A DNA stretch of 64,000 nt from Nocardia tengchongensis (GTDB lineage Bacteria > Actinomycetota > Actinomycetes > Mycobacteriales > Mycobacteriaceae), in contig NZ_CP074371.1 of the NCBI RefSeq assembly GCF_018362975.1, positions 1,798,001 to 1,862,000 of the forward strand, given 5' to 3'. The notes beneath the pieces were generated by a model. That model saw nothing but the letters and a program-made list of their open reading frames with translations, was not told the origin of the DNA and did not search any database. Each line of letters opens with the position of its first letter. The stretch's first letter is position 1. Positions 1-64,000 of the stretch are shown piece by piece. Position numbers and translations under genes: made by a program.

Positions 1-1
1 C

Positions 2-682
2 GGCCAGTACGACCCCTTCACCGGGCCCGACGGGACACTGCTGCTGGTCGCGCCCAACATCATGGCGGTGGAACGCGCACTCGGCGTGCAGCCCAGCGAC
101 TTCCGGCTCTGGGTGTGCCTGCACGAGGTCACCCACCGGGTCCAATTCTCTTCCGCCCCATGGATCGCCGGCTACATGCGCAGCAATGTCGACACCCTCG
201 GCGCGGCGGGCGACGAACCCCTGGCCGACATCCTGGCCCGGCTCGCCGAAGCGGTGAAGGAACGCCGCCGCGGCGTCGAGGACCCCGCGGGCGGTGTGAT
301 CGGGCTGCTGCGCGCCACCCAGTCCGAACCGCAGCGCGCGGCCCTGGACCGACTACTCATGCTCGGCACCCTCCTGGAGGGTCACGCCGACCACGTCATG
401 GACGCCGTCGGCCCCGCGGTCGTCCCCTCGGTCGCCCGCATCCGCGCCGCCTTCGATCAACGGCGCAAGCGGCCCGCCAACCCCATCCAGCGCCTGCTGC
501 GCGCGCTGCTCGGCATGGACGCCAAGGTGGCCCAGTACGTGCGCGGCAAGGCGTTCGTCGACGAAGTAGTCGACACCGTCGGCATGGCCCGCTTCAACAC
601 CATCTGGACCGAGCCGGAAACCCTGCCCCGCACCGACGAGATCGGCGACCCGCAGCGCTGGGTCACCCGCGTCCTCGGCTGA
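2..682 (+). CDS. Zinc-dependent metalloprotease (DUF2342-like), 5' end missing
   Basis: The reading frame is open from the first bases of the window, so the gene begins upstream and only about the last 226 residues are seen. An HEVTH zinc-binding motif lies about 40 residues into the visible part, followed by a helical C-terminal region with a conserved-looking LLEGHADHVMD segment. This is the pattern of the actinobacterial zinc-dependent metalloprotease family often annotated as F420-biosynthesis-associated. In M. tuberculosis the same family sits directly upstream of tilS and hpt, and that order is kept here. The substrate is unknown. The family call is firm; the biochemical role is not. 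Confidence 0.88.
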   Translation, partial: GQYDPFTGPDGTLLLVAPNIMAVERALGVQPSDFRLWVCLHEVTHRVQFSSAPWIAGYMRSNVDTLGAAGDEPLADILARLAEAVKERRRGVEDPAGGVIGLLRATQSEPQRAALDRLLMLGTLLEGHADHVMDAVGPAVVPSVARIRAAFDQRRKRPANPIQRLLRALLGMDAKVAQYVRGKAFVDEVVDTVGMARFNTIWTEPETLPRTDEIGDPQRWVTRVLG

Positions 683-790
683 GCCGCCGCGCCGCGCGGG
701 AGCGCTTACGCCGCGCCGGAATTCGGGACGTACCCGGCAGGAATGCTCGCCGCACGACGCCGCGCCGCGCCCGCGTGCGACGATCGGGGC

Positions 791-1871
791 GTGAACGATC
801 GGCCCCGACTACCCGAGACGCGCGCCGCGCTGGAGCTGCGCCGGGCCGTCCGGGAATGGCTGGGCCGCTACGCCCCCGACGGCGTGGTCTGCGTGGCCCT
901 CTCCGGTGGCGCGGACTCGCTGGCGCTGACCGCCGCGGCCTGCGCCGAAGCCGATGTGGTGGACGCGCTGATCGTCGATCACGGACTACAGGAGGGATCC
1001 GGCGAGGTCGCGGACCGCGCCGCCGCCGCGGCACTGCGACTGGGCTGCCGGTCCGCCCAGGTATTGCGCGTCCGCGTCGAGCGCAACGGGTCGGCCCCGG
1101 CGGCGGATCGGATGAACGGGCAGCCGACCGCTGAACCGGACGCGGACGGGCCGGATGCCGAGCCCCAGACCCCGCTCGGAGGCAGGTTCCCGGGTGGACC
1201 GGAGGCGGCGGCCCGGCGGGCGCGCTACGACGCGCTGCGGGCCGCGCGGCAGGGATTGCCCGTGCTGCTCGGGCACACCCTCGACGATCAGGCCGAGACC
1301 GTGCTGCTCGGGCTCGGGCGGGGGTCGGGGGCGCGGTCGATTCGGGGGATGGCGGAGTTCTCGGAGCCGTGGGGGCGGCCGCTGCTCGGGGTGCGGCGGC
1401 AGCTGACCCGGGAGCTGTGCGCGGAGCTCGGGCTCGAGGCTTGGGAGGATCCGCACAACAGCGCGCCGGAGTTCACCCGGGTGCGGCTGCGCGGGGAGGC
1501 GCTGCCGCTGCTGGAGGAGGTGCTCGGGGGCGGGGTGGCCGAGGCGCTGGCCCGGACCGCGGCGCAGCTGCGGGAGGACTCGGCGGTGCTGGACGCACTC
1601 GCCGGGGAGTTGCTGGCGGCCGCGCGGGCGGGGGACGGGCTCGGAATCGAGACGCTCGCCACTGCGCAGCCCGCGATCCGCCGCCGCGTCATTCGCGCGT
1701 GGCTGCTCGAGCGTGGCGCGAAATCATTGACGGACAGCAATTTACGCGCGGTGGAGGCGCTGGTCACGCGGTGGCTGTGGGCAGGGCGGCGTCGCGGTGG
1801 GAGGTTCGCCCAGTGGGACGAGGTTGGTTGCCGCGCGTGAACATGGCAGGCTCATACTCGGGTCGGAGTGA
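791..1871 (+). CDS. tilS: tRNA(Ile)-lysidine synthetase, frameshifted near the 3' end
   Basis: TilS converts the C34 anticodon base of tRNA-Ile(CAU) to lysidine using ATP and lysine. The PP-loop motif SGGADS lies near residue 38 and is followed by IVDHGLQ and the [20 protein letters not shown] block. GTG at 791 is preferred to ATG 743 because it matches the usual N-terminus. The frame as read stops at 1840, but around 1775-1781 the family C-terminus (GQGGVAVG ... [14 protein letters not shown]) continues in another frame to a TGA at 1869-1871. Removing one base there restores a protein of about 359 residues. Between 1040 and 1190 there is an extra hydrophilic insertion compared with the mycobacterial protein. 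Confidence 0.9.
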
Positions 1872-1926
1872 ACCCGCTTTTTTTGAAAGATTCACAGTCG
1901 GGTCGACTGAAGGGAAACCAGCGGAC

Positions 1927-2484
1927 GTGTACGGGGACGACATCGCGTCGGTGCTGATCAGCGAAGACCAGATCGCCGCCAAGGTCGAGGAACTGGCCGA
2001 ACTGGTCGCCAAGCGCTATCCCGCCGACGCTCCCGAGGGCGACCTGCTGCTGGTGGGCGTACTCAAGGGCGCGATCTTCTTCATGACCGATCTGGCCAAG
2101 AAGCTCACCGTGCCGACGCAGATGGAGTTCATGGCCGTCTCGTCGTACGGCTCCTCCACCTCGTCCTCGGGTGTCGTGCGCATCATGAAGGACCTGGACA
2201 AGGACATCGCCGGGCGCAACGTGCTGATCGTCGAGGACATCATCGACTCCGGTCTGACGCTGTCGTGGCTGCTGCGCAACCTGTCCAGCCGCAACCCGGC
2301 CTCGCTCGAGGTGGTGACGCTGCTGCGCAAGCCCGACGCGCTGCGCACCCAGGTGGACGTGATGGCCGTCGGCTTCGACATCCCGAACGAGTTCGTGGTC
2401 GGCTACGGCCTCGACTACGCCGAGCGGTACCGCGATCTGCCTTACATCGGCACCTTGGATCCGAAGGTCTACGGCGGGGAGTAA
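1927..2484 (+). CDS. hpt: Hypoxanthine phosphoribosyltransferase
   Basis: This purine-salvage enzyme transfers phosphoribose from PRPP to hypoxanthine or guanine. The PRPP-binding motif [14 protein letters not shown] is intact, as are the [15 protein letters not shown] loop and the C-terminal [18 protein letters not shown] segment. I chose GTG 1927 (185 residues) because GAAGGGA stands at a suitable distance upstream and the protein then starts like other family members. An in-frame ATG at 1843 would add 28 residues lying inside the repaired tilS end. The gene follows tilS directly, as in mycobacteria, and a strong hairpin ends the unit. Confidence 0.95.
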
Positions 2485-2508
2485 CCGCCGTCGCACCGGT
2501 TCTGAACG

Positions 2509-2539
2509 AAGGCCGCCTTCCACTATGGGAGGCGGCCTT
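2509..2539 (+). terminator. Rho-independent-type hairpin after hpt
   Basis: AAGGCCGCC (2509-2517) and GGCGGCCTT (2531-2539) form a perfect 9-bp stem with a 13-base loop, 25 bases after the hpt stop. There is no long T run, which is common in high-GC actinobacteria. Confidence 0.75.
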
Positions 2540-2863
2540 CGGCCTTGATGTGACCAAACTCACTCGAGCGACTGGTTTCGGGTGCGGGCCGGGGCGGAGT
2601 GTTGTTGCTGAAGGTCAGCGCTCGGATCGCTTTCGGGTCGCGGATCGAACACGATCGTGGATCAATGCTGGTCAAGTGTCCGTTTGTGGGCTCGCGGCCG
2701 AGTGCTGGTAAATGGCCAGGAATTCGCGGGTCCGGTTAACGGAATGTTTCATTGGAGCCCTATGCTGTCTGTAACAAACCTGACGGCTGTTTTCTGATCC
2801 TGTTGCAAACTTTTGGGTCAGATTCAGCTGGAAAATCAAGACCGATTCTGATAGCAAGGGGCT
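2540..2863. other. Intergenic region upstream of the LysR gene
   Basis: About 320 bases between the hpt hairpin and the LysR gene, clearly more A+T-rich than the flanks (runs such as GCAAACTTTTGGG and GGAAAATCAAG). I see no convincing gene in it. It probably holds the LysR promoter and possibly an autoregulatory site, but I could not define a clear T-N11-A box. The lower GC is typical of a regulatory spacer. Confidence 0.5.
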
Positions 2864-3751
2864 ATGGACCCGCATTTGCGCGACCTGCGGTATTTCGTCG
2901 CCGTCGCTGAGGAACTGCATTTCACCAACGCGGCGCAACGGCTGCACATCGCTCAACCCACCCTGTCACGACAGATCCGGCAGCTGGAACGCCAGCTGGA
3001 CGTCGTGCTGTTCGACCGCAACCAGCGCAGCGTGGCCCTGACCGTCGCCGGCAAGGAACTGCTCGAAGGCGCCCGGAAGATCCTGGAGCTCTGGGAAGTC
3101 ACCAATGTCGCCCTGCAGGAGGCCGGTGAGGTGCTGCGCGTCGGCATCCAGTCCTCCATCGGGCGCGGCCTGATCACGGATCTGGAGAGCGCCAGCGGCC
3201 ACCGGCTCGCCCTGCACTCCGCGTCCTGGACCGACCCGTCCAGTGGCCTGGCCGGCCGCCAGGCGGACCTGGCGCTGATGTGGCTGCCCGTACCCGACAC
3301 CAGCCGCTACCGGTGGCAGGTGCTGCGTACGGAGCCGCGCTGGGTACTGCTGCCGGAGAACCACGCGCTGGCCGGACAGGAGAGCATCGACTTCGCCGAC
3401 CTGCTGGACGAGCCCTTCGTCGCCATGCCCGCCGAAGCCGGTGCGGCCCGCGACTTCTGGCTCGGCTCCGACGCCCGCGCCGGCCGCCAGGCCCGGATCG
3501 GGGCGGAAGCCGCCACCGCCGAGGAACGCCTCGAGGCGGTCAGCCTCGGCCTGGGCGTCTGCCTGCTGGCCGAGAACAATGTCCCCATGTACCGCTGGCC
3601 GGGCCTGACCGCCCGCCCGGTGACCGGCCTCGCCCCGTGCGAACTCGCGGTCGCCTGGCGTGCTGACGACGACCGCCCGACCATCCTTGAGTTCGCGGCC
3701 CGCGTCCTCGACGGCGGCTTCGCCGAGCAGGAGCCCCTCGCGGCCGTCTAG
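2864..3751 (+). CDS. LysR-family transcriptional regulator
   Basis: The 295-residue protein opens with a classic LysR winged helix-turn-helix (DLRYFVAVAEELHFTNAA, then HIAQPTLSRQIRQLE) in residues 5-62. A periplasmic-binding-like effector domain follows from about residue 90 (LRVGIQSSIGRG) to the end. It stands alone: hpt ends upstream and the amidase converges from downstream, so no divergently transcribed partner gene is adjacent and the target cannot be inferred from position. The effector is unknown. ATG 2864 gives the standard family N-terminus. Confidence 0.9.
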   Translation: MDPHLRDLRYFVAVAEELHFTNAAQRLHIAQPTLSRQIRQLERQLDVVLFDRNQRSVALTVAGKELLEGARKILELWEVTNVALQEAGEVLRVGIQSSIGRGLITDLESASGHRLALHSASWTDPSSGLAGRQADLALMWLPVPDTSRYRWQVLRTEPRWVLLPENHALAGQESIDFADLLDEPFVAMPAEAGAARDFWLGSDARAGRQARIGAEAATAEERLEAVSLGLGVCLLAENNVPMYRWPGLTARPVTGLAPCELAVAWRADDDRPTILEFAARVLDGGFAEQEPLAAV

Positions 3752-3861
3752 GCCGGCACGATTCGTCCGAACGGGCGGCGGCAGTGGGTCGGAGGTTGCC
3801 GCGGCCCGTGCGGGACAGTGTGCGATCGGGCACAACGAGGTGCGGGATCGACACGAAAGAA

Positions 3862-3892
3862 CAGCGCCGCGTCACTCTGTGACGCGGCGCTG
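3862..3892. terminator. Bidirectional hairpin between LysR and amidase genes
   Basis: CAGCGCCGCGTCAC (3862-3875) and GTGACGCGGCGCTG (3879-3892) form a perfect 14-bp stem with a TCT loop. It lies between two convergent genes, so it can serve both. Confidence 0.75.
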
Positions 3893-3915
3893 CTCTGTGT
3901 CGGGGGACGGTCGAG

Positions 3916-5388
3916 TCAGGAGACGACGCGCTGCCAGGGGTGCGCGGCCTCGATCTGCGCGGCCAGCCGCAGGATGGTGGACTCGCTTCCGGGCGGTCCC
4001 GCGATCTGCGCCGCGACCGGCGTGCCGGAACGCGGGTGCAGGCCCATCGGAATGGAGATGGCCGGCCAGCCGACCAGATTCCACAGCGGCGTGAACGGCG
4101 AGAACTTCACGTTGGCAAGCACATTCGCCGGCCACGGGCGCGAATGCCAGCGGCGGGCGCGCGGCGCCGCGGTCGCCAGGGTGGGTGTGATGACCACGTC
4201 GTAGCGCTCGAAGTAGTCCAGCAGCCGGGCCTCGACCCGGTCGACCTGCGACGCGCGCAGCAGACCGGACTTCAGCACGGCGTTGCCGAGCGCGACGTGC
4301 GTCCGGGTGCGCCGCTGCAGCCGTTCCGGGTGCGCGACGATCGCGGCCTCGCGGGCGGCATTGGCCAGCCAGCGCAGCAGCAGCGCGAAAGTCACGCCCT
4401 GGTAAGGGAGTTCGGCCACGCCGATGATGTGCCCGGCCAGCGACGCGGCCGCCGCGGCCTTGTCGGCGGCGGCGGTCCAGGCCAGGTCGACGTGGGTGAG
4501 CGGCACCGGCGCCCCGGTCGCCAGACCGATGCGCAGCGTCTGCGGCGTGTCCAGGTCGGCCAGATCGGGACGGTCCGCGAGCACCGACAGCATGAGCGCG
4601 GTGTCGGCGACAGTCGTTGCGAGAACGCCGTTTTCGGTCATTCCACCCCAGGCATCGAGGCCCACCTCGGCGGGCACCAGACCGCGGCCGGGCTTGAGAC
4701 CGACCACGCCGCAGCAGGCGGCCGGAATGCGCACCGAGCCGAGCCCGTCGTTGCCGTGCGCGATCGGCACCATGCCGGAGCCGACGGCCGCGCCGGAACC
4801 GCCCGACGAACCGCCCGCCGAGTAGCGGGTGTTCCACGGGCTGCGGGTGATGCTGCCCGGCTCGTCGGTGACACCCCACAGCCCGAACTCCGGCATGTGG
4901 GTGAGGCCGACGACCACCGCGCCCGCGGCTCGCAGCCGCCGCACCACGGGGTGATCGTCGCCGGCGGCCGCGTCGGACCCGGCCAGCGAGCCGCCGCGGG
5001 TCACCTCGCCGGCCACGTCGATGTTGTTCTTGACCGCGATCGGCACCCCCGCCAGCGGCAGCATGTCCAGATCGGCGCGTTCGGCGACGGCGCGGGCCTC
5101 GGCGCGGGCGGCTTCCTCGCGAACCAGGCTGAAGGCGTTCAGCTTCCGGTCCCGCCCGCGGATCCGGGTCAGGGCGGCTTCGACGGCGTCCTCGGGGGAT
5201 AGCCAGCCGTTCTGCACGGCGGTGGCGACGCCGATGGCCGTGGTCAGGTCCACGGCGGGACGCTCGGGTGCATTGTCGGAATCGGCCACGTTTTCTCCCC
5301 TGTCCCGCCCGGTGACTGCCACCGCCACGTCCTCGGTGGTGCCGGCATCGGCGATCCCCGCCGCCAAGGCCGTGCCCTCGTCGTACAT
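3916..5388 (-). CDS. Amidase (amidase-signature family)
   Basis: This 490-residue hydrolase of the amidase-signature family cleaves a C-N amide bond with a Ser-cisSer-Lys triad. The Lys is in PIAVKNNIDVAG (K120), the Gly/Ser-rich signature YSAGGSSGGSGAAVG is at 189-203, and the nucleophile is in GLGSVRIPA (about S218). ATG 5388 is preceded by GGGGAAGA. The first 45 residues before DLTTAIGVATAVQ are not typical of the family, so the real start could be further in. It converges with the LysR gene and is divergent from the kinase gene. The substrate is not predictable; family members act on aryl, aliphatic or peptide amides. Confidence 0.88.
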   Translation of the reverse strand: MYDEGTALAAGIADAGTTEDVAVAVTGRDRGENVADSDNAPERPAVDLTTAIGVATAVQNGWLSPEDAVEAALTRIRGRDRKLNAFSLVREEAARAEARAVAERADLDMLPLAGVPIAVKNNIDVAGEVTRGGSLAGSDAAAGDDHPVVRRLRAAGAVVVGLTHMPEFGLWGVTDEPGSITRSPWNTRYSAGGSSGGSGAAVGSGMVPIAHGNDGLGSVRIPAACCGVVGLKPGRGLVPAEVGLDAWGGMTENGVLATTVADTALMLSVLADRPDLADLDTPQTLRIGLATGAPVPLTHVDLAWTAAADKAAAAASLAGHIIGVAELPYQGVTFALLLRWLANAAREAAIVAHPERLQRRTRTHVALGNAVLKSGLLRASQVDRVEARLLDYFERYDVVITPTLATAAPRARRWHSRPWPANVLANVKFSPFTPLWNLVGWPAISIPMGLHPRSGTPVAAQIAGPPGSESTILRLAAQIEAAHPWQRVVS

Positions 5389-5580
5389 GCTGGTCTTCCC
5401 CCGTCGCGTCGTATCGAAATCGGGTGATCCGCTCGTGAGCCGCAAGTTATCATTCCGGCTATTGGTCGGGGATGATGGTGTCGGGTGTGGCGGTTTCTTT
5501 GTCCGAATCTCAGAATCCACGACATCCTGGGATCGACCGTGCGGATCGACGAATCCGTGCCGAGCCAGATGGGTGCGGAC

Positions 5581-8124
5581 ATGGCTTCTGGTTCCGACCA
5601 CCGTTCCGGCGCGTTCTCTGCCGGAACCGAATCGACTGCGGTCGCCGCGTTCGCGGCCGCGTGGGATACCGCTGCGGCTCCACCCCTGATCGCCGACTAT
5701 CTGCCCGATGCCGGCACCCTGCGCCGCGGCGCGCTGATCGAGCTCATTCGCGTCGACATGCGGCATCGATGGCTGCGCCGTTCGGACGCGGACGCGTCCC
5801 CGCCGAAACGGCTGGCCGACTACAGCGCCGAATTCCCCGAGCTCACCGTGCGCGACCTGCCCGCCGGGCTGGTCTACGAGGAGTTCGTCATCCGCCGCCA
5901 CAGCGGGGAGCGGGTGGACCCGCGCGACTGCCTGCGCGAGTACCCGGATCAGGCGGGCGCCCTGCGGCAGTTGCTCATCGACGACGAGGACCAGAGCACC
6001 CGCCGGGCCGGACCGGGCGAATCCACCCGCGGTGACTTCGAGCTCGACGAGTCCACCCGCGGCGTCTGGCTCGACGACTCCGAATCGACCCGGATCGACG
6101 CCACCACCCGTACCCCGCCGCCGCTCGAGGGCGACACCACCCGGGTGCCCGACAGCGGCGAGCTGACCCAGTACGAGGACCCCTCGCAGCTGATCTCCGA
6201 CCCGGCCGACCCCACCCGGGTCACCGGCGGCGGCATCACCACGCCCGATACCGGAGCGCTGCTCGACCGCATCGAGATCGGCCAGCGCATCGACGATTTC
6301 GATCTGTTGACCAATCTCGGCTCCGGCGCGTTCGCCCGCGTCTTCCTGGCCCGGCAGCGCTCGCTGCAACGCCTGGTCGCGGTGAAGATCTCCGCCGACC
6401 ACGGCACCGAGCCGCAGACCCTGGCCCAGCTCGACCACGACTACATCGTGCGCGTCTTCGACCAGCGGCTGCTGTCGGACCTGCGCACCGAATCCGGACG
6501 CCGGCTGCGGCTGCTGTACATGCAGTTCCTGCCCGGCGGCACCCTGCTCGGCGTGCTGCGCTGGGTGCGGGCCACCCCGCCCGCGCAGCGCAGCGGGAAA
6601 CTGCTGCTCGACGCGGTCGACGCCGCCATGGAGGAGAAGGGCGAGATCCGGCCCACCGACTCCAGCGTGCGCGCCGAACTGGCCGGGCTGAGCTGGCCGG
6701 AAACCGTGGCCTGGCTGGGCCGCCGGCTGGCCGAGGCGCTGGACTACGCGGACTCGCACGGGGTGCTGCACCGCGACGTGAAACCCGCCAATGTGCTGCT
6801 CACCGCCGAGGCGGTACCCAAGCTGGCTGATTTCAATATCAGTTTCAGCCGCAATCTGGACAGTTCCAGCCCGGTCTCCTACTTCGGTGGTTCGCTGTCC
6901 TACATGTCCCCGGAACAGCTGGAAGCCTGCCATCCGGCGGCCGCCACCAGTGCCGCCGACCTGGACACCCGCGCCGACATCTTCTCCCTCGGCGTGGTGC
7001 TGTGGGAGCTGCTGACCGGCGCGAAACCCTTCGACGACACCACCGCCGGACCCGGCGACCACGGCGACCGCACCACCCTCGAGGGCATGCTGGCCCGCCG
7101 CCGCAGCGGCGTCGACACCGCCGCCCTGGAACGGGTGCCGCCCGACTGCCCGGCCGCGCTGCGCCGGGTGCTGCTCACCTGCCTCGAACCCGACCGCGAC
7201 CAACGCTGGAGCAGCGGCGCGATCCTGGCCACCCAGCTCGATATGTGCCTGGACGAACGCGCCCGCGACCTGGTCGACCCGCCGCCGCACAGCTGGCGGA
7301 TGCGCCTGCGGCCGTGGCTGATTCCACTGGTCACCCTGGCCGTGGTGGTGCCGAACACGCTCTCCTCGCTGTACAACATCGCGCACAACCGGGCCTTCAT
7401 CATCAGCCACCTGCCCGACGAGGCCATGCGCACCTTCTTCCTCACCACCTCGGGTGTGAACATCGTGTTCTTCCCGCTCGGTACCGCCCTCATCGCCTAT
7501 CTGTGCCGGTATGTGCTCTTCGTGCCACGCGGACTGCGCAAAGGCCGCGAGTACAGCGCGGCGACGCTACGCAGAGCGCGCAAGGACGTGCTGCTGGCCG
7601 GGGAACGCATCTCGCTGGTGGTGTTCTCGCTGTGGGTGGTCGCGAGCTTCACCTTCCCGCTGGTGCTGCGCATGACCGCCACCGACCTACCGGCGCGCGG
7701 CGTCGTGCACTTCCTGGTGTCGCTGGTGGTGTGCGGGGCGATGGCGGTGGCGTATCCGTTCTTCCTGGTCGCCTTCTATCTGGTGCGGTGCATCTATCCG
7801 ATGTTCCTGCGGCACGGCGACATCAGCTCCGAGGACGCGGTCTGGCTGCACCGGCTCGGCCGCCGCTGCACCACCTATCTGGCGGTGGCGGCGTCGGTGC
7901 CGCTGCTGGCGGTGGCGGGCGTGACCTTCCTGCCGCCGGACGACATTCCGCACGTGATCGTCGCGGTGCGGGTGCTCAGCGTCGGCGGCATCGCGGCCTT
8001 CGTGCTGATCTACGGCATCTTCCGGGCGCTCGAAGCCGACCTGGCGGCCCTGGAACGGGTGGTGGCGCCGGCCCGGTCGGCGCAGGAGAACGGTCCCGGC
8101 CCGGACGCGGGTGCGGAACCGTGA
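5581..8124 (+). CDS. Membrane serine/threonine protein kinase with N-terminal YLxxFPE-type domain
   Basis: The protein is about 847 residues from ATG 5581 (ATG 5569 and further upstream starts are possible). Residues 20-125 form a helical domain with LADYSAEFPEL, EEFVIRR and REYPDQAG, resembling regions before kinase domains in planctomycete and other large bacterial kinases. Residues 138-230 are a Ser/Thr-Arg-rich linker with repeated ESTRG/ESTRI/DTTRV. The kinase domain begins near 237: glycine loop LGSGAFARVFL, Lys269 in AVKIS, HRDVKPAN (Asp399, Asn404), then DFN at 417 in place of DFG, and SPEQL. About six membrane segments follow from residue 579 to 816. It looks active. The stop overlaps the GTG start of a pseudokinase paralogue by four bases. 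Confidence 0.87.
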   Translation: MASGSDHRSGAFSAGTESTAVAAFAAAWDTAAAPPLIADYLPDAGTLRRGALIELIRVDMRHRWLRRSDADASPPKRLADYSAEFPELTVRDLPAGLVYEEFVIRRHSGERVDPRDCLREYPDQAGALRQLLIDDEDQSTRRAGPGESTRGDFELDESTRGVWLDDSESTRIDATTRTPPPLEGDTTRVPDSGELTQYEDPSQLISDPADPTRVTGGGITTPDTGALLDRIEIGQRIDDFDLLTNLGSGAFARVFLARQRSLQRLVAVKISADHGTEPQTLAQLDHDYIVRVFDQRLLSDLRTESGRRLRLLYMQFLPGGTLLGVLRWVRATPPAQRSGKLLLDAVDAAMEEKGEIRPTDSSVRAELAGLSWPETVAWLGRRLAEALDYADSHGVLHRDVKPANVLLTAEAVPKLADFNISFSRNLDSSSPVSYFGGSLSYMSPEQLEACHPAAATSAADLDTRADIFSLGVVLWELLTGAKPFDDTTAGPGDHGDRTTLEGMLARRRSGVDTAALERVPPDCPAALRRVLLTCLEPDRDQRWSSGAILATQLDMCLDERARDLVDPPPHSWRMRLRPWLIPLVTLAVVVPNTLSSLYNIAHNRAFIISHLPDEAMRTFFLTTSGVNIVFFPLGTALIAYLCRYVLFVPRGLRKGREYSAATLRRARKDVLLAGERISLVVFSLWVVASFTFPLVLRMTATDLPARGVVHFLVSLVVCGAMAVAYPFFLVAFYLVRCIYPMFLRHGDISSEDAVWLHRLGRRCTTYLAVAASVPLLAVAGVTFLPPDDIPHVIVAVRVLSVGGIAAFVLIYGIFRALEADLAALERVVAPARSAQENGPGPDAGAEP

Positions 8125-10408
8125 GTGAACTCTCGGCCCGAGCGCTCGCCCGCTTTTCCGCCGACTGGGAATCCACCCTGCGCGGCGACCGCCGCGAACC
8201 CCCGCCCCTGGCCGGCTACCTGCCCGACGGGCGCGCGGTCCGGCTCGAGGTCCTCACCGACCTGGTGCGGGTGGACATGCGGCAGCGCTGGCGGCGCGTC
8301 GGCCTGGAGAAGCGGATCGCGGAATACCGCAATGAATTCCCGGAGATGGAAGCCAGCCCGGACTTCGCCGACCTGGTGTGCGAGGAATTCGTGGCGCGCA
8401 GTCGCCGCCGGCCGCTCGACGTGGACGCCTTCACCGCCGAATACCCGGAGGTCGCCGCCGAGATCCGCGCCCGCTTCACTGGCGAGAACCCGCCGCCCCC
8501 ACCCCCGGTGCTGCCCGAGGGCATCGAAACCGGTCGCCGCCTCGACGATTTCGACCTGCTCACCTACCTCGGCGGCGCCGAGCACAGCCGCATGTTCCTC
8601 GCGCGCCAGCGCTCCATGCAGCGACTGGTCGCGGTGCGGGTGGAGGCGGGGGCGGACTGCGACACCGACACCGTCGCCCAGCTCGACCACCAGTACATCG
8701 TGCGCGTCTTCGACCAGCGGCTGATCGCGGACGGCAGCACCGGGAAACCGTTGCGGCTGCTGTACATGCAGTACGTGCCCGGCGGCACCGCCGAGGGCGT
8801 GCTGGCCCAGTTTCACCGGGAAGCCCCGACGGCCGCGAACGGCCACAAGCCCGGCCGGGTCATCCATCGGGGCGCCGCCGCGAATGGTGGGCCCGATGGC
8901 GGCCTGCTGCTGCGGGCCATCGATTCCGCCATGGAGGCCAAGGGCGAGAGCCGCCCCTCCGGGTCGCCGGTGCGCACCGAGATCGCCGCCCTGAGCTGGC
9001 CGGAAACCGTCGCCTGGGTGGGGCGGCGGCTGGCCGAGGCCCTCGAATACGGAGAGCGCCAAGGGTGCTGCACCACGATATCCGGCCCGCCAAAGTGCTG
9101 TTCACGGCCGAGGGCGTGCCGAAACTCGCGGATTTCGCACTGGGGCCGATGTATTGGAGCACCGGGGTCACCGATGCGCATGGCGCGGGCGCGAATGATG
9201 CCGGGGCACTGCGATATCGATCCCCCGAGGCGCTGGCGACGCTGCTGAATCCGGCCGCGCCGGCGCCGGAATCTCCGAGCGACATCTACTCGCTCGGTAT
9301 GGTGCTGTGGGAAATGCTCACCGGCACACTGCCGTTCGACGACTCCGAGGTGGTCGATGCCGAGACGGCTGAGCCGGGGGCGGCGCCGAACAGGGCCGAG
9401 GTGGTGCGGGCACTGCTGGCCCGCCGGATGGCCGGTGTCCCGCCGGAAGCGCTGGACGACCTCCCGCCCGACACCCCGGCCACACTGCGCCGGGTGCTGC
9501 TGGAATGCCTGCGCCCCGACGCCGCCCGGCGCTGGCAGAGCGGCGCTCAGCTGGCCGGGCAGCTGGACCTGTGCCTGGACCCCGACGCCCGGGACCTGGT
9601 GGACCCGCCCGCGCACACGCTCTGGGCGCGATTGCGGGCCTGGCCGGTGCCGATCGCGATGCTGTGCGTCGGCCTGCCGAACGCACTGGCCAGTTGGTAC
9701 AACATCCAGATCAACCAGAGCCTCATCGTGAACGAGCTGTCGGCGGCGGATCAGCACCGGTTCGAGCAGGTGGCGCTGGTCACCAATCTGGCGGCCTTCC
9801 CGGTGGCGGCGCTGCTGTTGTTGTGGCTGGCGCGGCGGCCGCTGACCGTGTCGTATCGGCTGGGGCGCGGGCACGACTACACACCGGATCAGCTGGCCCG
9901 GGCGCGCTCCGACACCCTGCTGATCGGGGAGCGGGTGGTGTGGGTGCCGTTCGTGATGTGGCTGATCGCCGGGATCGTGTGGCCGCTGGCGCTGGCGTGG
10001 GAGGGAGCGGACCTGCCGCACATGGCGTTCGCGCATTTCTTCACCGCGCAGGTGGTGTGCGCGACCATCGCGCTGGCCTATCCGTTCTTCCTCATCATGG
10101 TGTACGCGGTGCGGTCGCTGTATCCGCAGTTGCTGGCGCGCGGTTCGGTCGGGCACGCGGACCGGCGGCAGTTGGCGGCGCTGGCGCGGCGCAGCAATTT
10201 CTATCTGGCCGCGGCGGCCTCGGTGCCGTTGCTGGGCGTGGCCAGCGTGACCTTCGTGTCGACCGCGGATCTGGGGCTGGTGATCGTGCCGTTGCGGATC
10301 CTCAGCGTGGGCGGGGTGCTGGCGTTCGTGGTGATCTACCGGTTGTCACGGATGCTGGAGGCCGATCTGGCGGCGCTGGTTCGCGCCATTCCCGAAGGCG
10401 GGCACTGA
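8121..10408 (+). pseudogene. Membrane pseudokinase paralogue of the upstream kinase, broken by a 1-base frameshift
   Basis: GTG 8121 overlaps the upstream kinase stop (GTGA), implying coupled translation. The protein repeats the upstream architecture without the STR linker: N-terminal domain (LAGYLPDG, IAEYRNEFPEM, EEFVARS), kinase fold from about residue 140, and six C-terminal membrane segments. Key catalytic residues are lost: the glycine loop reads LGGAEHSRMFL, the VAIK lysine is Arg (AVRVE, residue 173), HRDxKxxN reads HHDIRPAK, and DFG reads DFA. The frame breaks at the GGG of 9063-9065, where the paralogue has GGGG. One added G gives a continuous protein of about 762 residues. The break is probably a base-calling error; the residue losses are real and indicate a pseudokinase. 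Confidence 0.83.
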
Positions 10409-10415
10409 TTCCCCG

Positions 10416-10421
10416 TAGGCT
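10416..10421 (+). promoter_or_regulatory. -10 box of a leaderless promoter
   Basis: TAGGCT stands six bases before the GTG start at 10428, the spacing of leaderless actinobacterial transcripts that begin at the start codon. Confidence 0.5.
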
Positions 10422-10427
10422 CGGGGG

Positions 10428-11105
10428 GTGGCGATACGCGGCAGTGTCGAAACCTCCCTGGCGGAGTTGGCGGCGCGTGTCCGCCGCCGCGCCGAAGGTC
10501 ATTCCGGTCGGTTTCTGCTGGGGATCGCGGGCCCGCCCGGCGCGGGCAAATCCACCCTCGCCCGCGGCATCCGCGACGAACTGAACCTCGCCGCCGGCGC
10601 CGCCATCGCCGACGTCGCACCCATGGACGGCTTCCACCTCACCAACGCGCAACTCCGCGCCGCCGGCATCCTCGACCGCAAGGGCGAACCCGAGACCTTC
10701 GACGCCGCAGGCTATGTGGCCCTGCTGCGCACACTGCGCGACACCACCCCCGGCGCGCCCGTCCCCTGGCCCACCTACGACCGCGACATCCACGAACCGG
10801 TCCCCGGCGGCGTCGTCTTCGACCACCACACCATTGTGATCACCGAGGGCAATTACCTGCTCCTCGACGACCCCGCCTGGGCCGCCGTCCGCCCCCAGCT
10901 CGACGAGGCCTGGTACCTGGACGTGCCGCGCCCCATCATCGAACAACGGCTGCTGCGCCGACATATTCGCGGCGGCCGCACCCCGGAAGCCGCCCGCAGC
11001 AAGGTGACCCACAGCGACCTGCGCAACGCCGTCCTGGTCGAATCCACCCGCACCCGAGCCGATCTGGTGCTGCGCAAAGCGGGCCGCGGCTACCGCATCG
11101 ACTGA
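10428..11105 (+). CDS. P-loop nucleoside/nucleotide kinase family protein (FrcK/PanK-like)
   Basis: This 225-residue ATP-dependent kinase has a Walker A motif GPPGAGKSTLARG at about residues 35-47, the PMDGFHL motif typical of the phosphoribulokinase/uridine kinase/pantothenate kinase superfamily, then WPTYDRDIHEPVP and ITEGNYLLLDDPAW. This is the set seen in fructose-transport kinase and YfdH/CoaA-like homologues. Phosphorylation of a sugar or nucleoside is likely, but the substrate is unknown. Its last 16 bases overlap the convergent PfkB-family kinase gene. A leaderless promoter is suggested at 10416. It follows the pseudokinase gene by only 19 bases, so read-through is also possible. Confidence 0.85.
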   Translation: MAIRGSVETSLAELAARVRRRAEGHSGRFLLGIAGPPGAGKSTLARGIRDELNLAAGAAIADVAPMDGFHLTNAQLRAAGILDRKGEPETFDAAGYVALLRTLRDTTPGAPVPWPTYDRDIHEPVPGGVVFDHHTIVITEGNYLLLDDPAWAAVRPQLDEAWYLDVPRPIIEQRLLRRHIRGGRTPEAARSKVTHSDLRNAVLVESTRTRADLVLRKAGRGYRID

Positions 11106-11983
11106 GTATCGTGGTGCCGCATCCACTCCCGGGTGCCGACGAACCGGCAGGAGGCACCGGCCACCGCCGCGGCCCGCCGCAGGGCGTCCGGGAAATCCGC
11201 GCCGCGCTCGTGGAAGTGACAGAACGCGCCGTGCAGGATGTCGCCCGCGCCGAGGGTGTCGATCGCGGGCACGACGGGGACTGGAATCTCACCGCGCCCG
11301 CCCGGCATCGAATAGCGGATCGGGCCGCCGCCACCGGTGATCGCCACCAACTGCGGGCCCGCCGCGTGCAGGTGGTCGAACACCGCATCGGCCGAATCAG
11401 CCGGTACCCCAGGGGGAACGAAGACACTCGAACAGACGGCGATGTCCACCACCGGCAGCAGGTCGGCGTGCGCAGGCCGCCAGCGTCCCGCATCCAGCAC
11501 CACCGGCACGCCCGCGGCCCGCGCGGCCGTCGCCAGCCGCACGGCATGGTCGGGATAGTGCCCGTCGACCAGCAGCAGCGAAGCGCCCGCGAGCACGTCG
11601 GCCGCCGTATCGTCCAGGCCCGGGTGGATGCGGGATCCGTCCAGCGACACGATGGTGCGGGTGGCCGCCCCGGTGGCCACGATGATCGAGGAGACCGGCG
11701 GCTGCTGAGTGCCGTCGGGGGTGAGATCCACCGCGGTGACCCTGTGCTGGTGCAGATCGCCGCGAATCAGTTCCGCCAGTGGATGTTTGCCCAAGGCGGT
11801 GACCAGCGCCGGATTTGCGCCGGACAGGAACGCGTAGGTGATCGCGGCATTGGCCGCGGGTCCGCCCGCGCCCAGGAACAGGTCGGCGGCCTGGGTCTTG
11901 GAGTCCTCGGCGGGATACCGGTCGACGGCATAGGCGAGATCCAATGTCGACAATCCGGCGAAAACCGCTCTCCTGCTACCCAT
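11090..11983 (-). CDS. PfkB-family carbohydrate/nucleoside kinase
   Basis: The 297-residue protein has the ribokinase fold: N-terminal LDLAYAVDRYP, the GG motif in FLGAGGPAANAAI (about residue 38), and the C-terminal signature AIDTLGAGDILHGAF with the catalytic Asp (about residue 245). It should phosphorylate the hydroxymethyl group of a sugar or nucleoside; the substrate is not predictable. The 3' end overlaps the convergent P-loop kinase gene by 16 bases. Two small-molecule kinases end to end may share a sugar or nucleoside pathway, but this is inference. Confidence 0.85.
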   Translation of the reverse strand: MGSRRAVFAGLSTLDLAYAVDRYPAEDSKTQAADLFLGAGGPAANAAITYAFLSGANPALVTALGKHPLAELIRGDLHQHRVTAVDLTPDGTQQPPVSSIIVATGAATRTIVSLDGSRIHPGLDDTAADVLAGASLLLVDGHYPDHAVRLATAARAAGVPVVLDAGRWRPAHADLLPVVDIAVCSSVFVPPGVPADSADAVFDHLHAAGPQLVAITGGGGPIRYSMPGGRGEIPVPVVPAIDTLGAGDILHGAFCHFHERGADFPDALRRAAAVAGASCRFVGTREWMRHHDTQSMR

Positions 11984-11990
11984 GCCGCCG

Positions 11991-11996
11991 ACCCTA
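11991..11996 (-). promoter_or_regulatory. -10 box of a leaderless promoter for the PfkB kinase gene
   Basis: On the minus strand TAGGGT lies seven bases before the ATG at 11983, so the transcript is expected to start at or near the ATG. Confidence 0.5.
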
Positions 11997-12003
11997 CGAC
12001 GAG

Positions 12004-12834
12004 CTAGTCGCGCACCCGATGCTCGTACGCCTTGCGCGCGTCGCCGTCCACGTCGTCGAGGAACGCCGTCTGCGAACCGAGCGCCCGCCCGATGGCGTCA
12101 CCCACCGACTGCGGCAGCAGGCCGACGGCCTGGGCGATGACACCCGCGACGGCCGTGACCCGCGCCTTCGCCTTGGGCTTCACGATCAGCTCGGCGATGG
12201 CGTCGGCGATCTCCTCCGGCTCGGCCGGTCGCATCAGCTTGGGCAGCGAAACCCCCGCGCCCAGTTCGGTTTTGGTGAGCGTCGGCAGCACCGAGGAGAA
12301 CGCGAGACCGGTGCCCCGGTACTCCTCGCGCAGCGTGTCGGTGAAGCCGAGCACCGCGTGCTTGCTCGCGTTGTAGGTGGCCAGACCCGGAATGTGGCTC
12401 TCGCCCGCCAGCGACGCGATATTGATGACGTGCCCGCGCCCGCGCGGCAGCATGCGCGCGATGGCCAGCTTGGAGCCGAGGATCACGCCGTACACGTTGA
12501 TGTCGAGAATGCGGCGGGTGATCTGATCCGGCTCGTCCACCAGACGCCCGGTGGGCATGATCCCGGCATTGTTGATCAGTACGTCGATCGGGCCGAGGCG
12601 TCGTTCCACCTCGTCGAGGAAGCCCTCGAAGGACTGCTGGTCGGTGACGTCCAGCTTGCCGTAGACGTCGAAATCCCGTGCGGTGCCGGATTCTTTGACG
12701 GTGGTCTCGTCGATGTCGCCGATGGCGATCTTCGCGCCGAGGGCCTGCAGGGCGGTCGCGGTGGCCAGGCCGATGCCGCGCGCGCCGCCGGTGATCACCA
12801 CGACCTTGCCGGCGATGGTTCCGAAGTCGGTCAT
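12004..12834 (-). CDS. Short-chain dehydrogenase/reductase
   Basis: A 276-residue SDR with the cofactor motif TGGARGIG near residue 17, NNAG near 88, and the Ser-Tyr-Lys catalytic set in NIASLAG ... YNASKHA. Acidic residues after beta-2 (IGDID) suggest NAD(H) preference. The ATG overlaps the stop of the aldehyde dehydrogenase gene (ATGA), so the two are one translationally coupled unit. Together they could oxidise an alcohol via an aldehyde to an acid. The C-terminal 70 residues (IVKPKAKARVTAVAG onward) form the extension common in mycobacterial and nocardial SDRs of lipid metabolism. Substrate unknown. Confidence 0.9.
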   Translation of the reverse strand: MTDFGTIAGKVVVITGGARGIGLATATALQALGAKIAIGDIDETTVKESGTARDFDVYGKLDVTDQQSFEGFLDEVERRLGPIDVLINNAGIMPTGRLVDEPDQITRRILDINVYGVILGSKLAIARMLPRGRGHVINIASLAGESHIPGLATYNASKHAVLGFTDTLREEYRGTGLAFSSVLPTLTKTELGAGVSLPKLMRPAEPEEIADAIAELIVKPKAKARVTAVAGVIAQAVGLLPQSVGDAIGRALGSQTAFLDDVDGDARKAYEHRVRD

Positions 12835-14465
12835 CACAGCCCCCGCACGGTCTTGACGATGGCGGGCACGTTGAACCGCCGCAGTCCGCGGGTGCCCGCG
12901 GCCCGCATGGCGCTCATCGCGAACATCAGCTTGGGCGGCGAATACGGGAACCACAGCGGCTCTTTGGTCATCGTCGGCAGGATCGGCTTGGTGATGGCCT
13001 GCTGGCGGCAGTACTTGCGGACGCCGTTGGGGCCGCCCCAGCGCGCGCCGGTGCCGGACTGGCCCCAGCCGCCCATGGGCAGCGCGAAGCTGAACATGTT
13101 GGCGAACACGTCGTTGATGTTGACCGCGCCCGCATTCAGCCGGCGCGCAACGCGTTCGGCGCGATCGTTGTCGCCCGACCACACCGAGGCGGACAGGCCG
13201 TAGATCGAATCATTGGCCAGCCGAATGGCTTCCGCCTCGTTCGCCACCTTCATGACCGGCAGGGTGGGGCCGAAGGTCTCCTCGGTCATGCAGGTCATGG
13301 TGTGGTCGACGTCGGCGAGCACGGTCGGCTCGAACAGGGTGCCGACGCCGGTTCGCTTGCCGCCGGTGGTGATTCGCGCTCCCGCCTTGACGGCTTCCTC
13401 CACATGCCGCTGCACGATCTGCGCCTGGTTCTCGTTGGCCAGCGCGCCCATGTCGTACTGCGGCTTGCGGCCGTCCACGCCTTGGCGGACCTCCTTGACC
13501 GCGGCGGTCAGCTTCGCCAGGAACTCGTCGTAGACAGCGGCTTCCACGTATACGCGCTCCACCGAGATGCACACCTGCCCGGCATTGAACAGCCCGCCGA
13601 AGGCGATGCCGTGCGCGGCGCGGTCCAGGTCGGCGTCGGCCAGCACGATGGCCGGGTCCTTGCCGCCGAGTTCCAGGCTGAACGGGATCATCCGCTCGGT
13701 GCAGGCCGCGGCGATCTTGCGGCCGGTGGCGGTGGAGCCGGTGAACTGGATGTAGTCGGCATTGCCGACCACGGCCGCGCCGGTCTCGCCCGCGCCGGTG
13801 ACGATGTCGAACACCGGGGGAGCGCCGATCTCACGCCAGCCGCGGGCCAGTTCGACGGCCGAGAGCGGAGTCACCTCGGACGGCTTGAGGATGACCGCCG
13901 CGCCCGCGGCCAGCGCCGGGATGACGTCGATGACCGGCATGGCCAGCGGGAAGTTCCACGGGGTGATCACACCGACCACCGGGTAGGGCCGGAACACGGT
14001 GGTCAGCTGCTTGACCCGGGCCAGCGGGCTGTGCGGCGAAGGGTGTTCGTCGGCAAGGAATTTCGCGGCGCGGCGGGCGTAGTAGCCGGTGAGGTCGACC
14101 GAGAACGCCGGGTCGATGAGCGAGTCCACGCGGGCCTTGCCGGTCTCGGACTGCAGCACGTCGGCCAGGTGGTCGGTGTTGTCGACCAGCCAGTCCTGCA
14201 GCTCGAGCAGCCACTCCTTGCGGCCGTCGGGGCCCAGGGCCTCCCAAGCGGGCTGGTGCGCGCGCAGTTCGCGGACCTTGGCCGCCACGGTGTCGGCCGA
14301 GTCGATCGGGACGGTGCCCGCCAGCGCGCCGGTCGCGGGATTACGGACCTCGAGTTCGGTGGCCGGGGCGGCTTCCGGCTTCGGGGCGGCCTTCACGGCG
14401 GTCCCGGCGGTCTTGCGGGTCCCGGTCTTGCGAGCGGTGCCCGCGGCCGGTTCGGTATTGGTCAC
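12834..14465 (-). CDS. Aldehyde dehydrogenase family protein with a basic N-terminal tail
   Basis: This 543-residue NAD(P)-dependent aldehyde dehydrogenase has FTGSTATGRKIA (cofactor loop), ELGGKDPAIV with the general-base Glu, and the nucleophile in NAGQVCISVERVYV. It is closest to the succinate-semialdehyde/GabD2-like group by eye. GTG 14465 has GGGGAGAGG upstream. The first 45 residues are an unusual Ala/Lys/Thr-rich tail (RKTGTRKTAG) before the fold starts at LEVRNPATGALAGTVP. Transcription starts divergently from the PucR-type regulator, which is the obvious candidate controller, and the SDR gene is coupled downstream. Confidence 0.9.
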   Translation of the reverse strand: MTNTEPAAGTARKTGTRKTAGTAVKAAPKPEAAPATELEVRNPATGALAGTVPIDSADTVAAKVRELRAHQPAWEALGPDGRKEWLLELQDWLVDNTDHLADVLQSETGKARVDSLIDPAFSVDLTGYYARRAAKFLADEHPSPHSPLARVKQLTTVFRPYPVVGVITPWNFPLAMPVIDVIPALAAGAAVILKPSEVTPLSAVELARGWREIGAPPVFDIVTGAGETGAAVVGNADYIQFTGSTATGRKIAAACTERMIPFSLELGGKDPAIVLADADLDRAAHGIAFGGLFNAGQVCISVERVYVEAAVYDEFLAKLTAAVKEVRQGVDGRKPQYDMGALANENQAQIVQRHVEEAVKAGARITTGGKRTGVGTLFEPTVLADVDHTMTCMTEETFGPTLPVMKVANEAEAIRLANDSIYGLSASVWSGDNDRAERVARRLNAGAVNINDVFANMFSFALPMGGWGQSGTGARWGGPNGVRKYCRQQAITKPILPTMTKEPLWFPYSPPKLMFAMSAMRAAGTRGLRRFNVPAIVKTVRGL

Positions 14466-14620
14466 GATGTGCCTCTCCCCGTGCGCTACGTTGCGATGGC
14501 GAGCTGTGTTCCAGTTCACCGGACTATGATCGTGACACAATTTCGCGAGCCCATGCTTGGCCAATCGGGTCAATTGTTCCGGTCGGTTTTGTGCTCTGAG
14601 TACAACCCGGGGAGACACCC

Positions 14621-15889
14621 GTGACCACCACCGTGAACAGCGCCGAGATCCGGCAGTGGATCGCCGACTTCGTCGCCGAAACCCTGCCCGCCGCCACCCT
14701 CGAAGAGGTCGTCACCCGGCTCGACAACGCCATCATCGCCCGCATCCCGGAACTGCGGGACCGCGACATGCGCCGTGACCTGGCCGCCAGCAGCCGCGCC
14801 CACGCGGTCGCCGTGCTCAGCGGCCTCACCCAGGACCGTTTCGACTACCCGGTCCCCGAGGAGGCGCACGCCTTCGCTCGCACCGTCGCCCGCCGCGGCT
14901 ACGACGTGCGCCTGCTGCTGCGCGTCTACCACCTCGGCCAGGAAGCCTGCATCGACTACATGACCGAGGTGCTCGAACAGCGGCAGCTGCCCCGCGACAT
15001 CGAAAGATCGCTGCTGCTGCGGCTTTTCGACCGCACCACGCGCTGGGTCAGCACCTCGGTCGAAACCCTCACCGACACCTACATGGCCGAACGGGAACGC
15101 GGCCTGCGCGCCGCCCTCACCCAGCGCGCCGAGATCGTGCGCACCCTGCTCGACGGCGCCGAGGTGGACACCGAAAGCGCTTCCGCCCGGCTCGGATACC
15201 GGCTCACCCAGCGGCACCTGGCGCTGGTGGTGTGGACCGACGAGGACGCCGCACCGCTGCCGCCGGACGGCAGCGGCGAGGCCGTGGGCCGGCTCGACCG
15301 GATCGTGGCCCGCTACGCGGGCACCCTCGGCAACGGCAGCCTGCTCACCGTCCCCTCGGGCGCGTCCGCGCTGTGGGCCTGGATCGGCGTGGACGGCGAC
15401 CCGCCGGAGCCGGGCGATCCGGTCTGGTCGGTGGACGCGCCCGTGCGGGTGGCCGTCGGCGTGCCCGCCGCGCACACCGCCGGGTTCCGGGACAGCCACC
15501 GCGAGGCGGTCGCGGCCCGGCAGGTCGCCGAGCGCGCCCGGCCACTCCGGACGGGGAACGGGGACGGCGCCGCGCGGGTGCTGCACTACTCGGAGGTGGA
15601 GGTCGCCTACCTGGCGGGAACCGACGAGGCCGCCATGCGGTCGCTCATCGAACGGGAACTGGGCGCGCTCGCCGCACCCGACGCGCAGTCGGCGCGATTG
15701 CGCGAAACCTTGCATGCCTACCTGCGAGCCCGGCGCAGCCCCGACGCGGCCGCGAAAACGCTCGGCGTGCACAAGAACACGGTGCGATACCGCGTTCAGC
15801 GCATAGAAGAACTACTCGGTCACTCGCTCGACCAGCGCGGTCCCCGCCTGGAGATCGCACTCGACTGCGTGCGGGTGTACGGCGTGTGA
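14621..15889 (+). CDS. PucR-family transcriptional regulator
   Basis: The 422-residue protein has an N-terminal RsbRD-like helical region (residues 1-150), a GGDEF-like/central part with VVWTDEDAAPLP, and a C-terminal PucR helix-turn-helix from about residue 358 (LRETLHAYLRARRS, then AAKTLGVHKNTVRYRVQRI). GTG 14621 is preceded by GGGGAGA. It is divergent from the aldehyde dehydrogenase/SDR pair with a 155-base shared promoter region, so it probably regulates those genes. PucR-type proteins usually respond to a pathway metabolite; which one is unknown. Confidence 0.9.
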   Translation: MTTTVNSAEIRQWIADFVAETLPAATLEEVVTRLDNAIIARIPELRDRDMRRDLAASSRAHAVAVLSGLTQDRFDYPVPEEAHAFARTVARRGYDVRLLLRVYHLGQEACIDYMTEVLEQRQLPRDIERSLLLRLFDRTTRWVSTSVETLTDTYMAERERGLRAALTQRAEIVRTLLDGAEVDTESASARLGYRLTQRHLALVVWTDEDAAPLPPDGSGEAVGRLDRIVARYAGTLGNGSLLTVPSGASALWAWIGVDGDPPEPGDPVWSVDAPVRVAVGVPAAHTAGFRDSHREAVAARQVAERARPLRTGNGDGAARVLHYSEVEVAYLAGTDEAAMRSLIERELGALAAPDAQSARLRETLHAYLRARRSPDAAAKTLGVHKNTVRYRVQRIEELLGHSLDQRGPRLEIALDCVRVYGV

Positions 15890-15900
15890 GCCCGCCTGGC

Positions 15901-16170
15901 TCAGCTGGCCTCCTCCGCGACGGCCTCCCGGGCGGCGCGGCGCCGGGTCGGCGGCTCGCCCTCCGAGGCCCGGCGTTCGGGTAATTCGGCCAGCAATTGG
16001 GTGGTGGCCGCGGCGATCGCGGCGACCGCCTTGTCCACCGCGGTCTTGGTAGTCGTCGTCAATCCGGACACCCCGCCGACTTTCCGCACGTATTCCTGTG
16101 CCGCGGCATAGATTTCCTGCTCTGTGGCGGCCGGTGTCAGCCCGCGCAGCAGGGTGATGTTCCCACTCAT
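15901..16170 (-). CDS. DUF2277 family protein
   Basis: An 89-residue protein beginning MSGNITLLRGLTP, then AATEQEIYAAAQEYVRKVGG and a helical AIAAATTQLLAEL segment. This matches the DUF2277 layout (family members usually start MCRNI...L..FEPPAT). The second residue here is Ser instead of Cys, which removes the near-universal N-terminal Cys. The tail is charged and probably disordered. Function unknown. It converges with the PucR gene (11-base gap) and is divergent from the DUF1266 gene. Confidence 0.8.
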   Translation of the reverse strand: MSGNITLLRGLTPAATEQEIYAAAQEYVRKVGGVSGLTTTTKTAVDKAVAAIAAATTQLLAELPERRASEGEPPTRRRAAREAVAEEAS

Positions 16171-16364
16171 GCCAGCAGAGGTTAGCGCCCGATTACCCGC
16201 TGTGACAGGGCAAGATTCAGACAATTGCGTGACTGGGCCGCGAACGGCGCGCCGGAATTTCGGACCGAATGGTTTGCCGATTATTCGCACCCGGCGCGAT
16301 CGGTGTGGCAGACGCGATCGGCGAATAGTCGGCCACTCCAAGATCGATGGGGAACAATCGGGTT

Positions 16365-17189
16365 ATGCCCGCCCGCGACGTACCGACGCTGACCACATTT
16401 CCCTATCCGGAGCTGGACCAGCGCGAGGACGATCACTGGTCCGGTGCGCAGGTCTCCGACGACGAACTGCGCGCGCTCGCGCTCGGCGGATTCTATTCCG
16501 CCCGGTGGGACGCCTTCCACGACGCCCTGCTGCTCGGACCCGAACGCGAGCATCCGCTGGGCGATCGCCGCGAACTTGCCATCGACACCCTCACCGGCGC
16601 CTGGGGCATCACCGACGGCACCGAGGCGATGGCCTCGATGGAACAACTCCTCGACGGCATGCACGGCCCGCTCTACGCCCTCGTCCACCCGCTCGTCATG
16701 GCGGCCATCAACTCCCCTGAACGCGATCGCTTCGGCGAACGCGCCGACCGGCACCGCGCCTTCCTACGCCAGGTCGGATCCTTCCGCGGCATGGAGAACC
16801 CGGAGGCCCTGGTCCGCGACTACGACATCTGGTCCCAGGCCATCAAGCTCGGCCTGACCGATCACCTGGTCCGCCCACTACCCACCGACATCCAGGCCTG
16901 GGATCTGGCCCGCGTGGTCGCGGTGGCCCGGATGGCCTACACCGCCGGCTACCTGGACGCCGACGTGGCGTGGGACTACCTGATGCGAGCCCTGCCGCCG
17001 GCGCAGCGCAAATACCGCAACTGGCGGCAATTCGGCGACGCCTACCTGGCCGGGTGGACCTACTGGCAGGCGTGCGAGGACCTGGCGGAACTGAAATCCG
17101 GTGGCGTGGATCGGCGCATGGAATTACTACGCCTATGGATGCGACCCACCAGCCCGTGGCGGCGCATCACTCTGCAGCCGGACGAATAA
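16365..17189 (+). CDS. DUF1266 domain-containing protein
   Basis: A 274-residue protein from ATG 16365 (an in-frame ATG at 16347 would add six residues; GGGGAA precedes the inner start). It contains GAWGITDGTEAMASMEQLLDG, AWDLARVVAVARMAYTAGYL and AWDYLMRALPPAQ, the Trp-rich helical motifs of DUF1266. No signal peptide or membrane segment is visible, so it should be cytoplasmic. Function unknown. A strong bidirectional hairpin separates it from the convergent gene at 17229. Confidence 0.82.
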   Translation: MPARDVPTLTTFPYPELDQREDDHWSGAQVSDDELRALALGGFYSARWDAFHDALLLGPEREHPLGDRRELAIDTLTGAWGITDGTEAMASMEQLLDGMHGPLYALVHPLVMAAINSPERDRFGERADRHRAFLRQVGSFRGMENPEALVRDYDIWSQAIKLGLTDHLVRPLPTDIQAWDLARVVAVARMAYTAGYLDADVAWDYLMRALPPAQRKYRNWRQFGDAYLAGWTYWQACEDLAELKSGGVDRRMELLRLWMRPTSPWRRITLQPDE

Positions 17190-17195
17190 TCCGCG

Positions 17196-17223
17196 AGGTT
17201 TGGGGGCCGAGGCCCCCAAACCT
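17196..17223. terminator. Bidirectional terminator between convergent genes
   Basis: AGGTTTGGGGGCC (17196-17208) and GGCCCCCAAACCT (17211-17223) are perfect complements, giving at least an 11-bp stem. The A/T tracts at the stem base would act as U runs in either direction. Confidence 0.8.
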
Positions 17224-17228
17224 TCGCG

Positions 17229-18185
17229 TCAATCCGGCAGGGACCGGAGAATTCCGCGTCCGTACCGCTGGAACTGCGCGTCGTCGACCATGCCGAGCGA
17301 ATGCCGCTCGACCAGCAATTCCCACTCCGAGTACAGCTTCGCCACACCCGGATCCGCGGGCCCGGCCGCACCGTCGGCGACCTCCCGCTGAATGGCGAAA
17401 TTCAACGCACCGCAGACCCGATCGGTGTCGGCGCGATCCGTGCCGACGAAATACCAGACCAGATTTCCGTCACTGACCTCGAACCCGTATTCGCCGGGCG
17501 CGAAATCCGTCGCTTCGTCGTCGTCGGTGTCGCGCGCCCACAGCAGGGTGGCGATCGGCAACTCGTGGGCGAAACGCTTGCCCGAGCCGAGCGCCACGAA
17601 GATCAGCCGCGTGGTGGTGACCGCGAGCAGACCGGTGGCCTTGGGCGCGGGCGGGAGTGCGGTGACCAGGGCCGTCTCCAGCACGTACTCGTCCGGGGTG
17701 ACGAAGCGCTGCAGCGCGGCCACCGCGGGCTTGGCGTCCCGCTTGGGGGCCATGCGCCGCACCGCGCGGTCCACGTCGGCGCGGGCCGGGCCGCCGCGAC
17801 CCCAGGAGGGCGCGGGCGCGGTCAGATCGGGGGCGGCCACGTCCAGTCGCTGAGTGGCCAGGATCTGATTGTTGATCCGCTCGACGATGACGGTGGCGGC
17901 GGGCACATCGTGTTCGGCGATGAGCACCGGCAGCGGGGTCCGGTCGGCGGGCACCCCGGTCAGGACCGGGGTGGGATAACGCAGATAGATCTCGATGACG
18001 ACGGCGTCATCGGCGCGCCGGTTCAAGCGCACCTTGAGAAGGTCGCTCACCGGCACGTCGAGCACGCGCTCGCCGTCGGTTCCAGGTCGCAGCACCGTCA
18101 ATCGCCCGTTGCCATGACGCACAATCGCCGTGGGTGTCCGTAGCTCGACTATGTCCATACCCCCTGCGCTCTGTTGTGTCGCCAC
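17229..18185 (-). CDS. Conserved hypothetical protein with PH-like middle domain
   Basis: A 318-residue cytoplasmic protein I do not recognise by name. Residues 150-270 (QRFVTPDEYVLETALVTAL, GLLAVTTTRLIFVALG, then YGFEVSDGNLVWYFV) look like a bacterial PH-like (YokE/bPH) domain. The C-terminal 40 residues (LYSEWELLVERHSLGMVDD and then QFQRYGRGIL) resemble a short SHOCT-like helix. GTG 18185 is used; ATG 18158 (MDIVELR) is the alternative, but its GGGGG tract is too close for good initiation. It lies upstream of and divergent from ftsH. Confidence 0.68.
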   Translation of the reverse strand: MATQQSAGGMDIVELRTPTAIVRHGNGRLTVLRPGTDGERVLDVPVSDLLKVRLNRRADDAVVIEIYLRYPTPVLTGVPADRTPLPVLIAEHDVPAATVIVERINNQILATQRLDVAAPDLTAPAPSWGRGGPARADVDRAVRRMAPKRDAKPAVAALQRFVTPDEYVLETALVTALPPAPKATGLLAVTTTRLIFVALGSGKRFAHELPIATLLWARDTDDDEATDFAPGEYGFEVSDGNLVWYFVGTDRADTDRVCGALNFAIQREVADGAAGPADPGVAKLYSEWELLVERHSLGMVDDAQFQRYGRGILRSLPD

Positions 18186-18461
18186 TCACGATGTAACGAC
18201 CATGCCATGATTGTGACCACGAGGTCCGACACCAGGGGGTGATCGACCCGACGTGTTGCCGCAAGTGGTCGGGGAACCACCCGCGTTCTCCAGCCGTTTA
18301 CTTCTTGAACTGCACTAGCTGCCGAACTGCGCGATGTAACGACTAGACCGTACGCGGTACCGTGGCATGTCCGCATCCGTTCGCCGGAACGGGCGTGCCT
18401 CGAAGCATCGCAGGCAACCGGATACACCCCCCGGAAAGGACTGGCCTCCGGCCGACGCTCT

Positions 18462-20822
<2,361 letters not shown>

Positions 20823-20860
20823 CCGGGGTCCCGATATTCTCTATGGGTTCGCGGCCCGGC

Positions 20861-20911
20861 TCGGGCGAGTTCGGACGTGGGGTGCACATCCCGCGACCGC
20901 GCTCGCCCGAG
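20861..20911 (+). other. Inverted repeat in the ftsH-folE spacer
   Basis: CTCGGGCGAG (20861-20870) and CTCGCCCGAG (20902-20911) are perfect complements separated by 31 bases. It could be a weak terminator after ftsH or a leader structure before folE. No further support. Confidence 0.35.
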
Positions 20912-20961
20912 TGGCACGGCGACCGCGTCCAAGCCGCGTCTGCATGTGCGGCAAGTCAACA

Positions 20962-20969
20962 CAGGAGGT
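20962..20969 (+). promoter_or_regulatory. Strong ribosome binding site deciding the TTG start of folE
   Basis: AGGAGGTG sits five bases before TTG 20975. It is the only well-placed start signal in the reading frame and fixes the folE start despite the rare codon. Confidence 0.8.
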
Positions 20970-20974
20970 GTCGA

Positions 20975-21598
20975 TTGTCGGCCACCAACAATCGTGTCGT
21001 GTCCGGCCCGATCGCACTCGGCACCGGTCGGCCGTTCGATCAGGATCGCGCCGAGGCAGCTGTCCGTGATCTGCTGATCGCGGTCGGCGAGGACCCGGAT
21101 CGTCCCGGGCTCGCCGATACCCCGGCCCGGGTGGCGCGGGCCTATCGCGAGATGTTCGCCGGGTTGTTCACCGACCCGTCCGACGTGCTCAACACCACCT
21201 TCGAAGAAGGCCATCAGGAACTGGTGCTGGTGCGCGACATTCCGATGTACTCGACCTGTGAACACCACCTGGTGGCGTTCCACGGCGTCGCGCACGTCGG
21301 CTACATTCCCGGCCCGCACGGCCGGGTGACCGGACTGTCCAAACTGGCCCGCCTGGTCGACCTCTACGCCAAGCGCCCGCAGGTGCAGGAGCGGCTCACC
21401 TCCCAGATCGCCGACGCGGTGATGGAGAAGCTGGATCCGCGCGGCGCCATCGTGGTGATCGAGGCCGAGCACCTGTGCATGGCGATGCGCGGCATCCGCA
21501 AGCCGGGCGCCTCCACCACCACCTCGGCGGTGCGCGGCATGCTGCAGAGCAATGCCTCCTCGCGCGCCGAGGCCCTGGACCTCATCCTCCGAAAGTGA
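20975..21598 (+). CDS. folE: GTP cyclohydrolase I (type IA)
   Basis: FolE converts GTP to dihydroneopterin triphosphate, the first folate step. The zinc ligands are visible in [14 protein letters not shown] and [10 protein letters not shown], and [20 protein letters not shown] is the family core. With TTG 20975 and its near-perfect Shine-Dalgarno the protein has 207 residues, close to the mycobacterial enzyme (about 200). Any start further upstream would lie in the ftsH spacer. The stop overlaps the folP GTG (GTGA). Confidence 0.95.
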
Positions 21599-22535
21599 GT
21601 GCGCCGACCATGACCGAGAGCGGTACGCGGGGGGTCAACCTGGTTGTTCCTCGTGCGGGCCGCTCCTGTGTGGTGATGGGCGTCGTGAACGTCACCGCCG
21701 ACTCCTTCTCCGATGGCGGTCGCTATCTGGATCCGGGGCTGGCGGTGGCGCACGGGCTCGAGTTGTACGAGCTGGGTGCCGACATCGTCGACGTCGGCGG
21801 GGAGTCCACCCGGCCGGGCGCGATCCGGATCGATCCGGAAACCGAAGCGGCGCGGGTGGTTCCGGTGATCCGGCAGCTGGCCGCGGCCGGGGTGCCGACC
21901 AGCGTGGACACCATGCGGGCCGATGTGGCCGAGGCGGCCATCGCGGCGGGCGTGTCCATGGTCAACGACGTGTCGGGCGGGCGTGCCGACCCGAACATGG
22001 TGAAAGTGGTCGCGGAGTCCGGGATTCCGTGGATCCTCATGCACTGGCGGGCCGAGGCCGACTACCGGCACGCCGGGCCCGCCGAGCAGTACGACGACGT
22101 GGTGTCGAAGGTGTGGGAGGAGCTGAACGCGCAGGTCGAGTTCGCGCTCGCCGCCGGTGTCGGCTTCGACCAGCTGGTGCTGGATCCGGGCCTGGGCTTC
22201 GCCAAGAACGCCGACCACAACTGGGAGTTGCTGGGCGGCTTGTTCTATCGCATGACCGAGATGATGGACGCCGGGATCCCGATCCTGATCGGGGCCTCCC
22301 GCAAGCGTTTCCTCGGCGCGCTGCTCGCCGACGGCGAGACTCCGCGCCCGCCCGACGGCCGCGAGGCCGCCACGGCAACGATTTCCGCGCTGGCCGCCGA
22401 GCACGGCGCGTGGGGCGTGCGGGTGCACGATGTCCGGTCGTCGCTGGACGCCATCTCGGTGGTGGACGCCACCACCCGGGCCGCGCGCGGCGACTGCGGG
22501 AACGGTATCGGCGGGAAGCGGGGCAGCGGTCGTGA
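21595..22535 (+). CDS. folP: Dihydropteroate synthase, frame disturbed at the 3' end
   Basis: FolP condenses dihydropterin pyrophosphate with p-aminobenzoate and is the sulfonamide target. Signatures are [39 protein letters not shown] and [12 protein letters not shown] 21595 overlaps the folE stop; ATG 21610 is an alternative. In the sequence as given the frame has no stop and runs on to the folK stop at 23487. One added base in the G runs around 22498-22515 would bring in the TGA at 22533-22535, which overlaps the folB GTG 22532 (GTGA). That fits the coupled layout, so I end the gene there (about 313 residues). A real folP-folK fusion is unlikely because folB lies in between. Confidence 0.85.
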
Positions 22536-22948
22536 ACGGTGCGGTGCGAGACGGCGGATTGCCCGGGGACCGTATCGAATTGCGCGGCCTGCGCGTGTTC
22601 GGTCACCACGGGGTCTTCGACTTCGAGAAGCGCGACGGCCAGGAGTTCGTCGTGGATCTCACGCTGTGGACCGATTTCTCGGCCGCCGCGAAATCCGACG
22701 ACATCGCCGACACCGTCCACTACGGCGAGCTCGCCGAGCAGGTGGTCGCGATCGTGGCGGGCGAGCCGAAGGACCTGATCGAGACGGTGGTCTCCAATAT
22801 CGCCGACGAGGTGATGGCCGACCTCCGCATCCAGGCGCTGGAAGTGGTGCTGCACAAGCCTTTCGCGCCGATTCCGCATACCTTCGAAGACGTCCGGGTG
22901 GTCACGTCCCGCCGGCGCGCAGCAGACCATCAGGGAGCGGAGGAGTAG
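22532..22948 (+). CDS. folB: Dihydroneopterin aldolase
   Basis: FolB cleaves dihydroneopterin to 6-hydroxymethyl-dihydropterin. Recognisable motifs are LRVFGHHGVFDFEKRDGQ near the start, then TVHYGELAEQVVAIV and the C-terminal VVLHKPFAPIPHTFEDVRV. GTG 22532 is preceded by GGGAAGCGGGG and overlaps the inferred folP stop. The protein has 138 residues; the first 10 ([10 protein letters not shown]) are an extra leader before DRIELRGLRV. It is followed two bases later by folK. Confidence 0.93.
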   Translation: MNGAVRDGGLPGDRIELRGLRVFGHHGVFDFEKRDGQEFVVDLTLWTDFSAAAKSDDIADTVHYGELAEQVVAIVAGEPKDLIETVVSNIADEVMADLRIQALEVVLHKPFAPIPHTFEDVRVVTSRRRAADHQGAEE

Positions 22949-22950
22949 CG

Positions 22951-23487
22951 GTGACCCGCGTAGTCCTGTCGATCGGATCCAATCTCGGCGACCGGCTGGC
23001 GCACCTGCGCAGCGTCGTGGAGGCGCTGGGCCCGCGCCTGGTCGCGGTGTCGTCGGTGTATTCGACGCCGCCCTGGGGCGGGGTGCCGCAGCAGGACTAT
23101 CTGAATGCCGTGCTGGTGGCCGACGATCCGGCGCTGGAGCCCTCGGACTGGTTGCGCCTGGGCCAGGAACTGGAGCAGGCGGCGGGCCGGATCCGGGAAG
23201 TCCGGTGGGGCGCGCGCACTCTCGACGTGGACGTGGTGTCGGCCGAGCAGCGCCGCCGCGAGGGGCCGACCGTGGTGCGCAGCCTGGACCCGGTGCTGAC
23301 GCTGCCGCATCCGCAGGCGCATCATCGGGCGTTCGTGCTGGTGCCGTGGCTGGAGGTGGAGCCGGACGCCCAGTTGGAGGCGGCCGGGGCGCTGCGCTCG
23401 CTGCGAGAGTGGCTGGCCGCGTTGGACGGCGCCGAGGTGCTGGGCGTGCGCCGCACCGAGCTGACGCTGGGCTGGACACCGCGATGA
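22951..23487 (+). CDS. folK: 2-amino-4-hydroxy-6-hydroxymethyldihydropteridine pyrophosphokinase
   Basis: FolK pyrophosphorylates hydroxymethyl-dihydropterin, supplying FolP. It opens with RVVLSIGSNLGDRLAHL and carries VYSTPPWGGVPQQDYLNAV and the metal-binding TLDVDVV. Length is 178 residues from GTG 22951, which has GGAGCGGAGGAG upstream. The stop overlaps the ATG of the DUF3180 gene (ATGA). The reading frame is the same as folP, and no stop separates them in the sequence as given (see folP). Confidence 0.94.
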   Translation: MTRVVLSIGSNLGDRLAHLRSVVEALGPRLVAVSSVYSTPPWGGVPQQDYLNAVLVADDPALEPSDWLRLGQELEQAAGRIREVRWGARTLDVDVVSAEQRRREGPTVVRSLDPVLTLPHPQAHHRAFVLVPWLEVEPDAQLEAAGALRSLREWLAALDGAEVLGVRRTELTLGWTPR

Positions 23488-23951
23488 AGCCGACCCGCGT
23501 TCTGGACCTGTGCGCGAATGTCCTGCTGGCGGCGGTGGTGGCCTGGGTGGCCACCAATCTCGCGTATTCGAGCTTCCCGCCGATCTCGGTGTTCTCGGGC
23601 GCCTCGCTGCTGCCGGTGGCGCTGCTGGAGGTGGTGCTGGCCTTCGTGATTCGGCAGCGCAAGGACAATCACGGGATCGGTCCCGGGTCCGGGCAGCTGC
23701 ATCCGATCACGGCGGCCCGCGCGGTGGCGCTGGCCAAGGCCTCGGCCCAGGTGGGTTCGCTGGTGGGCGGCATCTGGCTGGGGTTCCTGGTGTGGCTGGC
23801 CATGCATTCGGATCTGCGTGCGGCGTCGGCGGATACGCCGGGGGCGATCGTGGGTCTGGTCAGTGGTGCGGCGCTGGTGGCGGCGGCATTGTGGCTGGAG
23901 TATTGCTGTCGCGCGCCCATCGAGCCGCCCGATGAGGCTGCTACTTCATAG
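23484..23951 (+). CDS. DUF3180 membrane protein
   Basis: A 155-residue protein with four predicted membrane segments (about residues 9-27, 34-53, 87-107 and 121-140). It begins MKPTRVLDLCANVLLAAVV and ends in a short hydrophilic tail. DUF3180 proteins regularly follow folK in actinobacteria, and the ATG overlaps the folK stop. Function unknown; a role linked to the folate operon is suggested only by position. Confidence 0.88.
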   Translation: MKPTRVLDLCANVLLAAVVAWVATNLAYSSFPPISVFSGASLLPVALLEVVLAFVIRQRKDNHGIGPGSGQLHPITAARAVALAKASAQVGSLVGGIWLGFLVWLAMHSDLRAASADTPGAIVGLVSGAALVAAALWLEYCCRAPIEPPDEAATS

Positions 23952-24007
23952 CTAACGGATTGTGGCTGATCATCGCCAAGGTCGAGGACGTGCCCGGAAG
24001 ATCACGC

Positions 24008-24013
24008 TACGCT
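24008..24013 (+). promoter_or_regulatory. -10 box of a leaderless promoter
   Basis: TACGCT stands seven bases before ATG 24021, the usual leaderless spacing. Confidence 0.45.
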
Positions 24014-24020
24014 GGCGGAC

Positions 24021-25043
24021 ATGGTTTCACCCTCCCGTAGCAGTGCTTCCCGTCGCCGCCGGGAGGATGCGGGAAAGTTCTTCACCGGCTTTCTGCTTCT
24101 CCTCGGACTGGTTGCCAGCGTTTTCCTGGTCTTCAGTGACAACCTCCACCTGATCCGGGTGGGCCTGGTCGCGGCGCTGTGGGCGGCCGCCATCGGCGCC
24201 CTCGCCGCCACCCGTTATCGCAGGGAGGCGGCCGTCGACAAGGCGAAAGTGGGTGACCTTCAGAAGGTCTACCAACTCCAGCTGGAACGCGAGGTTGCTG
24301 CCCGCCGCGAATACGAGCTGGGCGTGGAGACCCGGGTCCGCCACGAGGTCGGCGCGGACGCCGCGGAGATGGCCGCGCTGCGCGCCGAACTGACGGTCCT
24401 GCGCGAGAGTCTGCAGCGCCTCTTCGACGGTGACCTGCCCTCCGAACGCCCCGCCCTGCGTGCGGATGCCGTTCGGGTCCAAGAACTTCCGGTCGGCGAT
24501 GCCACTCCGGCTCCGGAGACGGCGAACGATAACTGGCCGAACGCGGATCCATGGGACGCGTGGTCGTCCCCCGACCAGGCCGAAGACGAGGACGACCCGC
24601 GCGCCCGCATCGCCCCCAAATTCGACCCCTCGCACCCCGAGCCGCCGGCCTTCGCCACCCCCTTCGACGACCCGGTCACCGCGGAAACCTCGATCATCAC
24701 CGACGCCATGCGCCAGGACTACGAGGCCGAGCGCGCCGCCGCCGAACCGGCCTCCGACACCCCGGACCCGAAGCCGGAAACCCCGGCCGACCCCACCCCC
24801 GAAGCCACCCCGGCCGCCAACGGCAATGGCACCGAGACAGGCAACGCAACCGGCAACGGCAACGGAACTACCCCCGCCCCCGCCGCCCCGCGCCTGACCC
24901 CCGAGCCCGCCGCCGCGGTCACGGTCGGCCGCGCCGCGTCCCGCCGTCGCCGCCGCAACGACGGCAACGCCGACGACGAAGGCACCCAGCGCCTCTCGGT
25001 CGCCGAAATCATGGCCAACCTCAAGTCGGAGAGCAGCAACTAG
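24021..25043 (+). CDS. DUF6779-type membrane protein with low-complexity tail
   Basis: A 340-residue protein with two adjacent membrane segments (about residues 20-37 and 44-62), a coiled-coil-like helix (residues 75-130, VYQLQLEREVAARREYELG), then about 200 residues rich in Pro, Ala, Thr and Asp with an NGNGTETGN patch. It ends RRNDGNADDEGTQRLSVAE plus a short tail. This resembles the actinobacterial DUF6779 proteins found between folK and panC. Function unknown; the layout suggests a membrane-anchored scaffold, which is inference. Confidence 0.72.
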   Translation: MVSPSRSSASRRRREDAGKFFTGFLLLLGLVASVFLVFSDNLHLIRVGLVAALWAAAIGALAATRYRREAAVDKAKVGDLQKVYQLQLEREVAARREYELGVETRVRHEVGADAAEMAALRAELTVLRESLQRLFDGDLPSERPALRADAVRVQELPVGDATPAPETANDNWPNADPWDAWSSPDQAEDEDDPRARIAPKFDPSHPEPPAFATPFDDPVTAETSIITDAMRQDYEAERAAAEPASDTPDPKPETPADPTPEATPAANGNGTETGNATGNGNGTTPAPAAPRLTPEPAAAVTVGRAASRRRRRNDGNADDEGTQRLSVAEIMANLKSESSN

Positions 25044-25166
25044 CGTCCATCCGTCAGAGTTGCCTATCCCACATGTGGTAGCTCTGGCGAATCGGCGGCG
25101 ATATCCTCGCTCTCGTAACGTCCGGTACCCGCATGGCGGGACTGGAACGACTTTCGAGAGGACGAA

Positions 25167-27097
<1,931 letters not shown>

Positions 27098-27110
27098 GAA
27101 GGCGACGACG

Positions 27111-27530
27111 ATGTTGCGCACCATGATGACGTCGAAGATCCACCGTGCCACGGTGACTCACGCCGATCTGCATTATGTGGGTTCGGTGACGGTGGACCAG
27201 GACCTGCTCGATGCCGCCGACCTGCTCGAGGGCGAGAAGGTCAGCATTGTCGACATCACCAACGGGGCCCGCCTCGAGACCTATGTGATCGCCGGTGAGC
27301 GCGGTTCCGGTGTGATCGGAATCAACGGCGCCGCAGCGCATCTCGTGCACCCGGGCGATCTGGTGATTCTGATCGCCTACGGCATGATGGACGCGAAGGA
27401 GCTCGAAAACTACGCTCCGCATGTGGTTTTCGTCGACGAGCGCAATCGCCCCATCGAGTTGGGCACCGATCCGGCGCATGCGCCCGAGGGCTCGGATCTG
27501 ATCTCCCCGCGCTCGTTGTCGCTGGCCTGA
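27111..27530 (+). CDS. panD: Aspartate 1-decarboxylase
   Basis: PanD makes beta-alanine from aspartate. It is a pyruvoyl enzyme formed by self-cleavage between Gly24 and Ser25, visible in [10 protein letters not shown]. Other marks are [13 protein letters not shown] at the start and [19 protein letters not shown]. Length 139 residues, typical. It lies between panC and coaX, completing the route from aspartate and pantoate towards CoA. An AGGAAGGCGACGACG stretch before the ATG serves as ribosome binding site. Confidence 0.96.
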
Positions 27531-27540
27531 GCGGCCGGCC

Positions 27541-28353
27541 ATGCTGCTGACCATCGACGTCCGCAACACCAGTATCGAGCTGGGCCTGTTCTCCGGCAGC
27601 GGGGAGCACGCGAAGCTGGCGCGGCACTGGCGGATGCACACCAACCCGCTGCTGACGGCCGACGAGTTCGCGTTGCAGGTGCGCGGTCTGATCGGCGCGG
27701 ACGCCGATCAGGTGGTGGGCGTCTCGGCGCTGTCCACGGTGCCGCCGGTGTTGCGTGAACTGCGCGAGATGCTGTCCCGTTATTGGGGGCATGTGCCGCA
27801 CGTGCTCGTGGAACCCGGTGTGCGCACCGGTATTCCGTTGTTGGTCGACAATCCGAAAGAGGTCGGCGCGGACCGGATCGTGAATTGTCTTGCGGCATAT
27901 CACCGTTTCCAATCCCCGGCCATCGTGGTGGATTTCGGGACGGCCATCTGTGTGGATCTGGTCTCGGGTAAGGGTGAATTCCTGGGCGGCAGTATCGCGC
28001 CCGGTGTGGAGATTTCCACCGAGGCGCTGATCTCCCGGAGCGCGCTGCGTCGCGCCGAGTTGACCCGGCCGCGGTCGGTGGTGGGCAAGAACAGCATGGA
28101 GTGCCTGCAGTCGGGGGCGATCTTCGGTTTCGCGGGCCTGGTGGACGGCCTGATCGACCGGATTCGCGATATCGACGCGTTCTCCGGGGACGATGTGGCC
28201 GTGGTGGCGACGGGCGCGACCGCGCCGTTGATCGTGCCGGAGTCGGAGACCATCGAGCATCACGAGCCGAATCTGACGCTGGACGGGTTGCGGCTGGTGT
28301 ACGAGCGCAATCAGCAGCGTCGCGCCCGCACCGGTACAGACCGGCCGGAATAA
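27541..28353 (+). CDS. coaX: Type III pantothenate kinase
   Basis: CoaX phosphorylates pantothenate, the first committed step of CoA synthesis. The ASKHA phosphate motif [11 protein letters not shown] is at residues 5-15, and the second motif [14 protein letters not shown] (about residue 129) and [11 protein letters not shown] (about 149) are intact. Length 270 residues. It is 10 bases after panD and closes the pan operon; a terminator hairpin follows the stop within 15 bases. Confidence 0.95.
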
Positions 28354-28365
28354 AAGTGACGTAGT

Positions 28366-28399
28366 CGTCGCCGGGAGGCGCTGGTGATTCCCGGCGACG
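28366..28399 (+). terminator. Terminator hairpin after coaX
   Basis: CGTCGCCGGGA (28366-28376) and TCCCGGCGACG (28389-28399) form a perfect 11-bp stem with a 12-base loop. It separates the pan operon from the cysteine leader promoter that starts seven bases later. Confidence 0.75.
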
Positions 28400-28405
28400 C
28401 GCTGT

Positions 28406-28411
28406 TAGACT
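28406..28411 (+). promoter_or_regulatory. -10 box for the cysteine-leader transcript
   Basis: TAGACT stands seven bases before the GTG of the leader peptide at 28419. The transcript is therefore expected to begin at the GTG (leaderless). Confidence 0.6.
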
Positions 28412-28418
28412 CGCCCTC

Positions 28419-28460
28419 GTGTCGTTCCGTGTGAGCATCCAGGAGTGTTGTCGAGGCTGA
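28419..28460 (+). CDS. Putative 13-residue leaderless Cys-Cys leader peptide
   Basis: GTG 28419 to TGA 28458 encodes MSFRVSIQECCRG. Two adjacent TGT cysteine codons (28446-28451) lie just before the stop, and the first half of a three-part hairpin set overlaps the end of the peptide. Cysteine-rich leaderless short ORFs acting as cysteine-responsive attenuators are established in mycobacteria. This one sits upstream of a cysteine dioxygenase, a cysteine-degrading gene, which is the context one would want for such a sensor. Translation is inferred from promoter spacing only. Confidence 0.6.
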   Translation: MSFRVSIQECCRG

Positions 28461-28483
28461 TTCGCCTCGACGGTCGTCGAGGC
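28450..28483 (+). promoter_or_regulatory. Mutually exclusive hairpins (putative cysteine attenuator)
   Basis: Arm A GTCGAGGC (28450-28457), arm B GCCTCGAC (28464-28471) and arm C GTCGAGGC (28476-28483) are perfect complements in both A:B (6-base loop) and B:C (4-base loop) combinations, so only one hairpin can form at a time. Arm A overlaps the second Cys codon, the last codons and the stop boundary of the leader peptide, so a ribosome waiting for Cys-tRNA would cover A and leave B:C free to form. No poly-T follows arm C. The switching logic is inference. Confidence 0.6.
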
Positions 28484-28528
28484 TTCGTATAGCCCCCGAC
28501 CACTTTCACATTCCTTGGAGACACGCTC

Positions 28529-29155
28529 ATGCGTTCCTCTGTTCTTTCCTTACCTGTCGATTCTCGTGCCGCCGCGTCGAGCCTCCTGCCGGAGGTCACC
28601 GAGCGCGCCACCGCCTCCGCTCTCCCGACCCGGCTGCGTCCGGCCGACCTGCTGCGCCTGACCGATGAGGGCGCCCAGGACGTGCTGGAGGGCCGCTACG
28701 ATCACCTGCTGCCCGACGACGGCCTGTGGCCCACCGAGAACCGCTGGGCCGCAAGGCTTGTCGCGGACGACGAGGTGGATGTCTGGCTGATCAGCTGGGT
28801 GGAGGGCAAGTACACCGAACTGCACGATCACGCCGGCTCGCTGGGCGCGCTGACCGTGCTGTCGGGCGCGCTCGCGGAATACCGCTGGAACGGCCGCGAC
28901 TTGCGCCGCCGCCTTCTCACCGCCGGTGATCAGGCGTCCTTCCCGCTCGGCTGGGTGCACGACGTGGTGCGGGCCCCCACTCAGTTCATTGACCGAGCCG
29001 AAGCGGGGATCACCGGCCCGCTGAATCCGACTCTGAGCGTGCACGCCTATTCCCCGCCGCTGACGGCCATGTCCTATTACGAGGTCACCGGCCACGGCAC
29101 CCTGCGGCGCACCCGTTCCGTCCTCACCGACCAGCCCGAAGGCGAACTCGAATGA
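28529..29155 (+). CDS. Cysteine dioxygenase family protein
   Basis: A 208-residue cupin of the type I cysteine dioxygenase family, which oxidises cysteine to cysteine sulfinate with iron and oxygen. The metal site is visible in KYTELHDHAGSLGALTVLSG (two His) and the distal His in FPLGWVHDVV. The conserved Tyr region appears in VHAYSPPLTAMSYYEV. ATG 28529 has TTGGAG eight bases upstream. It follows the Cys-Cys leader and overlaps the rhodanese gene (ATGA), so the two form a sulfur-amino-acid catabolic pair. Confidence 0.9.
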   Translation: MRSSVLSLPVDSRAAASSLLPEVTERATASALPTRLRPADLLRLTDEGAQDVLEGRYDHLLPDDGLWPTENRWAARLVADDEVDVWLISWVEGKYTELHDHAGSLGALTVLSGALAEYRWNGRDLRRRLLTAGDQASFPLGWVHDVVRAPTQFIDRAEAGITGPLNPTLSVHAYSPPLTAMSYYEVTGHGTLRRTRSVLTDQPEGELE

Positions 29156-29583
29156 CCAACTTGACGATCGACGGCATGCTCGCCCAGGCGCGCCAGCAGT
29201 TGCGTCGCCTGCTCCCGATCGAATTGCCGCAGGCCATCGCGCGCGGCGCGATTCTGGTGGATATTCGCCCCCAGGCGCAGCGCCTGCGCGAGGGCACGCT
29301 GCCGGGCGCGCTGGTCATCGAGCGCAATGTCCTGGAATGGCGTTTGGATCCGTCCAGTTCCGCGCGCTTGGCGATGGCCGAACACCACGACGTGGAATGG
29401 ATCGTCGTCTGCTCGGAGGGCTACACCTCGAGCCTGGCCGCGGCCTCGTTGCAGCAGCTGGGCCTGCGTCGCGCCACCGACCTCGAGGGCGGATATCAGG
29501 CCTTGAAAGCGGCCGGTCTGCTGACCGTCGCGTCCTCGGCGCCGCACTTCGAACGTGAGGTCGCCACCCTCGCCTGGCTGTAG
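29152..29583 (+). CDS. Rhodanese-like domain protein
   Basis: A single-domain rhodanese of 143 residues. The active-site loop is [17 protein letters not shown] with the catalytic Cys, preceded by [21 protein letters not shown]. It should transfer sulfane sulfur or act on reactive sulfur from cysteine breakdown. The ATG overlaps the cysteine dioxygenase stop, so the pair is co-translated and should share the leader control. The exact sulfur acceptor is unknown. Confidence 0.9.
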
Positions 29584-29628
29584 GCGAAGTTGCGGGAGGC
29601 GGCGGAAAAAAGGAATTCCGCCGCACGA

Positions 29629-29634
29629 TAGGCT
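29629..29634 (+). promoter_or_regulatory. -10 box of a leaderless lysS promoter
   Basis: TAGGCT lies eight bases before the GTG start of lysS at 29643. Confidence 0.45.
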
Positions 29635-29642
29635 TTGGTTCC

Positions 29643-31208
29643 GTGAGCACCCCCACCCCCTCTTCTTCTGCAAGCACCACCGTTCCTGCTGGGCAAAAGC
29701 GTGCCGCGGCGGCTGTCGTGGAGCATGACGTCCCCGAGCAGATGCGGATTCGCCAGGAGAAGCGGGCGCGGTTGCTGGAGGAGGGCCGCGAGGCTTATCC
29801 GGTGGTGGTGGACCGCACCCACACGCTCGCCGAAATTCGGACGGCGTACCCGGAGCTGGCCGCGGATACCCAGACCGGTCAGACGGTCGGGATTGCGGGG
29901 CGCGTCATTTTCGTCCGTAATACCGGCAAGTTGTGTTTCGCCACCCTGCAGGAGGGTGACGGCACCAAGCTGCAGGCGATGATCAGCCTCAACGGGGTCG
30001 GCGCGGACGCGCTGGCGGCCTGGAAGGCCGACGTCGACCTGGGTGACTTCGTGTTCGTGCACGGTGAGGTGATCGCCTCGCGCAGTGGCGAATTGAGCGT
30101 CATGGCCGACGCGTGGGAGATGGCGGCGAAGTCGCTGCGCCCGCTGCCGGTGGCGCACAAGGAGATGAGCGAGGAGTCCCGGGTCCGGCAGCGCTATGTC
30201 GACCTGATCCTGCGCCCGGAGGCCCGCGAGATGGCCCGCACCCGCGTCGCGGCCGTGCGTGCGCTGCGAAACGCGTTGGAGCGCAGGGGATTCCTCGAGG
30301 TCGAGACCCCGATGCTGCAGACCATTCACGGTGGCGCGGCGGCCCGCCCGTTCGCCACCCACTCGAACGCGCTCGACATGGAGCTGTTCCTGCGCATCGC
30401 GCCGGAGCTGTTCCTGAAGCGTTGCGTGGTGGGAGGCATCGAGAAGGTCTTCGAGATCAACCGGAACTTCCGCAACGAGGGCGCGGACTCCACCCATTCG
30501 CCCGAGTTCGCAATGCTGGAAACCTACGAGGCTTACGGCACCTACGACGATTCCGCAACCATGATGCGTGAATTGATCCAGGAAGTTGCGCAGGAGGTCT
30601 ACGGCACGCAGGTCGTGACGCTGGCCGACGGCACCGAATACGATCTGTCGGGCGAGTGGGCGACGGTCGAGATGTACCCGTCGCTGTCGGAGCAGATCGG
30701 TACCGAGGTCACCCCGGAAACTTCCGTCGAGGAATTGCTGGCGCTCGCGGATCAGGTCGGTCTGGAAATTCCGCAGGGTAAGGGCTACGGTCACGGCAAA
30801 CTGGTCGAGGAACTGTGGGAGCATGTCTACGGCGACAAGCTCTACGCGCCGACTTTCGTCCGCGACTTCCCGGTCGAGACCTCGCCGCTGACTCGCCAGC
30901 ATCGGAGCAAGCCCGGGGTTACCGAGAAGTGGGACCTGTACGTGCGCGGCTTCGAACTCGCGACCGGCTATTCGGAACTGGTGGATCCGGTGATCCAGCG
31001 GGAACGTTTCATGGATCAAGCGCGTTTGGCGGCTGCCGGTGACGACGAGGCCATGCGCCTGGACGAGGACTTCCTCGCGGCGATGGAGCACGGTATGCCC
31101 CCCACTACGGGAACCGGTATGGGTATCGACCGTTTGCTGATGGCCCTGACTGGCCACGGAATCCGGGAAACGATACTCTTTCCAATTGTGCGTCCAGCCG
31201 CCCGTTAG
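29643..31208 (+). CDS. lysS: Lysine--tRNA ligase (class II)
   Basis: A 521-residue class II aminoacyl-tRNA synthetase. The OB-fold anticodon-binding domain spans about residues 70-170 ([20 protein letters not shown]), motif 2 is [20 protein letters not shown] and motif 3 is [14 protein letters not shown]. The first 20 residues are a Ser/Thr-rich extension. In M. tuberculosis lysS also stands between coaX and lsr2; here the cysteine dioxygenase/rhodanese pair is inserted between coaX and lysS. Confidence 0.96.
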
Positions 31209-31324
31209 TTCTCCGGATTGCATTTTCGGGGCCTGTTCTGGGACTATCGGAATTAGCGGTATTCTGGCGTCGGGTAATCGGCCTGACTATGCGGGTCGCA
31301 CGATTTCGAGAGGACGTTCATCTC

Positions 31325-31687
31325 ATGGCAAAGAAGGTCACCGTTAGCTTGATCGACGATGTCGACGGTGAGTCCATCGCGGAGGAGACCATCGAGTTCG
31401 CTATCGATGGAGTGTCCTACGAGATCGACTTGTCGACGGAGAATGCGGCCAAGCTTCGGGAGGGTCTGGAGACTTGGGTTTCCGCCGCTCGCCGCACGAG
31501 TGGCCGGCGTCGCACCAAGGTGGCCGGTGCTCCGGCCGCGGGCCCGAAGAACCGGGTGTCGATCGATCGTGAGCAAAGCGCGGCCATTCGTGAATGGGCT
31601 CGCCGGAATGGACACAAGGTGTCCGCTCGTGGTCGTATCTCCGCTGACATCACCGAGGCCTACAACAAGGCTGCTGCTAAGAACTAG
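31325..31687 (+). CDS. lsr2: Lsr2 nucleoid-associated protein
   Basis: Lsr2 is the actinobacterial H-NS-like xenogeneic silencer that bridges AT-rich DNA. The 120-residue protein starts [20 protein letters not shown] (dimerisation domain) and ends with the DNA-binding domain, including [20 protein letters not shown] with its RGR AT-hook-like minor-groove motif. ATG 31325 is used, with GAGAGGACG upstream. A G+C-rich terminator follows. Confidence 0.96.
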
Positions 31688-31710
31688 TGTCCGACTAGTC
31701 GCCGATTCGA

Positions 31711-31745
31711 CTGCCGTCCGGGTGTTCGTGCGACCCGGGCGGCAG
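31711..31745 (+). terminator. Terminator after lsr2
   Basis: CTGCCGTCCGGGT (31711-31723) pairs with ACCCGGGCGGCAG (31733-31745) in a 13-bp stem with one G-U pair and a 9-base loop, followed by TGGTTTATTCAT. Confidence 0.8.
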
Positions 31746-31875
31746 TGGTTTATTCATACGCTTTGCGTATAACCAGAGGATCAACTGCGATCTTGCTACT
31801 GCCCGGGGTGGCCAGGCACCATTGAAACGTGCGGACGACGTCACTGGCTGGGTGTAGAGAAGAGGTATCGGCACA

Positions 31876-32499
31876 GTGACCGCTTTTCACGGTTCCTTCC
31901 TCCGGGTCAAGGATCAAGAGGGACGCCAGCACGAGCTGATGCTGACGCCTGACCAGTCCCGGATCACCATCGGCCGCTCCCCGCAGGCCGATCTTTCGCT
32001 GTCCTGGGACGTCGAGGTGTCGCGGCTACACGCCACCGTCGAGCACCTGGGCGCGCACTGGACCATCGTGGACGACGGCCTGTCCCGCAACGGCACCTTC
32101 ATCAATGGCGATCGCCTGGTGGGGCGGCATCGGCTGCAGCCGGGGGATGTCATCCGGATGGGGACCTCGCGGGTCACCTTCCACGATTTCAGCGGCGCCG
32201 CAGGCGATGTCACGCAGACGTCGACGGGCGGGCTGCCCACGCTGCGCTCGCTCACCGAAACCCAGCGGTCGGTATTGATCGCGCTCTGCCGCCCGCTCCG
32301 CGGCAACGACGGCTTCGCCTCGCCCGCCTCGAATCAACAGATCGCGGCCGAACTCTTCCTCAGCGTCGACGCCATCAAGACGCACCTGCGCGCGCTGTTC
32401 GCCAAGTTCGGCGTCGAGGACCTGCCGCAGAACCAGAAGCGCGTCCGCCTCGCCAACCTGGCCATGCAGTCCGGCGTCATCTCCGAACGCGATCTCTGA
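31876..32499 (+). CDS. FHA domain protein with C-terminal helix-turn-helix
   Basis: A 207-residue protein. Residues 25-100 form an FHA domain that binds phosphothreonine: ITIGRSPQADLSLSWDVEVS, SRLHATVEHL and LSRNGTFINGDRL carry the conserved Arg, Ser, His and Asn. Residues 120-207 form a LuxR/SARP-like helical module (TETQRSVLIALCRPL, SNQQIAAELFLSVDAIKTHL). The combination suggests a DNA-binding or partner-binding protein controlled by Ser/Thr kinases, possibly including the kinase at 5581. No DNA target is known. GTG 31876 is the best start; the gene stands alone after lsr2. Confidence 0.87.
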   Translation: MTAFHGSFLRVKDQEGRQHELMLTPDQSRITIGRSPQADLSLSWDVEVSRLHATVEHLGAHWTIVDDGLSRNGTFINGDRLVGRHRLQPGDVIRMGTSRVTFHDFSGAAGDVTQTSTGGLPTLRSLTETQRSVLIALCRPLRGNDGFASPASNQQIAAELFLSVDAIKTHLRALFAKFGVEDLPQNQKRVRLANLAMQSGVISERDL

Positions 32500-32652
32500 T
32501 TCTGGTACCCCCCCGGACAACCGGGGGCTGGTGGAGCGTCACGCATGCGTGAGAGCTTCTGAGCCATGGGTTTCCGTGCCCGCCGGCGGTTGACTGAAGG
32601 AAGTTGATCGCCCGGGACCGAAGCGGGTGGCAGATCCAGTCAGGAGAGCTCC

Positions 32653-33249
32653 ATGTTCGCACTTCGCACGGCCGCGCTGGTGGCGGCGACGCTGACCACC
32701 GGCCTCACCGCCGGCATCTTCTTCGCCTACGCGACCTCGGTGATGACGGCGCTGGGGCAGTCCGACGACCGCACCTTCATCGATGTCATGCAGAAGATCA
32801 ACGTGGTCATCATCAACCCGGCGTTCATGCTCGCCTTCATGGGTTCGGTCGGCTTCACCGTGCTGGCCGCCGCCCTGCACCTGGGCAAGGACGCCCGCAC
32901 CACGCTGATCTGGGTCGGCGTCGCGCTGCTGCTCAATGTGATCGCCTTCGGCATCACCTCCGGCCTGAACGTGCCCCTCAACAACCAGCTGGCCAATGCC
33001 GGTGACGTCGCCCAGATCCCGGACCTGGCCGCGGTCCGCGCCCAGTTCGAAAGCTCCTGGGTCACTTGGAACGTCGTCCGCGCGGTGATCCACACCCTGG
33101 CCTTCCTGGTCCTGACCGGTGCCCTGTTCGTGGCCGGCATGCAGCACGCCAAGGCGGACCGGAACCCGGCCGCGGCCCCGGTCTCGATGTCGGCCCCGAT
33201 GTACCCGCAGTACGCCCCGCAGCCCGGATTCCCTTCCACCCGGCACTGA
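32653..33249 (+). CDS. DUF1772 (anthrone oxygenase-like) membrane protein
   Basis: A 198-residue protein with four membrane segments (about residues 5-27, 52-74, 83-103 and 145-165), as in the DUF1772/anthrone-oxygenase-like family. RTFIDVMQKINVVIINP in the first loop fits the family. The C-terminal 30 residues are Pro/Met/Tyr-rich (MYPQYAPQPG) and probably disordered. Function unknown; most family members are unassigned. A very strong terminator follows. Confidence 0.82.
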   Translation: MFALRTAALVAATLTTGLTAGIFFAYATSVMTALGQSDDRTFIDVMQKINVVIINPAFMLAFMGSVGFTVLAAALHLGKDARTTLIWVGVALLLNVIAFGITSGLNVPLNNQLANAGDVAQIPDLAAVRAQFESSWVTWNVVRAVIHTLAFLVLTGALFVAGMQHAKADRNPAAAPVSMSAPMYPQYAPQPGFPSTRH

Positions 33250-33263
33250 TTCGCCCGCAATTC

Positions 33264-33325
33264 CGGCGGAGGCCGGGACCCGATATGTGGCAGCACAAGC
33301 CGCCTGCGGGTCCCGGCCTCCGCCG
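33264..33325 (+). terminator. Long-stem terminator after the DUF1772 gene
   Basis: CGGCGGAGGCCGGGACCCG (33264-33282) and CGGGTCCCGGCCTCCGCCG (33307-33325) are perfect 19-bp complements with a 24-base loop, followed by TTTTC. Confidence 0.85.
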
Positions 33326-33337
33326 TTTTCCTGCATA

Positions 33338-33349
33338 GGAACGGGTTCC
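33338..33349. promoter_or_regulatory. GGAAC-N2-GTTCC inverted repeat, distal site
   Basis: GGAACGGGTTCC. The same half-sites recur at 33404-33415, 66 bases downstream, before the first lipase gene. The AAC-N2-GTT core is typical of TetR-family operators, and KstR-type sites have this core. Confidence 0.5.
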
Positions 33350-33403
33350 AGAACTTACTCGCCGGTAAGCCATCCCTCGTGCTTGTTTTCTGGCTAGGTT
33401 GTC

Positions 33404-33415
33404 GGAACGCGTTCT
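33404..33415. promoter_or_regulatory. GGAAC-N2-GTTCT inverted repeat, proximal site
   Basis: GGAACGCGTTCT contains the perfect palindrome GAACGCGTTC, 15 bases before the ATG of the first lipase gene. A bound repressor here would block transcription or initiation. On the minus strand it reads AGAACGCGTTCC, close to the KstR core TnnAACnnGTTnnA. Confidence 0.55.
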
Positions 33416-33430
33416 AATTTGGGAGGGAAC

Positions 33431-34393
33431 ATGCAGAGGATGCCCAAGCGTGGAACGCCAGGATCACTGCTGATCATGGCGTTTCTAGCGATCCTAGGGA
33501 TCACCACGACCGGAACCGCACACGCGGAATACCCAGTCACATTCAACTTCTTCGCGGGTATCCCGAATGAACTCCTCGATCCGGGTGGCTCGCTGCCCGG
33601 GGCCAACGACTGGTCCTGCAAAACCACTGCCGCGCATCCGGATCCGGTGGTGCTGATCCACGGCACCGCCGGCGGCGCGCAGACCAACTGGGGCGCCTAC
33701 GCGCCGCTGCTGGCCAACGAGGGCTACTGCGTGTTCGCCCTGACCTACGGCGCTCTCGACGTCCCGTGGCCGCTGAACGCGCTGGGCGGCATGAAGCCGA
33801 TTCCGGAGAGCGCCGCTCAGCTGGCCGCCTTCGTGGACCGGGTGCGGTCGGCGACCGGCGCCGCGCAGGTCGACTTCGTCGCCCACTCGCAGGGCAACAC
33901 CGTCGGCAACTACTACATCAAGCGGCTCGGCGGCGCGGGCAAGGTCAATCGCTTCGCGGCCATCGCGCCCCCGTGGCTGGGCATCTTCGGTGACCAGATG
34001 AACGTGGTGCGGGCCTTCGGCGAGCGGCTCGGCGCCACCCCCGACCAGATCGACAACCTGGCCACCATGGGCGTGATCTGCCAGGCCTGCCCGGAGATGC
34101 TCGGCAACTCCTCGTTCATGAACGCCCTGAACGCCGACGGCGTGTACGACCCGTCGGTCACCTACACGAACCTGGCCTCCAACTTCGACGAGGCGGTCTG
34201 GCCGTCGATCGCCCTGGTCGCGGGCCCGAACGTGACCAACGATCTGATGCAGGACGGCTGCGCGACCGACTTCTCCGATCACATGGCCATCGCCGGCAGT
34301 CGCCGCGCGGCCATGATGACGCTCAACGCCCTCGATCCGGCGCACCCCCGACCGGTGCCGTGTGAGTTCGTTCCGCCCATCACGGGTGCCTGA
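33431..34393 (+). CDS. Secreted triacylglycerol lipase/esterase, copy 1
   Basis: A 320-residue alpha/beta hydrolase with a Sec signal peptide (MPKRGTPGSLLIMAFLAILG, cleavage after AHA). The oxyanion segment is VVLIHGTAGGAQTNWGAY and the nucleophile is in VDFVAHSQGNTVG. The likely catalytic His lies in TDFSDHMAIAG. Several Cys (DWSCKTT, ICQACPEM, DGCATD, PVPCEF) suggest disulfides outside the cell. ATG 33431 has GGGAGG upstream. It is the first of two tandem paralogues and is preceded by two GGAAC-N2-GTTC sites, so lipid-related repression is plausible. Confidence 0.9.
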   Translation: MQRMPKRGTPGSLLIMAFLAILGITTTGTAHAEYPVTFNFFAGIPNELLDPGGSLPGANDWSCKTTAAHPDPVVLIHGTAGGAQTNWGAYAPLLANEGYCVFALTYGALDVPWPLNALGGMKPIPESAAQLAAFVDRVRSATGAAQVDFVAHSQGNTVGNYYIKRLGGAGKVNRFAAIAPPWLGIFGDQMNVVRAFGERLGATPDQIDNLATMGVICQACPEMLGNSSFMNALNADGVYDPSVTYTNLASNFDEAVWPSIALVAGPNVTNDLMQDGCATDFSDHMAIAGSRRAAMMTLNALDPAHPRPVPCEFVPPITGA

Positions 34394-34434
34394 CCGGCTG
34401 GTTCGCCATGGGATTTCGCGCATCGGGAGGGCTG

Positions 34435-35394
34435 ATGAGACGGATGCGAGTGCGGGGGACATCGAGTTCGCTGCTGGTACTGACCGTATTGGCGATCCTG
34501 GGCATCACCGCGAGCGGCGCCGCCCGCGCGGAGTACCCGGTGTCGTTCAACTTCTTCGCGGGCATACCGTACGAGCTCACCGATCCCGGCGGTTCGCTGC
34601 CGGGATCGAACGAGTGGAACTGCAAGCCGACGGCGGCGCATCCGGATCCGGTGGTGCTGGTGCACGGCACCGCCGGTGGTGCACAGACCAATTGGGGCGC
34701 CTACGCCCCGCTGCTGGCCAATGAGGGTTATTGCGTCTATGCCCTCACCTACGGTGCGCTCGACGTGCCGTGGCCGTTGTCGGCGATGGGCGGTTTGCGG
34801 ACCATCGAGGACAGTTCCGCGCAGCTGGCCGCCTTCGTGGCCCGGGTGCGGTCGGCGACCGGCGCGGGCAAGGTGGATCTGATCGCCCATTCGCAGGGCA
34901 ATATCGTCGGCCAGTACTTCGTCAAGCGGCTCGGCGGTTCCGGTCAGGTGGACAAGTTCGTGGCGATCGCGGCGCCGTGGCTCGGCACCTATGGCGACAA
35001 TATGGCCACGATCCGGGCCTTCGCCGCACAGTTGGGCGTCGACACCGCGACCGTGGACGCCGCGGTCGGCGTGGGGCTGTGCCCGGCCTGCTCGGAGATA
35101 CTGGGCGGGGATCCCTTCATGACGGCCCTGAACGCCGACGGCGTCTACGACCCGGCCGTCACGTACACCAATCTGGACACCCGCTACGACGAGCTGATCG
35201 TGCCGTACACGATCGGCCTGGTGCCCGGCCCGAACGTCACCAACTTCTTCATGCAGGACGGTTGTCCCGTCGACTACTCCGACCACCTCGCGATCGCGGG
35301 TAGTCATCGGGGGGCGATGATCGCGCTCAACGCTCTCGACCCGGCGCATCCGCGACCGGTGCCGTGCGAGTTCGTCCCGCCGCTCACCGGATAG
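34435..35394 (+). CDS. Secreted triacylglycerol lipase/esterase, copy 2
   Basis: A 319-residue paralogue of the gene just upstream, with long identical stretches such as HGTAGGAQTNWGAYAPLLAN and CYALTYGALDVPWPL-like blocks. It has its own signal peptide (GTSSSLLVLTVLAILGITAS, then ARA). The nucleophile is in VDLIAHSQGNIVG and the His in VDYSDHLAIAGS. ATG 34435 follows CGGGAGGGCTG, like copy 1; ATG 34408 is possible. The gap to copy 1 is 41 bases, so one transcript probably carries both. A third copy is not present here. Confidence 0.9.
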   Translation: MRRMRVRGTSSSLLVLTVLAILGITASGAARAEYPVSFNFFAGIPYELTDPGGSLPGSNEWNCKPTAAHPDPVVLVHGTAGGAQTNWGAYAPLLANEGYCVYALTYGALDVPWPLSAMGGLRTIEDSSAQLAAFVARVRSATGAGKVDLIAHSQGNIVGQYFVKRLGGSGQVDKFVAIAAPWLGTYGDNMATIRAFAAQLGVDTATVDAAVGVGLCPACSEILGGDPFMTALNADGVYDPAVTYTNLDTRYDELIVPYTIGLVPGPNVTNFFMQDGCPVDYSDHLAIAGSHRGAMIALNALDPAHPRPVPCEFVPPLTG

Positions 35395-35667
35395 CTGACG
35401 CGCGAGGTTCCGGCGACTGACCGGCTTGTTCGCTGTGGGCGTAGCGCGTTCGGAAACGGACTGCGCAACTGCCCCGTTATGACTGAATGAGTCGTACTGT
35501 CGCCGGTTCGCAATAGGGTGGACGGACGACGTGCGTGACCCCCGGCAACTAGAGTGGAGTCGGGGGATGCAACCCCAGGGCTTCATGGCAGGCTGGCGAC
35601 CAGAAGGGCAGCACAGGGTCTGAAGCGCCGGATGCCAGTGATGGCGGAGCAGGAGAGTGAGGGAGCG

Positions 35668-38226
<2,559 letters not shown>

Positions 38227-38241
38227 GTCTCAGCAAGACGA

Positions 38242-38280
38242 CGAAAGCCCCGCTCCTCCTTCGGGAGGGCGGGGCTTTCG
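38242..38280 (+). terminator. Terminator after clpC1
   Basis: CGAAAGCCCCGC (38242-38253) pairs with GCGGGGCTTTCG (38269-38280), with an inner CCTCC/GGAGG extension and a small loop. The A/T bases at the stem foot mimic a U run. Confidence 0.85.
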
Positions 38281-38341
38281 CCTTGTCCGGGGCCGAAATT
38301 CGGTGGCGGTGCGATCCCGGTATGGCGGATGCTCGGAGGCG

Positions 38342-39130
38342 ATGCTCACCGACGCACAGATAGCCGCCTTCATCGCCGACGGTTTCGTGAAGATCGACGG
38401 CGCCTTCCCGGCCGAGACCGCTGCCGCGGGCCGGTCGATTCTCTGGGCCGAAACCGGTTGCGACCCCGATGATCCCGCGACCTGGACCCAGCCGGTCATT
38501 CGGCTCTGGGACCATGCCGAGGAGCCGTTCGCCCGGGCGGTCACCGCCGCGCCCCTGCTCGAGGCGTTCGACCAGCTGGCCGGCCCCGGCCGCTGGATTC
38601 CACGCCGCAGCCTGGGCAGTTGGCCGATTCGCTTTCCCAGCCCGGAGCCGCCGGGCGATGCCGGCTGGCATGTGGACGTCAGCTTTCCCGGCGACGCCGC
38701 GCCCGACGACTATCTGAGCTGGCGGTTGAACATCTTCTCCCGGGGTCGCTGCCTGCTCATGCTGTTCCTGTTCTCCGATATCGGCGTCGACGACGCGCCC
38801 ACCCGTATCCGTGTGGGTTCGCACTTGCGCCTGGCCCGGGAGCTGGAACCGTTCGGCGAGGCGGGCACCACGATGTTCGACCTGGCCGACTTCTACACCG
38901 CCACAGGCGATCTCCCCGAGGTGCTCGCCACCGGCGCGGCGGGCGATGTCTACCTCTGCCATCCGTTCCTGATCCACGCCGCCCAGCCCAATCGCACCGG
39001 CCGTCCGAGGTTCCTGGCGCAACCCCCGCTGCTGTCTCGCGAACCCTGTGTCCTGGACCGTCCGGACGGCGCGTATTCGCCAGTGGAACAGGCGATTCGA
39101 CGGGGTCTGGGCCGGGGTCCGGGGCATTGA
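38342..39130 (+). CDS. Phytanoyl-CoA dioxygenase family protein
   Basis: A 262-residue Fe(II)/2-oxoglutarate oxygenase of the PhyH family. The metal motif HxD is in GWHVDVSFPG (about residue 100) and the distal His plus 2-oxoglutarate Arg are in LIHAAQPNRTGRPRF. It begins TDAQIAAFIADGFVKI, the typical PhyH N-terminus. ATG 38342 has CGGAGGCG upstream. The substrate is unknown; bacterial members hydroxylate small molecules or natural products. It stands alone after the clpC1 terminator. Confidence 0.87.
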   Translation: MLTDAQIAAFIADGFVKIDGAFPAETAAAGRSILWAETGCDPDDPATWTQPVIRLWDHAEEPFARAVTAAPLLEAFDQLAGPGRWIPRRSLGSWPIRFPSPEPPGDAGWHVDVSFPGDAAPDDYLSWRLNIFSRGRCLLMLFLFSDIGVDDAPTRIRVGSHLRLARELEPFGEAGTTMFDLADFYTATGDLPEVLATGAAGDVYLCHPFLIHAAQPNRTGRPRFLAQPPLLSREPCVLDRPDGAYSPVEQAIRRGLGRGPGH

Positions 39131-39174
39131 CCACGACCGAATCGGCGACCGATTCAAGAGGTTCGGGTGATTGC

Positions 39175-39180
39175 TACCCT
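39175..39180 (+). promoter_or_regulatory. -10 box of a leaderless promoter
   Basis: TACCCT stands six bases before ATG 39187. Confidence 0.45.
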
Positions 39181-39186
39181 GCCCGG

Positions 39187-39699
39187 ATGTTCGCGGTTCG
39201 TTCCTGTCTTCCGGCGTTGACCGGGCTCGCACTCCTGGCCTCGACGGCGGCCTGCTCGGGGACGGAGTCGGCGGCGCCGGCGACGTCCGCGGCGCCGGCC
39301 GGGACGACGACGGCCACGCCGACACCGTCGGTTCCGGCCACCTCCGGCGCCCTGCCGCCCACCGCGGACGCGCAGGGCTGGCGGGATTCGTCCGCCCGTT
39401 GCGGTGCGGGTGAACGCCTGGTCCTGCTGATCGGGTCCCGGCTCGAGACGATGCAGCGGTTGGCGGTGTGCGAGGAGCCGGGCGGTCCGCGGGTGTTGCG
39501 CGCCGAGGTGCCGCAGTTGCGGGCGCAGCCGTTCGAGGCCAAGTTCTTCACGTTCACCGCCAACAGTCAGCAGTTCGTGGCCGCGGACGGCATGAAGCTG
39601 GATCTGTCGCGTCAGATGGTGACCGTCGCCGATGATCCGCAAATGAAACGCGGTGTGGTGCAGAGCTTCACGGTGGGGGAGTACTGGAGCAGCTTCTGA
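39187..39699 (+). CDS. Putative lipoprotein, function unknown
   Basis: A 170-residue secreted protein. The signal peptide ends in LALLASTAAC, a plausible lipobox with the lipidated Cys at about residue 23. A Ser/Thr/Pro/Ala-rich spacer (residues 24-60) leads to a small folded domain with two further Cys (ARCGAGER and AVCEEPGG). It ends right before the convergent response-regulator gene. I do not recognise the domain. Confidence 0.72.
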   Translation: MFAVRSCLPALTGLALLASTAACSGTESAAPATSAAPAGTTTATPTPSVPATSGALPPTADAQGWRDSSARCGAGERLVLLIGSRLETMQRLAVCEEPGGPRVLRAEVPQLRAQPFEAKFFTFTANSQQFVAADGMKLDLSRQMVTVADDPQMKRGVVQSFTVGEYWSSF

Positions 39700-40362
39700 T
39701 CACTGCCAGCCGGGTCGGACCAGGCCGGATTCGTAGGCCAGGACGACGAGTTGGGTGCGGTCGCGGGCGCCGAGTTTGATCAGGATCCGGCTGACGTGGG
39801 TGCGGGCGGTGGCGGGGCTGAGGTAGAGGCGTTCGGCGATCTCGGCGTTGGTGAGGCCCTCGGCGACGAGGGTCATGACTTCGCGTTCGCGGTCGGTGAG
39901 TTCGGAGAATTGGGCGGTGGGCGCAGGTTTCGCGTGGGTGGCGAATTCGGCGACCAGGCGGCGGGTGACGCTGGGGGAGAGCAGGGCGTCGCCGCCGGCG
40001 ACCACCCGGACCGCCTTCACCAGGTCGGCGGGCTCGGTGTGTTTGACCAGGAAGCCGGTGGCGCCCGAGCGCATCGCCTCGAAGACGTATTCGTCGAGTT
40101 CGAAGGTGGTCAGTACGACCACTTTCACGGCTTCCAGGTCGGGGTCGGCGGCGATGGCGCGGGTGGCGGCCAGGCCGTCCAGGACGGGCATCCGGATGTC
40201 CATGAGGACGACGTCGGGGTGGAGCGCGCGGGCCAGGTCGACGGCTTGCCCGCCGTGGTCGGCCTCGCCCACCACCTCGATGTCGTCCTGGGCGTCGAGC
40301 AGCGCGACGAAGCCCGCGCGGACCAGCGCCTGGTCGTCGGCGATCACTACCCGGATCGGCAT
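39700..40362 (-). CDS. NarL/LuxR-family response regulator
   Basis: A 220-residue regulator. The receiver domain has the acidic pocket in VVIADDQALVRAG, the phosphorylated Asp in DVVLMDIRMPVLDG (about residue 54) and Lys in GFLVKHTEP. The LuxR-type helix-turn-helix is LTDREREVMTLVAEGLTNAE and ERLYLSPATARTHVSRIL. It is 22 bases after the histidine kinase gene and pairs with it. The repeated ATACGTCCGG boxes upstream of the ABC genes are candidate targets. Confidence 0.94.
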   Translation of the reverse strand: MPIRVVIADDQALVRAGFVALLDAQDDIEVVGEADHGGQAVDLARALHPDVVLMDIRMPVLDGLAATRAIAADPDLEAVKVVVLTTFELDEYVFEAMRSGATGFLVKHTEPADLVKAVRVVAGGDALLSPSVTRRLVAEFATHAKPAPTAQFSELTDREREVMTLVAEGLTNAEIAERLYLSPATARTHVSRILIKLGARDRTQLVVLAYESGLVRPGWQ

Positions 40363-40384
40363 CTGTCCTCCTCGAATTGCCAGG

Positions 40385-41611
40385 TTACGCAGCCGGTTCG
40401 GGCAGGGCCAGGTGGGTGGGCAGGCGCGCCTTGACCCGGAATCCGCCGTCGGCCTTGGGTTCGGCGGACAGTTGCCCGCCGAGCGCGTGGGCGCGTTCGG
40501 TCATGCCGGTGATGCCGTGCCCGCCGCTGGGTGACTGCGGTGCGGGCTGCCGGGTGGGCCGGGTGTTGTCGATGGTGAGCTGGAGTCGTTCGGCCGAATA
40601 GTGCACGGTGACCAGCACACTCGCGCCGGGCGCGTGCCGCACCACGTTGGTGAGCGATTCCTGCACAATGCGGGCGGCGGCCACGTCGACGACGGCGGGC
40701 AGTCGGCGGGGCCCGCCGGTGACCATGGTGTGCACCTCCAGTCCGGCGGCGCGAGCCGGGCCGGTGAGCTTGCCGAGGTCGGTGATGCCGATGGTGGGCG
40801 CGGTGGGTGCGGCCACGGTGGCGGTGCCGCCGCGGATGGATCGCAGCAGGGCGTTGACCTCGCCGAGCGCGTCCTTGCTGGCGGTCTTGATGGCGGCCAG
40901 CGCGGTGGCGGCCTGTTCGGGTTTGCGGTCGAACAGTTCCAGGGCGACGGAGGACTGCACGTTGATCAGCGAAAGGCTGTGTGCGAGTACGTCGTGCAGT
41001 TCGCGGGCGATGGCGAGGCGTTCCTCGCTGACCCGCTGTTCGCGTTCGGCCGTTTCGAGGGCGTGCTGGGCGCGGGCCCGCTCGCGTTCGGCTTGTTCCT
41101 CCCGTTCGGCGGCTTCGGCGCGTTGCCGCCGGGCGACGAGCGCGACGCGGCGTTGCCGCAGGCCTTCCGCGGCGGCGGCGAGCAGGAAAAGCCAAGCGAG
41201 TAAACCGAATTCCTGCCAGGCGCTGGTGTGGTAGCCGCGCCAGCCGGGGACCGGCCACACCATGAGCAGGTAGCCGAAGGCCACGAATGGGTAGGTGTAC
41301 CAACGGGATCCGCGGACGGCGGCGGTCATGAAGGCGACGATGAGCGAGGCGAAGACCGGCCCGTAGCCATAACCGAACAGTAGGTATGCGACGGTGATGA
41401 TCATCGTCCCGTAGAACACGGCCAGCGGCTGCCACCGGCGTAGCAGCAGGAGCACCGGACCCGCCGCGAGCAGCAGGTATCCGAACGCGTCGAGCTCATG
41501 CACCACGGTCTGGTGATGGTTGGCCAGGGTACCCAGGCCCAGCTGTATCGCCCCCACCGCCAAAGCCGGGAGCGCATCGCGCCGACCCAGCGTTCCCCCG
41601 CGTGTGTCCAT
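40385..41611 (-). CDS. Sensor histidine kinase (HisKA_3 type)
   Basis: A 408-residue membrane sensor with about five to six N-terminal membrane segments (residues 15-160, little external loop), a coiled coil (EREEQAERERARAQHALETA), the dimerisation/phosphoacceptor helix with His in ARELHDVLAHSLSLI (about residue 211), and an ATPase domain ending in GGHGITGMTERAHALGG. The lack of a large external domain fits intramembrane sensing of envelope stress or antibiotics. Partners are the downstream regulator and the divergent ABC exporter. Confidence 0.93.
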   Translation of the reverse strand: MDTRGGTLGRRDALPALAVGAIQLGLGTLANHHQTVVHELDAFGYLLLAAGPVLLLLRRWQPLAVFYGTMIITVAYLLFGYGYGPVFASLIVAFMTAAVRGSRWYTYPFVAFGYLLMVWPVPGWRGYHTSAWQEFGLLAWLFLLAAAAEGLRQRRVALVARRQRAEAAEREEQAERERARAQHALETAEREQRVSEERLAIARELHDVLAHSLSLINVQSSVALELFDRKPEQAATALAAIKTASKDALGEVNALLRSIRGGTATVAAPTAPTIGITDLGKLTGPARAAGLEVHTMVTGGPRRLPAVVDVAAARIVQESLTNVVRHAPGASVLVTVHYSAERLQLTIDNTRPTRQPAPQSPSGGHGITGMTERAHALGGQLSAEPKADGGFRVKARLPTHLALPEPAA

Positions 41612-41617
41612 AGCTGC

Positions 41618-41623
41618 ACCGTA
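41618..41623 (-). promoter_or_regulatory. -10 box of a leaderless promoter for the sensor kinase gene
   Basis: On the minus strand TACGGT lies six bases before ATG 41611. Confidence 0.5.
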
Positions 41624-41659
41624 GCGCCGTCGGCGGGCAGTGGCACGGTGTCGCACCGA

Positions 41660-41703
41660 AATACGTCCGGAAGCGATGCCGGAATACGTCCGGATACGTA
41701 CGG
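41660..41703. promoter_or_regulatory. Repeated ATACGTCCGG boxes before the ABC exporter genes
   Basis: AATACGTCCGGA occurs at 41660-41671 and 41683-41694 (23-base period), and ATACGTACGG follows at 41694-41703. They lie between the divergent sensor kinase and ABC transporter genes, 57-100 bases upstream of the ATPase ATG, where a NarL-type activator would be expected to bind. The assignment to this regulator is inference. Confidence 0.55.
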
Positions 41704-41759
41704 CCGATCACGCGCCGGGACGGATTACTTTCCGCGCCCGGAATCGGATCGTGGAGGGC

Positions 41760-42656
41760 ATGAACGAAGCGATCGCCGTCACCGACCGGTTGACCAAGCG
41801 CTACGGCTCCCACCTGGCGGTGGACGCCGTCGGCATGACCGTCCACCGCGGTGAGATCTACGGTTTCCTGGGCCCGAACGGCGCCGGCAAGACCACCACC
41901 CTGCGCATGCTGGCCGGTCTCATCCGCCCGTCCTCGGGCAGCGCGACCGTGCTCGGCCGCGCGCCCGGCGATCCGGATGCGTTGCGCCGCATGGGGGTTC
42001 TGATCGAGGGACCCGGTTTCTACCCCTACCTGTCGGGCCGTGACAACCTGCGCGTCCTGGCCCGCTATCGGGGTGTCGGCGACGACGCGGTCGCCGATGC
42101 CCTGGACCGGGTGGCTCTGTCCGCGCGCGGCGGGGACCGCTTCCGCACCTACTCCCTCGGCATGAAGCAGCGCCTCGGTGTCGCGGCCGCCCTGCTCGGC
42201 CGCCCCGACCTGCTGATCCTCGACGAACCCACCAACGGCCTGGACCCGGCCGGCATGGCCGACATGCGGGAACTCATCACCGGACTCGCCGCCGACGGGC
42301 ACACCGTCGTGCTGTCCAGTCACCTGCTCAGCGAAGTGCAGGAGATCTGCGACCGGGTCGGCGTCATCTCCGGTGGACGGCTGCTCACCGAATCGACGGT
42401 GCGGGAACTGCGCGGCCAGGCCTCGCTGCTGGTCCGCGCCGAGCCGATGGCGGTGGCGCTCCCGGCCGTGCGCGCGGCGGTGGGGGAGCGGTCGGCGCTG
42501 CTGACCGCCGCCGGGATCCGGGTCGACGCGGGCGCCGCCCAGGCCCCCGTGGTGGCGCGCGCGGTCATCGAGTCGGGCGCGGACCTGCTCGAGCTGCGCA
42601 GTGACGAAAAGACCTTGGAAGAAGTGTTTTTCGAGATGACGGAGACGGCGAAATGA
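41760..42656 (+). CDS. ABC transporter ATP-binding protein (exporter type)
   Basis: A 298-residue ATPase with Walker A GFLGPNGAGKTTTLRMLAGL, signature YSLGMKQRLGVA, Walker B LLILDEPTNGLDPAG and a switch His in VVLSSHLLSEV. The C-terminal 80 residues are the extension of bacitracin/antibiotic-type exporters. ATG 41760 has GTGGAGGGC. The permease ATG overlaps the stop. With the divergent two-component system it forms a typical sensed antimicrobial-efflux module; the drug is unknown. Confidence 0.93.
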   Translation: MNEAIAVTDRLTKRYGSHLAVDAVGMTVHRGEIYGFLGPNGAGKTTTLRMLAGLIRPSSGSATVLGRAPGDPDALRRMGVLIEGPGFYPYLSGRDNLRVLARYRGVGDDAVADALDRVALSARGGDRFRTYSLGMKQRLGVAAALLGRPDLLILDEPTNGLDPAGMADMRELITGLAADGHTVVLSSHLLSEVQEICDRVGVISGGRLLTESTVRELRGQASLLVRAEPMAVALPAVRAAVGERSALLTAAGIRVDAGAAQAPVVARAVIESGADLLELRSDEKTLEEVFFEMTETAK

Positions 42657-43528
42657 CCGATCTGCAGACCCACGGCGCATTCGGAGATCTGGTGGCCAGC
42701 ACCCGCGCCGAACTGCTGCGGCTGCGCAAGTGGCCGGCCTTCTGGATCGTGCTGGGCACCTGGGTTCTGTTGAACCTCACCTTCGCGTACCTGTTCAACT
42801 ACCTCGCCTACACGACCGGCAGCAGCACGCGCATGTCCAACGGCCTGCCTCGTGAGGCGCTGCTGCAGCAGATGCTGCCCGCGGCGGTGCCGGAGGTGTT
42901 CACGCAGGGCATGGCGCTGTTCGGGGGCGCGCTCATGCTGGTGCTGGGGGCGCTGGCGACGGGCAGCGGTTACGGCTGGGGCAGCTGGAAAACCGCACTC
43001 GCGCAGGGTCCTTCGCGGGTGAGCGTGATCGGGGCGGTGGTGCTCAGCCTGGCCGTGACGGTGGTCGCGCTGGTGCTGGTCGCCTTCGTGGTCGACACCG
43101 GCGTGGCGGCGCTCATCGCGGGCACCCAGGGGCAATCGCTGGCGCTGCCGTCGCTGGGACAGATGCTGCTCGGAATCGGTTCGGGCGCCGCGATTCTGGG
43201 TATGTGGACGCTGGTGGGCGCGCTGATCGGGACGGCGGCTCGCGGGCCCGCGCTGGCGGTCGGCCTGGGCCTGGTCTGGGTGCTGGTGGTGGAGAACCTG
43301 CTGCGCGGGTTCGGCGCGATCTTCTCGCCCATCCGGGCGATCACCGATCACCTGCCCGGCACGGCGGCCGGTTCCCTGGCGGGTTCGCTGCGGACGGTGA
43401 GCGGCCCGGCCACGCCCGGTGTCCTGAATGTGCTCTCGCGCGGCGAATCCCTGCTGTTCCTGGCGGGTTACGTGGTCCTGTTCGTGGCCGGGACGGTGTG
43501 GCTGATCCGCCGCCGCGACATGGTCTGA
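42653..43528 (+). CDS. ABC transporter permease (exporter type)
   Basis: A 291-residue membrane protein with about six segments (residues 28-50, 80-105, 127-150, 171-195, 200-225 and 262-283), including ILGMWTLVGALIGTAARGPA and FLAGYVVLFVAGTVWLI. It is the ABC-2-type permease partner of the ATPase whose stop its ATG overlaps (ATGA). No other transporter domain is visible. Confidence 0.9.
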   Translation: MTDLQTHGAFGDLVASTRAELLRLRKWPAFWIVLGTWVLLNLTFAYLFNYLAYTTGSSTRMSNGLPREALLQQMLPAAVPEVFTQGMALFGGALMLVLGALATGSGYGWGSWKTALAQGPSRVSVIGAVVLSLAVTVVALVLVAFVVDTGVAALIAGTQGQSLALPSLGQMLLGIGSGAAILGMWTLVGALIGTAARGPALAVGLGLVWVLVVENLLRGFGAIFSPIRAITDHLPGTAAGSLAGSLRTVSGPATPGVLNVLSRGESLLFLAGYVVLFVAGTVWLIRRRDMV

Positions 43529-43589
43529 GGCCCAACCGAACACGTCGATCAGGCCGCTCATTCTTTCGATGAGCGGTCGTGTCGCCGTG

Positions 43590-44195
43590 TCAGGGCCGGG
43601 CCGGATCCAGCACGCGGTGTGCGAGTTTCGCCAGCCCGGCGGCGATCTGGTCGGAATCGAGCCCGCGGTTCCGCTGCTGCCGGAACACCTCGGCGGCGAG
43701 CGGGGCGAGCAGGGTGTCGACGAGTGAATCCGGTTCGGCCACATCGGCTTCGGTCAGCAGCATGCGGACGTGGACGGCCCACAACTGATAGGCGCCGGTC
43801 TGGAATCGCGCGCCCCCGGTCTCCGCGCCGAGCGCCAGATGGGCGTGGGTGTCGAGCAATTCGATCATGGCGGCGTAGAACGCGGCGAGCCGTTCGGCGG
43901 GTGGCGCGCCCGGCCCGAGTGGCGGTTCCCCGCGCAGCAGCTGTTCCTGGAGCGCGCGCTCGTGTTCGTCCAGCAGCGCCACCGCGATCGAGCCGACGTC
44001 CGGGTAGCGCCGGTACAGCGTGCCGCGTCCGACCCCGGCCGCCTTGGCGATGTCGTCCATGGTGACGGTGCGCGGATCGTGGTCGGCGAACAGCCGGGCG
44101 GCGGCGGCCAGCACCTTGGCCCGGTTGCGGGCCGCGTCGGCGCGTTCGGCGGGCGCGGGCGGGTCGTTGAGCAACGGTAGGCCGCGGGTGTTCAT
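43590..44195 (-). CDS. TetR-family transcriptional repressor
   Basis: A 201-residue TetR regulator. The N-terminal helix-turn-helix is RAKVLAAAARLFADHDPRTV followed by DDIAKAAGVGRGTLYRRYPD (residues 25-65); the rest is the ligand-binding helical domain. It is divergent from the azoreductase/SMR genes. Two near-identical operator-like sites lie in the 105-base spacer, so it probably represses that operon and perhaps itself. ATG 44195 is preferred; the promoter spacing suggests a leaderless transcript. Confidence 0.92.
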   Translation of the reverse strand: MNTRGLPLLNDPPAPAERADAARNRAKVLAAAARLFADHDPRTVTMDDIAKAAGVGRGTLYRRYPDVGSIAVALLDEHERALQEQLLRGEPPLGPGAPPAERLAAFYAAMIELLDTHAHLALGAETGGARFQTGAYQLWAVHVRMLLTEADVAEPDSLVDTLLAPLAAEVFRQQRNRGLDSDQIAAGLAKLAHRVLDPARP

Positions 44196-44202
44196 GCAGC
44201 TC

Positions 44203-44208
44203 ACTGTA
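44203..44208 (-). promoter_or_regulatory. -10 box of a leaderless tetR promoter
   Basis: On the minus strand TACAGT lies seven bases before ATG 44195. Confidence 0.5.
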
Positions 44209-44220
44209 GCCGTCGAGAAA

Positions 44221-44243
44221 TAAGTGGACAACATGTCCGGTTA
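44221..44243. promoter_or_regulatory. Operator-like site 1 (TetR)
   Basis: TAAGTGGACA-ACA-TGTCCGGTTA contains the inverted repeat GGACA-N3-TGTCC. It is the reverse complement of site 2 with few changes and overlaps a possible -10 (TAGTGT, 44242-44247) of the azoreductase gene. Confidence 0.65.
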
Positions 44244-44262
44244 GTGTCTACCGTCGTGGAAG

Positions 44263-44284
44263 TAACCGGACACGCCGTCCACTT
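44263..44284. promoter_or_regulatory. Operator-like site 2 (TetR)
   Basis: TAACCGGACA-CGC-CGTCCACTT matches the reverse complement of site 1 at all but a few central positions. The two sites start 42 bases apart, about four helical turns, on the same DNA face. Confidence 0.62.
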
Positions 44285-44300
44285 GATCGGAGACCCGCAC

Positions 44301-44948
44301 ATGACCGCCCTGCTGCACCTCGACGCCAGCGCCCGCCGCACCTCCATCAGCCGCCTGCTGGGCGCGGAATTCGCCGCGGCCTGGAGCGCCGAACACCCCG
44401 ACGGCCACTACGTCCACCGGGACCTGGCCGCCGACCCGATCCCCTTCATCGGGGAGGGCTGGACCGAACTGTGCGACCGCGTCCTGGCCCACGGCAGCAC
44501 CGATCTCGACCGGCTGGCCGACCTGGTGAATTCACCCGCGCAGCAGGCGGCCTGGGAGATCGTCGAACCGCTGCTGGCGGAGGTCCGCGCCGCCGACGTG
44601 GTGCTGATCGGCACCCCGATGTACAACTACTCGATCCCGGCGAGCCTCAAGGCCTGGCTGGACCAGATCACCTTCCCGCGAATGTCGCTGGCCCCCACCC
44701 GTTTCGTCGTGGTGACCGCGCGCGGCGGCGCGTACTCCCCGGGCGCGCCGAAGGCGATCTACGACTACCAGGAGCGCTACCTGCGCGACTTCTTCGCGGG
44801 CCATTTCGCGGTCCAGGACGCGGCTTTCGTCAATGCCGAGCTGGTGAACGCCCGGCACGACCCGGCCTTGGCCCATCTGCGCGACAAGCACGACGCCTCC
44901 TACGCGGCCGCCCTCGACGCGGTGCGCGCGCTCGGTAAGGAGTACTGA
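44301..44948 (+). CDS. azoR: FMN-dependent NADH-azoreductase / quinone reductase
   Basis: A 215-residue flavodoxin-fold enzyme that reduces azo dyes and quinones by two electrons. It starts LLHLDASARRTSISRLLG (FMN phosphate loop) and has GTPMYNYSIPASLKAWLDQI and VVVTARGGAYSPG, the AzoR signature loops. ATG 44301 is used. The downstream SMR gene follows after one base, so reduction and export of a toxic aromatic compound are probably coupled under TetR control. Confidence 0.9.
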   Translation: MTALLHLDASARRTSISRLLGAEFAAAWSAEHPDGHYVHRDLAADPIPFIGEGWTELCDRVLAHGSTDLDRLADLVNSPAQQAAWEIVEPLLAEVRAADVVLIGTPMYNYSIPASLKAWLDQITFPRMSLAPTRFVVVTARGGAYSPGAPKAIYDYQERYLRDFFAGHFAVQDAAFVNAELVNARHDPALAHLRDKHDASYAAALDAVRALGKEY

Positions 44949-44949
44949 A

Positions 44950-45270
44950 ATGAACTGGCTGGTCCTGGGTTTGGCCGGCGTGGTGGAGATCGCGTGGTCG
45001 CAGTCCATCAAGCCGACCCAGAATTTCACCAAGCCGCTGCCCACCCTGGTGTGCTTCCTGCTCGCGGCGGTCGCGGTGTACCTGCTGTCGCATGCCATGC
45101 AGTCACTACCGGTGGGCACGGCGTACGCGATCTTCACCGGAATCGGCGCGGTCGGTGCGATCGTGCTGGGCGTGGTGGTGCAGAAGGATCCGCTGAGCGC
45201 GGGCCGGGTGCTGGCGCTGTCCATGATCATCGGCGGCATCGTGCTGGCTCGGGTCACCAATCCCGGGTGA
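44950..45270 (+). CDS. Small multidrug resistance (SMR) transporter, Gdx/SugE-like
   Basis: A 106-residue protein with four membrane helices. The start MNWLVLGLAGVVEIAWSQS has the membrane-embedded Glu (about residue 13) used for proton-coupled export. The N-terminal Trp and the VGTAYAIFTGIGAVGAIVLG segment look more like the guanidinium-export (Gdx/SugE) branch than the QacE branch. Only one SMR gene is present, so it would work as an antiparallel homodimer. It is translated right after the azoreductase and shares its TetR control. Confidence 0.88.
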   Translation: MNWLVLGLAGVVEIAWSQSIKPTQNFTKPLPTLVCFLLAAVAVYLLSHAMQSLPVGTAYAIFTGIGAVGAIVLGVVVQKDPLSAGRVLALSMIIGGIVLARVTNPG

Positions 45271-45300
45271 GAGCGGGCGGGGGCGGTATCGTCGCGGCCC

Positions 45301-45741
45301 ATGGACGTTGCGCCCCTGCGGCCACCCGACCTCGCCGCGCGACCGTTCTTCCTGGTCGCCGAACGCATCATGGCCGCCTCCCCGACCGAGCTCTACCGGA
45401 TGGCCACCAGACAGTTCGGCACCTGGTTCGCCGACCCGGGCTCGGTGCGCATGCGGCCCGCGGTGAACGAACCGTTCTATTTCACCGCGGGCGGCGGCCA
45501 CCCCCACTACGGGCGTTTCCTGCGCCTGGTCCCCGACCGCCTGGTGGAACTCACCTGGGTCACCGGCGGCACCGACGGCGCGGAAACCGTGCTCACGGTG
45601 GAACTCTCGGCGCACGGCGCGGGCACCGCCCTGCGGCTCACCCACGCCGGCTTCCCCGACGAACGCGCCCGCGACCGCCACGAGATGTCCTGGCCGAGCG
45701 TCCTGGAACGCTGGGACCACAGCGCCGCGGTCGCCGTCTGA
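45301..45741 (+). CDS. SRPBCC (AHSA1-like) domain protein
   Basis: A 146-residue START-like fold: MAASPTELYRMATRQFGTWF, then VELTWVTGGTDGAETVLTVE and GTALRLTHAGFPDE are the usual AHSA1/activator-of-Hsp90-like strands. Such proteins bind small hydrophobic ligands; the ligand here is unknown. It begins 30 bases after the SMR gene and may be on the same transcript. Confidence 0.83.
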   Translation: MDVAPLRPPDLAARPFFLVAERIMAASPTELYRMATRQFGTWFADPGSVRMRPAVNEPFYFTAGGGHPHYGRFLRLVPDRLVELTWVTGGTDGAETVLTVELSAHGAGTALRLTHAGFPDERARDRHEMSWPSVLERWDHSAAVAV

Positions 45742-45812
45742 TTCGTTGTCGGTGGGCCTGCGTTCGGTCCGGGGTAGGTTCGAGACGTCTTCCCCCCAAC
45801 GAAAGGACAGTG

Positions 45813-46256
45813 ATGCCTACACGTAGCGCGCGCACCTCGTGGTCCGGCGGTCTGCAGGACGGTTCCGGTCAGGTCGAGCTGGTCAGCTCGGGCGTCGGCA
45901 AGTACGACGTCTCGTTCCCCAAGCGCGCCGCCGACGCGGCCGACGGCACCACCAGCCCCGAAGAACTGATCGCGGCCGCGCACTCCTCCTGCTACGCCAT
46001 GGCCCTGTCGGGCGAGATCGGCAAGGCGGGCGGCACCGTGCAGAGCCTCGACATCACCGCCGACGTGACCCTGGGCCCGGATCCGGCCGGCGGCTTCCGC
46101 ATTTCCAAGATCAAGCTGACCCTGGCCGGCAAGGCGTCGGGCATCGACGAGGCCGGCTTCCTGGCCGCCGCCGAGGCCGCCAAGGCGGGCTGCCCGGTGT
46201 CGAAGGCGCTGACCGGCGTCGACACCATCGAACTGGACGCCACCTTCGAGGCGTAG
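45813..46256 (+). CDS. OsmC-family peroxiredoxin (OsmC subfamily)
   Basis: A 147-residue hydroperoxide reductase. The two reactive Cys are in AAHSSCYAMALSGE (about residue 60) and AKAGCPVSKALTG (about residue 128), with TSPEELIAAAHSSC as the family motif. It detoxifies organic hydroperoxides using thiols. GAAAGGACAG precedes ATG 45813. A strong hairpin follows the stop. Confidence 0.93.
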   Translation: MPTRSARTSWSGGLQDGSGQVELVSSGVGKYDVSFPKRAADAADGTTSPEELIAAAHSSCYAMALSGEIGKAGGTVQSLDITADVTLGPDPAGGFRISKIKLTLAGKASGIDEAGFLAAAEAAKAGCPVSKALTGVDTIELDATFEA

Positions 46257-46263
46257 TGCGTGA

Positions 46264-46295
46264 AGTCCCGGCTGACACTTTTGTCGGCCGGGACT
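46264..46295 (+). terminator. Terminator after osmC
   Basis: AGTCCCGGCTGACA (46264-46277) pairs with TGTCGGCCGGGACT (46282-46295), a 14-bp stem with one G-U pair and a CTTT loop, followed by AATTCTTT. Confidence 0.85.
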
Positions 46296-46401
46296 AATTC
46301 TTTCGGTCAGACCTGGCCCGGAATCGGGCAACGAGCTCGAAATCGGCGCTGCCGCACCGCTAGCCTCGCTGTCACTGACGGTCGAGATCTGGAGGTGAGC
46401 A

Positions 46402-47655
46402 GTGGTCATGGGGTCACCGGTCGCGGTTGATACGGCGCGGGAATCGAATGCCGCGGACTCGCTCCCGCGCGTGCTCGCGCTGGACGCGGCTCGCGGAATC
46501 GCGGTGCTCGGCATGTTCGCGGTCCACGTCGGACCCTCGCGGAAAAGCACCGGCGCGGCCTGGCTGACGGTCTTCGAGGGCCGTTCGGCGGCCCTGTTCG
46601 CGGTGCTGGCGGGCGTCTCGCTGGCCCTGCTGTCCGGTGGGGCGCAACCCGCCACCGGTCTCGACGCCCGCCGCGCGCTGGTGCGCATTGCGGCCCGCGC
46701 GGTACTGGTCGCCCTGCTGGGTCTGGCCCTGGCGCAACTGCATTCCGGGATCGGAATTGCGCTGATCCTGACCTATTACGGCCTGTTCTTCCTGCTGGCT
46801 CTGCCCGCCCTGTGGCTGAGTGCGCGCGGGCTCGCGCTGCTGGCGACGATCTGGGCGATCGCGGGACCGATCGAGTCGTTCTCGCTGCGAAGTCAGCTGG
46901 AGCAGAACGCTTTCGGTGGCGAACCCGATTTCGGCATGTTCACCTCCTGGACCGGCGCGAAGCAGGCGTTTCAGATGCTCGTGCTCACCGGCACCTACCC
47001 GGCTCTAACCTGGATGCCGTTCATCTTCGCCGGGATGGCGCTGGGCCGCTGCGGAATTCGCTCGCTGCGCCCGCTGCCGGTGATCGGGGTCGGCGGGGCC
47101 CTCGCCCTGCTCGGCTACGGCGGTTCGTGGCTGGTGCAGCATCCGTTCGGCGGGCGCGCGCACCTGGTGGAACTGCTCGCCGGGAGCCTGTCGAAGGCGG
47201 GTCTCACCGATTTCGAGCCCGGGCAGATCATCGATGCGCCCGGATACGGCGTGGTGTCCACGGCGAGCCCGTGGTGGCTGACGGTCGCGACCCCGCACAG
47301 CGGCACCCCGTTCGAGGTGTTCGGCGCGACCGGCGTCGCCTTCCTGGTGATCGGCGTACTGATCGCGCTGGTCCCGCGCACCGGAATCGCGTTGCGGCCC
47401 TTGATCGCCGCGGGCTCCTGCGCCCTGAGCCTCTACGTCCTGCAGGTCGTCGCGGTCACCGTGCTGGTGCCGGTCCCGGATCGGGAGGCGACGGCACTGC
47501 CCGGCGGCATGCACGGGCCGGGCTGGGAACTGCTGGCGCTGCTGGCGATCGGTGCGCTGGTGGCGGCGACCCTGTGGCGCCTCCGGTTCCGCCGTGGTCC
47601 GGCGGAATGGCTGCTCCACAGGGTCACCCGGGGTCTCGCCGACCGCGTGCGGTGA
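46402..47655 (+). CDS. DUF418/heparan-alpha-glucosaminide N-acetyltransferase-like membrane protein
   Basis: A 417-residue protein with about ten membrane segments. LPRVLALDAARGIAVLGMF is the family N-terminal motif with the conserved Asp and Arg, and VFEGRSAALFAVLAGVSLAL is typical of DUF418 and HGSNAT-like acyltransferases. The C-terminal part (IALVPRTGIALRPL to YVLQVVAVTVL) is DUF418-like. It could acylate a cell-envelope sugar, but this is not shown. GTG 46402 lies six bases after GGAGG; ATG 46408 is possible. Confidence 0.8.
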   Translation: MVMGSPVAVDTARESNAADSLPRVLALDAARGIAVLGMFAVHVGPSRKSTGAAWLTVFEGRSAALFAVLAGVSLALLSGGAQPATGLDARRALVRIAARAVLVALLGLALAQLHSGIGIALILTYYGLFFLLALPALWLSARGLALLATIWAIAGPIESFSLRSQLEQNAFGGEPDFGMFTSWTGAKQAFQMLVLTGTYPALTWMPFIFAGMALGRCGIRSLRPLPVIGVGGALALLGYGGSWLVQHPFGGRAHLVELLAGSLSKAGLTDFEPGQIIDAPGYGVVSTASPWWLTVATPHSGTPFEVFGATGVAFLVIGVLIALVPRTGIALRPLIAAGSCALSLYVLQVVAVTVLVPVPDREATALPGGMHGPGWELLALLAIGALVAATLWRLRFRRGPAEWLLHRVTRGLADRVR

Positions 47656-47673
47656 CGGCGGGAACGCCTGTGA

Positions 47674-47985
47674 TCAGGCGTTCTTGCCCGCCACGTCCAG
47701 CACGACCTCGAACTCCAGCAGGGACGCGCCGGTCGAGACCGGCTTGCGGGCCTCGCCCGCGTGCGCCTCACGCGCCGGGCCATCCCGCCACGCGGTGAAG
47801 GAGTCTTCCGAATCCCACTGCGTGACAACGAAGTACCGGTTGTCGCCGGCGACGGGGCGGAGCAGCTGGAAGCCCAGGAAGCCGGGCGAGTTCTCCACCG
47901 CGTGCGCGCGCTGCGCGAAGCGCTTCTCCAGTTCGGGGCCCGCGCCCTCGGGGACCTCGATTGCGTTGATCTTGACGACTGCCAT
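47674..47985 (-). CDS. mhuD: Heme-degrading monooxygenase, MhuD-like
   Basis: A 103-residue antibiotic-biosynthesis-monooxygenase fold protein, very like mycobacterial MhuD: MAVVKINAIEVPEGAGPELE (with Asn7), RAHAVENSPGFLGFQLLRPV, VTQWDSEDSFTAW and the heme-ligand His in REAHAGEARKP (about residue 75). MhuD opens heme without releasing CO and frees iron. In M. tuberculosis it also lies near the alpha/beta hydrolase (Rv3591c). It is divergent from that hydrolase here, and both promoters look leaderless. Confidence 0.92.
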   Translation of the reverse strand: MAVVKINAIEVPEGAGPELEKRFAQRAHAVENSPGFLGFQLLRPVAGDNRYFVVTQWDSEDSFTAWRDGPAREAHAGEARKPVSTGASLLEFEVVLDVAGKNA

Positions 47986-47992
47986 GGGCCCG

Positions 47993-47998
47993 AGGCTA
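47993..47998 (-). promoter_or_regulatory. -10 box of a leaderless mhuD promoter
   Basis: On the minus strand TAGCCT lies seven bases before ATG 47985. Confidence 0.5.
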
Positions 47999-48070
47999 CG
48001 CCTCACCGCCACCGGCTCGGGGCGACGCCCCGCCGGGCGGGGGCGGCAGCGGCCCGCGCGCCGCGCGCCC

Positions 48071-48076
48071 TACATT
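48071..48076 (+). promoter_or_regulatory. -10 box of a leaderless promoter for the hydrolase gene
   Basis: TACATT stands six bases before GTG 48083. Confidence 0.5.
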
Positions 48077-48082
48077 GGTGGC

Positions 48083-48847
48083 GTGTTGGAAGACGAGGCG
48101 AGCCCGCTGCACGACGAGGGCGGGACGGGAGTCCCAATCCTGTTGCTGCACGGGCTGATGGGCAGTGCGTACACCTGGAACCGGCAACTCGACTGGCTGC
48201 GGGCGTTCGGGCACGTGTACACCTTCGACGCGGCGGGCCACGGCCGGACCGCGCCGCCGCGGCTCACCACCGAGGCCTTCGTGGCCGATCTCGCGGTGGC
48301 GACCGCGGCCATCACCGAACCGATGGTGGTGATCGGGCATTCCATGGGCGGACTGCACGGCTGGATGTTCACCGCGGCGCACCCGGATCGGGTCCGGGCG
48401 CTGGTGGTGGAGGACATGGCCCCCGACTTCCAGGGCCGCACCGCGGCCGACTGGGCGGCCATGGTCGAGGCGTGGCCGGTCCCGTTCGAAACCGAAGCGG
48501 CCGTCCTGGAGTTCTTCGGACCGGTCGCGGGCCGCTACTTCCTGGACTCGTTCCGCCGTGAACCCGACGGCTACCACCTGCACGGACGAGTGCCGACTTT
48601 CCGGGACATCTCCGAGGAATGGGGTACCCGCGACTTCTGGGCGCAATGGAAATCGATCACCGTGCCGTCGCTGCTGATCGAGGGTGAGTACACCATCACC
48701 CCGCCGGGGCAGATGCGGGAGATGGCCGCGCTGCATCCGGACGCCCGGCATGTGGTCATCGCGGACGCCGGGCACCTGGTGCACGACGATCAACCGGCCG
48801 CCTACCGGGCCGAAGTCGAGGATTTCCTGCGTCGCGTCCTCGTTTGA
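48083..48847 (+). CDS. Alpha/beta hydrolase (Rv3591c-like)
   Basis: A 254-residue cytoplasmic alpha/beta hydrolase. The oxyanion segment is ILLLHGLMGSAYTWNRQL, the nucleophile elbow GHSMGGLHGW (about residue 93), and the catalytic His is in IADAGHLVHDDQP. A lid with FFGPVAGRYFLDSF lies between. No signal peptide. The substrate is unknown; the conserved neighbourhood with mhuD in mycobacteria argues for a linked but undefined role. Confidence 0.88.
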   Translation: MLEDEASPLHDEGGTGVPILLLHGLMGSAYTWNRQLDWLRAFGHVYTFDAAGHGRTAPPRLTTEAFVADLAVATAAITEPMVVIGHSMGGLHGWMFTAAHPDRVRALVVEDMAPDFQGRTAADWAAMVEAWPVPFETEAAVLEFFGPVAGRYFLDSFRREPDGYHLHGRVPTFRDISEEWGTRDFWAQWKSITVPSLLIEGEYTITPPGQMREMAALHPDARHVVIADAGHLVHDDQPAAYRAEVEDFLRRVLV

Positions 48848-48924
48848 GGGCGGGTGCCTTCAGTCGGGTGGGGGAGTCGTCGTATGCTCGGCTCGACCGC
48901 GACTCCTGACGGATGGTGACCACG

Positions 48925-50097
48925 ATGATCGACTTCTCGATTCCCGCCGACCTCGCTGCCGAACGCGACCGCGTTCGCCAGTTCGTCATCGACAAGATCG
49001 TGCCCTTCGAACGCGACCCGCGCCTGACCGCGCACGGCCCCAACGACGACCTGCGCCAGGAAATGGTGGAGCTGGCGCGCGCCGAGAAGCTGCTCACCAT
49101 CCAGGCCCCGGTCGAGCTGGGCGGGCGCGGCCTCACCCACGTCGAGCAGGCCGTGTTGTACGAGGCCGCGGGCTGGTCCACCCTCGGCCCGGTCGCCATG
49201 AACTGCGCCGCCCCCGACGAGGGCAATATGTTCCTACTCTCCAAGATCGCGAATCCGGAACAGACGCAACGCTTCCTGCAGCCGGTGATCGACGGCCACC
49301 AGCGTTCGGTGTTCGCCATGACCGAGCCGGGCGGCGCCGGCTCCGACCCCAACCAGCTGACCACCGAAGCCGTCTTCGACGGCGAGAACTTCACCATCAA
49401 CGGCCGCAAATGGCTGATAACCGGCGCGGACGGCGCCAAGACCTGGATCATCATGGCGCGCTTGGCCGCCAACCCGCACCTGCCCGAGGGCCCCACCCTG
49501 TTCCTCTGTGAGGGCGACACCGACGGCATCGTCATCGAGCGCGTCATGAACACCATGGACCGCAACTATGTCGGCGGCCACGCGGTGGTGAACTTCGAAA
49601 ACCTGGTGCTGCCCAGGGAATCCGTGCTCGGCGAGACCGGTCAGGCGCTGCGCTACGCCCAGCTGCGGCTGGCGCCCGCCCGCCTGACCCACTGCATGCG
49701 CTGGCTGGGCGCGGCCGAGCGGGCGCAGGCCATCGCCGTCGACTACGCCAAGACCCGCACCGCCTTCGGCAAACCGATCGGCGAGCACCAGGGCGTGTCG
49801 TTCATGCTGGCGGACAATGAGATCGCGCTGCACCAGTGCCGGCTCACCATCTGGCACGCCTGCTGGCTGATGGATCAGGGCCACAAGGCCCGCCACGAAT
49901 CCTCCGTCGCCAAGTCCTACGTCTCCGAGGAACTGTTCAAGGTCACCGATCGCTGCGTCCAGGTCCTCGGCGGCATCGGCATCTCCGACGAGACCGTGGT
50001 CGAGATGATCTTCCGCGACATGCGCGCCTTCCGCCTCTACGACGGCCCCACCGAGGTCCACAAGTACGCCATCGGCCGCCAGATCCTGCGCGGCTGA
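48925..50097 (+). CDS. Acyl-CoA dehydrogenase
   Basis: A 390-residue flavoprotein of the acyl-CoA dehydrogenase superfamily (FadE2/ACAD11-like). FAD- and substrate-binding loops are FAMTEPGGAGSDPNQLT, YAKTRTAFGKPIGEHQGVSF, VQVLGGIGISDE and YDGPTEVHKYAIGRQIL. ATG 48925 (MIDFSIP) gives the usual N-terminus; ATG 48913 is also in frame. The enoyl-CoA hydratase-like gene follows after 45 bases, so they may act on the same CoA thioester. Confidence 0.92.
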   Translation: MIDFSIPADLAAERDRVRQFVIDKIVPFERDPRLTAHGPNDDLRQEMVELARAEKLLTIQAPVELGGRGLTHVEQAVLYEAAGWSTLGPVAMNCAAPDEGNMFLLSKIANPEQTQRFLQPVIDGHQRSVFAMTEPGGAGSDPNQLTTEAVFDGENFTINGRKWLITGADGAKTWIIMARLAANPHLPEGPTLFLCEGDTDGIVIERVMNTMDRNYVGGHAVVNFENLVLPRESVLGETGQALRYAQLRLAPARLTHCMRWLGAAERAQAIAVDYAKTRTAFGKPIGEHQGVSFMLADNEIALHQCRLTIWHACWLMDQGHKARHESSVAKSYVSEELFKVTDRCVQVLGGIGISDETVVEMIFRDMRAFRLYDGPTEVHKYAIGRQILRG

Positions 50098-50129
50098 CGG
50101 TGAAGCCGACCGCAGCGCAGCGCAGGGCC

Positions 50130-50135
50130 TAATAT
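50130..50135 (+). promoter_or_regulatory. -10 box of a leaderless promoter for the hydratase-like gene
   Basis: TAATAT stands seven bases before ATG 50143. Confidence 0.55.
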
Positions 50136-50142
50136 TCAGCCC

Positions 50143-50955
50143 ATGAGTTCGGAATTGCTTGTGGACGTCTCCGGGGGCGTTGCGGTACTGACGCTCAACC
50201 GGCCGGCCCAGCAGAACGCACTGACTCCGGCCATGGCGTCGGAGATCGGTGCGTCTTTGCGCCGCTGCGACAATGACGACGCCATCGGCGCGGTCGTCAT
50301 CACCGGCACCCCGCCCGCGTTCTGCGCGGGCGCGGACCTGTCGCTCAAGGTCGGCGAGGTCAACGGGCTCATCGACCCGGCGCCGTTCCGCATCCGAAAA
50401 CCGGTCATCGCCGCCGTGAACGGGCATGCCGTCGGTATCGGCCTGGAGATCGCGCTGCAGTGCGATCTGCGCTATGTCGCCCGCGACGCGGTGTACGCCC
50501 TCAATCAGGTCCGCCGCGGTGCGCTGGCCGACGGTTTCGCGCACTGGACGCTGCCCCGCCTGATCGGCAGCGCCCGCGCCGCCGACCTGCTGCTCACCGG
50601 CCGCACCTTCGACGGCGACGAGGCGTACTCGCTCGGCATCGCCAATTCCTGCCTGCACGCCGCCGAGGTGCTGCCCACCGCGCTCGAGGTGGCCCACGAC
50701 ATCGCCCACGGCTCGGCCCCGCTCCCGGTGGCCCTGTCCAAGCGCCTGCTCTGGGAAGCCCCGACCATGGACCCGGACACCGTGGGCCGCTTGGAAACCG
50801 AGCTCAACGACTACGTCGCCAAGAGCGCCGACGGCGGCGAAGGTGTGGCGGCCCTGAAGGATCGTCGCCCGCCCAAGTGGTCGGGCAGCGTCAGCGGCGA
50901 ATGGCCCGCCTGGGATGGCATCACGGGCGGCAAAGAGCGACCCGGTCTGGACTGA
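50143..50955 (+). CDS. Enoyl-CoA hydratase/isomerase family protein, atypical active site
   Basis: A 270-residue crotonase-fold protein. The CoA-binding/oxyanion parts are present (AFCAGADLSLKV and PVIAAVNGHAVGIGLEIALQ with the first Glu). Where classic hydratases have the second catalytic Glu (PE...LG), this protein reads LNQVRRGALADG, so that Glu appears to be Gln. It may be an isomerase-like or otherwise modified crotonase rather than a true hydratase. It follows the acyl-CoA dehydrogenase gene but has its own leaderless-type promoter. Confidence 0.87.
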   Translation: MSSELLVDVSGGVAVLTLNRPAQQNALTPAMASEIGASLRRCDNDDAIGAVVITGTPPAFCAGADLSLKVGEVNGLIDPAPFRIRKPVIAAVNGHAVGIGLEIALQCDLRYVARDAVYALNQVRRGALADGFAHWTLPRLIGSARAADLLLTGRTFDGDEAYSLGIANSCLHAAEVLPTALEVAHDIAHGSAPLPVALSKRLLWEAPTMDPDTVGRLETELNDYVAKSADGGEGVAALKDRRPPKWSGSVSGEWPAWDGITGGKERPGLD

Positions 50956-51001
50956 CGCAGGCTTCTTTCGCGGCGGTTCGGCGCGGACCCCTGGGAGTCG
51001 C

Positions 51002-51280
51002 CTATGCCCGCCCGCTGAGCGCCATCATCAGGAAGATGCCGCCGAAGACCACCATCAGGCAGGTTCCGATGACGCCGAGGACGTAGCCGACCACGACCTG
51101 TACCCGGCCACCGAAGCGGCCCTCGCCCGCCTCGATGTCGTTGAGCGCGCGGCGGCCGAGGGCCCACGCGATCGGTCCCAGCGCGCCGCAACAGAACACG
51201 CTGAGCGCGCCCAGTAGCAGGACGGCGGTAGCGTGCTCGTGCTCGACGGGGGACCCGAGGGGCGGCTGATCGAAGACCAC
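51002..51280 (-). CDS. DUF4190 small membrane protein
   Basis: A 92-residue protein with two membrane segments (about residues 18-40 and 62-88) and the DUF4190-like pattern SVFCCGALGPIAWALGRRAL. GTG 51280 is the start; TAAACT lies six bases upstream. Function unknown. It converges with the hydratase-like gene. Confidence 0.8.
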   Translation of the reverse strand: MVFDQPPLGSPVEHEHATAVLLLGALSVFCCGALGPIAWALGRRALNDIEAGEGRFGGRVQVVVGYVLGVIGTCLMVVFGGIFLMMALSGRA

Positions 51281-51286
51281 CGCCCG

Positions 51287-51292
51287 AGTTTA
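51287..51292 (-). promoter_or_regulatory. -10 box of a leaderless promoter for the DUF4190 gene
   Basis: On the minus strand TAAACT lies six bases before GTG 51280. Confidence 0.55.
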
Positions 51293-51433
51293 CGGCGGAT
51301 GCCACCGCGCGGCAGGGGGACGCGCGGTGTTCGCTTGGGCCACTTGGTCATCGAGGCCGAACCGGACCCCGATTCGTGATGGTCGAGCGACCGATTCGGA
51401 AGCGGCTCCGCTCGATTCGGGGTACAGCTCGAT

Positions 51434-52417
51434 TCAGAGGCGCCGCTGCCGCGCGACGTCGGCCAGCACCACGCCCGCCGCCACCGAGGCGTTGAGCGAC
51501 TCCACCGGACCCGCCATCGGGATGCTCAGAATCGAGTCGCAGGTCTCGCGCACCAGTCGCGACAGTCCCTTGCCCTCGGAGCCGACCACGATGACCGTCG
51601 GTGCGCTGCCGTCGAATTCGTCGAGGGTGGTGTCGCCGCCCGCGTCGAGCCCGACGATCTGATAACCCTTGTTCGCCCAATCCTTCAGCGTGCGAGTCAG
51701 ATTCGTGGCTCGCGCGACCGGAAGCCGCGCCGCCGCACCGGCACTGGTGCGCCACGCCACCGCGGTGACGCTGGCGCTGCGCCGCTGCGGGATCAGCACG
51801 CCCTGCCCGCCGAAGGCCGCCACCGAACGGATGACCGCGCCCAGGTTGCGGGGATCGGTGATGTTGTCCAGGGCCACCAGCAGCGCCGGCTCGCCCGAGT
51901 TGTGCACCCGGTCGACCAGGTCGTCGGGGTGCGCGTACTTGTAGGGCGGCACCTGCAGCGCCAGGCCCTGGTGCATGCCGTTGTGGCTCATCTTGTCCAG
52001 GTCGGTGCGCGGCACCTCCAGGATCGAGATCCCGATCTCGGCGGCCGTCTTCACCGCCTCGGAGAGCCGGTCGTCGTTCTCGGTGCCGTTGGCGACGTAC
52101 AGGGCGGTGGCGGGCACACCGGCGCGCAGGCACTCCACCACCGGGTTGCGGCCGAGCACCAGCTCGGGGCCCTCGTTGTCCTTGCGGCCCGCGATGGGCC
52201 GGGCGGCATTGCGCGAGCGGACGGTGGCGGCCGACGCCTCGGCCTTGGCCTTCGCTTTGGCCCGCTTGGCGGCGGCGTGGTAGACGCGGTCCTCGGCCTT
52301 GGGGGTCGCGCCCTTGCCTTCGAGTCCGCGGCGGCGCTGACCGCCGGAACCGACGGTCTGCCCCTTCTTGCTGCCGGTCTTTCGCGTCGCCCCGCGTCGC
52401 TGGGAATTGCCTGCCAT
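51434..52417 (-). CDS. rlmB: 23S rRNA 2'-O-methyltransferase RlmB (SpoU/TrmH family)
   Basis: A 327-residue SPOUT methyltransferase that 2'-O-methylates a 23S rRNA guanosine. SpoU motifs are [33 protein letters not shown] and [18 protein letters not shown] substrate-binding domain begins at [15 protein letters not shown]. The first 80 residues are an Ala/Lys/Arg-rich basic tail ([12 protein letters not shown]) typical of the actinobacterial form. It lies downstream of cysS on the same strand, as in M. tuberculosis. Confidence 0.93.
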
Positions 52418-52742
52418 CACTTCGCCTTCCGTATCACGCGGTAACCCGCATCGAGCCGGGCGCGGGACGAACCCGCTCACGGTCGATCATGCGGGAAACC
52501 TGCCTCCGGTCGGCGCAGCGTGGGGCTGCGCCCATGTCAAACTTCGCGCTGCGCCGTACGCAGCGCCTCCGGATCGGCCACCGGCCGCGCGGCACTTCTG
52601 GTCGCGGGGCGTGGGCATAGCCGGAGGGACGCTAAGAATTGTGCCCTACGCTGGACCGCCACCCCGAATTCGGTGCGCTCCGCCACACTGCGCGGGCTCT
52701 CCCGCGCAGTGCCGATCGAGTGCGTTCCGCCGTGGCGGACCG
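52418..52742. other. cysS-rlmB spacer with a hairpin
   Basis: About 325 bases between cysS and rlmB (both minus strand). Open frames here look random for a GC-rich sequence, and I see no gene. GCGCTGCG (52546-52553) and CGCAGCGC (52559-52566) form a perfect 8-bp hairpin that could end cysS transcription. The rest likely holds an rlmB promoter; no clear -10 was identified. Confidence 0.5.
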
Positions 52743-54142
52743 CTACTTCTTGTCCTTGGCCAAGGCCCACTCGGCGCCCTGCGCCGTATCGGTGACCTCG
52801 ACCCCGGCGGCCTGCAGCCGGTCGCGGACCGCGTCGGCGGTGGCCCAGTCCTTGTCGGCGCGCGCCTGCTGCCGCCGCTGCAATTCCGCGCCGATGAGCA
52901 CGTCGAGGGCGGCGATGGCGGCGGAATTGTCGGTGGGTGCGGCCCAGTGCGCGTCGAGCGGATCGACGCCGAGAATGCCGAGCATGGCCCGGACCTGACC
53001 GGCGAGCATGCGCGCGCCCGTGAGGTCACCGGCGTCGAAGGCCTTGTTGCCCTCGTTGACCACGCTGTGAATCTCGGCCAGCGCCTTGGGCACTCCGAGG
53101 TCGTCGTTCAGCGCGTCGGCGAAGCCGGGGGTCCAGCTGCCGACCGGCACGTCGCCGGCCCGCTCCAGCACCCGCAGCACGAACGCCTCGATGCGCTGGT
53201 AGCTGGTCGCGGCCTCGGTGAGCGCCTGATCGGAATATTCGATCTGGGACCGGTAGCTTACGCTGCCCAGGTAGTAGCGCAATTCGACCGCGCGCACCCC
53301 GACCCGTTCGATCACATTGGTAACCGAGAGCACATTGCCCAGCGACTTGGCCATCTTCTCGCCGCCCAAGGTCACCCAGCCGTTGTGCAGCCAGTAGCGG
53401 GCGAATCCGTCTCCGGCGGCGCGTGATTGGGCGATCTCGTTTTCGTGGTGCGGGAAAACCAGATCCATTCCACCGCAGTGAATATCGAATTCCGCGCCGA
53501 GATAGAACTCGGCCATGGCGGAGCATTCCAAATGCCAGCCGGGACGGCCGGGACCCCACGGCGAAGGCCAGCTCGGCTCACCGGGTTTGGCGGCCTTCCA
53601 CAGCGTGAAATCGCGCGGATCCTTCTTGCCCTGGCCGGCGCTCTCACCCTGGTGCACGTCATCGAGCTTGTGCCCGACAGCTTTCCGTAATCCGGGAAGC
53701 TCAGCACATCGAAATAGACATTACCCGCGGAGGCGTAGGCGTGGCCGCGCTCGATGAGTCGTTCCATCATGCCGACCATCTGGGTGATGTGCCCGGTGGC
53801 GCGCGGCTCCCCGGACGGCGGCAGCACGCCGAGCGTCTCGTAGGCGCGGTCGAAGGCGCGCTCGTGCGTGGCGGCCCACTCCCACCAGGGGCGGCCGTGT
53901 TCGGCGGCCTTGTTCAGAATCTTGTCGTCGATATCGGTGACATTGCGAATGAACGCGACGTCGAAACCGTTGGCGCCCAGCCACCGTCGCAGCACGTCGA
54001 AGGCGACGCCGCTGCGCACGTGGCCGATGTGGGGTTCGCCCTGAACGGTCGCGCCGCACAGGTACACCGAGGCTTTGCCAGGGACCAGCGGCGTGAAGTC
54101 ACGCAGGGTCCGCGTCTCGGTGTCGAAAAGGCGCAGAGTCAC
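52743..54142 (-). CDS. cysS: Cysteine--tRNA ligase, frameshifted
   Basis: A class I aminoacyl-tRNA synthetase. The first part has [19 protein letters not shown] (zinc Cys and the HIGH motif) and [13 protein letters not shown]. The second has [28 protein letters not shown] and EKMAKSLGN (KMSKS loop). The frame breaks at CCC 53673-53675 (GGG on the coding strand): YGKLSG should continue [20 protein letters not shown], needing GGGG. With one base added it has 466 residues, the normal size. GTG 54142 is the start. It lies just after ispF on the same strand, as in mycobacteria. Confidence 0.93.
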
Positions 54143-54150
54143 GACAGAGC

Positions 54151-54156
54151 ATCCTA
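54151..54156 (-). promoter_or_regulatory. -10 box of a leaderless cysS promoter
   Basis: On the minus strand TAGGAT lies eight bases before GTG 54142, so cysS may be transcribed separately from ispF. Confidence 0.4.
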
Positions 54157-54187
54157 GCTGTTGGGAAGTGGGCGGATTACGGGTGCG

Positions 54188-54673
54188 TCAGGCGCGGCAA
54201 CACAGCAGGGCGGTGGCGACCGCCGCCACGCCCTCGCCGCGGCCGGTGAGGCCCAAACCGTCGGTCGTGGTGCCCGACACCGAGATCGGCGCACCCAGAA
54301 TCTCACCCAGCACCTGTTGCGCCTCGGTCCGCCGGGGACCGATCTTGGGCCGATTTCCGATGACCTGTACAGCCGCATTGACAATCGAGAATCCGGCCTC
54401 GTCGAGCAGTCGCCGGACTTCTTTCAGCATGGCCGCGCCCGACACGCCGTGCCATTCGGGCCGGCCGGTGCCGAAGACCGCGCCCACATCGCCGAGTCCG
54501 GCGGCCGAGAGCAGGGCGTCGCACAGCGCGTGCGCGGCGACATCGCCGTCGGAGTGACCCTCGCAGCCGCTGTCGCCCTCGAACAGCAGACCCGCCATCC
54601 AGCAGGGGCGGCCGGGTTCGATGGGGTGGACGTCGCTGCCGATACCGGTGCGCAGCATCATCGGATCGATCAC
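54188..54673 (-). CDS. ispF: 2-C-methyl-D-erythritol 2,4-cyclodiphosphate synthase
   Basis: A 161-residue MEP-pathway enzyme forming the cyclodiphosphate ring. The metal ligands are in [13 protein letters not shown] and [20 protein letters not shown], and the C-terminus has [23 protein letters not shown] 54673 overlaps the ispD stop (GTGA), so the two are translated together. It supplies isoprenoid precursors. Confidence 0.96.
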
Positions 54674-55416
54674 GAGGCGGTCACCCCCGCGCGTGTCGTG
54701 TCCAGCCCGCCTGCGGTGTCGGGGGTATCACGCCGGGCGGCCAGGGTATTGGCCAGCACCAGGTCCAACGGTGAGGTGATCTTGAAGGCCAGGGCGTCGC
54801 CGAGCACCGTGTGAACGGTCGTCCCCAGCATCTCCACCAACCCCGCGTCATCGGTCGCCTGTGTACCGACAGCGTAGGCGGCGCGCAGCAGCTCGGCGTC
54901 GAAGCCCTGCGGAGTTTGGATGGCGCGCAGCCCGGAACGGTCCGGCGTACCGGTCACCGCGCCGGTGTCGTCCACGGATTTGATGGTGTCGGCCACCGGC
55001 AGGGCGGGCACCACGGCCCGCGCGCCCGCGCGCAGCGCGTCCACGACGCGGGCGATCAGGGCGGGGGGAGTCAGGGCCCGGGCGGCGTCGTGCACCAGCA
55101 CCAGGGTGGCGTCGGGGGCGGCCGCGAGGCCGGCCCGCACCGAATCGGTCCGCTCGGCGCCGCCGGCGACCACGTGCACGGGGACGGTCGAGACCGGGAG
55201 CAGGGCCTGGGTTTCGGCGACGAGTTCGGCGGGCACCATAACCACAACGTCGTCGACCGACCCGGAATCGATCAGCCCCTGGACCGCGAGAGTGAGCATG
55301 GGACTGCCGCCGACGTGGACGAAGGCCTTCGGCTTGTTCTCACCGAGACGCACGCCCATGCCGGCGGCAGGAACCAGGGCGACGACACGAGGGCCGTCGC
55401 CGGGTGTTGTTTTCAC
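54670..55416 (-). CDS. ispD: 2-C-methyl-D-erythritol 4-phosphate cytidylyltransferase
   Basis: A 248-residue nucleotidyltransferase adding CMP to MEP. The CTP-binding loop is [19 protein letters not shown], then [16 protein letters not shown] and [12 protein letters not shown], and the C-terminal [15 protein letters not shown] 55416 is the start. Two bases separate it from the carD stop, giving the carD-ispD-ispF order kept in mycobacteria. Confidence 0.96.
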
Positions 55417-55418
55417 GG

Positions 55419-55906
<488 letters not shown>

Positions 55907-55933
55907 GTGTCCCGTGCCCCTTTCGATGTTCAC

Positions 55934-55939
55934 AGTTTA
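55934..55939 (-). promoter_or_regulatory. Extended -10 of the carD promoter
   Basis: On the minus strand TGTTAAACT contains TAAACT (55934-55939) with an upstream TG, 28 bases before the carD ATG. Confidence 0.5.
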
Positions 55940-56313
55940 ACATGCGACTCGGTAACGGCGCGATCAACGGCGCAGGTCAGGGCCACAACGGAGCGGCGGC
56001 GGGGGTTGACAGATGACGAATCGTGTGCATCCCGTTGTGGCATAAGGGGATAGCGCATCGCGCTGTTCGCGCGCATATGCGAGTGCGTATGTCGCATGCG
56101 CGACCGGGCACCCTCGCATAAACGGCATTGCTTCTCTGGAGAACTCGTCTCGGAATCTCTGTCAGGTCCCCTGACACATCCCACTCGATCGCTCAGTGTC
56201 TCTCGCCACGCGCACACGACACCGCCCGCGTGTAGCACGGGGGAAGCGACGCACTACTCTCTTTGACTACTACTCTCCATAGTGGAGTGAGCCCGGTCGA
56301 CATGGAGGACCCC
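55940..56313. other. Divergent carD/lpqE intergenic region
   Basis: About 370 bases without a gene. They include several short palindromes (for example CGCATATGCGAG and CGCATGCGCG around 56075-56103) and TTTGACTACTACTCTCCATAGTGGAG before lpqE, with CTCCA-TAG-TGGAG as a small inverted repeat. It should hold both promoters; the TTGACA at about 56006 has no well-spaced -10 that I could find. No small ORF with a good start signal was seen. Confidence 0.45.
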
Positions 56314-56961
56314 GTGACTGCCCTGAAAGCCACCACTGCGTCGAAATCGCGGCGGCGTGCCGTGACAGTTGCTGCACTCGCTGCGGGTGCGGTGCTCGCG
56401 CTGTCGGGTTGCGGCGCCGGTCAGGTCTCGCAGACCGCCACCCAGGTCGCGGCCGTGAACGGCAACAGCGCCAATGTCGGGACCATCGCGCTGCGCGACG
56501 TCCGCTTCCTGCTGCCGCAGGGCGAGGAATTCAACAACACCAAGGGTGGCAAGGCCGTGCTGGCCTTCACCGCCGTCAACATGAGCGACAGCAAGACCGA
56601 CGAGCTGGTCAGCATCAGCACCGACCTGGGCCAGGTCAAGCTCGCCGAGAAGATCGAGATCAAGCCGTCCTCCGCCGTCGTCGCCGACAAGCCGACCGCC
56701 AAGGACTCGGCCACCGCGGCCGCCGTGCATGAGCAGAACGCCGGCCAGCCCGCCTCCGACAAGGTCGCGGACCCGAACGCCAAGCCCGTCCTGATCGAGG
56801 TCACCGGCCTCACCAAGGACGTCAACCCGGGCCTGACCTACCCGCTGACCTTCAACTTCAAGGAGGGCGGCACCGTCGTCGTCACCACTCCGGTCGACGC
56901 GGGCCCGAACAACCCGCGCCAGGAGCCCGCGAAGGCGGAGCACAAGGGCGGCGAGCACTGA
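56314..56961 (+). CDS. lpqE: Lipoprotein LpqE-like
   Basis: A 215-residue lipoprotein. The signal peptide has RRRAVTVAALAAGAVLALSG with the lipobox LSGC. The mature part is a beta-rich domain (VGTIALRDVRFLLPQGE, then LAFTAVNMSDSKTDELVSIS) ending in a charged tail with KAEHKGGEH. It is the positional counterpart of LpqE between carD and radA in mycobacteria. GTG 56314 is chosen because GGAGG lies five bases upstream; ATG 56302 would precede that site. Function unknown. Confidence 0.87.
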   Translation: MTALKATTASKSRRRAVTVAALAAGAVLALSGCGAGQVSQTATQVAAVNGNSANVGTIALRDVRFLLPQGEEFNNTKGGKAVLAFTAVNMSDSKTDELVSISTDLGQVKLAEKIEIKPSSAVVADKPTAKDSATAAAVHEQNAGQPASDKVADPNAKPVLIEVTGLTKDVNPGLTYPLTFNFKEGGTVVVTTPVDAGPNNPRQEPAKAEHKGGEH

Positions 56962-56977
56962 GCTCGCGCTGATCCTC

Positions 56978-57022
56978 CGACGGTGCCCGTCCCGGAACTC
57001 CCGGGGCGGGCACCGTCGTTTT
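56978..57022 (+). terminator. Terminator between lpqE and radA
   Basis: CGACGGTGCCCGTCCC (56978-56993) pairs with GGGGCGGGCACCGTCG (57003-57018) in a 16-bp stem with one G-U pair, followed by TTTT. Confidence 0.88.
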
Positions 57023-57037
57023 GTCACCCCGGCTGAT

Positions 57038-57043
57038 TAGGCT
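57038..57043 (+). promoter_or_regulatory. -10 box of a leaderless radA promoter
   Basis: TAGGCT stands six bases before GTG 57050, right after the terminator of lpqE. Confidence 0.55.
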
Positions 57044-57049
57044 GCCCGC

Positions 57050-58450
57050 GTGGCCAAGGTGAAATCGGTGTACCGATGCTCGGAGTGCACGTGCGAGGTC
57101 GCCAAATGGGTTGGGCGCTGCCCGGATTGCGGCGCCTGGGGCAGTGTGGAAGAGGTGGCGGCGTCCTCGGCCGCGGTGGCGGTGGGGCGGCGGGCGATGC
57201 TGCCGAGCACCGCGGCGAGCCCGATCTCGAGCATCGACTCCAAGACGACGCAGTCCCGGTCGACGGGGGTGTCGGAGCTGGATCGGGTGCTGGGCGGCGG
57301 GATCATTCCCGGGTCGGTGGTGCTGTTGTCGGGGGAGCCGGGGGTCGGCAAGTCGACGCTGCTGCTCGAGGTGGCGCACCGGTGGGCGCGGGCGCGGGGC
57401 GAGATCGCGCTGTACGTGACCGCGGAGGAGTCGGCGGGACAGGTGCGGCTGCGGGCGGACCGGACGGGCGCGGTGCACGACAAGGTGTACCTGGCCGCGG
57501 AATCCGATCTGGCGACCATTCTCGGGCATGTGGAGCAGGTGAAACCCACGCTGCTGGTGGTGGACTCGGTGCAGACCATGCTGGCCGCCGACGCCGACGG
57601 CGTGATCGGCGGTGTCACCCAGGTGAAGTCGGTGACGTCGGCGCTGACCTCGCTGGCCAAGGCGAGCGGGATCGCGGTGCTGCTGGTCGGCCATGTCACC
57701 AAGGACGGCGCGGTGGCCGGTCCGCGCACGCTCGAGCACCTGGTGGACGTGGTGCTGCAGTTCGAGGGCGACAAGCACTCCTCGTTGCGCATGGTGCGCG
57801 GCATCAAGAATCGTTTCGGCAGCACCGACGAGGTCGGCTGCTTCGAGATGGTGGAGGCGGGAATCCGTTGCGTGGACGACCCTTCGGGGCTGTTCCTGCA
57901 CCATCGGACCGAGTCGGTGTCCGGTACCGCGGTGACGGTGGCGATGGACGGCAAGCGGCCCATGCTGGGGGAGGTGCAGGGCCTGACCGTGGACACCCAG
58001 GCGCCCGCGCCGCGGCGTGCGGTGAGCGGGCTGGACTACAACCGCGTTTCCATGGTCCTGGCGGTCCTGCAGAGCCGCGGGGGTGTGTATGTGGGCAAGC
58101 AGGACGTCTACGCGGCCACCGTGGGCGGTATGCGGCTCACGGAGCCCGCGGCGGATCTGGCTGTCGCGCTTGCCATCGCGAGCGCCAGCCAGGACCTGGC
58201 GCTGCCGACCGGCATGGTGGTGCTGGGCGAGGTCGGCCTGGCGGGCGAGGTGCGTCAGGTGACCGGCCTGACCCGGCGGCTGGCGGAGGCGGAGCGGCTG
58301 GGCTTCACCGAGGCGCTGGTGCCGCCCGGCGTGGACCGCACCGGCCGCACCATGACTTTGCGCGAGGTGGCCGATATCCGTGCGGCGCTTGCGGTTACCG
58401 GACTGCGCCGGCGCAGGCGCGATCAGGAACCCATCGAAATGGCCGAGTGA
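57050..58450 (+). CDS. radA: DNA repair protein RadA
   Basis: RadA is a RecA-like branch-migration ATPase. The 466-residue protein has an N-terminal four-Cys zinc finger (YRCSECTCEVAKWVGRCPDC), Walker A SGEPGVGKSTLLLEV, the RadA-specific KNRFGST loop and a C-terminal Lon-like domain (LDYNRVSMVLAVLQSRGG). It follows lpqE as in mycobacteria, but disA, which sits right after radA there, is absent: two tandem hairpins occupy that place. Confidence 0.96.
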   Translation: MAKVKSVYRCSECTCEVAKWVGRCPDCGAWGSVEEVAASSAAVAVGRRAMLPSTAASPISSIDSKTTQSRSTGVSELDRVLGGGIIPGSVVLLSGEPGVGKSTLLLEVAHRWARARGEIALYVTAEESAGQVRLRADRTGAVHDKVYLAAESDLATILGHVEQVKPTLLVVDSVQTMLAADADGVIGGVTQVKSVTSALTSLAKASGIAVLLVGHVTKDGAVAGPRTLEHLVDVVLQFEGDKHSSLRMVRGIKNRFGSTDEVGCFEMVEAGIRCVDDPSGLFLHHRTESVSGTAVTVAMDGKRPMLGEVQGLTVDTQAPAPRRAVSGLDYNRVSMVLAVLQSRGGVYVGKQDVYAATVGGMRLTEPAADLAVALAIASASQDLALPTGMVVLGEVGLAGEVRQVTGLTRRLAEAERLGFTEALVPPGVDRTGRTMTLREVADIRAALAVTGLRRRRRDQEPIEMAE

Positions 58451-58467
58451 GAGCCGAAATCGAATAG

Positions 58468-58514
58468 CGGCCGGACGCGAATTCCGATCGCGAGTAGGAA
58501 TTCGCGTCCGGCCG
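58468..58514. terminator. 18-bp stem hairpin after radA
   Basis: CGGCCGGACGCGAATTCC (58468-58485) and GGAATTCGCGTCCGGCCG (58497-58514) are perfect complements with an 11-base loop, 18 bases after the radA stop. Confidence 0.82.
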
Positions 58515-58536
58515 ATATCGGAATTCGCCGAAAACG

Positions 58537-58570
58537 CCGAAGGCCGGATCCGATCGGATCCGGCCTTCGG
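58537..58570. terminator. 34-base perfect palindrome between convergent genes
   Basis: The sequence is self-complementary around the centre 58553/58554 (CCGAAGGCCGGATCCGA and its complement). Read from the minus strand it ends the following membrane protein gene; it can also back up the hairpin after radA. Confidence 0.8.
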
Positions 58571-58586
58571 GGCGGGTGCTGGATGC

Positions 58587-59253
58587 TCAGGCGATATTGA
58601 ACGGTTCGGGCTGACTGCGGACCGAACCGAGTTGGGCCACAACGGTGTAGGGGCCCGCCGGAACGGGCAGGCGCTCGCCCGCGCAGCCGGGCTGGGAGCT
58701 GGCCCCGGACCAGGTGACGGTGAACGCGGCCTGCTGGCCGGGGGCCAGGGTGCGTATGTCGGGGGTGCCGTCCGGGTAGCAGTCGGTGCTGGACCACAGC
58801 TTGCGCTGGCCGTCGAGGGACTGCACCTGGACCAGCTGCAAGCCCGAACCCATGTGCGCGTCCGCAGACGCCGCTGGAGATGTTGGTGATGACGATGCCG
58901 AACTGCGGCTGCTCGCCGGACTTGTAGGTGGCCTGCCCGACGGTGACCTTCACGGCCAGTGACTGGTCGGGGCACTGGGCCTGGGCGGCGGGGGCGGCCG
59001 CGCCCGAGGTGGCGCCGGAAGGCTTGGCCGAGCTCGGGTCCGGGGTGCTCGAGGCGCTGCTCGAGGGCTTGCCACTGGCTCCGGCGCTGGAGGTGGCGGC
59101 GGCCTTGGTGTCGGACTTGTGGTCGCCGCTGCCCTTCAGCAACGCGAAGCCCACCCAGAGCACCAGGGCGAGTCCGAGCACCATCGCGCCGATCGCGACC
59201 GCGCGACGGCGCCAGTAGATTTCTGGTGGAAGTGGTCCGTTCGGTTCCAGCAC
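58587..59253 (-). CDS. Membrane-anchored hypothetical protein (Rv3587c-like), frameshifted
   Basis: The N-terminal part (YWRRRAVAIGAMVLGLALVL) gives a single membrane anchor at residues 15-38, then a Ser/Ala/Pro-rich linker (SSSASSTPDPSSAKPSG). The extracellular domain starts CPDQSLAVKVTVGQATYKSG and continues in another frame as MGSGLQLVQVQSLDG to SQPEPFNIA. The break is at about 58860-58866; removing one base gives about 221 residues. Four or more Cys suggest disulfides. The positional counterpart in M. tuberculosis is Rv3587c, of unknown function. GTG 59253 is the start. Confidence 0.78.
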
Positions 59254-59388
59254 GCTGACAACGGTAAGGGCACCGTCCGGATCATCCCGAGCAGGGTCTC
59301 GGCGTGTCGGTCGCGAAAGCGCCTCCGGGGCCGGTAAATTCCGGCGCCGCCGGAGGCGCTGCGCTGGTATCAGAGCATCGGGGTGGTA

Positions 59389-60012
59389 TCAGACCACTTC
59401 ACCGATGTTGCCGATGACCCGTCGCAGTTTGATCTCGCCGTCGCCGAGGTTGTAGGTGACGCAGGCGATGGCGCATTCGCCGGTGGCCACCCGCTGGGAG
59501 ATGATCATCGACCGCTGCATGAGCAGGCGGGCGGTCTCCTCGACGTGGCGGGCCTCGAGGTCGTCGACCGATTCCAGGCCTTCGCGGCGGCCGATCAGGA
59601 TGGACGGGGTGACCCGCTCGACGACCGAGCGGATGAATCCGCCGGGGACATTGCCGTGGTCGAGGGCGTCGATGGTGGCGCGGACCGCGCCGCAGCTGTC
59701 GTGCCCGAGCACCACGATGAGCGGCACGTTGAGGACGTGCACGCCGTATTCGATGGAGCCCAGGACCGAGGAGTCGATGACGTGCCCGGCGGTGCGGACC
59801 ACGAACATGTCGCCGAGACCCTGATCGAAGATGATCTCGGCGGCGACCCGGGAGTCGCCGCAGCCGAACAACACCGCCCCGGGCTGCTGCCCGGCAAGCA
59901 GTTTGGTCCGATCGATCGCCCCCTGGCTTGGGTGCTGCAACGTGCCGTTCACGAAGCGCTCGTTGCCTTCACGCAGGGCTTTCCACGCACTGATCGGATT
60001 GTTATGCGGCAT
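59389..60012 (-). CDS. canB: Beta-class carbonic anhydrase
   Basis: A 207-residue zinc enzyme interconverting CO2 and bicarbonate. The zinc ligands are in LFGCGDSRVAAEI (Cys, with Asp-Arg dyad) and VLGHDSCGAVRA (His and Cys), with FVVRTAGHV between them. ATG 60012 (MPHNNPISAWKAL) gives the family start. It is divergent from mutY, as Rv3588c is in M. tuberculosis. Confidence 0.95.
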   Translation of the reverse strand: MPHNNPISAWKALREGNERFVNGTLQHPSQGAIDRTKLLAGQQPGAVLFGCGDSRVAAEIIFDQGLGDMFVVRTAGHVIDSSVLGSIEYGVHVLNVPLIVVLGHDSCGAVRATIDALDHGNVPGGFIRSVVERVTPSILIGRREGLESVDDLEARHVEETARLLMQRSMIISQRVATGECAIACVTYNLGDGEIKLRRVIGNIGEVV

Positions 60013-60260
60013 AGATCCTATTTTCCATGGCCTCACGGTTACCGGCGAGTCCGCGGCGTTACGGTCCGGCAAAGACGCGCTGGCCACGCCGCCGCGAGCT
60101 CGGTGAGCCGCTCGACGCGCCGGGGTGGCGCTCGAACGCACGCCGGGTGGCGGACCCCGGCTCACCGCACATGGATACCATCGCCCGTGGCGGTACGCGG
60201 AGTCTTCCAATGTCCCGCCCTCGGTTCGCGGCCCGGCTCGGTCTGGACTGACGGAGCGGG

Positions 60261-60274
60261 GGAGCGAAGCGGAG
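60261..60274 (+). repeat. GGAGCGAAGCGGAG repeat, copy 1
   Basis: Exact 14-base match to 60320-60333, 59 bases downstream. Confidence 0.7.
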
Positions 60275-60319
60275 GAGCGGAGGAGGGAAGACCGAGCTTG
60301 CAGGGCCGCGAACCCGCCC

Positions 60320-60333
60320 GGAGCGAAGCGGAG
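60320..60333 (+). repeat. GGAGCGAAGCGGAG repeat, copy 2
   Basis: Exact match to copy 1. It ends five bases before the mutY ATG and overlaps its ribosome binding site. Confidence 0.7.
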
Positions 60334-60338
60334 GGCAA

Positions 60339-61205
60339 ATGGATACGGACGCGCTCATCGACTGGTATCGCGATACCGCGCGGGATCTGCCGTGGCGGCG
60401 GCCCGGGGTTACCGCTTGGCAGATTCTGATGAGCGAGATCATGCTGCAGCAGACCCCGGTGGTGCGGGTGGAGCCGATCTGGCGGGAGTGGGTGGCGCGC
60501 TGGCCGGTGCCCTCCGCGATGGCGGCCGCACCGCAGGGTGAGGTGCTGCGGGCGTGGGGCAAGCTCGGCTATCCGCGGCGGGCGCTGCGGCTGCACGAGT
60601 GTGCGCAGGTGCTGGCCGCCGAGCACGGCGACGAGGTGCCCGCCGATGTGGACGTGTTGCTGGGTCTGCCCGGTATCGGGGCGTACACCGCCCGCGCCGT
60701 CGCCTGTTTCGCGTATGGGCAGCGGGTTCCGGTGGTGGACACCAATGTTCGGCGGGTAGTGGCGCGGGCGGTGCACGGTCGCGCCGAGGCCGGGAATCCG
60801 GCCGCCCGGGATCTGGCCGAGACCGAGGAGTTGCTGCCGGCGCGGGTCGATCGGGCCGCGGTGATGTCGGCCGCCCTGATGGAGTTGGGTGCGCTGGTCT
60901 GCACCGCCCGCACGCCGGACTGCGAGCGTTGCCCGCTGCCGGCGTGCGCGTGGGTGTCGGCGGGCCGTCCGGCTTCCGAGGTGGTGCGCAAGGTGCAGAA
61001 GTACGAGGGCACCGATCGTCAGGCGCGGGGCCGGCTGCTGGATGTGCTGCGGGGTTCGTCGGGGCCGGTGGAGCGGGTTCGCTTGGACCTGGCCTGGACT
61101 CGCGATCCGGGGCAGCGGGATCGCGCGCTGGATTCGCTGCTGGTCGACGGCCTCATCGAGCAGACGCCCGACGGCTTGTTCGCGCTGGCCGGTGAGGGCA
61201 GCTGA
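60339..61205 (+). CDS. mutY: A/G-specific adenine glycosylase MutY
   Basis: MutY removes adenine opposite 8-oxoguanine. The 288-residue protein has EIMLQQTPVVRVEPIW (catalytic Glu), the helix-hairpin-helix LPGIGAYTARAVA, the Asp in VPVVDTNVRRVV and a [4Fe-4S] cluster motif CTARTPDCERCPLPAC. The cluster spacing is C-x6-C-x2-C-x4-C; the last gap is one residue shorter than in the E. coli enzyme. It is shorter than E. coli MutY, with a reduced C-terminal part. Confidence 0.95.
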   Translation: MDTDALIDWYRDTARDLPWRRPGVTAWQILMSEIMLQQTPVVRVEPIWREWVARWPVPSAMAAAPQGEVLRAWGKLGYPRRALRLHECAQVLAAEHGDEVPADVDVLLGLPGIGAYTARAVACFAYGQRVPVVDTNVRRVVARAVHGRAEAGNPAARDLAETEELLPARVDRAAVMSAALMELGALVCTARTPDCERCPLPACAWVSAGRPASEVVRKVQKYEGTDRQARGRLLDVLRGSSGPVERVRLDLAWTRDPGQRDRALDSLLVDGLIEQTPDGLFALAGEGS

Positions 61206-61212
61206 ACCTGGA

Positions 61213-61255
61213 ACGCCCCCGCTCGGGCCGAGGGTGACGGTCCGGGCGGGGGCGT
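61213..61255. terminator. Bidirectional terminator after mutY and znuB
   Basis: ACGCCCCCGCTCGGGCC (61213-61229) pairs with GGTCCGGGCGGGGGCGT (61239-61255) in a 17-bp stem with two G-U pairs and a 9-base loop, between convergent genes. Confidence 0.8.
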
Positions 61256-61331
61256 GCGAGGACGATCTGCCGCCCCTCATGCGGTAGATCGTGGTGTCGC
61301 AACCGGTTTCGCGGGATCGACCGCGAAAGAC

Positions 61332-62207
61332 TCAGGCGGCGACCAGGACTCTGCGGCGATTGCGGGTGCGGGAGCCCACCACCCGGCAGATCAGATAGAT
61401 CGTGAACGAGATGGTGGTGACGAAGGTCGAGATCGGGACGCCGGGGGCCAGCGACAGCAGAATGCCGCCGACCGCGGCGATCTCGGCGAACACGATCGAC
61501 AGCACCGCCACCCGGGCCGGGCTCGCGGTGAGCTGGGCGGCCGCGGCGGCGGGGGTGATGAGCAGCGACAGCACCAGTAGCGCGCCCACGATCTGCACGC
61601 CGAAGGCGGCCGTCACGCCGAGCAGTACCGCGAACACGATCGACAGGGCTCGCACCGGAACCCCGCGCGCCACCGCCACTTCCGGGTCGGAGCTGGCGAA
61701 CAGCAGCGGTCGGTAGACGGCGGCCAGCACCACCAGCACCGCCGCGGTGCAGGTGGCCAGCAGGCCGAGGCCGGAGTTGCCGACGCTCACCACCTGGCCG
61801 GTGAGCAGCGAGAATTTGGAGCCCGCGCGTTCCGGGCCGAGCCACAGGAACAGCACCGAAAGCCCGAGGCCGAAGGACAGCACCACCGCGATCACCGAAT
61901 CGCGTTCGCGGGCACGGGAACCGAGCACGCCGAACAGCACGGCCGCCACCACCGAACCGATGATCGCGCCGGTGCCGACGCCGATACCGGCCAGCAGGGC
62001 GGCGGCCGCGCCGGTCAGTGACAGCTCACTGGTGCCGTGCACGGCGAACGACATCTGGCGGCTGATGATGAGCGGGCCGATGGCCCCGGCCAGCAGGCCG
62101 AGCAGCGCGGCGGCGATGACCGCCTGCTGCACGAAGTCGTAGGACATCAGGTGCGCGGTCGTCGACAGGTCGAACAGCTGCGAGAACAGCTTGGACAGCT
62201 TCTCCAT
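61332..62207 (-). CDS. znuB: Metal ABC transporter permease (ZnuB-like)
   Basis: A 291-residue permease with eight or nine membrane helices, including FVQQAVIAAALLGLLAGAIG, RQMSFAVHGTSELSLTGAAA and VVLSFGLGLSVLFLWLG. This pattern is that of the ABC-3 zinc/manganese permeases. The ATG overlaps the stop of the ATPase gene (ATGA). Whether the metal is zinc or manganese cannot be told from the permease alone. Confidence 0.92.
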   Translation of the reverse strand: MEKLSKLFSQLFDLSTTAHLMSYDFVQQAVIAAALLGLLAGAIGPLIISRQMSFAVHGTSELSLTGAAAALLAGIGVGTGAIIGSVVAAVLFGVLGSRARERDSVIAVVLSFGLGLSVLFLWLGPERAGSKFSLLTGQVVSVGNSGLGLLATCTAAVLVVLAAVYRPLLFASSDPEVAVARGVPVRALSIVFAVLLGVTAAFGVQIVGALLVLSLLITPAAAAAQLTASPARVAVLSIVFAEIAAVGGILLSLAPGVPISTFVTTISFTIYLICRVVGSRTRNRRRVLVAA

Positions 62208-63241
62208 CAGGCCCGCGCCTCCCGCTCGCCGTGGTTCTTGCCGGTGCTGCCGTGGCAGTGGGCCGCGCCGGATTCGCCGAGCGCGTCCATGGCGTCGCCG
62301 GTGCCGACGACGACCAGGCGTCCCCGCACCCGCAGCACGTCCACCTCGGTGCCGTACAGCTCGGACAGGGTCTCGGAGGTCATCACCTCGTCGGGCGTGC
62401 CGATCCGGAACTGTCCGTCGACCAGGTACAGCACCCGATCGACCAGCGGCAGAATGGGATTGATCTCGTGGGTCACGAACAGCACGGCGGTGTCGTGGGT
62501 GCGGCGCCGCCGGTCGATCAGTTCGGACACCAGCCGCTGATTCGCCAGATCCAGGGACAGCAGCGGTTCGTCGCACAGCAGCACCCGGGGGTCTCCCGCC
62601 AGCGCCTGCGCGACCCGCAGCCGCTGCTGTTCACCGCCGGACAGCGCGTCCAGCGGCGCATAGGCGAACTTCTCGGCACCGACGGCCGAGATGGCTTCCG
62701 CGACTTTACGTTTCCGCTCCTTGCGGCCCCGGAATCCGATTCCCCAGCGATGCCCGTCCACCCCGAGCCCCACCAGATCGACGCCCCGCAGCTGCGCCCC
62801 GCCCTCGATGGTCTTCTGCTGCGGCACGTACCCGATGGCCGGATTACCCAGCCGCGCGGGCGATCCCGCCACTTCGGCGGTCCCCGCGCTCAATGCCACC
62901 TGTCCCAGCAGCATCCGCAGCATCGAGGTCTTCCCGGACCCGTTGGGACCCAGCACCGCGATGAACTCCCCGGCCGCGGCCTCGAGATCCAGCCCCTCCC
63001 ACAGGGTCCGATCCCCGAACGACAACCGTGCACCCGATAGTCGCACCGCCGGCGTTTCCGCGATGGTCTCCGTGTTCGTCTGTGCCGCACCGATTGTCGC
63101 CGCGTCGAGGCTCACGGTGGCGGCGTTGTCGGTGCGGGTTGCGCGGCCGGACGGGGTGCGTGGGCGCGCACCGGTGAGCGCGCAGCCGGGTTTCGGCGTG
63201 GTGACGCCGGAGGTGGCCGGGGCGTCGGGCGTGGCGGACAT
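62207..63241 (-). CDS. znuC: Metal ABC transporter ATP-binding protein (ZnuC-like)
   Basis: A 344-residue ATPase: Walker A VLGPNGSGKTSMLRMLL, signature LDALSGGEQQRLRVAQAL, Walker B LLCDEPLLSLD and the switch His in FVTHEINPI. The fold starts near residue 67 (VRLSGARLSFGDRTL); the first 65 residues are Thr/Ala-rich and may be non-coding. An internal GTG at 63115 would remove most of them. The C-terminal tail (GAAHCHGSTGKNHGE) has Cys and His that could bind metal. It is 23 bases downstream of znuA. Confidence 0.92.
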   Translation of the reverse strand: MSATPDAPATSGVTTPKPGCALTGARPRTPSGRATRTDNAATVSLDAATIGAAQTNTETIAETPAVRLSGARLSFGDRTLWEGLDLEAAAGEFIAVLGPNGSGKTSMLRMLLGQVALSAGTAEVAGSPARLGNPAIGYVPQQKTIEGGAQLRGVDLVGLGVDGHRWGIGFRGRKERKRKVAEAISAVGAEKFAYAPLDALSGGEQQRLRVAQALAGDPRVLLCDEPLLSLDLANQRLVSELIDRRRRTHDTAVLFVTHEINPILPLVDRVLYLVDGQFRIGTPDEVMTSETLSELYGTEVDVLRVRGRLVVVGTGDAMDALGESGAAHCHGSTGKNHGEREARA

Positions 63242-63264
63242 GGTGGTGCTCCCGGGTGTGGAGG

Positions 63265-64000
63265 TCAGGCCAGGGCCTTGGCGAGGGATTGCGCGTTCTC
63301 GGTCATCCAGGTGACGTAGTCCTTGCCCTGGGGCAGGGTTTCGGTGACCTCGACGACGGTGACGCCGGCCTTGTCGGCGGCGGCGCGGAGGTCCTTGGTG
63401 AGCTTGTCCTCGGTCTGGATGTTGTAGACGAGGGCGCGAACCTGCTTGGCGTTCAGCAGGTCTCGGACGGTCGCCACGTCCTGCGGGGTCGGGTCGGTGC
63501 CCTGTTCGATGGCTTCCTGGAAGGCGTGCGGGGTCTTGTCGTCGGCCTTGGCGGCGGTGAGCAGGTAGGCGGCGATCGGCTCGGTCTGCAGCACCGGCTG
63601 GTTCGGGTGCGCGGCGGCGATCGAGGCGGTGACGGCCTCGACGGGGGCCAGTTTCGCGGCGAAGGCGGCGGCGCGGTCGGTGTAGGCCTGCTTGTGGGCG
63701 GGGTCGATCTCGCCGAGGGCGTCGGCGATGTGCTCGGCGATGTGGCCGACCTGGTGGACGTCGTACCAGACGTGCTCGTTGGCCTCGTGGTCGTGCGCGG
63801 CGGCTTCGGTCTTGGCGGAAGTCGGTGCGGCCGAGGCGTTCTCGTGGGCGTGCCCGCTCTCGGCGGCGATGTCGAAGGCGTTGACCGTCTTGGTGTTGCG
63901 GCCCGCGACGGCCTTGTCGATGAATTCGTCGTAGTGGCCGCCGTTGTAGACGACCAGCTTGGCGTCGGTGATCTTGGCGGCGTCGGCGGGGGAGAGCTCG
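63265..64000 (-). CDS. znuA: Metal ABC transporter substrate-binding protein (ZnuA-like), 5' end beyond the window
   Basis: The frame is open to the end of the window, so the N-terminus and signal peptide are not seen; about 244 residues are visible. Present are VVYNGGHYDEFIDKAV, a His-rich loop region (SGHAHENASAAPTS, then AAAHDHEANEHVWYD) and VLQTEPIAAYLLTAA. The His loop between conserved metal His residues is typical of zinc-specific ZnuA. It ends SLAKALA. It heads the znuA-znuC-znuB operon; Zur regulation is expected but its site would lie outside the window. Confidence 0.92.
   Translation of the reverse strand, partial: ELSPADAAKITDAKLVVYNGGHYDEFIDKAVAGRNTKTVNAFDIAAESGHAHENASAAPTSAKTEAAAHDHEANEHVWYDVHQVGHIAEHIADALGEIDPAHKQAYTDRAAAFAAKLAPVEAVTASIAAAHPNQPVLQTEPIAAYLLTAAKADDKTPHAFQEAIEQGTDPTPQDVATVRDLLNAKQVRALVYNIQTEDKLTKDLRAAADKAGVTVVEVTETLPQGKDYVTWMTENAQSLAKALA

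What the first reader, a model, noticed from the sequence alone, without database searches (positions are those of the whole stretch)
28406..28529. Cysteine-codon leader with switchable hairpins in front of a cysteine-degrading operon
A leaderless-type promoter (TAGACT, seven bases before GTG 28419) would start an RNA at a 13-residue frame MSFRVSIQECCRG. Its two adjacent Cys codons are followed by three repeats (A 28450-28457, B 28464-28471, C 28476-28483) that allow only A:B or B:C pairing. A ribosome waiting at the Cys codons covers A and frees B to pair with C. After normal termination A:B forms and C is left single. That predicts OFF when cysteine is low and ON when it is high, the reverse of the biosynthetic cysteine attenuators known in mycobacteria. 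It is the right logic for cysteine dioxygenase plus rhodanese. The switch and its polarity are inference; the sequence elements are seen.
Basis: partly seen in the sequence, partly recalled or inferred. Interest (0 to 1): 0.85.

Follow-up and report, generated by a model that had tools for sequence, protein, structure and literature searches.

The report
Cysteine-sensing leader opens downstream start site
A tiny upstream reading frame with two cysteine codons pairs with and hides the start site of a cysteine dioxygenase-rhodanese operon, and a ribosome stalled for lack of cysteine would open it; it looks like a conserved relative of known mycobacterial cysteine attenuators, working in the usual direction and not in reverse.

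Summary
The elements are real and conserved. All 37 close Nocardia loci examined (36 genomes) carry GTG...QECCRG-stop 6-7 nt after TANNNT; the leader recurs in Rhodococcus, Rhodococcoides, Aldersonia, Williamsia and Speluncibacter. The 'OFF at low cysteine' reading is not supported. Its start-codon half covaries between genera (0 of 1000 row shuffles reach it). A ribosome stalled at the cysteine codons covers the leader side; the computed cost of opening the start site falls by >2 kcal/mol in 83 of 100 leaders and rises so in none, but by only 1.9 in this window. So: ON when cysteinyl-tRNA is short, as recalled for Ms5788A of M. smegmatis. In 19 of 119 named matches rhodanese follows the leader directly, with no dioxygenase there, so rhodanese may be the constant target. 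New member of a known kind; why cysteine shortage should induce a cysteine dioxygenase is open.

The parts
28403..28411 (+). extended -10 promoter element TGT-TAGACT, seven bases before the GTG
   Evidence: sequence; TGN-YANNNT 6-7 nt before an in-frame RTG in 80 of 86 leaders of the main group; the transcription start itself not tested
28419..28460 (+). leaderless-type short reading frame, 13 codons and TGA (MSFRVSIQECCRG)
   Evidence: frame kept in 37 of 37 Nocardia loci, with stops TGA, TAA or TAG and one stop shifted by a codon (L027)
28446..28451 (+). two adjacent Cys codons TGT TGT (sensor)
   Evidence: invariant in 37 of 37 Nocardia rows; present in the 100 leaders by construction of that scan
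28428..28436 (+). P0 5' arm (leader codons 4-6), pairs with the start codon region
   Evidence: fold; fixed-register covariation over 81 distinct rows
28525..28533 (+). P0 3' arm, contains ATG 28529-28531 of the dioxygenase gene
28438..28448 (+). P1 5' arm (leader codons 7-10, up to the first Cys codon)
   Evidence: CCAGGAG invariant in Nocardia
28508..28519 (+). P1 3' arm, overlaps the Shine-Dalgarno sequence
   Evidence: 92% of cells paired over 81 rows but no covariation beyond row shuffles
28517..28520 (+). Shine-Dalgarno GGAG of the dioxygenase gene
   Evidence: sequence; TGGAG invariant in 37 of 37 Nocardia rows
28450..28457 (+). arm A
28464..28471 (+). arm B, pairs with A or with C
28529..29155 (+). 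cysteine dioxygenase type I family gene (208 aa)
   Evidence: PF05995, 41 bits against cut-off 23; best solved relative by sequence 8qfr, E 1.3e-11; no NCBIfam match
29152..29583 (+). single-domain rhodanese (143 aa), start overlaps the dioxygenase stop (ATGA)
   Evidence: PF00581, 43.5 bits against cut-off 22.2; coordinates
27541..28353 (+). coaX (type III pantothenate kinase), upstream neighbour
   Evidence: PF03309 and NF009845
29643..31208 (+). lysS-like gene (lysyl-tRNA synthetase by recall), downstream neighbour used as a context marker
   Evidence: ORF; not run through a family library; found after the leader in 68 of 80 named loci

Best explanation
A cysteine-responsive translational attenuator. 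RNA starts at GTG 28419 and a 70S ribosome reads the 13-codon leader. If charged tRNA-Cys is plentiful, the ribosome passes TGT TGT and terminates; the RNA folds so that leader codons 4-10 pair with the Shine-Dalgarno sequence and ATG of the dioxygenase gene (P0+P1), with hairpins A:B and C:D inside the loop, and translation of the dioxygenase and of the overlapping rhodanese is low. If charged tRNA-Cys is short, the ribosome waits at the Cys codons, covers the 5' sides of P0 and P1 and arm A, B pairs with C, and the start site is released: ON at low cysteine. Shown: sequence elements, conservation, predicted pairing, covariation of P0. Inferred: transcription start, translation, stalling, and polarity in the cell. 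The four-arm part is seen in Nocardia and in five of six loci of the g43 clade (R. triatomae/maanshanensis); the other genera aligned have only one arm after A.
For: 37 of 37 close Nocardia loci with the leader. P0 in a fixed register over 81 distinct rows of 11 genera: 82.2% of cells paired; row shuffles 77.9 +/- 0.7%, 0 of 1000 reach it; slid registers 21-56%; two-sided changes such as A-T/G-C/T-A at (-12,-2) and T-A/C-G at (-14,0), where the start codon is ATG or GTG. Native 5'/3' block duplexes average -22.2 against -20.1 +/- 0.2 kcal/mol permuted (0 of 300), one row per genus 1 of 2000. Cost of opening Shine-Dalgarno to start codon in Nocardia 14.5 free against 9.5 stalled; over all leaders lowered by >2 in 83 of 100, raised in 0; same direction in all eight loci at four lengths of coding sequence and six footprint choices. 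No intrinsic terminator found. Where no dioxygenase follows, 7-8 of 9 P0 positions pair with the rhodanese start in 10 of 10 scored Rhodococcus loci.
Against: In this window the relief is only 1.9 kcal/mol, and 4 of 40 spacer shuffles match it; for L085 6 of 40. A ribosome at the stop codon or initiating also lowers the cost (Nocardia 11.1 and 11.1 against 14.5 free and 9.5 stalled), so the difference must come from dwell time. For the Shine-Dalgarno bases alone stalling lowers the cost by >1 in 69 and raises it by >1 in 9 of 100 (sums). P1 shows no covariation, and in Nocardia alone 60 of 1000 shuffles reach P0. The 5' blocks of g37, g41, g31, g44 and g47 pair better on average with the Nocardia 3' block than with their own. 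The seven g50 leaders and the five scored Williamsia loci do not form P0 in this register. A cysteine dioxygenase switched on by cysteine shortage looks wasteful. In R. qingshengii IGTS8 two rhodanese proteins were lower, not higher, on dibenzothiophene than on sulfate (PMC8557817, passages); whether either is this one could not be told.
Confidence: 0.83

Rival explanations
1. One reading: stalling at the Cys codons gives B:C and turns the operon OFF; normal termination gives A:B and turns it ON, which suits a cysteine-degrading enzyme.
For: A:B and B:C are both kept (335/336 and 306/309 cells); Pfam calls the first gene cysteine dioxygenase type I; two rhodaneses of unknown identity fall in a sulfate-starved Rhodococcus culture (PMC8557817, passages).
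Against: No pairing of B or C with the start site was seen in the predicted fold; C pairs with D; 42 rows of eight genera have the leader without B and C; stalling opens the start site in the calculations (0 of 100 leaders the other way by >2); the leader is kept in front of rhodanese alone at 19 of 119 named loci.
Confidence: 0.06
2. Transcription attenuation: C:D (or the whole folded leader) terminates transcription, perhaps with Rho, and B:C is the antiterminator. The polarity would again be ON at low cysteine.
For: The order A:B, C:D against B:C is the geometry of the trp attenuator (recalled), and C:D is kept (257/267 cells). Rho-dependent termination was proposed for mycobacterial cys leaders (PMC1262725, passages).
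Against: No terminator-like site in 28300-28600; 42 rows of eight genera lack arms C and D as a pair; the covarying helix is on the start site of the next gene.
Confidence: 0.09
3. The short frame is conserved for its peptide or as a constitutive RNA structure and does not sense cysteine.
For: The peptide end QECCRG is very conserved, and its DNA is invariant in Nocardia even at third codon positions.
Against: The N-terminal half of the peptide varies while its pairing is kept; in genera with other peptides (MCMCCR, MCCCC, ECCRP) what is shared is adjacent Cys codons at the end.
Confidence: 0.03

Closest known systems
Polycysteine leaderless short ORF attenuators of M. smegmatis (Ms5788A and others; Canestrari et al. 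2020, PMC8764745: not held, abstract recalled; cited in PMC13236596 and PMC9031893, passages)
   Same: leaderless-type start, adjacent Cys codons near the end, first in a sulfur operon, ribosome-binding site of the next gene hidden by structure that a stalled ribosome would block (as recalled); this genome also holds a leader of what I take to be the cysA2 type
   Different: another target (dioxygenase-rhodanese after coaX); the hiding helix reaches the start codon itself and covaries across genera; Nocardia and the g43 clade add a four-arm internal switch. Whether the six M. smegmatis loci of that paper include this one could not be checked
Cys leader peptides of mycobacterial cys operons, Propionibacterium acnes and Bifidobacterium cbs (PMC1262725, passages)
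   Same: short frames with runs of Cys codons near the stop, no obvious terminator
   Different: cys and cbs targets; no conserved terminator-like hairpins reported there; Nocardia farcinica was in the data set of that paper, but this locus does not appear in the passages seen
trp-type transcription attenuators (recalled)
   Same: mutually exclusive 1:2, 2:3, 3:4 pairings set by ribosome position
   Different: no terminator-like site found here
uORFC-8-2 motif before cysS of Rhodobacterales (PMC8632094, passage)
   Same: two tandem Cys codons in a uORF with downstream stems
   Different: AUG start; intrinsic terminator; other taxa and other gene

Membership tests
leaderless polycysteine sORF attenuators (Ms5788A type) | RTG at the transcription start, set by the -10 distance | tested here: inconclusive
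   TANNNT 6-7 nt before GTG in 37 of 37 Nocardia loci; no start-site map available
leaderless polycysteine sORF attenuators (Ms5788A type) | adjacent Cys codons near the stop of a short frame | tested here: met
   TGT TGT invariant in 37 of 37
leaderless polycysteine sORF attenuators (Ms5788A type) | first frame of a sulfur or cysteine operon | tested here: met
   dioxygenase plus rhodanese follow; of 119 named pattern matches 97 are followed by the dioxygenase and 19 directly by rhodanese, 2 loci end too soon, 1 is a chance match; operon structure inferred from overlap, not from RNA data
leaderless polycysteine sORF attenuators (Ms5788A type) | structure that hides the next ribosome-binding site and is blocked by a stalled ribosome | tested here: met
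   calculation and covariation only; weak energy effect in the window itself
leaderless polycysteine sORF attenuators (Ms5788A type) | expression rises on cysteine limitation | not testable with these tools
   needs reporter or proteome data
classical transcription attenuator | intrinsic terminator before the structural gene | tested here: not met
   0 terminator-like sites in 28300-28600
a described Rfam family | match at the gathering score | tested here: not met
   0 matches in the 64-kb window
cysteine dioxygenase type I (PF05995) | Pfam gathering score | tested here: met
   41 bits against 23
cysteine dioxygenase type I (PF05995) | activity on free cysteine | not testable with these tools
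   HDH and SVHAYSPP are in the alignment (their meaning is recalled); the substrate-binding Arg could not be placed with confidence

The most novel reading that the evidence does not exclude
The regulation says that this dioxygenase-rhodanese pair is not a cysteine-disposal pathway but a sulfur-supply module used when cysteine is short: the dioxygenase would act on other thiols or persulfides and the rhodanese would hand the sulfur on. In Nocardia the nested A/B/C/D switch would add a delay or memory to the opening of the start site.
Probability: 0.3. Interest if true: 0.68.

Novelty: new member of a known kind. Interest (0 to 1): 0.47.

Why it matters
It extends ribosome-sensed cysteine control beyond mycobacteria to Nocardia, Rhodococcus, Rhodococcoides, Aldersonia, Williamsia and Speluncibacter, at a locus where metabolism would suggest the opposite sign, with comparative evidence for an RNA helix that hides both the Shine-Dalgarno sequence and the start codon. 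It makes a clear question testable: why would bacteria make a cysteine dioxygenase and a rhodanese when cysteine is short? Species with no dioxygenase at this locus that keep the helix on the rhodanese start suggest that the rhodanese is what the leader is for.

Tried and rejected
Reverse polarity (reader): rejected on arm D, the P0/P1 helix, the stalling calculations and the two-arm relatives. Transcription terminator: no terminator-like site. Rfam: no match. P1 alone as the switch: it pairs well, but its arms are near-invariant, so covariation is uninformative. The RNAalifold consensus of Nocardia alone gave 20 pairs with no two-sided change; covariation appears only across genera. Other copies of the motif in the own genome: GGAGTGYTGYCG with up to one mismatch gives 118 forward and 140 reverse hits against 70 and 62 for the reversed pattern, too unspecific to use. 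A leader before the sirA/cysH genes (identity partly by recall) of the own genome was not found by the strict scan. Rv3599c: no paper in the library. The two rhodaneses of the R. qingshengii proteome could not be tied to this one; they appear in its table and a term search for their numbers alone gave nothing more.

Rows dropped: of 126 loci scanned, 100 leaders were kept (37 Nocardia of 37; 63 of 80 other family loci; 0 of 9 distant or paralogous loci, L038-L046). Of the 26 dropped, L098, L116, L124 and L041 do show adjacent Cys codons in a short frame; L105, L106, L108, L111, L113, L114, L115 and L125 printed no such frame, L107 only one inside the gene; L103, L104, L118, L122 and L123 fell in the cut part; the rest are the distant loci. 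14 of the 100 (g50, g30, g32, g38, g49) were left out of the covariation count and are printed. One search lists nine further, distant matches in Nocardia genomes; two were fetched (L045, L046).

Papers: PMC13236596, PMC1262725, PMC8632094, PMC9031893, PMC9094748, PMC11133741, PMC8557817 and PMC5157978 were seen as passages (PMC8557817 also abstract and outline); PMC9426449 only as a term search without hits; PMC4633059 as passages and section 12. Canestrari 2020 was not seen; its abstract is recalled. Searches that could have shown this locus in print: (capped listings); none of the titles or abstracts listed did.

Full report
Observation. The 143-nt RNA from GTG folds better than all but 1 of 200 dinucleotide shuffles (z -3.65). 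The genes that follow are a cysteine dioxygenase type I family protein and a single-domain rhodanese whose ORFs overlap by ATGA; coaX lies before and a lysS-like gene (by recall) after.

Conservation. The dioxygenase protein was sought in 60 relatives (51 with a match) and in 201 genomes of the family (147 with a match). The 37 close orthologues from the 36 Nocardia genomes (own included) all have the leader: TANNNT 6-7 nt before GTG, then V....QECCRG and a stop, which may be TGA, TAA or TAG and in L027 lies one codon later. In their alignment GTG, CCAGGAGTGTTGTCGAGGC and TGGAG are invariant. Two distant paralogues in Nocardia (L045, L046) had no leader by the scan. The strict scan found leaders in 100 of 126 loci (37 of 37 Nocardia, 63 of 80 others of the family, 0 of 9 distant or paralogous loci). 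In the 80 loci listed, coaX lies before the leader in 78 and the lysS-like gene after it in 68. Identical leader regions in handles and named records assign g1 to Nocardia, g27 to Rhodococcoides and relatives, g43 to the R. triatomae/maanshanensis group, g41 to Aldersonia, g44 to the R. tibetensis/rhodnii group and g46 to Speluncibacter.

First, a fourth arm D (28491-28501) pairs with C. Over 42 four-arm rows (37 Nocardia, 5 of g43) A:B is paired in 335 of 336 cells, B:C in 306 of 309 and C:D in 257 of 267. So after normal termination C need not be single. Second, 42 rows from eight genera (g27, g31, g37, g41, g44, g46, g47 and one g43) have no B and C: one arm after A, then the Shine-Dalgarno sequence (sorted by genus and spacer). 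Third, the whole leader folds so that leader codons 4-10 pair with the Shine-Dalgarno sequence and the start codon of the next gene. Of the 12 folds printed ten show this; L120 keeps only the Shine-Dalgarno half and L101 neither. In the window P0 is 28428-28436 with 28525-28533, which contains ATG 28529, and P1 is 28438-28448 with 28508-28519.

Covariation. With the leader counted from the first Cys codon and the gene from its start codon, P0 sits in one fixed register. Over 81 distinct rows from 11 genera 82.2% of cells pair; when the 3' sides are dealt out anew among rows it is 77.9 +/- 0.7% and 0 of 1000 shuffles reach the observed value; registers slid by 1-4 give 21-56%. Without Nocardia (46 rows) it is 75.8% against 70.7 +/- 1.1%, 0 of 1000. 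Within Nocardia alone the signal is weak (35 rows, 60 of 1000 reach it). Two-sided changes include A-T, G-C and T-A at (-12,-2), T-A and C-G at (-14,0) where the start codon is ATG or GTG, and G-C and C-G at (-17,3). P1 is paired in 92% of cells but its arms hardly vary, so shuffles equal it. Duplex energies of native 5' and 3' blocks of ten genera average -22.2 against -20.1 +/- 0.2 kcal/mol when permuted (0 of 300), and 1 of 2000 with one row per genus; but the 5' blocks of g37, g41, g31, g44 and g47 pair better on average with the Nocardia 3' block than with their own. These shuffles do not remove shared ancestry, so they are support and not a probability.

Polarity. With an assumed footprint of 12 nt before to 15 nt after the first base of the P codon, a ribosome with its A site at the first Cys codon covers 28431-28458: six of nine bases of the P0 5' arm, all of the P1 5' arm and all of A. 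The computed cost of opening Shine-Dalgarno to start codon falls on stalling from 14.5 to 9.5 kcal/mol on average in Nocardia, 15.5 to 7.7 in g31 and 12.5 to 6.8 in g27; over all 100 leaders it falls by more than 2 in 83 and rises by more than 2 in none. A ribosome at the stop codon or at initiation also lowers it, to 11.1 in Nocardia, so discrimination must rest on how long the ribosome waits. For the Shine-Dalgarno bases alone the cost falls by more than 1 in 69 and rises by more than 1 in 9 of 100 (summed). For the window itself the fall is 1.9 and 4 of 40 spacer-shuffled versions do as well; six other loci give 0-2 of 40 and L085 6 of 40. The direction is the same in all eight loci tested with four lengths of coding sequence and six footprint choices.

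The metabolic puzzle. A cysteine dioxygenase induced by cysteine shortage is unexpected. Two facts help. Dioxygenase and rhodanese stay paired: rhodanese lies downstream in 37 of 37 Nocardia loci, 79 of 80 other family loci and 7 of 9 distant ones, also where coaX is not upstream. And 19 of the 119 named pattern matches, among them R. aetherivorans, R. zopfii, R. gordoniae, R. marinonascens and several Williamsia, have rhodanese directly behind the leader with no dioxygenase between; in the ten scored Rhodococcus ones 7-8 of 9 P0 positions pair with the rhodanese start. Whether the dioxygenase was lost there or gained elsewhere was not tested. Against the reading, the R. qingshengii IGTS8 proteome lists two rhodanese proteins as lower on dibenzothiophene than on sulfate (PMC8557817, passages); their place in the genome is not given in the text seen.

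Mechanism and class. No terminator-like site is seen and no Rfam family matches, so a translational attenuator of the Ms5788A kind is the best fit. The same genome holds a second leader, VQSNRELMLTRRRTVDLCRLGGCCCLCR, before a 180-aa ORF and a 277-aa ORF that spans the two rhodanese-domain matches at 689576-690346. Papers that cite the 2020 work describe attenuation by contiguous Cys codons (PMC9031893, PMC13236596, passages); the paper itself was not held. None of the listings showed a paper on this locus; whether the M. smegmatis loci of that paper include it could not be checked.

Verdict. A real, conserved cysteine-codon leader; new member of a known kind, with the usual polarity predicted, a start-codon helix supported by comparison across genera, and an unexplained target.

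Noticed in passing
L309:303-389 (own genome, about 688802): Second leaderless-type Cys leader ending CRLGGCCCLCR, before a 180-aa ORF and a 277-aa two-domain rhodanese: probably the local counterpart of Ms5788A (by recall).
   Followed up: partly
L152, L159, L175, L182, L189, L199, L207-L209, L212, L213, L220, L233, L236, L240, L242, L248, L253, L256: Nineteen named loci where rhodanese follows the leader directly with no dioxygenase between; in the ten scored Rhodococcus ones the same leader arm pairs with the rhodanese start codon.
   Followed up: partly
L189 (Kitasatospora arboriphila NRRL B-24581 contig): Leader, ribosome-binding site and rhodanese start are nearly those of Williamsia muralis (L233), so the contig may be mislabelled or contaminated.
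   Followed up: no
L109, L112, L116, L117, L119, L041: Other Cys-codon leaders (MCMCCR, VRCCR, MCCCC, MCCR, ECCR) stand before dioxygenase genes where coaX was not found upstream; the four scored (L109, L112, L117, L119) pair in only 1-4 of 9 P0 positions. Such leaders may have arisen several times.
   Followed up: partly
L027: CGA in place of the leader stop codon; the frame ends one codon later at TAG and stays short, a natural test of the frame.
   Followed up: no
L045, L046: Second, distant dioxygenase paralogues in two Nocardia genomes without a leader found by the scan.
   Followed up: no
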